IMG/VR virus record: IMGVR_UViG_3300037261_000066
Coordinates: 1 to 26,488 of that record
Direction: 5' to 3' (one strand)
Length of the DNA stretch: 26,488 bases
DNA from: a virus
The position numbers and the translations under genes were made by a program. Below the pieces are notes generated by a model. That model saw only the letters and a list, made by a program, of their open reading frames with translations. It was not told where the DNA came from and ran no database searches. The stretch's first letter is position 1. Each line of letters begins with the position of its first letter. Shown here piece after piece: positions 1 through 26,488 of the stretch.

Positions 1-160
1 TGTCACTCGTAGTTAAGCTATAGAACATTCGTTAACATGAGTGTTAAGCTGGGTAGGGGGAGCCATACGGCATGGCTGGCTTACAGCTAAGGGAAACATA
101 CCTATACGGAAAAATCACTAAATTAGCCCTTTATGAAACGACTCTATAAATCAACCAAAT
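1..160. other. Gene-free structured stretch upstream of tRNA-His
   Basis: No convincing gene lies here. A 6-bp hairpin pairs AGCCAT (61-66) with ATGGCT (72-77). It is enclosed by GTTAAGC (43-49) pairing with GCTTAC (79-84) with one bulged base. CACTC (4-8) can also pair with GAGTG (39-43). No T-tract follows, so a standard intrinsic terminator is not supported. A TATAAA box sits at 145-150, ten bases before the tRNA, but the hexamer 16 bases upstream of it (TTAGCC) is a poor -35, so a promoter is only possible. A 17-codon ATG frame (37-90) has no SD. The stretch may be the 3' part of a feature starting outside the window. Confidence 0.4.
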
Positions 161-234
161 GTGACGTTAGCTTAACGGTAGAGTCGCTGGCTGTGACCCA
201 GTGTGAATGGGTTCAACTCCCATACGTCACCCCA
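161..234 (+). tRNA. tRNA-His (GTG anticodon), CCA encoded
   Basis: A full cloverleaf can be folded by hand. The acceptor GTGACGT (161-167) pairs with ACGTCAC (224-230), all 7 bp. The D arm has loop AACGGTA, the anticodon stem is GCTGG/CCAGT with loop CTGTGAC (anticodon GTG), and the T arm is ATGGG-TTCAACT-CCCAT. C231 is the discriminator and CCA (232-234) is encoded. C73 is typical of tRNA-His, but the base before position 1 is T, not the G-1 that bacterial tRNA-His genes usually encode. It precedes a small phage gene, so it is probably a phage-borne tRNA within the late region. Confidence 0.9.
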
Positions 235-262
235 ATTGATGTTCTCGGAGGAGATACGCAAT

Positions 263-538
263 ATGATGACAGAAGTGCAGAAGAAGCGATTTGAGGCTTT
301 AAAAGCCCTTGGCCATAGTAAGATGTCTATTTACTACATTAACGACCACGTGCATACGATTCCTCGCTTCAGGATTGATTCTACAAGGGGTTCACGAGTG
401 GCGTGGACAGCCCGTACAACGCTAAGAAAGATGACTGAGACGCGAAACTACCTGGAAAAGACCTATCAAGAGGCCTGTAAGCGTCAAACGCGTCTGGATG
501 CCGTAAAAGCCACCAAGGAACAGCAGGTAACAAACTAA
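263..538 (+). CDS. Small basic hypothetical protein (91 aa)
   Basis: I do not recognise this protein. The start is placed at ATG 263 because GGAGG (248-252) lies 10 bases upstream. A longer in-frame start at 203 would run through the tRNA and is rejected. The 91-aa product is basic and mostly helical in character, with no membrane segment or signal peptide. The middle (about residues 25-55) is rich in H, R and aromatics, and the C-terminal third is a charged helix rich in K, E, T and Q. It is the first gene after tRNA-His and comes two genes before the ice-binding-like gene. A small DNA- or RNA-binding role would fit the charge but is unsupported. Confidence 0.65.
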   Translation: MMTEVQKKRFEALKALGHSKMSIYYINDHVHTIPRFRIDSTRGSRVAWTARTTLRKMTETRNYLEKTYQEACKRQTRLDAVKATKEQQVTN

Positions 539-560
539 ATACGCACTTAGGATGGGTGTT

Positions 561-710
561 ATGACATACGAAAACCTTGTGATTAGTCTCATTTTAGTAG
601 TAGATTTGATTAGTATGTATTGCGCACTTAAATCAGAACAACGCAAATCAAAGACAAGAATGACGCGTAGATTCAATAAGATATTGAAGGCAGCACATCT
701 TAATTTTTAA
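561..710 (+). CDS. Small single-pass membrane protein (49 aa)
   Basis: The frame runs ATG 561 to TAA 708-710 and begins 22 bases after the previous stop, with AGGA (549-552) as a modest SD. The product has one hydrophobic helix at about residues 6-23 (core VISLILVVDLISMYCAL), followed by a strongly basic tail (about residues 27-45) with many K and R. That layout is N-out/C-in by the positive-inside rule. Small holin- or lysis-accessory proteins can look like this, but no lysis gene is visible nearby, so function is unknown. A longer frame on the opposite strand (422-676) covers the same bases, but it lacks an SD and runs against every other gene. Confidence 0.5.
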   Translation: MTYENLVISLILVVDLISMYCALKSEQRKSKTRMTRRFNKILKAAHLNF

Positions 711-719
711 AAATGGCTA

Positions 720-743
720 GAATCAGCACTTATCGGCTGATTC
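720..743 (+). other. Stem-loop before the ice-binding-like gene
   Basis: GAATCAGC (720-727) and GCTGATTC (736-743) form a perfect 8-bp stem with an 8-base loop. No T-run follows, so it is not a standard intrinsic terminator. It ends 17 bases before the SD (GGAG, 761-764) of the next gene and could be an RNA processing or stability structure. Confidence 0.5.
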
Positions 744-773
744 AATCCCTTATGACTCAAGGAGATTAAAACA

Positions 774-1940
774 ATGGCATTACAAATGGTATTACAGAAA
801 GCAATCGGTAGTTCAGACACCACCGCATTGTTAGTTGGACCCTCTCTGTTCCCTGGAACGGGTGGGCTTATTCAGATTGATTCTGAGAATATCTCATATG
901 TGATGTCTTCAGACAATCAGCTTTATGACTTAGTACGCGGTATGAATGGCACCACACCGGCAGCTCATTTGGTAGGGGCCGTTATTACTCTTCTGGAAGC
1001 TTATCCGTTTGATCCTGAACAGCCAGCCCGTGTTGAGACAAATGCTGTCTCTCATGCGTATCTTCCCCCTAGCGTCAGCATCACCGTCCCCACCCCAGTG
1101 CTCCCTCAGATTGATGTGGATCAGTTCAACGTTATTAACGTTAATGCTTCTAGTTCTTCAAATGCTACGTTAGGACGAGCTTCTTCCTTCGGTGTGTTGG
1201 GTGATACGGCGGTAACGAATACTGGATCTACGGTTATTCAGGGCGACCTGGGTATCTCCCCTGGAACGTCTATTACTGGCTTCCCTCCGGGCACCTACAC
1301 TGGGGCTCTGCATCAAACTGATACAGCTGCTGCCAATGCTCACACAGATGCTACAGCTGCGGCTACGGCGCTGGATGCTGTGACGCCTGTCATTGACATC
1401 AGCTCTACGGACTTAGGTGGTGATACCGTAGTGCCTGGACATTATGATGCTTCTTCATCGGGAACATGGTCTGCTGGAGATCTCACATTAAATGGAGCTG
1501 GGACGTATATTTTTACGTTTGATACTTCATTGACAATGCCCGCTAGTGCTAATGTCGTTCTTACTAATGGCGCTACGGCAGATAAGGTGTATTTCATCAC
1601 TGGAACGACCTTTACGTTTGGAGCGAACTGCACTGTGAATGGCACTATCCTCGCTGGCACTTCGATTACCTTCGCAGCGAATAGCGTTCTGAATGGACGT
1701 GCATTGACATACGGTCCGTCCGGAACGACAGTGACATTCCCTAGCGCCGGTACCGTCATTGTGCCTCCTAGCCAAACGTGGACACTTCCTGCTCCTACGC
1801 TTAATCTAGTGGGGCATGTCTTGCATGTGACAGCCAGTGGTACAGCCACCCAATTAGTTAATGGGGTCAGTATCACTCCCGGTCATGGACAGATGTTTGT
1901 GTGGGATGTCCTCGCACAAGCTTGGGCTGTTGTTGCGTAA
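774..1940 (+). CDS. Predicted virion protein with DUF3494 ice-binding-like domain
   Basis: The 388-aa protein has three parts. Residues 1-95 resemble an N-terminal module seen in phage fibre proteins (IDSENISYV, then RGMNGTTPAAH and a hydrophobic end); the same pattern occurs at the start of the 697-aa fibre protein at 18049. Residues about 131-322 match the ice-binding DUF3494 fold: FGVLGDTAVTNTG, GDLGISPGTSITGFPPGT, the Ala-rich helix (about 183-200), DLGGDTVVPGHY, then short T/N-rich beta-helix turns ending VNGTILAGTSITF and LNGRAL. Residues 323-388 form a beta-rich tail. Bacterial relatives usually carry a signal peptide; none is present, which fits incorporation into the particle. GGAG (761-764) lies nine bases before ATG 774. 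The family is known for ice binding but also has members without shown activity, so ice binding itself is inference. Confidence 0.85.
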   Translation: MALQMVLQKAIGSSDTTALLVGPSLFPGTGGLIQIDSENISYVMSSDNQLYDLVRGMNGTTPAAHLVGAVITLLEAYPFDPEQPARVETNAVSHAYLPPSVSITVPTPVLPQIDVDQFNVINVNASSSSNATLGRASSFGVLGDTAVTNTGSTVIQGDLGISPGTSITGFPPGTYTGALHQTDTAAANAHTDATAAATALDAVTPVIDISSTDLGGDTVVPGHYDASSSGTWSAGDLTLNGAGTYIFTFDTSLTMPASANVVLTNGATADKVYFITGTTFTFGANCTVNGTILAGTSITFAANSVLNGRALTYGPSGTTVTFPSAGTVIVPPSQTWTLPAPTLNLVGHVLHVTASGTATQLVNGVSITPGHGQMFVWDVLAQAWAVVA

Positions 1941-1955
1941 AAATTCTCATCAAGT

Positions 1956-1990
1956 CCTAGGCTCTGTTCTGCGTAGCGGAACATCCTAGG
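1956..1990 (+). other. Two-part RNA hairpin, copy A (CTC/T internal loop)
   Basis: Outer stem CCTAGG (1956-1961) pairs with CCTAGG (1985-1990). CTC (1962-1964) faces a single T (1984). The inner stem TGTTC (1965-1969) pairs with GAACA (1979-1983) around a 9-base loop. CACAATTT follows directly. The same layout with different stem bases recurs after the MCP gene (9238-9266). There is no long T-run, so an RNA processing, stability or regulatory element is as likely as a terminator. The SD of the next gene begins 9 bases beyond the hairpin. Confidence 0.6.
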
Positions 1991-2011
1991 CACAATTTAA
2001 AGGAGAATTAA

Positions 2012-2263
2012 ATGTGGCCCTCCAAGCCTAAAGCACAGCTGACTACCGTTGAACAGCAAATCTCAGCTATTAAAATGGCTGAGCTAGAGATGCGTATTGC
2101 TGGACTGGAACAAGCGATTATTGAGCTGTGCTATGCCATAAAAGACCATGTAGAGAGAATTGATCATAACACCAGAGCATTAGATGAGAAGATTAATCAA
2201 CTCTATGCAATGACTATATCAGCTCCAAAGAATATGCTTGGGGAGAACAAGGAGCCAAACTAA
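2012..2263 (+). CDS. Coiled-coil protein upstream of terminase (83 aa)
   Basis: An AAGGAGAA SD (2000-2007) precedes ATG 2012. About residues 10-68 form a long amphipathic helix with heptad-like spacing of I, L, V and M, predicting a coiled coil. The ends are short and polar, and there is no membrane segment. The stop codon directly abuts the ATG of the large terminase, so the two are probably translationally coupled. The position and coiled coil recall a small terminase subunit, but at 83 aa it is shorter than usual and I see no clear helix-turn-helix, so that assignment is only a possibility. Confidence 0.75.
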   Translation: MWPSKPKAQLTTVEQQISAIKMAELEMRIAGLEQAIIELCYAIKDHVERIDHNTRALDEKINQLYAMTISAPKNMLGENKEPN

Positions 2264-3619
2264 ATGGCAGAGGGGGCGGAGCAGAGACAAACCGTCTTCA
2301 CCCCTCACGAGCTACAACAGAAGGTGCTCGATTCAGAAGCAGAACAACTTTTATTAGTGGCTGGGCATAGATCAGGAAAGACTTCTGTTGGTGCTATCTG
2401 GCTTATTCGTGAGATAGCCAATGACATGAAGGCTGGTATCAAAGCTGACTACTTAGTGCTAGGTCCTACATATCGTATTCTAAATCAATCCACGCTACGT
2501 ACCCTCTTCGGATACTGGCCTCGTGGAATGGGTGAATATAAGAAGCAGGATAGCATTATTCAGTTGGCTAATGGCGGAGTAGTGTGGATACGCTCTGCGG
2601 ACAAGCCGGATGCCGTCGAGGGCCTCACGGCCCGCCGTGCTTGGATGGATGAGGCTGCACTTTGCAATGAAACCACATATGACAAGGTATGTCAGCGCTT
2701 AGTACAGAAGGCTGGTGAGCCGAAGGGTCGTCTCTTAATGACCACGACGCCGTACGGTAGTCCCGCGTCGTGGATGAACATTCGCTTGATAGAGCAGCGA
2801 AAGTTCTTGCCATGGCTGTTCTACATCAATTTCTCAATGGCCGACAATCCTTACATTGATAAGGCTGTGTATGACCGCGCTAAAGCCACGATGAACGAAA
2901 GCATATTTCAAAGAGACTTTGAAGGGCGCTTTGTTCAAATCGAAGGTTTGATTTACCCTGAGTTCAACCGTCACGATCATGTTTGTGATGCTTTTGAAAT
3001 ACCTTCACATTGGCCAAGATGGGCTGGATTGGATTATGGTTGGTCAGACCCCACTTCAATTCTAGGGATCACATTTGACCCTGAGAGCAAAAAATTCTAT
3101 CTATTTACTCAGTTCTATAAGAACCGTCAGCTCTCTGAAGTAATAGGTAAATACATTAGCCACAATAATTTTACCTACACCCTTTGGGACCCAGCAGCTG
3201 TCGCCGTTATGAACGAAACAAGATCTGTGTGTAAGCTTCGTTTTGAGCAAGCTGACAACTCTGTAGACGTAGGTATACAACGCGTAACAAAGTTGTTGAA
3301 AGAAAACCGTCTTGTGTTCTTCGATAGTTGTGAAGACGCCATTCGTGAAATGGAGGGATATTGTTATGCGCCTGGGTCTACTAAACCTGCTCATGATAAT
3401 AGTCACAGCCCTGACTCTATACGGTACGGTTTTTCTAAAAACTTGGCAGGTATCTATGACCTCATTCGGGTGGGTGGTGTATCAAGAAAAAGAACGGGTA
3501 ACACAGACTTTGATCCCTTAGACCTATACAAGAAGCCAAAATCAAAACGTAACAAAAAATTCTATACGAACGACCTACTTCCATACGAGTCGTTCACAGA
3601 CATCTCAGGAGATGATTAA
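2264..3619 (+). CDS. terL: Terminase large subunit (ATPase and nuclease)
   Basis: This is the DNA-packaging motor, which pumps DNA through the portal and cuts it. The ATPase half shows a Walker A motif AGHRSGKT (residues 33-40), a Walker B-type ARRAWMDEA with D129-E130, and a coupling motif LLMTTTPYG (157-165). The RNase H-like nuclease half shows acidic positions at D257 (WAGLDYGWSD), D309 (TLWDP) and D378/D384 (HDNSHSPDSIRYG), the expected metal-binding set. Its 451 aa is normal for the family, and all key residues are present, so it looks functional. AAGGAG (2249-2254) serves as SD. The gene overlaps the portal gene by one base (TAATG), the usual terminase-portal order. Confidence 0.96.
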   Translation: MAEGAEQRQTVFTPHELQQKVLDSEAEQLLLVAGHRSGKTSVGAIWLIREIANDMKAGIKADYLVLGPTYRILNQSTLRTLFGYWPRGMGEYKKQDSIIQLANGGVVWIRSADKPDAVEGLTARRAWMDEAALCNETTYDKVCQRLVQKAGEPKGRLLMTTTPYGSPASWMNIRLIEQRKFLPWLFYINFSMADNPYIDKAVYDRAKATMNESIFQRDFEGRFVQIEGLIYPEFNRHDHVCDAFEIPSHWPRWAGLDYGWSDPTSILGITFDPESKKFYLFTQFYKNRQLSEVIGKYISHNNFTYTLWDPAAVAVMNETRSVCKLRFEQADNSVDVGIQRVTKLLKENRLVFFDSCEDAIREMEGYCYAPGSTKPAHDNSHSPDSIRYGFSKNLAGIYDLIRVGGVSRKRTGNTDFDPLDLYKKPKSKRNKKFYTNDLLPYESFTDISGDD

Positions 3620-5736
3620 TGGATTTGTCCGAAGATAAAGATCAAATGCAATTGCTCGAAGACACCGAGGGGTCAGAGCAGATCGATCAAATGCAGGATG
3701 ACAGCCCTATTCAGATATTGACACCTGAAGGGAAGGTTAATCCTGATGGAGACAGTTCTAGCGGCTATAGCTTGGGAATGCAGAAAGAGATTGTATCTCA
3801 GCTCATGGGTGAGCTTACTATCCGTGAGAACTGGCGTAAGGCTTACGAAATTCTCTGGTGGCAGATATACGTTGCTTACATGAATGGCAACGTGACAACG
3901 AGAACGCCTACGCGCAGCAAAGTCTTTATCCCTTTGATATTCCAGATTATTGAAGTGGCTACGCCGAAGCTCATCAGCTTCACGAATAGCAATGAGAATA
4001 TGTTTGATGTTGTGCCTAATGATATCAATGAAGAAGATGTAGCCAAGAATATTGAACGACTACTCTCTGACCAGTTTGATAAGAATGAATTCCAGGATAA
4101 ATACGAAACCTTTTTGAAGCAATTGCTGTTGTATGGTACTTCCTACTTCTGGGTGGATTGGGAAGTGGAATGGCAATGGCGCGTTAGCCGTGTTCCCAAG
4201 ACGATGCAGTATGTCGATGACCAGGGGATTAACCAAACCAAGACCACCTACGTAACAACCAAGCGTTATGAGATTGCCGGACGTCGCCCTAAGTTGAGTG
4301 TACTCGATGTTCTGGATGTCTATCCTCAGCAGGATAAAGCTGATGTATGTGACAACCAGTATGTTTTCATCCGTAAGTTCATGGACCGGAAGGAGTTCTC
4401 CCGTATTTGTGACTCTCCTCAGCCATACTTCGGCAACAAGGATATGGCTCTTGCTACTGGCACTTCCATGAAATATCAGGAAACGCGCCAATGGAGAAAG
4501 ACAGCCCGTGGTGAAATTTCTACAACGCAGTCTAAAGATATTGAGTTATTCGAAGTGTGGGGTCATTGGGACTTGGATGGTGATGGTCGTGAAGAACCTT
4601 GTCAAATTGTTATTGCGAATAGGCAGATTGTGGTTCGGGCCGTACCTAATCCTTTTGATCATCAAGAAGTTCCATTAGTCAAGGTTAACTTCTGCAAAGT
4701 GCCTTTGGAATGGTACGGCATTGGGCTCGTTGAGCCGGTGCTCTCCCTACAGAATGAAACGAATTTAGTACGCAGACAGCGCCTTGATAATGTGAATCTT
4801 TTAATAAATCAGATGTACAAAGTGCTCGCTACAGATACCAGTGTAGATATTGACAAGCTGACAGCCACGCCCAGCGGCGTTGTCTTAGTAGACGCCATGG
4901 AAAACGTTCAAGGACTGGAACGTAAAGATGTCACTTCCTCCGCCTACCAAGATGCCCAGATGATTCAGCAGGATATGTTTAATGCCACCGTCCCTGCTTC
5001 CCTCACAGGGAATATTGACGACATGCAAGCTAATAAAGGGGCTGTCGGTGTTGGTGTTGCTAAGGTCGCCGTAAGTCAGGCTTTGGAAAAGTTCGCTACG
5101 GCTGCTAAAGCCATTGAAACAAAAGGCATCAAGAAGGTGTTACAACTCTTCTACATGCTTGACTTGCAATACCTCACCAACTCAGCAGTGATACGTGCCT
5201 TCTACGGCCACATCTTCCCGGAGCCGGATATTGTATCTCCGGCCATGATACGTACCGCAGCGGGTATCAATTTCAAGATGACGGTGCTTAGTGAGATGGT
5301 CAATAGGGATCAGAAGGTGAATCAGATGTCCACTTTCTTCACATTGGCTCAACAGCAGCTCGATCCAAACTCCATTGATACCATATTGAAGCAGATATGG
5401 GAGTTAATGGGGTTTGATTCTAAGGATATTCGTGCAGCTGGCTTGAATGCTCAACCAGCAGCAGGAGCAGGTGCAACACCCCCTCCCGGTCCAGGTGGGG
5501 CTGCACCCGGTGTATTACCAGCACCTCCGGCTGGGGTACCTCCTCCGGGAGCGCCACCAGCGGCTACAGCAGCGGCAGGTAAGGCCATTCTCGCCCAGCA
5601 TCTAGCGGGTGGTAATGGTGGAAGTCCTACAGCTCCTGCCGCTAACAGTATTGTTCCACAGATGACAAGTCCAGTTGGTCATACGAACCTTCCTGGCGGT
5701 CCTACAATGCCAGGTGGCCTAGTGGGGGTGCATTAA
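3619..5736 (+). CDS. Portal (head-tail connector) protein
   Basis: The portal is the dodecameric ring at one capsid vertex through which DNA enters and leaves. This 705-aa protein directly follows the large terminase and contains a portal-type stretch around residues 360-400: VPLEWYGIGLVEPVLSLQN, then NLVRRQRLDNVNLLINQMY. The N-terminal 50 residues are acidic and Gln-rich. A helical region follows the core, and the last 90 residues are rich in Pro, Gly and Ala, probably a flexible tail facing the head interior. It overlaps the terminase by one base, with AGGAGAT just upstream. It is long for a portal, consistent with podovirus-like portals that carry C-terminal extensions. The closest portal subfamily is not determined. 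Confidence 0.9.
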   Translation: MDLSEDKDQMQLLEDTEGSEQIDQMQDDSPIQILTPEGKVNPDGDSSSGYSLGMQKEIVSQLMGELTIRENWRKAYEILWWQIYVAYMNGNVTTRTPTRSKVFIPLIFQIIEVATPKLISFTNSNENMFDVVPNDINEEDVAKNIERLLSDQFDKNEFQDKYETFLKQLLLYGTSYFWVDWEVEWQWRVSRVPKTMQYVDDQGINQTKTTYVTTKRYEIAGRRPKLSVLDVLDVYPQQDKADVCDNQYVFIRKFMDRKEFSRICDSPQPYFGNKDMALATGTSMKYQETRQWRKTARGEISTTQSKDIELFEVWGHWDLDGDGREEPCQIVIANRQIVVRAVPNPFDHQEVPLVKVNFCKVPLEWYGIGLVEPVLSLQNETNLVRRQRLDNVNLLINQMYKVLATDTSVDIDKLTATPSGVVLVDAMENVQGLERKDVTSSAYQDAQMIQQDMFNATVPASLTGNIDDMQANKGAVGVGVAKVAVSQALEKFATAAKAIETKGIKKVLQLFYMLDLQYLTNSAVIRAFYGHIFPEPDIVSPAMIRTAAGINFKMTVLSEMVNRDQKVNQMSTFFTLAQQQLDPNSIDTILKQIWELMGFDSKDIRAAGLNAQPAAGAGATPPPGPGGAAPGVLPAPPAGVPPPGAPPAATAAAGKAILAQHLAGGNGGSPTAPAANSIVPQMTSPVGHTNLPGGPTMPGGLVGVH

Positions 5737-5737
5737 G

Positions 5738-5902
5738 ATGCCTTTTGTTAGCCAGAAGCAACGTGCCTTCATGTATTCCCAACATCCTGACATTGCTAAA
5801 GAATTCGAGGCAGCTACACCTAAAGGTAAGAAGTTACCAAAGTATAAAGCTAGTAAGAAGAAAGCAGCGCATGAGGGTATTGTTAAAGGTCTTACAGATT
5901 AA
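5738..5902 (+). CDS. Small basic phage protein of the 'MPFVSQKQR' type (54 aa)
   Basis: The frame runs ATG 5738 to TAA 5900-5902, starting one base after the portal stop. The 54-aa product begins MPFVSQKQRAFMYSQHPDIA and continues to ETPKGKKLP-like sequence (here ATPKGKKLPKY), then a Lys-rich tail. From general knowledge, small proteins beginning MPxxSKAQRxxxxAxxPxxA and carrying TPKGKKLP are widespread in phage head-gene regions; their function is unknown. Its place between portal and scaffold suggests a role in head assembly. A longer frame on the same bases (5745-5954) gives an unlikely Leu/Arg-rich product and is a shadow. Confidence 0.85.
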   Translation: MPFVSQKQRAFMYSQHPDIAKEFEAATPKGKKLPKYKASKKKAAHEGIVKGLTD

Positions 5903-5911
5903 ACGAATAAG

Positions 5912-5927
5912 GCGCATGAGGATGCGC
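5912..5927 (+). other. Short hairpin just before a ribosome binding site
   Basis: GCGCAT (5912-5917) pairs perfectly with ATGCGC (5922-5927) around a GAGG tetraloop. The SD GGAGG (5931-5935) starts four bases later. The hairpin may set ribosome access to the 119-aa gene or mark an RNA end; no T-run is present. Confidence 0.45.
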
Positions 5928-5940
5928 TTCGGAGGACTCA

Positions 5941-6300
5941 ATGGATTTCGCTGAAATGGCCAAGGACGAGTTTAACACTGAAGAGGAAACTAAAACTTTA
6001 CTGCAATTAGACAGCTTTGAACGTCAGGCCCATGCAGGGGCATTGTTTGAGGACTTAAAACGCCATCCTGCTTGGAAAGCTGTGGAAATATATATTGACA
6101 ATTTTATTAAAGAGGCTAACAACAATATTTTCAATGACCCAGATGGTGATCATCGTAAGTTGATATTTCAAGTGCAAGGAGTTGTTAAACTCCGTAACTG
6201 GATCAACGCTCAGAGCTTGGCAGGACAAATAGCAGCTAAAGGTATTGCTGAACATTACAAAGCCATCAGTGATGAGAAAAAAGCTTTAGGACTAGAGTGA
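5941..6300 (+). CDS. Hypothetical head-region protein (119 aa)
   Basis: A strong GGAGG SD (5931-5935) lies five bases before ATG 5941. The product is acidic and mostly helical, with a conserved-looking centre around residues 38-60 (ALFEDLKRHPAWKAVEIYI) and a second helix around 78-95 (LIFQVQGVVKLRNWINAQ). There is no signal peptide, membrane helix or Cys cluster. It sits between the portal and scaffold genes, where small assembly or scaffold-partner proteins are common. I do not recognise a specific family. It ends 50 bases before the scaffold start, and that gap holds only the scaffold SD and a weak CCC/GGG hairpin. Confidence 0.8.
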   Translation: MDFAEMAKDEFNTEEETKTLLQLDSFERQAHAGALFEDLKRHPAWKAVEIYIDNFIKEANNNIFNDPDGDHRKLIFQVQGVVKLRNWINAQSLAGQIAAKGIAEHYKAISDEKKALGLE

Positions 6301-6350
6301 GGAGAAGAATCCCTCGCCCCGTAACTGGGACAACGACCAAGGAGACTTAA

Positions 6351-7328
6351 ATGGAAACGAATCATAGCAGCGAATCAAATGTGAGTAACGCAGGTATCAG
6401 TGCTAGGGCCGAAGCTCTTGAGAAACTGGAAGAAGCAAAAGCGACAGCACCTGAGAAGAAGATAGAAGAAAAAGATCCTGAAGCTGATACTTCCAAAGCT
6501 GACACAGGCAAAGCAGCGGCTGAGAAAGTTGAAGCAGATAAGAAAGCCCCCGAAGCTGTGGCCAAGAAGCCAGCCAAGGACAAGAAAGACGCTAATGATC
6601 CTGATGAGATGCGAAAGTGGAACACACGCGCTGCACAAGAGAATAGTAAGCTTAAAAAAGAAATGGAGCTTATTAAAGAAGCTCAGGAAAAGACTTATAA
6701 ACTTCTAGCGAGTCTGTCTAAGAAGCCGGTGGATTACAAAGAGCTTGCTAAGAATCCAGAGAATCTAGAAAAGTTTATTGAAAGTGAACGTCAAGCGCTT
6801 ACATCAGAGTATCAAGAACAGCTGAATCAATTAACGTCACAAGCTAAAGAGAAAGATACTATCGTTGAACGTATGCGGCGTGAACAAGATACGGTCAATT
6901 ATCCAGATTGGAAACGACTTTATCCCGCGATTATTAAGATTGCTGTAGGCCCTACAGGGCAGGGTGATCCCAGAGTGGACTTCACAAAACCAGCCAGTGA
7001 AGTGCTTGATCATCTCTATTCTATTGCATTGCAAGAGAATCCTGAAGCAGCGGCCCCTGTAGTTACAGAAAAAACCTTTACAGAAGCTGAAATGAAAGCG
7101 ATGGTAAGCGACATGGTAAGCAAAGAACGTGAATCTATTACGGCTGCGGCTAGAGATAACGCTGCTAAAGAAGCACAGGATGCTCTTAGACGTGAAGCAG
7201 CTGGCAGTACGGTGGCTAGTGCCGGTAAAGGAGCTAGTCGTGTCCCAACTGATCATCTCTCAGCCTTCAAGAAGATGAGCCTTGGGGAACAACGAGATTG
7301 GCTAATTGCCCAACGGGCGGATCAGTAA
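6351..7328 (+). CDS. Head scaffolding protein
   Basis: The 325-aa protein has the low-complexity, charged layout typical of phage scaffolds. Residues 1-85 are rich in A, E and K and probably disordered. About 85-180 form long charged helices and coiled coil (RKWNTRAAQENSKLKKEMEL onward). A globular segment around 185-235 includes YPDWKRLYPAIIKIAVGP. A last helical, basic segment ends at about 325 (LSAFKKMSLGEQRDWL). Scaffolds line the inside of the procapsid, contact the MCP through a basic C-terminus and leave before packaging. Its place before the MCP gene is the classical one. AAGGAGA (6339-6345) is the SD. The assignment rests on composition and context rather than a signature motif. Confidence 0.88.
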   Translation: METNHSSESNVSNAGISARAEALEKLEEAKATAPEKKIEEKDPEADTSKADTGKAAAEKVEADKKAPEAVAKKPAKDKKDANDPDEMRKWNTRAAQENSKLKKEMELIKEAQEKTYKLLASLSKKPVDYKELAKNPENLEKFIESERQALTSEYQEQLNQLTSQAKEKDTIVERMRREQDTVNYPDWKRLYPAIIKIAVGPTGQGDPRVDFTKPASEVLDHLYSIALQENPEAAAPVVTEKTFTEAEMKAMVSDMVSKERESITAAARDNAAKEAQDALRREAAGSTVASAGKGASRVPTDHLSAFKKMSLGEQRDWLIAQRADQ

Positions 7329-7337
7329 GAATAATTT

Positions 7338-7412
7338 TGCACGCAAGTGATCTGGCGATCATTCAAGTCTCATAAGCTTGAGGGCGTGGTTCGAATCCAC
7401 GGCGAGCACCCA
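7338..7412 (+). tRNA. tRNA with CAT anticodon (Met or Ile2), CCA encoded
   Basis: Acceptor TGCACGC (7338-7344) pairs with GCGAGCA (7402-7408), with one A-A mismatch at the fourth pair. The D arm is GTGA-TCTGGCGA-TCAT. The anticodon stem CAAGT/GCTTG holds loop CTCATAA with anticodon CAT. The T arm is a canonical CGTGG-TTCGAAT-CCACG. C7409 is the discriminator and CCA is encoded at 7410-7412. It lacks the GGG/CCC anticodon stem and C1-A72 mismatch of initiators, so elongator Met or Ile2 (lysidine-modified) is more likely; sequence alone does not decide. Position 8 is A instead of the near-universal T, so it may be divergent or decaying. It begins only nine bases after the scaffold stop. Confidence 0.8.
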
Positions 7413-7425
7413 TATAAAGTTACCA

Positions 7426-7454
7426 ATCAACCCCCTTAAATGGGACACGTTGAT
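7426..7454 (+). other. MCP leader hairpin 1
   Basis: ATCAAC (7426-7431) pairs with GTTGAT (7449-7454), with an inner CCC/GGG stem (within 7432-7435 and 7442-7444). It lies 14 bases after the tRNA end and six bases before the larger leader helix. It may protect or define the RNA left after tRNA processing. Confidence 0.5.
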
Positions 7455-7460
7455 AGATAA

Positions 7461-7590
7461 CAAGCAAATCCCCCTGTTGTACAAGGATAAGGAATGTGTC
7501 AAAGGAATCTGGACAAGCGACAGCCCCGGAAGATAATGATGCGATAGCGGCTTAGACGGCTATAATTCTGGAACTTGTACAACTTGCTTG
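7461..7590 (+). promoter_or_regulatory. MCP leader: 17-bp bulged helix closing an 88-base domain
   Basis: CAAGCAA (7461-7467) and GTTGTACAAG (7476-7485) pair with CTTGTACAAC (7574-7583) and TTGCTTG (7584-7590). This gives a 7-bp and a 10-bp helix separated only by an 8-base bulge (ATCCCCCT) on the 5' side. The enclosed 88 bases contain ATAGC/GCTAT (7544-7548 and 7559-7563). The helix ends 47 bases before the MCP start. It is probably an mRNA leader structure that controls, stabilises or marks processing of the MCP transcript. The core 8-mer TTGTACAA is itself a palindrome, so two operator sites about 98 bp apart are an alternative. I do not recognise a known riboswitch or ribozyme class. Confidence 0.55.
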
Positions 7591-7637
7591 AGATATTGCG
7601 CTCACAAGTATATTGTGTAACAGAAGGTATTACTACT

Positions 7638-7989
7638 ATGGCTCTTAATCCGAACCTAACGAGTACTTCTGGTTTGAATGATGCGTCAGCTATTTTCTAT
7701 GATAGAAAGTTGCTTACGCGTCTTATGTTTTCCTTGTTCTTCCAGGAAAACGCGGAGAAGCGAACGCTTCCTCGTCAGACCGGTACTCAGATCCAATTCC
7801 TGCGCCCTGTAAATCAGGCTGCGGTCACCACGCCCCTGGGCGAAGGCACGAACCCCAATGGTCAAGTTTGGCAGTCCACCAAAATCTTGGCTACGCCCGT
7901 ACAATACGGCGCGTATGTTGCGTACTCCGACAGACTTATGCTGGAAGCGTATGACAACATCACTGAAGCCATTCACGACGTTCTTGGCT
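7638..7989 (+). CDS. Major capsid protein, exon 1 (N4-gp56-like family)
   Basis: Exon 1 encodes the first 117 residues plus one base of codon 118. The start is ATG 7638 with SD AGAAGG (7622-7627); in-frame codons further upstream lie inside the structured leader. The sequence follows the N4-gp56 capsid pattern: YDRKLLTRLMFSLFFQENA, a basic strand region (RTLPRQTGTQIQFLRPVNQ), TTPLGEGTNPNG, then QYGAYVAYSDRLMLEAYDN and ITEAIHDVLG. Without splicing the frame reaches TAA at 7995-7997, giving a 119-aa fragment. Joined to 8632-9224 it gives a 314-aa protein with an uninterrupted family pattern across the junction (VLG-Y-QAGLSLDT). The junction is supported by P1 and P10 pairings of the group I intron. 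The MCP forms the HK97-fold shell and should be among the most expressed genes. Confidence 0.92.
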
Positions 7990-8631
7990 TAAATTAACTG
8001 ATAGGTCAAGTAAAATTGGGTAAAAACGGAAAATAGCCATTGACAAATGGCCAATTCCGTGTTAAGCTAAAGTGTAACAGCTTTAGCCAATGTAGAGAGT
8101 AGGGAGTGAAGAATAGATGAAGCGAGTTTGTCCTAATAAGCAGTTTTGTAAAAGGGGCCACGATACTTTTACGGTTGGGCGTGACACATTTCATAATCAG
8201 TGCTTGGAATGTAAGCACCAACTAGAAAAGACTTGGCACTCTAAAAATCCGCTTGTCTGGCGAACAAAAAGCTGGAAAACGCAGGGCATTAGAAACGCAG
8301 ATGGAACGGATTTTACCGTGGTTGATTTCGATAGACTTTATCAAATCCAACAAGGAAAATGCGCCATCTGTGATAGGCATAGTAGCGAATTAAAACTAAC
8401 TCTTTCTGTAGACCACAACCATATTACAGGAATCGTTAGAGGGCTATTATGTAAAGGCTGCAATTATTTTCTGGGTTCTGTTGAAAATGAAACTTATAAA
8501 AAGTTTCTCGCTTACCTCGACCGAAATAATCTCCCCACGAATACCCAACAAGCTTAATAGCTTGAAGATGTACTCCGAACAACGTAGTAATACGTTGATG
8601 TGATGATAAAAAACCTCACGATAACATATTG
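7990..8631 (+). ncRNA. Group I self-splicing intron (IA-like) in the MCP gene
   Basis: All core helices can be read. P1: exon CTTGGCT (7983-7989) plus TA pairs with TAGGTCAAG (8002-8010), placing a U-G wobble (7989, 8004) at the 5' splice site. P10: CTGAT (7998-8002) pairs with exon 2 ATCAG (8632-8636). P3: TTGGGTA (8016-8022) with TACCCAA (8542-8548). P4: ACGGAA (8026-8031) with TTCCGT (8055-8060). P5: GCCATT (8036-8041) with AATGGC (8046-8051). P6: GCTAAAG (8066-8072) with CTTTAGC (8081-8087). P7: GAGTA (8097-8101) with TACTC (8571-8575). P8: CAAGCT (8549-8554) with AGCTTG (8559-8564). P9: AACGTA (8581-8586) with TACGTT (8591-8596) and a GTAA loop. AAGATG before P7' resembles conserved J8/7. 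The intron ends in the expected G (8631). The insert between P7 and P3' is where subgroup IA carries P7.1/P7.2. Confidence 0.93.
8117..8557 (+). CDS. Intron-encoded HNH homing endonuclease (endonuclease VII type)
   Basis: The 146-aa protein ends in a recombination endonuclease VII-type HNH domain (about residues 76-120): CAIC (C82, C85), LSVDHNHITGIVRGLLC with D99-H100 and H102, then C112-K-G-C115-N116. Two CxxC pairs would hold zinc, and D99, H100 and N116 match the catalytic Asp, His and Asn expected from T4 endonuclease VII. A second Cys set near the N-terminus (C5, C11, C29, C32, with H15) looks like another zinc site for DNA binding. Such enzymes cut intron-free alleles so that the intron is copied in. 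AGGGAG (8101-8106) is a possible SD, ten bases from ATG 8117. The last codons overlap intron helices P3' and P8, so this end is both coding and structural. Confidence 0.9.
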   Translation: MKRVCPNKQFCKRGHDTFTVGRDTFHNQCLECKHQLEKTWHSKNPLVWRTKSWKTQGIRNADGTDFTVVDFDRLYQIQQGKCAICDRHSSELKLTLSVDHNHITGIVRGLLCKGCNYFLGSVENETYKKFLAYLDRNNLPTNTQQA

Positions 8632-9224
8632 ATCAGGCTGGGTTGTCCCTGGATACTATTTGTCGTAATGCCCTCACCGGCAATATGACCATTCAGTATA
8701 CTGGTACGGCTGTCAGTGAAATTACTGTCAGTGTTGTTGCTTTGGCGATTGACTTCCGCCGAGCGTCTGCGTTCCTACGCGGACTGGCTGTCCTGCCGTT
8801 TGAGGATGGTTGCTATCACGGATTGGTGCATCCGAACACGTCATTCGACCTTCAGTCTGACAGTAACACTGCCAGCTGGATCGAGTTGAATAAGTACGTG
8901 AGCATCGACAAAGTGCATGAAGGCGCTTTGGCTGGTGAACTTGGAAAGATGTCAAACATCCGCTTCCAGGAATCTCAGAACATTGCAACTGGTGTAGGAG
9001 CGGCGTCAGCCGTGACTTATCACAGCTGGGTGTTCGGGAAAGAATCATTTGGTGCGGTCGATGTGGCCAACCAGGGGATTCAGAAAATCGTACATCAACC
9101 TGGTGATTCAGGCGTGGCCGATCCGTTAAACCTCAACGGAACGATTGGTTGGAAGTGCTATGCGGTGTATCCCATCCTAGACTCTAATCGTGCAGTTGAA
9201 GTCATTGGTACCTCAAACGGGTAA
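8632..9224 (+). CDS. Major capsid protein, exon 2
   Basis: Exon 2 supplies the second base of codon 118 onward and ends at TAA 9222-9224. It opens with ATCAG, which pairs with the intron's internal guide (P10), then QAGLSLDTICRNALTGN and QYTG, a conserved-looking block of N4-gp56-type capsid proteins. It continues through DFRRASAFLRG and GCYHGLVHPNTSFDL (the peripheral and axial regions of an HK97-type fold) to a C-terminal strand region ending KCYAVYPILDSNRAVEVIG. The first in-frame start-like codon (TTG 8643) is not a real start: the frame continues upstream to the splice site and has no SD. Together with exon 1 the product is 314 aa, normal for the family. Confidence 0.92.
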
Positions 9225-9237
9225 GCTTTAAGTTAGA

Positions 9238-9266
9238 CACGGCCTCTGACCGCCAGTCATGCCGTG
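9238..9266 (+). other. Two-part RNA hairpin, copy B (CTC/T internal loop)
   Basis: Outer stem CACGGC (9238-9243) pairs with GCCGTG (9261-9266). CTC (9244-9246) faces a single T (9260). Inner stem TGAC (9247-9250) pairs with GTCA (9256-9259) around CGCCA. CACAATTT (9267-9274) follows, exactly as after copy A at 1956-1990. The stem bases differ between copies while pairing and the internal loop are kept, which supports a selected RNA structure. It lies 13 bases after the MCP stop and could protect the 3' end of the MCP message or attenuate downstream transcription. Confidence 0.65.
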
Positions 9267-9304
9267 CACAATTTGCAATAGAACATGATACAAAGGAGAT
9301 TAAA

Positions 9305-9520
9305 ATGAGTGATCCGAAAATGAATGAGAAAGACGCCACTGGTGAAACGAGTCCGAGTGCTACGAAAAATGCGTTCTCGCTTCGCACTGGTAAATTGGCT
9401 GTTGGTCCGTCTTCCAAAGGATTCGATCAGGGCTCTGCCTATGATGCTATGAATTCTGAAGAGACTGGCATTGATGGTCCTTCTGGTGTTGAGAATTACG
9501 GTAACGGCGAAAAGATGTAA
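9305..9520 (+). CDS. Small polar hypothetical protein after the MCP (71 aa)
   Basis: AAAGGAGAT (9293-9301) lies just before ATG 9305. The product is hydrophilic, rich in S, G, D, E, N and K, with no long hydrophobic stretch and probably largely disordered. It has no Cys and no recognisable motif. It follows the MCP by 80 bases, and that gap contains the copy B hairpin. Small proteins here in other phages are often head accessory or decoration proteins, but nothing in this one proves that role. Confidence 0.75.
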   Translation: MSDPKMNEKDATGETSPSATKNAFSLRTGKLAVGPSSKGFDQGSAYDAMNSEETGIDGPSGVENYGNGEKM

Positions 9521-9583
9521 TTGATGGACACTCAGAAGACCGGGTGGACTCAAATGATGGATGATGACCCAGGAGTAACAAAA

Positions 9584-9820
9584 ATGATGAATACCTCACC
9601 AAAAGACGTATCCTTTAAATGTCCGTCCTGCGGTGAGATGCTCACTGTAGAAACAAAGGGTGATTCAGATGACGAACATTCTGCTATGCAGAGTGGTACA
9701 CCTAAGAAGCAAAACGCTTCTAATATGCCTATGGACAAGTTGAGAAACAAAGTAGTTGGGTCTTCAACCCCAGGTATGTTTCAGCCGCCCCCCGCTGCAC
9801 CGAATCTGAACACATATTAA
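9584..9820 (+). CDS. Small protein with a CPSC motif and the NASxMxMDxL element (78 aa)
   Basis: The frame opens at TTG 9521 and ATG 9524, but only ATG 9584 has a strong SD (AGGAG, 9571-9575, spacing 8), so I choose it; starting at 9524 would add 20 residues. The protein has a single CPSCGE pair, which could be half of a zinc ribbon completed by dimerisation, then an acidic stretch. It continues with KKQNASNMPMDKLRNKV and a Pro-rich tail. The KKxNASxMxMDxLxxK element recurs in the 130-aa protein at 10202 (KKNASTMRMDELKHKI), suggesting both bind the same partner, perhaps the capsid. The family is unknown. Confidence 0.7.
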   Translation: MMNTSPKDVSFKCPSCGEMLTVETKGDSDDEHSAMQSGTPKKQNASNMPMDKLRNKVVGSSTPGMFQPPPAAPNLNTY

Positions 9821-9821
9821 A

Positions 9822-10202
9822 ATGGCTGATCCGAATAGCAACGTTCCACCCACAGACAATGGGTATGGTACTTTAACTGGTTTGGCTAATATGCTTAAAC
9901 AACAGCAGCCAAACAAGGCTGATGCTGGTACCGCTAAGATTCCTTTGGCTTTGCTCCCTCCTGGGACACAGCCAGGACAACGTATTAGCTTAACAGTTAC
10001 TGGAATAGATGGAGTCTCAGGTATGGCCACTGTGGTTCCTGATGCTGTTCAAAACGCCGTAGCACCGGCTCCTGCAAGCACCAGTGCAGTGAAACCCGAC
10101 GCTGTAGATAGATCAATAACAATGGGACCGATGGATGCCTTTCGTTCTTTTCTGTTCCAACAGAACCAAGACCAACCAGAGAACCAACCGGAGAATAAAT
10201 AA
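9822..10202 (+). CDS. Hypothetical head-region protein with a small beta domain (126 aa)
   Basis: It starts one base after the previous stop and overlaps the next gene by one base. Residues about 38-75 look like a compact beta module: IPLALLPPGTQPGQRISLTV, followed by MATVVPD. The next protein has a similar run (LPGSDGMAPGDRVKLAVEG), so the two may be distant relatives. The N-terminus is polar, and the C-terminus is Ala/Pro-rich and then Gln/Asn-rich (about residues 84-126), probably disordered. The position shortly after the MCP makes a capsid-binding or decoration role plausible but unproven. Confidence 0.75.
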   Translation: MADPNSNVPPTDNGYGTLTGLANMLKQQQPNKADAGTAKIPLALLPPGTQPGQRISLTVTGIDGVSGMATVVPDAVQNAVAPAPASTSAVKPDAVDRSITMGPMDAFRSFLFQQNQDQPENQPENK

Positions 10203-10594
10203 TGAAAGACTATCTAGAAGAGACTAAAATCGGTCCTACCGAAGGCAAGAAACCTGCTGTTCTACATTTAGATCATTCACAGCTTCCTGGGTCCGATGGC
10301 ATGGCCCCTGGGGACCGTGTAAAACTAGCTGTGGAGGGACACGTCCATTCTAATCACGCAAGTGACGAGTTTGGACCCGGCCATGTAGAAATTCATGCTC
10401 ACAGTATTACCCATTCAGATAAGGCCGTGGATAATCCAGTACCCAAGAAAAATGCCAGCACCATGCGGATGGATGAACTTAAGCATAAAATCAAGAGTGC
10501 CACTGAGAAAGATGAAGACATGGAAGGTCATTCTGAAGACGGCATCAAAGAAGAAGGAAAAGATGAAGTGGGAAAGGATGCACATAACGACTAA
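10202..10594 (+). CDS. Hypothetical His-rich head-region protein (130 aa)
   Basis: It overlaps both neighbours by one base (TAATG), so it is translated as part of a coupled chain. Residues about 20-75 form a beta module with LPGSDGMAPGDRVKLAVEG, then several His (GHVHSNHAS, GHVEIHAHSITHS). Then comes the KKNASTMRMDELKHKI element shared with the 78-aa protein at 9584. The last 35 residues are very acidic and Lys-rich, ending KDAHND. The His cluster could bind metal, but this is inference. It may be a capsid-associated accessory protein; no family is assigned. Confidence 0.75.
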   Translation: MKDYLEETKIGPTEGKKPAVLHLDHSQLPGSDGMAPGDRVKLAVEGHVHSNHASDEFGPGHVEIHAHSITHSDKAVDNPVPKKNASTMRMDELKHKIKSATEKDEDMEGHSEDGIKEEGKDEVGKDAHND

Positions 10595-11130
10595 TGGGAA
10601 GATCCTTGGAGGGGCTGTATGGGGGAGATTTCGAGAGGTGTTTGCGTCAGCTAAATCCAAAGCTAAAGGTATGTTGTCTTGATAATAGCAAATACGCCGC
10701 TGGTGTCTATTACATCGACCCAGTGGAAGGTTATATTTCCGTTTGTGGAGTTGATAAAGGTTTTGTTCCGGTCGCTACGACCGTAGATCAAGTAGGACAC
10801 ATTATTAAAAGTGGTTGGTATCGTGTAGTACGTATTCTTTTAAAGCAAGGATTAACGACCGTACAGAAAGTACAGAAAGTATGGCCTAACTTTTTTCTCT
10901 CAAGGATTCCAGCAGCGGTATTTTCAACAGCTGATCCGATTTTAAGCAAAGTAAAAACCTATGTCTCAGAAGCTGAAGCCAGAAAGGGTGATAAGTCGAT
11001 GACTGATGAACAGATCCTCGATATATCTGACGATATTCATAAGAAAGATACTGAAGTACAGAGGATAGAACGAGACAAAGCTAAATTTGATCTTGATAAA
11101 GCAACGGGCAAGACAAAAACCTATTTGTAA
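10594..11130 (+). CDS. Hypothetical phage protein with helical C-terminus (178 aa)
   Basis: The start overlaps the previous stop by one base. Residues about 10-90 appear globular: FERCLRQLNPKLKVCCLDNS, AGVYYIDPVEGYISVCGVDK, then a helix HIIKSGWYRVVRILLKQGL. About residues 95-115 are hydrophobic and aromatic (VWPNFFLSRIPAAVFS), but this is too short and too broken by proline to be a clear membrane helix. The last 55 residues are a charged helix, perhaps coiled coil. It is probably a head or connector accessory protein from its position, but I do not recognise a family. Confidence 0.75.
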   Translation: MGRSLEGLYGGDFERCLRQLNPKLKVCCLDNSKYAAGVYYIDPVEGYISVCGVDKGFVPVATTVDQVGHIIKSGWYRVVRILLKQGLTTVQKVQKVWPNFFLSRIPAAVFSTADPILSKVKTYVSEAEARKGDKSMTDEQILDISDDIHKKDTEVQRIERDKAKFDLDKATGKTKTYL

Positions 11131-11145
11131 CTTGGAGCTAGCAAT

Positions 11146-11754
11146 ATGGGTGTATTGACATACATTTTTCCGTCATCAACGCTAAATTTTATAACCTATA
11201 CAGCTTTGCGTTGGGGATACACTCCCATTATTAATTATACGTCAGGTGGAATAGCCGGTCAGGAAGTAGTATCCACTGACTCAAACCATAACATCTATGT
11301 GCAGATACAGAGCGGTGTATCTACAAATGCGGAGATTAAGGCTGCAATCGCCGCAACGGTGCCATCTGGGGACGGTATGTCAGCTGGGGATTACGTCAGC
11401 GTAGCTATAACGGGTGGACATACAGCAGATACTAATGTGCCTGGAAGCAGCCCTACAATGACGGGGGCCGTATCCCCGGATTTCCAAGGATTCTATGTAG
11501 ATGACACTATTACACCTTTGACTGCCTCTTACCAGCTTTTTAGATTTCCTATGGTGTCTAAGCATATTACACTTCAGAACCGTACTTTGAATAGTAATTT
11601 TAATATCATGTATAGCTGGGATGGCATCAACAATCACGGCCTGATTGAAACCAATCAATCGACTCTTTTAGACAAGACCAATGTCTCTCTAATCTATTTG
11701 AAGTATATCAACGGAGCGCCATCGTACAAACTGATGGTTAAAACAACAACCTAA
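11146..11754 (+). CDS. Two-domain virion protein with C-terminal SWDG-type domain (202 aa)
   Basis: GGAG (11134-11137) precedes ATG 11146. The N-terminal half (about residues 1-110) includes NIYVQIQSGVSTNAEIKAA and GDGMSAGDYVSVAITGG; the latter resembles the PGD beta module of the protein at 10202. The C-terminal half (about 118-202) reads QGFYVDDTITPLTASYQLFR, then MYSWDGINNHGLIE and LKYINGAPSYKL. It is clearly related to the whole 93-aa protein at 15038 (QGFYVDQTITALTASYQYFN, FSWDGTNTHGIV, VKYATGAPAYRI). This domain therefore exists both fused and alone in one genome. The beta-rich composition and position suggest a head decoration or fibre-base protein. The stop overlaps the next start by one base. 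Confidence 0.8.
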   Translation: MGVLTYIFPSSTLNFITYTALRWGYTPIINYTSGGIAGQEVVSTDSNHNIYVQIQSGVSTNAEIKAAIAATVPSGDGMSAGDYVSVAITGGHTADTNVPGSSPTMTGAVSPDFQGFYVDDTITPLTASYQLFRFPMVSKHITLQNRTLNSNFNIMYSWDGINNHGLIETNQSTLLDKTNVSLIYLKYINGAPSYKLMVKTTT

Positions 11755-13898
11755 TGAGCGATTTTCTAACGGGCAACGTTGATGTTGTAAATCCCAGCCC
11801 TATTCCGGTAACTGGTACGGTTACTACTTCTAATCCAGGTCTTACGGACGCACAGCTTCGTGCTATACCGGTTCCGGTTAGTGGAACCATAGCTGTTAGC
11901 AACTTCCCGGCTACGCAGAACGTAGATGTAATAAATACAGTTCCTGTGACGGGCACATTCTTTCAAGCCACGCAACCAGTATCATTAGCTAGTACCACCA
12001 TTACGAATTTTCCAGCGTCCCAAGTTGTGACTTTAGCATCTACCACGATTACTGGAAGTGTGGCAGTTACTGGAGCATTCTTTCAGGCCACTCAGCCTGT
12101 GTCAGGAACCGTTACTGCTCTACAAGGGACATCACCTTGGGTTGTTAGTGGCTCTATTACCACGTCGCCCAATGTCAATGTCCATGACGGCTCTGGTAAC
12201 ACAATTACCTCAACTGGTACATCACTCAATGTAGATGTGACGAATACCGTACCCGTTACTGGTACTTTCTTCCAAACGACACAGCCTGTCTCATTGACGA
12301 GTACGACTATTACTGGCAATGTAACAGTTGTTCAACCAACAGGAACTAGTCTCCATGTTGTTGTAGATAGTGCTCCGTCAACAGTCGTTACACAGGGCAC
12401 ATCTCCATGGGTTACGAGTTTAGCTTCTACCACTATCACGGGAAATGTCACTGTTGTACAACCCACTGGGTCTAATCTTAATGTTGCTGTTTCTAATTTT
12501 CCCGCCACTGTAGCCGTAACGCAAAGTACGAGTCCGTGGGTGGTATCGGGTACTGTCACAGCCAATGCTGGAACGGGTAATTTTACCGTTGTCCAGCCTA
12601 CAGGAACAAATCTACATGTTGTCGTGGATAGCGCCCCGTCTACGGTGGTTACTCAAGGTACCTCCCCTTGGGTTACAAGTCTTGCAAGCACTACTGTCAC
12701 AGGCAATGTCACTGTTATTCAGCCAACAGGCACAAATTTACATACTGTAATAGATAGTGGTACTCTTACTACAGTTAGTACAGTAACAGCAGTAACATCT
12801 ATAACGAATGCGTTACCCGCTGGAACCAATGTCATAGGCCATGTCATCACAGACACAGGTTCTACTACAGTGGTGACAGGAACGGTAGCCGAGAATCTTA
12901 TACAGGTCGCAGGAGTAACTCTCGGAGCAACAGCAGTTACATCATATGGTACTGCTCCTGCTGCTGCGAACGTACCTGGCGTCAACGCTTTTATAACGAA
13001 TACGCCAGCTGTCACATTGGCCAGTACGACCATAACAGGTAATGTTACAGTCGTACAGCCGACCGGCACAAATCTTCATGTAGTTAATGATGCGAGTTCT
13101 GCCGTTATCGGCCACGTCATAACTGATACGGGTTCGACAACTGCTGTAACTGGAAATGTTACTGTAGTTCAGCCAACAGGCACTAGCCTACATACGGTTG
13201 TAGATAATTTTCCCGCAGATACGGATGCCGTTGCAATCGGCTCAACTACATCGGGACAACTAGGCAGTTTAAGTATGGGAGCCGTCACTACCGCCGCTCC
13301 CACCTACGTAACGGCCCAGACAAATCCCCTTTCTTTGACCACGGCGGGGGCGTTACGCGTTGACGGCTCTGGTGTAACCCAGCCTGTGAGTCTTACAAGC
13401 ACAACAATCACAGGAACGGTAACGGTCGCGGGGAATAGGACCAATAATAATGCGGTTCCGGGGGCTACGAACGAAGGCGTGCTACCCGCGCTTGCTAATG
13501 CGTCCAATCCTACATGGACGGAAGGAAATCTTGTTCTCCTTTCCGAGGATCTAACCGGTAACTTGCGGGTTAAGCAGCCTTTCCTAACCGGAGCCGATAC
13601 TTTCACTGTAGCGGCAAACGGTACAACTCTAGACGCTCATTTAACACCCGTCAAATCTTTTTCGATACAGGTCAAGGGAACAGGGGCCACCGCTACCTCA
13701 TGGATTATTGTTCTAGAAGGAAGTTTAGATAACGTGAATTTCACTACGCTTCTTCAACATATGACCTCAGACGGCGACGGTAAAATTCTTTCCTCCGGTG
13801 CGTCATTATTTCCTGTCTTATATTTTAGAAGTCGTCTTGTCCAAGTAGTTCTGGGAAGTGCTACAAACGTAGTGGTTACTATACTCGGGGTGATTTAA
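11754..13898 (+). CDS. Repeat-rich fibre-like structural protein (714 aa)
   Basis: About residues 1-590 are short Thr/Val/Ser-rich beta repeats: PVTGTFFQATQPVSLASTTI variants, QGTSPWVVSG-type units (4 copies), GNVTVVQPTGTNLHVVV-type units (6 copies) and GHVITDTGSTT (2 copies). About residues 615-714 form a distinct C-terminal domain (DTFTVAANGT, FSIQVKGTGATATSWIIVL, EGSLDNVNFTTLLQ, then LYFRSRLVQVVLG), a beta-sandwich-like tip that could bind a receptor. There are almost no Cys or long helices. Such repeats suit an elongated trimeric fibre or head filament. It overlaps both neighbours by one base (TAATG). The location between capsid and connector genes leaves head or tail attachment open. Confidence 0.8.
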   Translation: MSDFLTGNVDVVNPSPIPVTGTVTTSNPGLTDAQLRAIPVPVSGTIAVSNFPATQNVDVINTVPVTGTFFQATQPVSLASTTITNFPASQVVTLASTTITGSVAVTGAFFQATQPVSGTVTALQGTSPWVVSGSITTSPNVNVHDGSGNTITSTGTSLNVDVTNTVPVTGTFFQTTQPVSLTSTTITGNVTVVQPTGTSLHVVVDSAPSTVVTQGTSPWVTSLASTTITGNVTVVQPTGSNLNVAVSNFPATVAVTQSTSPWVVSGTVTANAGTGNFTVVQPTGTNLHVVVDSAPSTVVTQGTSPWVTSLASTTVTGNVTVIQPTGTNLHTVIDSGTLTTVSTVTAVTSITNALPAGTNVIGHVITDTGSTTVVTGTVAENLIQVAGVTLGATAVTSYGTAPAAANVPGVNAFITNTPAVTLASTTITGNVTVVQPTGTNLHVVNDASSAVIGHVITDTGSTTAVTGNVTVVQPTGTSLHTVVDNFPADTDAVAIGSTTSGQLGSLSMGAVTTAAPTYVTAQTNPLSLTTAGALRVDGSGVTQPVSLTSTTITGTVTVAGNRTNNNAVPGATNEGVLPALANASNPTWTEGNLVLLSEDLTGNLRVKQPFLTGADTFTVAANGTTLDAHLTPVKSFSIQVKGTGATATSWIIVLEGSLDNVNFTTLLQHMTSDGDGKILSSGASLFPVLYFRSRLVQVVLGSATNVVVTILGVI
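12316..13210 (+). repeat. Diverged internal repeats of the fibre-like gene
   Basis: Six units encode GNVTVVQPTG-type sequence, with starts near 12316, 12442, 12571, 12700, 13039 and 13152. Units share protein sequence but differ at many third codon positions; for example VVDSAPSTVVTQGTSPWVTS is encoded twice with many synonymous changes (about 12361-12420 and 12622-12681). Perfect DNA repeats are therefore short, which would limit slippage and recombination. Confidence 0.75.
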
Positions 13899-14398
13899 TG
13901 CCGGTATTACCTGTTGGTTCTACAGCCGGACAGATATCTTTAGCTGATGCGGGGAAATGCTACCTTCTATTCACCAACCCTCTTGTAGCTTCCACGGTAG
14001 GGCTGGAAAGTTCTATTATCGTGTTTAAGAATCCAGCAACTAGCGGTAAGAACATGCACCTATTGGATTGTATTTTTATCAATCATACTTCAGCGGCGGT
14101 TCAAGTGTTTAAGTTTTACTTTAATCCTACAATCACTACACCGGGCACCGCAGCCACAATCCAACCTATTATTATGGGCGGAACACAACCGGCAAGCGTA
14201 ATGACGTGGTTTATTTCACCCGGTGTAAACATATCTGCGAATGGTACGGCATTTAGAAGCTACCAAACAGCTCTTACTCCTTCGCCTATTTTGGACGTGC
14301 CCATTATAGCTCCCGGAGGGAATATGCTAATCACCGTTACTCCCTTAGTAACAACAAATCAAACTATAGACATTTGTTTTGTCTGGGCGGAATACTAG
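13898..14398 (+). CDS. Beta-rich virion protein (166 aa)
   Basis: ATG 13898 overlaps the previous stop (TAATG), with GGGGTGA just upstream as a possible SD. The product is rich in T, I, V, P and N with alternating hydrophobic residues, suggesting a beta sandwich. Features include KCYLLFTNPLVASTVGLESS, the block NMHLLDCIFINHTSAAVQVF, and a C-terminal MLITVTPLVTTNQTIDICFV. There is no signal peptide despite the hydrophobic strands. It lies in a chain of fibre-like genes and abuts the 207-aa gene directly, so the two may form one structure. I do not recognise a family. Codon choice looks somewhat different from the earlier fibre gene (more GGC, GGG and ATA), judged by eye only. Confidence 0.7.
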   Translation: MPVLPVGSTAGQISLADAGKCYLLFTNPLVASTVGLESSIIVFKNPATSGKNMHLLDCIFINHTSAAVQVFKFYFNPTITTPGTAATIQPIIMGGTQPASVMTWFISPGVNISANGTAFRSYQTALTPSPILDVPIIAPGGNMLITVTPLVTTNQTIDICFVWAEY

Positions 14399-15022
14399 AT
14401 GTTTATAGATATCACCTACGCGAGATTTAAAGCGCTCAAGGTAACTAATCCTTTATCCCAGATATACTATTTTCAAACGTCTGTGGCTCCGAATCCGAAC
14501 CAATACCAAGCCATATTGGGGAACACAGATCAATTTTTCTGTTTTATTCAAGCGGCGGCTGACGTAACAGATTTTGAAACCAACTATCTCGCCGGGGGCA
14601 TAGTAGTTTCTAGTATAACCGACGGCGTTAGCGCTATCAATCCCACGATTGATATTCGGTCTAATGTTTTAAAAACCGGCACATTAACGACGACAACTGT
14701 TACCGCCGATCAAGTGATATTAACATATACAGTTACAGCAGGTAAAACATTATATTTAGAATATTTTAATGTAACTTGTACATTAACAGTCGCACCTACA
14801 AACTTTAATACGCCTGTTATATTCGGTACGAGTAGTTTAGAGTCGCCGTCTGGTACGAAAGATATGACATGGCGATTTATGGGACCGCAACCGCAACAGC
14901 ACGACTCAACTTTTTCTGAGCCTATTCCAATAGCGGCAGGTGTCGTAATTAGGGCAGTTACAACCCCCGGAATTACTACAAGTTTAACATGGATTGTAAA
15001 TTTTGGCGGCTATGAAAGATAA
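14399..15022 (+). CDS. Beta-rich virion protein (207 aa)
   Basis: The start codon directly follows the previous TAG, so translation is probably coupled. About residues 1-70 include ARFKALKVTNPLSQIYYFQT and QYQAILGNTDQFFCFIQAA. The remainder (about 75-207) is a beta-sandwich-like domain with DQVILTYTVTAGKTLYLEYF, then TVAPTNFNTPVIFGTSSLES and a final strand set ending TWIVNFGGYER. The layout of a short N-terminal anchor and a beta domain is common in fibre-base or decoration proteins. No known motif or catalytic residue is visible, so function beyond virion structure is not assigned. Confidence 0.7.
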   Translation: MFIDITYARFKALKVTNPLSQIYYFQTSVAPNPNQYQAILGNTDQFFCFIQAAADVTDFETNYLAGGIVVSSITDGVSAINPTIDIRSNVLKTGTLTTTTVTADQVILTYTVTAGKTLYLEYFNVTCTLTVAPTNFNTPVIFGTSSLESPSGTKDMTWRFMGPQPQQHDSTFSEPIPIAAGVVIRAVTTPGITTSLTWIVNFGGYER

Positions 15023-15037
15023 TAAGGAGATATAGAT

Positions 15038-15319
15038 ATGGCATTTGCACAAGGATTCTACGTTGATCAAACAATTACGGCTCTGACAGCCAGCTATCAA
15101 TATTTTAACTTTGGTGGGACTATGTATGAAGCCGTTATAAGTAATGATGACGCCTCTGGGAGTAATAACGTTGTCTTCAGTTGGGATGGTACAAATACAC
15201 ATGGCATTGTGCGCCCTACTGAAACGCTAGGCGTATCTCGTATTGATAAGAATGGTGTCTATGTTAAGTACGCTACTGGAGCTCCTGCTTACAGAATTTT
15301 TGCTTCTAGTCCACAATAA
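15038..15319 (+). CDS. Small virion protein, stand-alone SWDG-type domain (93 aa)
   Basis: AAGGAGAT (15023-15030) gives a strong SD. The whole protein corresponds to the C-terminal half of the 202-aa protein at 11146. Shared blocks are QGFYVDQTITALTASYQYFN, VVFSWDGTNTHGIVR and VYVKYATGAPAYRIF. Comparable small beta proteins appear in fibre and decoration regions of phages, but a specific family name is not supported. About 3.3 kb of fibre-like genes separates the two relatives, consistent with duplication and later insertion. A structural, probably oligomeric role is inferred. Confidence 0.8.
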   Translation: MAFAQGFYVDQTITALTASYQYFNFGGTMYEAVISNDDASGSNNVVFSWDGTNTHGIVRPTETLGVSRIDKNGVYVKYATGAPAYRIFASSPQ

Positions 15320-15330
15320 GGAGCTATTAC

Positions 15331-15747
15331 ATGACTCTTACTAAGAAAGGACAAGGAATTACTTCCTTAACTGGGGCTGTAACTGCTACGGGACCGGGAG
15401 CAGCAGCTGCAACAATTACTCCTACAGGTGTGACACCTGGATCATACACCAATACTAATTTAACGGTTAATGCAGCTGGACAGATTACTGCTGCCTCTAA
15501 TGGATCAGCTGGTGCAACCCCTTCTGTTGTTGATTCTACCACATATGCGTCAGGAGCGGCAGTTATCACTCCGCTTGTTGCTGGATTGCTCACTACCTCT
15601 ACAATATGGTCCGTTACACAGAGGGTAAAGGGTGGATCAAATCTTCCGTTATTGGGTTTTGCCCAGACTACGAATGGCCAGATTGATCTTACCTACTTAG
15701 CTGATCCCAGCACAGGTGTTGTAGTAAGAGTAGTGTTTATACCTTAA
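15331..15747 (+). CDS. Short tail-fibre-like protein (138 aa)
   Basis: AAGGAGC (15318-15324) precedes ATG 15331. The N-terminal half carries a fibre module: LTGAVTATGPGAAAATITPT, then GSYTNTNLTVNAAGQITAAS. A close relative of this module is in the middle of the 697-aa protein at 18049 (TGDVTATGPGSAAATLATV, FTNANITVNAKGLITAATS). The second half (about residues 60-138) is a small beta domain ending YLADPSTGVVVRVVFIP. At 138 aa it is short for a fibre and may be a fibre tip, a spike segment or a capsid-attached fibre. Confidence 0.75.
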   Translation: MTLTKKGQGITSLTGAVTATGPGAAAATITPTGVTPGSYTNTNLTVNAAGQITAASNGSAGATPSVVDSTTYASGAAVITPLVAGLLTTSTIWSVTQRVKGGSNLPLLGFAQTTNGQIDLTYLADPSTGVVVRVVFIP

Positions 15748-15763
15748 GGAGAATTAAATCATC

Positions 15764-16645
15764 ATGACTTTTACTACGAAAGATCCAGTTAACCTATCCA
15801 GTATTATGACGGATTTTGGTGAACATCCCTATAACTTGGAAGTGGTAACGACCACTAATCAAACATACACCCTACCCACAAACTTTCCGTTAACGACCTA
15901 TGTCATGAACATAGCCCACACTTCTGATAGTACGGGTACGTTGATAGTCAATGGAATTACTATTCCAAATGGCGATATGTCCTATTTTGTATTTTCCCCA
16001 GAGACGGGAACATGGTATTCCTCTCCTACAGTGGCAGGTGGTGGCGGAATTACACAGTTAACAGGTGGTGTGACAGCTGGACCTGGTTCAGGAAGTCAAG
16101 TAGCAACGGTAGTAACTAATGCTAATTTAACTGGCGCAGTTACTTCAGTGGGAAATGCCACCTCATTAACTAGCACGTCCGTTACTGCTGCTGTTCTAAC
16201 AGGATATGTGTCTGGGGCAGGTACAATTTCAGCTACTGATACAATTCTTACTGCTGTTGATAAGCTTAATGGTAATGATGGGACAAAATTACCGTTGGCT
16301 GGCGGTACCTTAACAGGTGTTCTCACTCCTGCTTCCAGCACGAATGCTTCTCTCACAGGAACCGTTACGCCTGTAACAAATGTGACAAATTATATATACA
16401 CAGTTACTGGAACTACTACGCTGAACGGTCCAGCTTCTCCTACAGCAGATATGCAGAAGGTGACATTCCGTATTCTTAATGATGCAACGCACAGCGTTAC
16501 TCTTGCAACAGGAGCAGGTAATTTTAGATTTGGTACAGACATTACCTCGTATACCAATTCAGTATCGCTTACTGATTATATTGGAGCTATTTGGAATAAC
16601 GCCGCTACGCGATGGGATGTTGTTAGTATCATCCAGGGTTTCTAA
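15764..16645 (+). CDS. Fibre-like structural protein (293 aa)
   Basis: TTAAGGAGAA (15744-15753) is the SD; ATG 15764 fits. About residues 1-85 form an N-terminal domain with NLEVVTTTNQTYTLPTNFPL and TGTLIVNGITIPNGDMSYFV. About 95-185 are fibre repeats with a diverged copy of the shared module (ITQLTGGVTAGPGSGSQVAT) and the common fibre phrase LPLAGGTLTGVLT. The C-terminal third is beta-rich (KVTFRILNDATHSVTLATGA, GAIWNNAATRWDVVSIIQGF), like a small knob. It overlaps the next gene by one base. A receptor-binding or decoration role is likely but unproven. Confidence 0.8.
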   Translation: MTFTTKDPVNLSSIMTDFGEHPYNLEVVTTTNQTYTLPTNFPLTTYVMNIAHTSDSTGTLIVNGITIPNGDMSYFVFSPETGTWYSSPTVAGGGGITQLTGGVTAGPGSGSQVATVVTNANLTGAVTSVGNATSLTSTSVTAAVLTGYVSGAGTISATDTILTAVDKLNGNDGTKLPLAGGTLTGVLTPASSTNASLTGTVTPVTNVTNYIYTVTGTTTLNGPASPTADMQKVTFRILNDATHSVTLATGAGNFRFGTDITSYTNSVSLTDYIGAIWNNAATRWDVVSIIQGF

Positions 16646-17298
16646 TGGCTATTGCTAGGATACAACACGCAGAAGCTAAAACTACAGCCTCAGCAACCGT
16701 ACCGATAACTATTACAGCCTCGCTGGCCGGAAGTTTATTGGTTGTTATGATAGCCAACGACATATCAACATTAATTAGCGGGGTAACGGATAACAATGGT
16801 AATACATATGTTCAAGCTCCGGGTGCTCACGGCGGGGACGCTTTTGCCCGACAGGATATATGGTACTCGGCTAACGCTATAGCCGGAGTTACCACGATAA
16901 CCGTTACGGCCAACGGAACATCTGCATTTTTGTATGGGAATATGATTGAGTATTCCGGAGTGAAAACAACTTCCCCACTAGATACAGCTAATCAAACGGT
17001 GGGTACTTCCCCTCCTGTAGGGCCTAGTTTGGTTGTATCAACAGCGGGTAGTGTAGCGATAACTTATTGCTTCCCTCATTCAGTAGCTTTAACCAGTGTT
17101 AGTTCCCCTTGGACACTTGTCGCCATAGATAGCGGGGATGATGCGGTCGCGGAGTATATTAATCCCCCTATATCTACTATATCGGCGTCCTTTATACCCG
17201 CTACAGCCCAAACTTTTCAATCAACCGGGGCCGTATTTTTACCCCCCGCATCCGGCCCAAGCAATGCCGTTAAAACCGGAATGTTTTTAGTTTTTTAA
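16645..17298 (+). CDS. Beta-sandwich virion protein (217 aa)
   Basis: The start overlaps the previous stop (TAATG). The protein resembles beta-sandwich proteins with a VTDNNGNTY turn found in phage and bacterial surface proteins: SGVTDNNGNTYVQAPGAHGG, IWYSANAIAGVTTITVTANG, then NMIEYSGVKTTSPLDTANQT and a C-terminal SFIPATAQTFQSTGAVFLP. No catalytic pattern is seen. It may bind carbohydrate or cap a fibre, as inference. Codon choice (many GGG, CCC, ATA and TTA) looks unlike the flanking genes by eye, consistent with recent acquisition. It is the last fibre-like gene before the head-tail adaptor. Confidence 0.7.
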   Translation: MAIARIQHAEAKTTASATVPITITASLAGSLLVVMIANDISTLISGVTDNNGNTYVQAPGAHGGDAFARQDIWYSANAIAGVTTITVTANGTSAFLYGNMIEYSGVKTTSPLDTANQTVGTSPPVGPSLVVSTAGSVAITYCFPHSVALTSVSSPWTLVAIDSGDDAVAEYINPPISTISASFIPATAQTFQSTGAVFLPPASGPSNAVKTGMFLVF

Positions 17299-17309
17299 GG
17301 AGACAAGCA

Positions 17310-18035
17310 ATGACGACTGGTCAGTCCTTAGTAGATGATTGCAGAGCGGAAGTTATTGAACCAAATCCAGCTTTCTTCTCTACTACACGTATGTTGGCCT
17401 TGATAAACCTGGCCCAACAAGAATATGTGCGTAAGACGCGCTGCTTACAGCGGGCCGCTTTCACATCAACAATAGCGGGTACACAAACCTATCCTATGCC
17501 TCAGGATTGGATAGGGAGTGAATTAATTCTCTGGCAAGATCAAACCAATGTGCTTTCTCCCCTCTGGCGTCGATTAAAACCTACGAGCTTAGAGAAGATG
17601 GCACAGGAGAGCCCTAATTTTCTATCCACCAATCCCAATATGCAGGGTAAACCTCAAAAGTATTTTATTGTTGGCACCACACTTTATATCTATCCGAAGC
17701 CCCAATTTTCGGGTAGCAGTGACCTCTGGATGTATTATCAGTGTCGTGAAACCCCTCTAACAGCACTGTCACAGAACCTTTCTGTGGACGATTCTTTAGT
17801 ACCGGGTCTTAGAGCCTATGTCTTGTGGAAGATGTGGAAACAGGACCAAGAAGACTCCCTAGCTGAAGAACAGCATAAACTTTTTATGGAAGAAATTGGT
17901 TGGGGTATCAAATGGCGTAATCAGCGTATTCTGGACTTGAAGAGGAAACTCGATATCGAATCATATATGCCGTTCTCTATTGGTGGAAATAACTATTCTG
18001 CTAATGGTAGTATCAATCCGCTCGATCTAAGTTAA
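17310..18035 (+). CDS. Head-tail adaptor (connector) protein
   Basis: GGAGA (17299-17303) precedes ATG 17310. Adaptors form the ring below the portal and join it to the tail. The 241-aa protein fits the podovirus-type adaptor layout: N-terminal helices (about residues 1-45, FFSTTRMLALINLAQQEYVR), a beta region with GTQTYPMPQDW (about 57-67), then a long loop and YFIVGTTLYIYPKPQ (about 118-132). The C-terminus is helical from about residue 155 (LRAYVLWKMWKQDQEDSLAE and a final helical tail). That fold order is characteristic of phage adaptor families. Genome order usually places the adaptor soon after the MCP; here about 6 kb of fibre-like genes intervene. Confidence 0.82.
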   Translation: MTTGQSLVDDCRAEVIEPNPAFFSTTRMLALINLAQQEYVRKTRCLQRAAFTSTIAGTQTYPMPQDWIGSELILWQDQTNVLSPLWRRLKPTSLEKMAQESPNFLSTNPNMQGKPQKYFIVGTTLYIYPKPQFSGSSDLWMYYQCRETPLTALSQNLSVDDSLVPGLRAYVLWKMWKQDQEDSLAEEQHKLFMEEIGWGIKWRNQRILDLKRKLDIESYMPFSIGGNNYSANGSINPLDLS

Positions 18036-18048
18036 TGAGGCTAATATA

Positions 18049-20142
18049 ATGGCATTTTTCCCAACGAGTATTGCAACCGATGCTAATTTGTATGTAGCCG
18101 TTAATGGTGTCCAAACAACGCTTGCATCTCCTGCCCTGATTAGTGATACCACCCTCACTCTCACTTCTACATCATTCTTGCCTATTACTGGGGCTATGAC
18201 TATTATTGATGGTAATAGCAGTGAAGTAGTATTCTACACTGGTATTAGTGGCAATACTTTAACAGGTGTGGTGCGAGGAGCAGACGGTACAGTTGCTTTC
18301 CCTCATCCCCCAGGAGTATTAGTAGGGGCTACTATCGTAGCAGCTCATCACAATCTGTTGAAGAATGAGATTGAAGCGATAGAACAAGCGCTAGGTGTTG
18401 GATATACAAAGACCCTTGCCAGTTTAAATGATGTCTCAATAAGTACTCCTACCATAGGACAATTCTTAGAATGGAACGGTACATCATGGGCTAATACAAC
18501 TACACCCCTTACTGGTATCACGGTCTTGACGGGTGATGTCACTGCTACTGGACCAGGAAGTGCAGCAGCAACATTAGCCACAGTGAATAGTAATGTAGGA
18601 TCGTTCACTAATGCCAATATTACAGTTAATGCTAAAGGGTTGATTACTGCCGCAACTAGTGGCTCTGTAGGTGTAACCAGCGTTACAGGAACTGCTAACC
18701 AAGTTATCGCTAGTGCCTCTACTGGTGCAGTTACTCTTTCATTACCTCAAGCTATTGGTACAGCCTCCGACACTACTTTCCGTACCCTAACATTAACTGG
18801 TAATGGTACTCAGGGTCTTATCCTACAGGGTACCAATATTGGCGTGTCCAACACTAGTTCGTTTTCTGTGTCCTCTAGTGGCGGTTCTTTATCCTTGGGT
18901 GGAACAACCGTTTTTGTCGTTGGTAATCTTGATTTACATTCTGGTACGGATATTGTATTACATAACTCGGCCAATACACATGCTATTACCATTAACTACG
19001 GGGCCATTACTGCCGATTATAGTCTGAATCTCCCACAATTACAGGGAGGGGCTTCTACATTTCTTCAGAATGATGGGTCTGGTAATCTATCATGGGCCGC
19101 TGGCGGATCTGGGTCTGTTAATACGGGTACGCAATATCAATTAGCTTATTATGCCACGTCGACGAATACGGTTAGTGGTGATCCGAGTATTATTACGAAC
19201 GCAGCCGGAGATTTAGGGGTCCAATCAACCGGTACATTACTAGGCGTTATTCAGATGGGGGCGGATGCGGGTAGAAATACATTCGTAGAACTAAATATAC
19301 CCCGAACGGGTGTATCAAGCGCTCACGGCTTCGGGGATTATACCTCTGTAACCGAATCCGCTGGCGGCGGCTATGCCAGCTACGAAACCCAGGCCGCAAC
19401 CGCTGGATCAGCAAACGGTGACCATATAGACGCGTTCCAGGCGAATGTTAGTCATGGAAGTACCGGCACACTTAATAGCCTGTACTCTTTTAATAGCGTT
19501 CCCGTAGTTCAAGCTGGAGCGGGGGTAGTCGGTGGCGTATTTGATTTTTACGCCAGTAATGTTACGGTTAGTGGTGCTACTCCTACAAATCAATACGGCC
19601 TATACGTTGAGCATCTAGTAAGCGCCGTTAATAACTACGGCATATTCTTTGCCGGGGCGAATAAAACTGATTTCGGGGCGAGTAAGTTATCCAATATTGC
19701 CAATGGTACGGCGGCTACGGATGCGGCGGCTGTTGGTCAACTTCCATTTGTTCAGGTTATATCCTTTTCAACGGCTACCCAGTTTACAACAACGTCGAGT
19801 ACGTTCCAGACCACTAACCTAACGGCCACAATTACCCCCACTTCCGCGTCTAGTAAAATATTCATTATTGCGTCCTCCAATCTCGAAAACGGGGGGGTAA
19901 GTAAGACTGCCTTAGCGACTATCGCTAGAAACGGGACCAATATTTTAGGAGTTAACGGGCAGGGATACTATCTTAATGCAACGGATAATGTGGTCCCGTG
20001 TACTTTGTCCTATATGGATTCCCCCGCCACCACCTCGGCGACAACTTACGCGGTTCAGATTAGAAACATAGATAATGCTACGACTATCCAATGGGGTCAG
20101 TCAAATACTACTCAATCTATCCTTCTCGTAGAGGTTAGGTAA
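18049..20142 (+). CDS. Large tail-fibre-like protein (697 aa)
   Basis: GAGG (18037-18040) serves as SD. Residues 1-120 are a phage N-terminal module: DTTLTLTSTSFLPITGAMTI, SEVVFYTGISGNTLTGVVRG, ADGTVAFPHPPGVLVGATIV, then a helix NLLKNEIEAIEQALG. The same pattern is found in the ice-binding-like protein. About 160-210 carry the shared TGDVTATGPGSAAATL module. The middle is beta-rich with a shaft phrase NLPQLQGGASTFLQNDGSGN (about 325-345). The C-terminal third (about 565-697) is a beta domain beginning QVISFSTATQFTTTSSTFQT and ending NTTQSILLVEVR, typical of fibre tips. Codon use appears to change near 19130 within the gene. It is probably a receptor-binding fibre attached near the adaptor. 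Confidence 0.83.
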   Translation: MAFFPTSIATDANLYVAVNGVQTTLASPALISDTTLTLTSTSFLPITGAMTIIDGNSSEVVFYTGISGNTLTGVVRGADGTVAFPHPPGVLVGATIVAAHHNLLKNEIEAIEQALGVGYTKTLASLNDVSISTPTIGQFLEWNGTSWANTTTPLTGITVLTGDVTATGPGSAAATLATVNSNVGSFTNANITVNAKGLITAATSGSVGVTSVTGTANQVIASASTGAVTLSLPQAIGTASDTTFRTLTLTGNGTQGLILQGTNIGVSNTSSFSVSSSGGSLSLGGTTVFVVGNLDLHSGTDIVLHNSANTHAITINYGAITADYSLNLPQLQGGASTFLQNDGSGNLSWAAGGSGSVNTGTQYQLAYYATSTNTVSGDPSIITNAAGDLGVQSTGTLLGVIQMGADAGRNTFVELNIPRTGVSSAHGFGDYTSVTESAGGGYASYETQAATAGSANGDHIDAFQANVSHGSTGTLNSLYSFNSVPVVQAGAGVVGGVFDFYASNVTVSGATPTNQYGLYVEHLVSAVNNYGIFFAGANKTDFGASKLSNIANGTAATDAAAVGQLPFVQVISFSTATQFTTTSSTFQTTNLTATITPTSASSKIFIIASSNLENGGVSKTALATIARNGTNILGVNGQGYYLNATDNVVPCTLSYMDSPATTSATTYAVQIRNIDNATTIQWGQSNTTQSILLVEVR

Positions 20143-20157
20143 TCAAAGGAGCAAAGA

Positions 20158-20406
20158 ATGGATCATAAATCAATCGCACTCGCGCTGCACGCTTTAACCC
20201 CAGGAGCCCAATGGACTCTTTCTGGCAATGACCTTTCTGGGCTCACCTGGTTGGATCAGGTATACACTCAACCTACCCTTGATCAAATTAATGCTGCTAT
20301 CCTTGCTTATGTTGATCCTACGATTCAAGCCACCATTGACGCAAAAAATACCTCTTTGGCAGCGGATGCTCGTCTTAACGCACTACTCACAATACTTAGT
20401 TTGTAA
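20158..20406 (+). CDS. Tail-fibre-associated small protein, XkdW-like (82 aa)
   Basis: AAAGGAG (20145-20151) precedes ATG 20158. The layout matches small proteins usually found just after phage fibre genes: an N-terminal helix (MDHKSIALALHALTPGAQW), a beta turn TLSGNDLSGLTWLDQ, then QPTLDQINAAI, the W.D...PT..EI pattern. The C-terminal half is one helix (about residues 52-82). Some relatives are labelled tail-fibre assembly or XkdW-like; whether they are chaperones or structural is not settled. The position right after the 697-aa fibre gene supports a link to fibre assembly. Confidence 0.65.
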   Translation: MDHKSIALALHALTPGAQWTLSGNDLSGLTWLDQVYTQPTLDQINAAILAYVDPTIQATIDAKNTSLAADARLNALLTILSL

Positions 20407-20426
20407 AATAACGGAGGAGTAATAAA

Positions 20427-20636
20427 ATGAATGAAAGTAATGTTCAGGAAGCAGAAGTGGTGGAGAAACTTGTTGCAAAGAGTATAGATCGTGTAAAAGT
20501 CACGGAGAATCGTGATTCTTTTAAAAAGCAGATCGCTGATATTGATACTAGTCTTAGAAATCTAACAGAACATCGTTTAAAATTAATGGGGGCTATTGAT
20601 GCTTCGGAGCTTCTATTAAAGGAGATGGACAAATAA
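20427..20636 (+). CDS. Small coiled-coil protein (69 aa)
   Basis: CGGAGGAG (20412-20419) is a strong SD. The protein is almost entirely charged helix with heptad-like hydrophobics (VVEKLVAKSIDRVKVTENRD, FKKQIADIDTSLRNLTEHRL, KLMGAIDASELLLKEMDK), predicting a coiled coil, and has no Cys or membrane segment. Small helical proteins near fibre genes can act as assembly factors or chaperones, but no specific family is recognised. Its end overlaps the SD of the 49-aa gene. Confidence 0.8.
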   Translation: MNESNVQEAEVVEKLVAKSIDRVKVTENRDSFKKQIADIDTSLRNLTEHRLKLMGAIDASELLLKEMDK

Positions 20637-20637
20637 T

Positions 20638-20787
20638 ATGACAGTTCAATCATTAGTGCTATATGGACGAGAGTTATTTGGCCGTACTCTGTATAGTGTC
20701 AATAGCACTAGTGTTTCACCTATCAATCTATGGATTGAAGTGGAACAAGATAACACTGGAATTTGGACAGAAGTAGACCAATTCTAG
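20638..20787 (+). CDS. Small hypothetical protein (49 aa)
   Basis: ATG 20638 is one base after the previous stop, with GGAG (20621-20624) inside the previous gene as a distant SD. The product MTVQSLVLYGRELFGRTLYS continues to INLWIEVEQDNTGIWTEVDQF, with beta-like alternation and several aromatics. The frame is intact to TAG 20785-20787 and is followed two bases later by the ATG of the large nozzle-like gene, whose only good start depends on this stop. That tight coupling supports a real gene. The function is unknown. Confidence 0.65.
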   Translation: MTVQSLVLYGRELFGRTLYSVNSTSVSPINLWIEVEQDNTGIWTEVDQF

Positions 20788-20789
20788 CT

Positions 20790-23700
20790 ATGAACAAACA
20801 AACCATCCCTCTGCCAGGAACCCAAGGTGTATGGGATTCCTTTGTAAGCAAATATCAGCCTGATTCATCTAAAGTGCTGGATAATATGTTTACAAAAGGG
20901 TCTACCAACTTTGTAACTGATCAGACGGGGATGATTGATAAGCGCCAAGGCGGAGTCAAGTGGAATCGTACTGATTTTGCTGGTCCTGCTGCTGATTCAT
21001 ATGATGCAATATTTGAATCAGGTGCCCAGCATTATCTGCGTGTAGGGCAAGGCGTTCTTTCTGCTTCGACAGGTAATGGCCTCTTCACTACTATTGAATC
21101 AGGATTCTCTTCTGTAGGGAACTTTGAATTTGCCACCTATCAGGATAGAGTGTATGGAGATAATGGTATTAATTCCCCTATAGTCTATGACACTGTGACA
21201 AGCTACGGTGGGGTATCGTATTCATTCACCACAGGAAAGACAAAGATTATGGGGGCTCAATCACCCTTAACATCCCCTGTGGCAGGTACACCAACATCAG
21301 GTGGAGATGTACCTCCAGGTCCGCATAGATATGAAGTGACGTTTTTGTACTATGCTACACAGGAAGAGAGTAATGGTTCTCCTCCATCTAATGTGGAAGT
21401 CGCTACAGGGGTTTTAGCAAGTGATACGACGCAAGTACCACATATTCCATTTGTGGTAAGCCAAGTGATTGACGGATTTAATCTTCTAGTATCAAATACA
21501 TCTGGCATGTTCGCTGGGGACACCGTTACACAAGGAGCTAACACGACGACTATTGTGACTGTTACGGATCTAACACATCTTCAGGTCCTCAGTACATCGG
21601 GTTGGGTGGCTGCTAATAATACAATTCCTTTAACAAGTATTCCAATTGGTGGATATGGAGTGACTGCAAGGAACATCTATCGTGATAATAACGATGGCGT
21701 GTTTCTATTAGTGGGGACCATCAATGACAACACTACCACTACTTTCACTGATAGTACATTCATAGGTTCTACACCTACACCAATTCCTACAGATAATAAC
21801 GTACCACCCACATTTAGTAAGATAGCGCTTTGGCTGGATTCTTTGTGGATAGCCCCGACAGGTAATACTAATACGCTATTATTCAGTAATGCCGGAGCAC
21901 CTGATGTCTTTGGTGGAAATAACTTTGTAGTGTGCCAGAGTGATGATATTATTACAGCTATCCAGGTATATAATGGAACACTGTATGTATGGGGACTCCA
22001 TTCATTTGGTAGCATTCAAGGTACTACACCCGATACTTTTCATTACTATAACATCAGTAATACTGTAGGGTGTGTTGATAATCGTTCTATTGAAATTAGA
22101 TCGATTGTATCCATTCCTACTCTTTGGTGGCTGAGTAACAAAGGTATTTATTATTCCAATGGATACACTGTGGAGTACGGTTCTGACCTCATTCAAGACC
22201 TTGTTAATTTAAACCTCTCCCAAGTTAATTTCACTCTAAACCAGAATGTGCAGAACTCACAAGCACAATTTGCTGGTGGTACTTCTACACCAGGGATTGA
22301 CATCACCACCATTCCAGGAACTATCACTACGACTAATCCTGAAGCAGATTTTAGCACTACAGCCGACTGGCTTGGTGGATCAGTGGTAACTAATCTCAAA
22401 ACGAGTGATGTTCCATTTGCAGAAGTGCCTACACAGTTTGTACCCTCTCCGGCGTCAGGTGTCTTAGGTGGATCAGCTGAAATATCTGGGTTAGATATTA
22501 CTCTTCCAACAGCTAGTCCATGGACAGGAGACGGGTCTTTAGCGGTTCAATCTTATTTTCCATCAGCAGAGACACGTAGAGGGGCCGTTAGTTTTATTCC
22601 TCCACGTACTGGTACTATAACGCAAATACAAGGCCAGATAAGTTGTAATACTTCCCAATTAACAGGTAATACTGTATCTGCGACAGTAGGAGTTTATACT
22701 GACTCTTTTGCCGCTCCGGGCGCGAATCTATTCACTAGTAGTCCTTTTGTATTCACTAGTGCCTCTGGGATAAGAAATTTAACTGCATCATGCTCAGTAT
22801 CGGCAACAGCCGGAACACAATATTGGATTGTTATTATTCTATCATATAGTTCATCGTTTGCCTACAATATTGGCTACCCTACTGTCTCCTTTGATACAAC
22901 AAATGTTTATTCCGCTGGTGGTTCCCCCGCTGTGCTGGGCTGGAATGGGTTTGGTTGGACAACAGTTCCAGCTAGTTTTAGTGGACCGGCAGTTTCAATG
23001 GCCTCGACCTACACCTTTGTTGTAACACCAATACTCCCATCAGGATCATGGACTTCTCCTATTTTCGATAGTGGAGCAATTGATGGGATAGCAGGAAATA
23101 TTCTTGAATCAGGAATTTATCCATCTTTCACAACGGGGAGTGTAACAGTATTCGGTTCTCCAAATCCCGATATGTCCAGTAGCACTTCACAGACTATCAC
23201 TACCCCTAATGGAACGAATGCTTTAAGCTTATCAGGATTCCGGTATTGGCAGACTGTAATTAATCTTTCTACGACCAGTGAAACCAATGTCCCTATTATG
23301 GGCATACCCATATTAACTTTTGCTACTACTGCCACATGGGTGTCACAACCGATCCATGCTACAACGGATAATACAGGCTGGGGAACATTAACGTTTATAG
23401 GAAGTACACCCGCTGGAACGAGTATCAGTGTCGCTATTTCTACCTCGCCTGATAACATTACGTATTCAAGCTTTGGACCTATTAGTGGGGCAGCAACGGA
23501 GCCCTGGGCGAAAATACGATTCATCCTTACTACGGATGCTGGAGATACCGTAAGTCCTGCCCTGGCAGAAATTACTCTGACATGGAACCTATCCTCTACT
23601 ATTGAGAGTAGTAGCATTGATACGGGTGTTACTCCTGTAGGCTTCAGCACCATGCAATTTGTGCAATCAAATCCTGGTGTGGGAACCGTACAAATGTTTA

Positions 23701-24473
23701 TTCGTACCGCTACAACTGCCCTTGGATTAGCGTCAGCCACATATGTGCTTGTCCCTAATGGCACCTTTCCCGCACTAACGCCCGATGAATTCGTTCAAAC
23801 GAAATTAATATTAACAGCAGGTGCTAACGCTTCTCCACAGATTACTTCTATTACCGTTAGTTGGTTCATAAGCTCCGGAACAGTAAGTGTTCGTTGTGCC
23901 AGCTTATTTTATAACAAGACCTATTATTTAGCTGTAGCAACGATTGGAGCCACTGCAAATGATATCCTTATTGAGCTGGATCAGTTTGGCAAATGGCGTA
24001 TACAAACAGGTCAATCTGTTGGGACACTCCTGCTTTATTTCAACACTCTATATTTTTCTGACGGAATAAATAGTAATATATATAATGGCTTTATTGCTCC
24101 TACAGACAATGGTACAGCTATTACAATGGACGTGCGTACGAAAGCTTGGCAAGAAACAGATGATATTTTTCTTAAAGTACCTCGTGCTCTCAAAGTGACG
24201 GGTATACACACAGGCACATTGATACATGCTTATTATTCTACGGACAGAGGTAATACATTTGTGGAGATGTTTAACGAATTAGGCACCTTTGGGTATCAAA
24301 CTACGTTTACAGGCTTAGAATTTGTTACACTCTTTGTACCTAATGCGGATACTTTAGTTCCAGGAAGAACATTAATATATCGTTTAGTATCTGATGATGT
24401 GCTCCCTTGTTCTATCAGCAAGGTTGAACCAACTATGTATGCACGAAAGGGCCGTTATTTGAATAACGGCTAA
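20790..24473 (+). CDS. Large tail protein with beta-propeller-like ends, probable tail nozzle
   Basis: The frame opens further upstream (TTG 20763) but ATG 20790, just after the previous stop, is the likely start, giving 1,227 aa. Residues about 1-160 start a propeller-like series (FEFATYQDRVYGDNGINSPI). About 160-330 form a fibronectin-like unit (GPHRYEVTFLYYATQEESNG to VTARNIYRDNNDGVFLLVGT) with a second domain inserted in it. About 340-480 continue the propeller (LLFSNAGAPDVFGGNNFVVC, YVWGLHSFGSIQG, WWLSNKGIYYSNGYTVEY). About 510-1035 are several beta domains probably inserted as one block. Residues about 1040-1227 return to propeller type (YYLAVATIGATANDILIELD, GKWRIQ, YFSDGINSNIYNG). This fits podovirus tail-nozzle proteins, but the match is by pattern, so confidence is moderate. 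Confidence 0.7.
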   Translation: MNKQTIPLPGTQGVWDSFVSKYQPDSSKVLDNMFTKGSTNFVTDQTGMIDKRQGGVKWNRTDFAGPAADSYDAIFESGAQHYLRVGQGVLSASTGNGLFTTIESGFSSVGNFEFATYQDRVYGDNGINSPIVYDTVTSYGGVSYSFTTGKTKIMGAQSPLTSPVAGTPTSGGDVPPGPHRYEVTFLYYATQEESNGSPPSNVEVATGVLASDTTQVPHIPFVVSQVIDGFNLLVSNTSGMFAGDTVTQGANTTTIVTVTDLTHLQVLSTSGWVAANNTIPLTSIPIGGYGVTARNIYRDNNDGVFLLVGTINDNTTTTFTDSTFIGSTPTPIPTDNNVPPTFSKIALWLDSLWIAPTGNTNTLLFSNAGAPDVFGGNNFVVCQSDDIITAIQVYNGTLYVWGLHSFGSIQGTTPDTFHYYNISNTVGCVDNRSIEIRSIVSIPTLWWLSNKGIYYSNGYTVEYGSDLIQDLVNLNLSQVNFTLNQNVQNSQAQFAGGTSTPGIDITTIPGTITTTNPEADFSTTADWLGGSVVTNLKTSDVPFAEVPTQFVPSPASGVLGGSAEISGLDITLPTASPWTGDGSLAVQSYFPSAETRRGAVSFIPPRTGTITQIQGQISCNTSQLTGNTVSATVGVYTDSFAAPGANLFTSSPFVFTSASGIRNLTASCSVSATAGTQYWIVIILSYSSSFAYNIGYPTVSFDTTNVYSAGGSPAVLGWNGFGWTTVPASFSGPAVSMASTYTFVVTPILPSGSWTSPIFDSGAIDGIAGNILESGIYPSFTTGSVTVFGSPNPDMSSSTSQTITTPNGTNALSLSGFRYWQTVINLSTTSETNVPIMGIPILTFATTATWVSQPIHATTDNTGWGTLTFIGSTPAGTSISVAISTSPDNITYSSFGPISGAATEPWAKIRFILTTDAGDTVSPALAEITLTWNLSSTIESSSIDTGVTPVGFSTMQFVQSNPGVGTVQMFIRTATTALGLASATYVLVPNGTFPALTPDEFVQTKLILTAGANASPQITSITVSWFISSGTVSVRCASLFYNKTYYLAVATIGATANDILIELDQFGKWRIQTGQSVGTLLLYFNTLYFSDGINSNIYNGFIAPTDNGTAITMDVRTKAWQETDDIFLKVPRALKVTGIHTGTLIHAYYSTDRGNTFVEMFNELGTFGYQTTFTGLEFVTLFVPNADTLVPGRTLIYRLVSDDVLPCSISKVEPTMYARKGRYLNNG
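24451..24470 (+). other. Perfect 8-bp hairpin at the end of the nozzle gene
   Basis: GCCGTTAT (24451-24458) and ATAACGGC (24463-24470) form a perfect stem with a TTGA loop, ending directly before the TAA stop (24471-24473). It encodes RYLNNG-type residues of the C-terminus as well. No T-run follows, so termination is doubtful; RNA stability or a brake on translating the short frame downstream are options. Confidence 0.5.
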
Positions 24474-24477
24474 TAAT

Positions 24478-24567
24478 ATGAAAAATAATCCAGCAACAAT
24501 GAAACGATATGGAATAGCATATCGAAGTAAGAATAAAGCTTCACTAAAAGAGGCGAATAATGGCTAA
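24478..24567 (+). CDS. Possible very small basic protein (29 aa)
   Basis: ATG 24478 to TAA 24565-24567 encodes MKNNPATMKRYGIAYRSKNK and nine more residues, a basic peptide. It starts four bases after the nozzle stop and its last eight bases overlap the start of the next gene, a typical coupled arrangement. There is no clear SD beyond the coupling, and the length is near chance, so it may simply be the leader for the next gene, whose AGAGG SD lies inside it. Confidence 0.35.
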   Translation: MKNNPATMKRYGIAYRSKNKASLKEANNG

Positions 24568-24826
24568 GTCACAGGTTAATAAAGTGAATCCACCGATTCC
24601 TTCTGATCGTCCTATGTTGACCGACTATTCTCAAAATATCCAAGGAAACATGGTAATACTATTTCAAGCTGCTCATGATCATCTTGTGCTATCTACTAAT
24701 CCATCCTCTAAGGATGGTAGCATCCAAACCGTTTCAATTGTAGATAATGGCAAATCCGTATATTTAGTAGCGAAGACATCAAGAGGATGGTTTCGTAGTG
24801 TAGATTTCACCGCTTTAGCAAGGTAA
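24560..24826 (+). CDS. Hypothetical tail-region protein (88 aa)
   Basis: AGAGG (24549-24553) lies six bases before ATG 24560. The product begins with a polar, Pro-containing segment (about residues 1-28: NPPIPSDRPMLTDYSQN). A small alpha/beta part follows: GNMVILFQAAHDHLVLSTNP, VSIVDNGKSVYLVAKTSRGW. There is no signal peptide, membrane helix or Cys. It is placed between the nozzle-like gene and two ejection-type genes, so it is probably a virion or assembly accessory protein. No family is recognised. Confidence 0.75.
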   Translation: MAKSQVNKVNPPIPSDRPMLTDYSQNIQGNMVILFQAAHDHLVLSTNPSSKDGSIQTVSIVDNGKSVYLVAKTSRGWFRSVDFTALAR

Positions 24827-24838
24827 TGGAGAACTAAT

Positions 24839-25813
24839 ATGGCTGACTCAACGACGAATGGAGCAGTTTCCGGAGGAGAAACAGGAGCGGGGATGGGGTC
24901 CGTAGCCGGTCCTTGGGGAGCTGTTGTTGGTGGACTGCTAGGCGCAGGGGCTGGCGCATTGAATGCGTCTAGAAGTCAGCCTACTCCCGACTTAACCGCT
25001 ATATTTCAGCAGATTGCGGCATCAGGGCAAGCTGAACAAAATCTCATAAATCAACTGCCTGTTGAACTACAACCGTTATACGCTCAGTATAAAGCATCTC
25101 AGGCCCAGGCTGGTACCCAGCTTCAAGGGGCTACTACCCAAATTGGCCAGAACCTATTAGGACAAACCCAGAATCTTTATGGTCCTACTTCACCAGCTGT
25201 TCAAGCCACACTTGCTGCGTTAAAACAACAAGACTATTCGACTCAACCAGGCACAATGAATACGCTGAAAGCCAATCTTGCTGCGACAGGTGGATTAAGT
25301 CGCGGGGGCGCGGCAAATGCAATTACGAAAGCTACCCTAGCCCCTGCTGCTCAGTATTCACAGCAAGCTGCCACTGTAACAGGTAATCAACTCAACACTC
25401 AGCAACAGAATGTGCAAGCTGCTATGAATAAGATTGCCGCGATGGATGATGCTACAGCCAATTCCTTATTCGGTATGAGCAAAGATCAGGCACAGCAGAT
25501 TCTGACAGGGGGGCGTACTGATCTTCAGAATCAATTATCATTGATGATTAATAATATTAGTACACAGAACACACAAATGTTGAATGCTAATGGTATACAA
25601 ACCAATGCTGGATATCAAAATGCGGTAGCGAATAATGCTGGTCAAGCAGCGATTGTTAATGGATTGGCCAATACAGCAGGGCAGGGGATTTCTGCTGCAC
25701 TAGCATCACCAGGTACGTCAGGGGGAAGTACAGGACTACCTGCGGGGTCTGATGTAACAAGTTCAGATTATCAGACGAATGCCGCAGCCAATAACCCGAA
25801 TTGGGGAGGATAA
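24839..25813 (+). CDS. Internal virion (ejection-type) protein (324 aa)
   Basis: GGAGA (24827-24831) precedes ATG 24839. The N-terminus (about residues 8-45) is Gly/Ala-rich with a hydrophobic helix-like stretch (GSVAGPWGAVVGGLLGAGAG), a glycine-zipper pattern that can insert into membranes. The rest is rich in Ala, Gln, Asn and Thr with long helices (QQIAASGQAEQNLINQLPVE, LKQQDYSTQPGTMNTLKANL, MSKDQAQQILTGGRTDLQNQ) and few charged or aromatic residues. This composition is typical of podovirus DNA-ejection proteins that form a channel across the cell envelope. The position after the nozzle fits. The assignment rests on composition and context, with no diagnostic motif. Confidence 0.72.
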   Translation: MADSTTNGAVSGGETGAGMGSVAGPWGAVVGGLLGAGAGALNASRSQPTPDLTAIFQQIAASGQAEQNLINQLPVELQPLYAQYKASQAQAGTQLQGATTQIGQNLLGQTQNLYGPTSPAVQATLAALKQQDYSTQPGTMNTLKANLAATGGLSRGGAANAITKATLAPAAQYSQQAATVTGNQLNTQQQNVQAAMNKIAAMDDATANSLFGMSKDQAQQILTGGRTDLQNQLSLMINNISTQNTQMLNANGIQTNAGYQNAVANNAGQAAIVNGLANTAGQGISAALASPGTSGGSTGLPAGSDVTSSDYQTNAAANNPNWGG

Positions 25814-25814
25814 T

Positions 25815-26488
25815 ATGGCCGATAATTTTAACATCAATACTACACAAGGTCAGGCTAACGAAGCCGAAGGATTAGATCAAAACAATCCAGCGATGACCTA
25901 TGTGGACTTTGCCAATCAGATTGCCAAGAACTCGCTGAATACTCAAGGGCAGCAGAATGCCATTCAACAAGCGCAGCTTATGCTTAAACAGAAACAGCAA
26001 GGAGCCACTGAAGGTATTAATCCTGTCACTAAAGGATACATATCTAAAGATGAAGCTGCTGCATTGATACGAGCGGAACTCACTGCTAAGAATCTCTTGT
26101 CTCCGGATGTAGAAACACAAATACAGTCTTGGTATACCGCTGCTCCTGATATGGTGGAACAGCAAGCTGTCAAAGATTTCACTTCCCGTTACTTACCGAA
26201 AGAAGGTAAAACAGGTGCGCCTTTTCTGGCCACGGCTGCTGATGCAGCTGATACAGATAAGACTGATGAAACAGGGAAGCCTCTTATTGCAGACCAGATG
26301 TACTCTGCCACTACGGATGCCAAAGGCAATGTGACCTATGAGCGGGGCGGTCAAGAAAAAACCGATAACTCTGCCTCCCTTGGAGAGAAGGACAACCAAT
26401 TCTGGCAGCGTCAATGGACGACGGCTGTTGCTAATAAGATTAATCCGTATCTATCATCCAGCCGTACACAGGTGGGTGTAGCATTGGC
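25815..26488 (+). CDS. Second probable internal virion protein, truncated by the window end
   Basis: ATG 25815 follows the previous stop by one base, with GGAGGA (25805-25810) as SD. The frame stays open to the last base, giving 224 codons of an incomplete gene. The visible part starts MADNFNINTTQGQANEAEGL and is hydrophilic and helical, rich in Q, A, N, T and K (IAKNSLNTQGQQNAIQQAQL, SKDEAAALIRAELTAKNLLS). It has a region around residues 100-130 with MVEQQAVKDFTSRYLPKEGK. Like its neighbour it fits an ejection or internal core protein, and such proteins are often long, so most of it may lie beyond the window. No enzymatic domain is visible in this part. Confidence 0.8.
   Translation, partial: MADNFNINTTQGQANEAEGLDQNNPAMTYVDFANQIAKNSLNTQGQQNAIQQAQLMLKQKQQGATEGINPVTKGYISKDEAAALIRAELTAKNLLSPDVETQIQSWYTAAPDMVEQQAVKDFTSRYLPKEGKTGAPFLATAADAADTDKTDETGKPLIADQMYSATTDAKGNVTYERGGQEKTDNSASLGEKDNQFWQRQWTTAVANKINPYLSSSRTQVGVAL

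Follow-up and report, generated by a model that had tools for sequence, protein, structure and literature searches.

What is an ice-binding-type domain doing in a gene of a tailed phage, when cold-adapted organisms are known to secrete ice-binding proteins or to carry them at the cell surface? The stretch of DNA analyzed here (the window) is an entire IMG/VR virus record of 26,488 bases, and matches to Pfam and PHROGs identify its content as a tailed-phage structural region with a terminase, an SU10-like portal, a major head protein, and structural and internal virion proteins, which bears out the phage structural context assumed in the initial annotation. The gene in question is an intact open reading frame (ORF) for 388 amino acids with an ATG start and AAGGAG upstream (Table 1). 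It follows a tRNA-His gene and had been described as lying just before the terminase; it is indeed near the terminase but does not adjoin it, since a conserved 83-amino-acid (aa) ORF intervenes, whose homologues in related viruses are found immediately upstream of the terminase or one ORF further upstream. Scans for promoters, terminators, and repeats near gene 774-1940 gave chance-level results.

Table 1. Features of gene 774-1940 and its neighborhood, in window positions; b1 to b6 denote strands of the putative ice-binding face, with residue numbers of the gene product
Feature	Positions	Strand	Basis
tRNA-His	161..234	+	upstream of gene 774-1940
Putative chimeric protein (N-terminal module, DUF3494 domain, C-terminal module)	774..1940	+	intact 388-aa ORF; missing from relatives
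N-terminal module, residues 1-131, virion-protein-like	774..1166	+	similarity to phrog_4406, phrog_1101, and window ORF 18049
DUF3494 / Ice_binding beta-helix domain, residues 132-333	1167..1772	+	PF11999, AF2, Foldseek
Face strand b1, T145-A-V-T-N-T150	1206..1223	+	AnpIBP B-face mapping, clade conservation
Face loop, T165-S-I-T168	1266..1277	+	identical to AnpIBP T36-S-I-T39
Face strand b2, S228-S-G-T-W-S233	1455..1472	+	ungapped match to EfcIBP SSLAVS; register by hand
Face strand b3, T251-S-L-T-M-P256	1524..1541	+	mapping, clade conservation
Face strand b4, T278-T-F-T-F-G283	1605..1622	+	aligned with AnpIBP S153/T156
Face strand b5, T296-S-I-T-F-A301	1659..1676	+	mapping, clade conservation
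Face strand b6, T318-T-V-T-F-P323	1725..1742	+	register by hand, beyond Pfam match; model strand 319-322
C-terminal module, residues 334-388	1773..1937	+	similarity to window ORF 15764
Conserved 83-aa ORF, between gene 774-1940 and terminase	2012..2263	+	homologues in relatives
Terminase large subunit	2264..3619	+	phrog_2, E 6e-40

The middle of the gene product is a genuine DUF3494 ice-binding-type beta-helix. The initial annotation had placed the DUF3494 pattern at about residues 131 to 322 and proposed a profile search and a structure prediction as checks, and both confirmed it. The Pfam family PF11999 (Ice_binding, DUF3494) matched residues 141 to 312 clearly (E 2.8e-38; 132 bits against a curated cut-off of 28.7). 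The AF2 model, computed with 55 window and locus sequences as input, folded residues 131 to 330 into a beta-helix with a long alpha-helix alongside (residues 184 to 201) at a pLDDT of 94 to 98, while residues 1 to 130 and 331 to 388 were poorly modeled (35 to 67). The product thus combines a profile score above the cut-off with the discontinuous beta-helix and flanking long alpha-helix of the DUF3494 class. When the PDB was searched with Foldseek, all 31 matches with an E of 0.001 or lower were ice-binding proteins, with top values for 7bwy (TMt 0.91) and 6eio (TMt 0.83), and the next match had an E of 0.6. The best matches of phmmer against PDB sequences were EfcIBP (6eio, E 2.8e-29) and AnpIBP (7bwx, E 4.2e-28). 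Because the last beta-loop (TTVTFP, residues 318 to 323) falls outside the Pfam match, the domain is a little longer than that match, with a true extent of about residues 132 to 333. Pairwise comparisons of domains gave a dN of 0.08 to 0.37 with a dS of about 1 to saturation, and hence a dN/dS of about 0.1 to 0.2 or less, indicating that the domain is under purifying selection and that the sampled transfers are not recent. Chance similarity or an assembly artefact is ruled out by the intact ORF, the low dN/dS, and the many independent contigs.

To which proteins is this domain related? A domain-profile scan of viral contigs gave at least 109 relatives, with 78 loci retained (totals of viral relatives are lower bounds). 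Identity drops sharply from about 69% to about 50%, and on this basis we distinguish a close and a distant viral group. Identity within the close clade is 69 to 81%, and cellular relatives, searched by the same method in 84,980 bacterial and archaeal species, reach at most about 50% among the matches listed. In the tree, the window domain falls within a clade of 28 exclusively viral domains (SH-aLRT 100) on a stem of 0.99 substitutions per site, and the row nearest to this clade is another viral sheath-like insert. The 250-bit cut was exceeded by 29 domains; the first copy in L002_5335 lies outside the clade and was omitted from the scaffold-change and TxxT counts given below. A tblastn search of 50,697 GenBank phage records with three DUF3494 domains gave no match up to E 0.1 (E 0.01 for one query), and the homologues in Synechococcus phage S-SKS1 mentioned in PMC11515562 were not recovered by it. 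Among the window's own kin, no homologue of gene 774-1940 was found in 11 relatives whose terminases are 72 to 82% identical, and PF11999 had zero matches in four whole relative records. The tRNA-His and the 83-aa-type ORF are 145 bp apart in the related locus L085, compared with 1,777 bp in the window. Since the gene is absent from these kin, it was either gained in the window lineage or lost in all of them, and gain would be the simpler course.

We then compared the viral domain with ice-binding proteins of known structure. EfcIBP resembles it in fold (TMt 0.83; 38% identity across the aligned region), in the long helix, and in the face positions, but it is a free-standing microbial protein, whereas the viral domain is a fused segment of a phage protein and has a more regular Thr ladder. 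AnpIBP from Antarctomyces psychrotrophicus (7bwx/7bwy) shares the fold (TMt 0.81 to 0.91), the TSIT loop, and the register of the B-face; unlike the viral domain, it is a secreted fungal protein with few Thr on this face. The T-[AST]-x-T repeats of the viral face are reminiscent of the motif T-A/G-X-T/N of the hyperactive FfIBP (4nu2; PMC7277481), although the two share only about 25% identity. To locate the face, the AnpIBP B-face (PMC7277481) was mapped onto the window by pairwise alignment, with the registers of b2 and b6 placed by hand. The resulting face reads T-A-v-T, S-S-g-T, T-S-l-T, T-T-f-T, T-S-i-T, and T-T-v-T, plus the loop TSIT, with Thr at 11 of the 12 sites in columns 1 and 4 (hypergeometric 3.6e-8, a sequence-level value that includes the two hand-placed registers). 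At this level, the flat T-rich face anticipated by the initial annotation is borne out. Over b1, b3, b4, and b5, Thr occupies columns 1 and 4 in 87% and 99% of the close group versus 29% and 79% of cellular domains. TxxT is present at each of the four scored rungs in 17 of 28 clade members versus 1 of 97 cellular domains. The Thr columns of the face are conserved at 76 to 100% in five of the six loops. At the AnpIBP positions aligned with b4, mutation of S153/T156 reduced activity to 17% (PMC7277481). However, AnpIBP does not need a regular Thr ladder for its activity (PMC7277481), which makes the ladder supportive rather than diagnostic.

The sequences that flank the domain point, with lower scores, to virion proteins. 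The N-terminal module has weak PHROGs matches to a virion structural family (phrog_4406, E 2e-5) and a tail family (phrog_1101, E 4e-4), and residues 9 to 71 match residues 27 to 92 of the structural-region ORF 18049-20142 (E 2e-4). These similarities, weak but significant, are compatible with the N-terminal phage module proposed earlier. Residues from 329 onward weakly match residues 28 to 84 of window ORF 15764 (E 9e-4). Taken together, these matches are suggestive, not strong, evidence that the product is chimeric, with a DUF3494 domain inserted between structural modules of the phage itself; virion-protein homology is weak at the flanks of gene 774-1940 (E 1e-3 to 1e-5) and strong only in relatives, such as L075 and L037.

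In these relatives, the domain is found in a wide range of proteins. When the domain was masked and the flanks were clustered, the close-clade proteins fell into at least eight unrelated scaffold groups, comprising a sheath-like protein (L012), two tail-cluster proteins (L002 and kin), a 309-aa protein (L011 and kin), the protein directly after a 428-aa candidate head protein (L001, L004, and L032), a protein of L009, a homologue of window ORF 11146 (L003), and gene 774-1940 itself. The two tail-cluster proteins were joined by single linkage and are separated here, being adjacent genes with different N termini. Placing the scaffold labels on the tree, in which many inner branches are weak, requires 14 changes, compared with a minimum of 7 and an average of 17 for shuffled labels. 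PHROGs gave no virion function for the scaffolds of L002, L011, L009, and L001. In the distant group, DUF3494 is found inside a true tail sheath (L075; PHROG sheath, E 5.5e-30, plus Pfam sheath domains) and inside a baseplate wedge protein (L037; phrog_6, E 2.7e-25). Over about 397 aa, the L012 scaffold shares 34% identity with the L075 sheath (E 3e-44) and would, by transitivity, be a sheath as well. Several contigs hold three to five DUF3494 copies.

The L012 type also reveals how freely the domain comes and goes. Four of its 11 distinct scaffold homologues lack the domain (565 to 624 aa); the other seven carry it in the same variable region, with domains from the close clade and from distant groups, and the C-terminal core is about 77 to 89% identical with or without it. 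The C-terminal flanks of L012 and L035 are 80% identical, yet their domains come from different groups. The domain is therefore both dispensable and exchangeable. The AF2 model of a domain-less sheath-like protein had a pLDDT of 40, too low to position the insertion on the surface of the sheath, and a PDB search with the sheath-like protein's profile matched only the DUF3494 domain itself. That relatives build the same domain into sheath, baseplate-wedge, and tail proteins strengthens the idea of display: for the family as a whole, display on particles is highly probable, and for the product of gene 774-1940, whose virion location and outward display we infer, it is likely.

Insertions are also seen elsewhere in this structural region. 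The homologue of window ORF 11146-11754 in L090 (18271-19500) contains about 140 inserted, unrelated residues, and the one in L003 has a DUF3494 domain after its N-terminal part, suggesting that this family is a domain-insertion hotspot. The major head protein gene of the window (7575-9224) is interrupted by about 642 nucleotides (7990-8631) containing an HNH-type ORF (8117-8557), and in L003, L085, L086, and L090 it is unbroken (314 to 317 aa). The last base is T in exon 1 and G in the insert, and once the exons are joined the sequence reads as in the relatives (GGC TAT CAG GCT). In this the insert appears to resemble a group I intron carrying a homing endonuclease; an Rfam search of the split capsid gene gave no group I intron match. 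A tRNA-Met gene (7338-7412) lies just before the major head gene; L085, L086, and L091 retain it as tRNA-Met, whereas in L090 it is a tRNA-Ala. Positions 11754-13898 encode a 714-aa fibre-like protein of many imperfect repeats (TVTGNVTVVQPTGTNLHVV, SLASTTITG) with no match in Pfam or PHROGs.

How, then, should the domain be interpreted? Earlier work took viral copies to be genes that protect the host. In PMC11515562, the available part of which makes no mention of virion scaffolds, three genes of the same Pfam family (PF11999) on Arctic vOTU contigs were termed cryoprotection genes and interpreted as serving the host, and a single antifreeze protein from Southern Ocean viruses was reported as an aid to the host (PMC8407431). 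Our literature search found no paper pairing DUF3494 with phage or placing the domain on virion proteins. That gene 774-1940 is an auxiliary gene protecting the infected host from freezing, as these papers would imply, is highly improbable, since the domain is fused to structural modules, its homologues sit within sheath and baseplate proteins, and a simple hydrophobicity rule detected no signal peptide in the window protein, in line with the initial annotation and setting it apart from secreted microbial ice-binding proteins. By the same rule, signal-like N termini are present in 67 of 93 cellular homologues, compared with 2 of 26 proteins from the close viral group and 3 of 39 other viral proteins, and three of these five viral positives have one tail-protein N terminus in common and look like false positives. 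The protein encoded at L060 3536-4609 starts like a signal peptide (MKKILLTFAISLLLFGKAFAQ), as very few viral DUF3494 proteins do, and is a better candidate for a truly secreted auxiliary gene.

The main rival keeps the domain on the virion but changes its ligand: the same flat face might provide weak, multivalent adhesion to a host or environmental polymer (capsule, exopolysaccharide, or a humic or mineral surface) instead of ice, like the Ig-like domains of other phages. Such domains, for example in T4 Hoc, are likewise optional, modular, multicopy display domains, although their fold is unrelated to DUF3494 and the ligands proposed for Hoc are not ice; as add-ons they show the same variable, dispensable pattern on many scaffolds (PMC10385173), which the optional presence of DUF3494 among sheath-like homologues matches. 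Moreover, DUF3494 is present in many soil bacteria and archaea, and PF11999 is abundant across all soils (PMC11237643); since the domain is widespread among soil microbes that may never encounter ice, membership in this family is no proof of ice binding. Against this, the Thr ladder on the ice-binding face has become more pronounced in the clade, and every one of the nearest relatives of known structure is an ice-binding protein; we regard polymer adhesion as rather unlikely. Less probable still is a neutral or stabilizing spacer, in which a robust beta-helix would bind no ligand, serve only to extend exposed loops or fibres, and spread by recombination between structural genes. Dispensability and the many scaffolds and variable positions would suit a spacer, but it would not need an ordered Thr ladder, nor would it explain the conservation of the face Thr columns together with the low dN/dS.

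We therefore favor a mobile virion-display domain that is plausibly ice-binding as the best overall explanation, with belief and doubt about evenly balanced. The DUF3494 domain would be a mobile, optional display unit, here set between two modules resembling the phage's own structural proteins, from a virus-only lineage that entered a variety of virion proteins in uncultivated tailed phages by repeated insertion. With two regular Thr ranks, as in active ice-binding proteins, its flat face would most likely order surface water; many copies would confer avidity, making virions stick to ice or to the ice-water film. Such adhesion could keep particles where liquid water and hosts concentrate, or limit freezing damage. 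Ice binding by the domain in vitro is somewhat probable, while an ice-related benefit to the phage is slightly doubtful. Only tentatively do we propose the most complete version, in which uncultivated tailed phages would possess a virus-specific, movable ice-binding module on heads, sheaths, baseplates, and fibres that adsorbs virions to ice.

The occurrence of DUF3494 in sheath, baseplate, and fibre scaffolds, as a virus-only lineage with a tightened Thr face, makes ice-gripping by viruses directly testable. If the proposal is true, materials research or cryobiology would gain a multivalent ice-binding particle that already exists in nature, and DUF3494 would be a second phage display fold that behaves like Ig-like domains. 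Some phage particles may thus carry an ice- or surface-gripping patch, with a bearing on how phages survive or concentrate in freezing soil.
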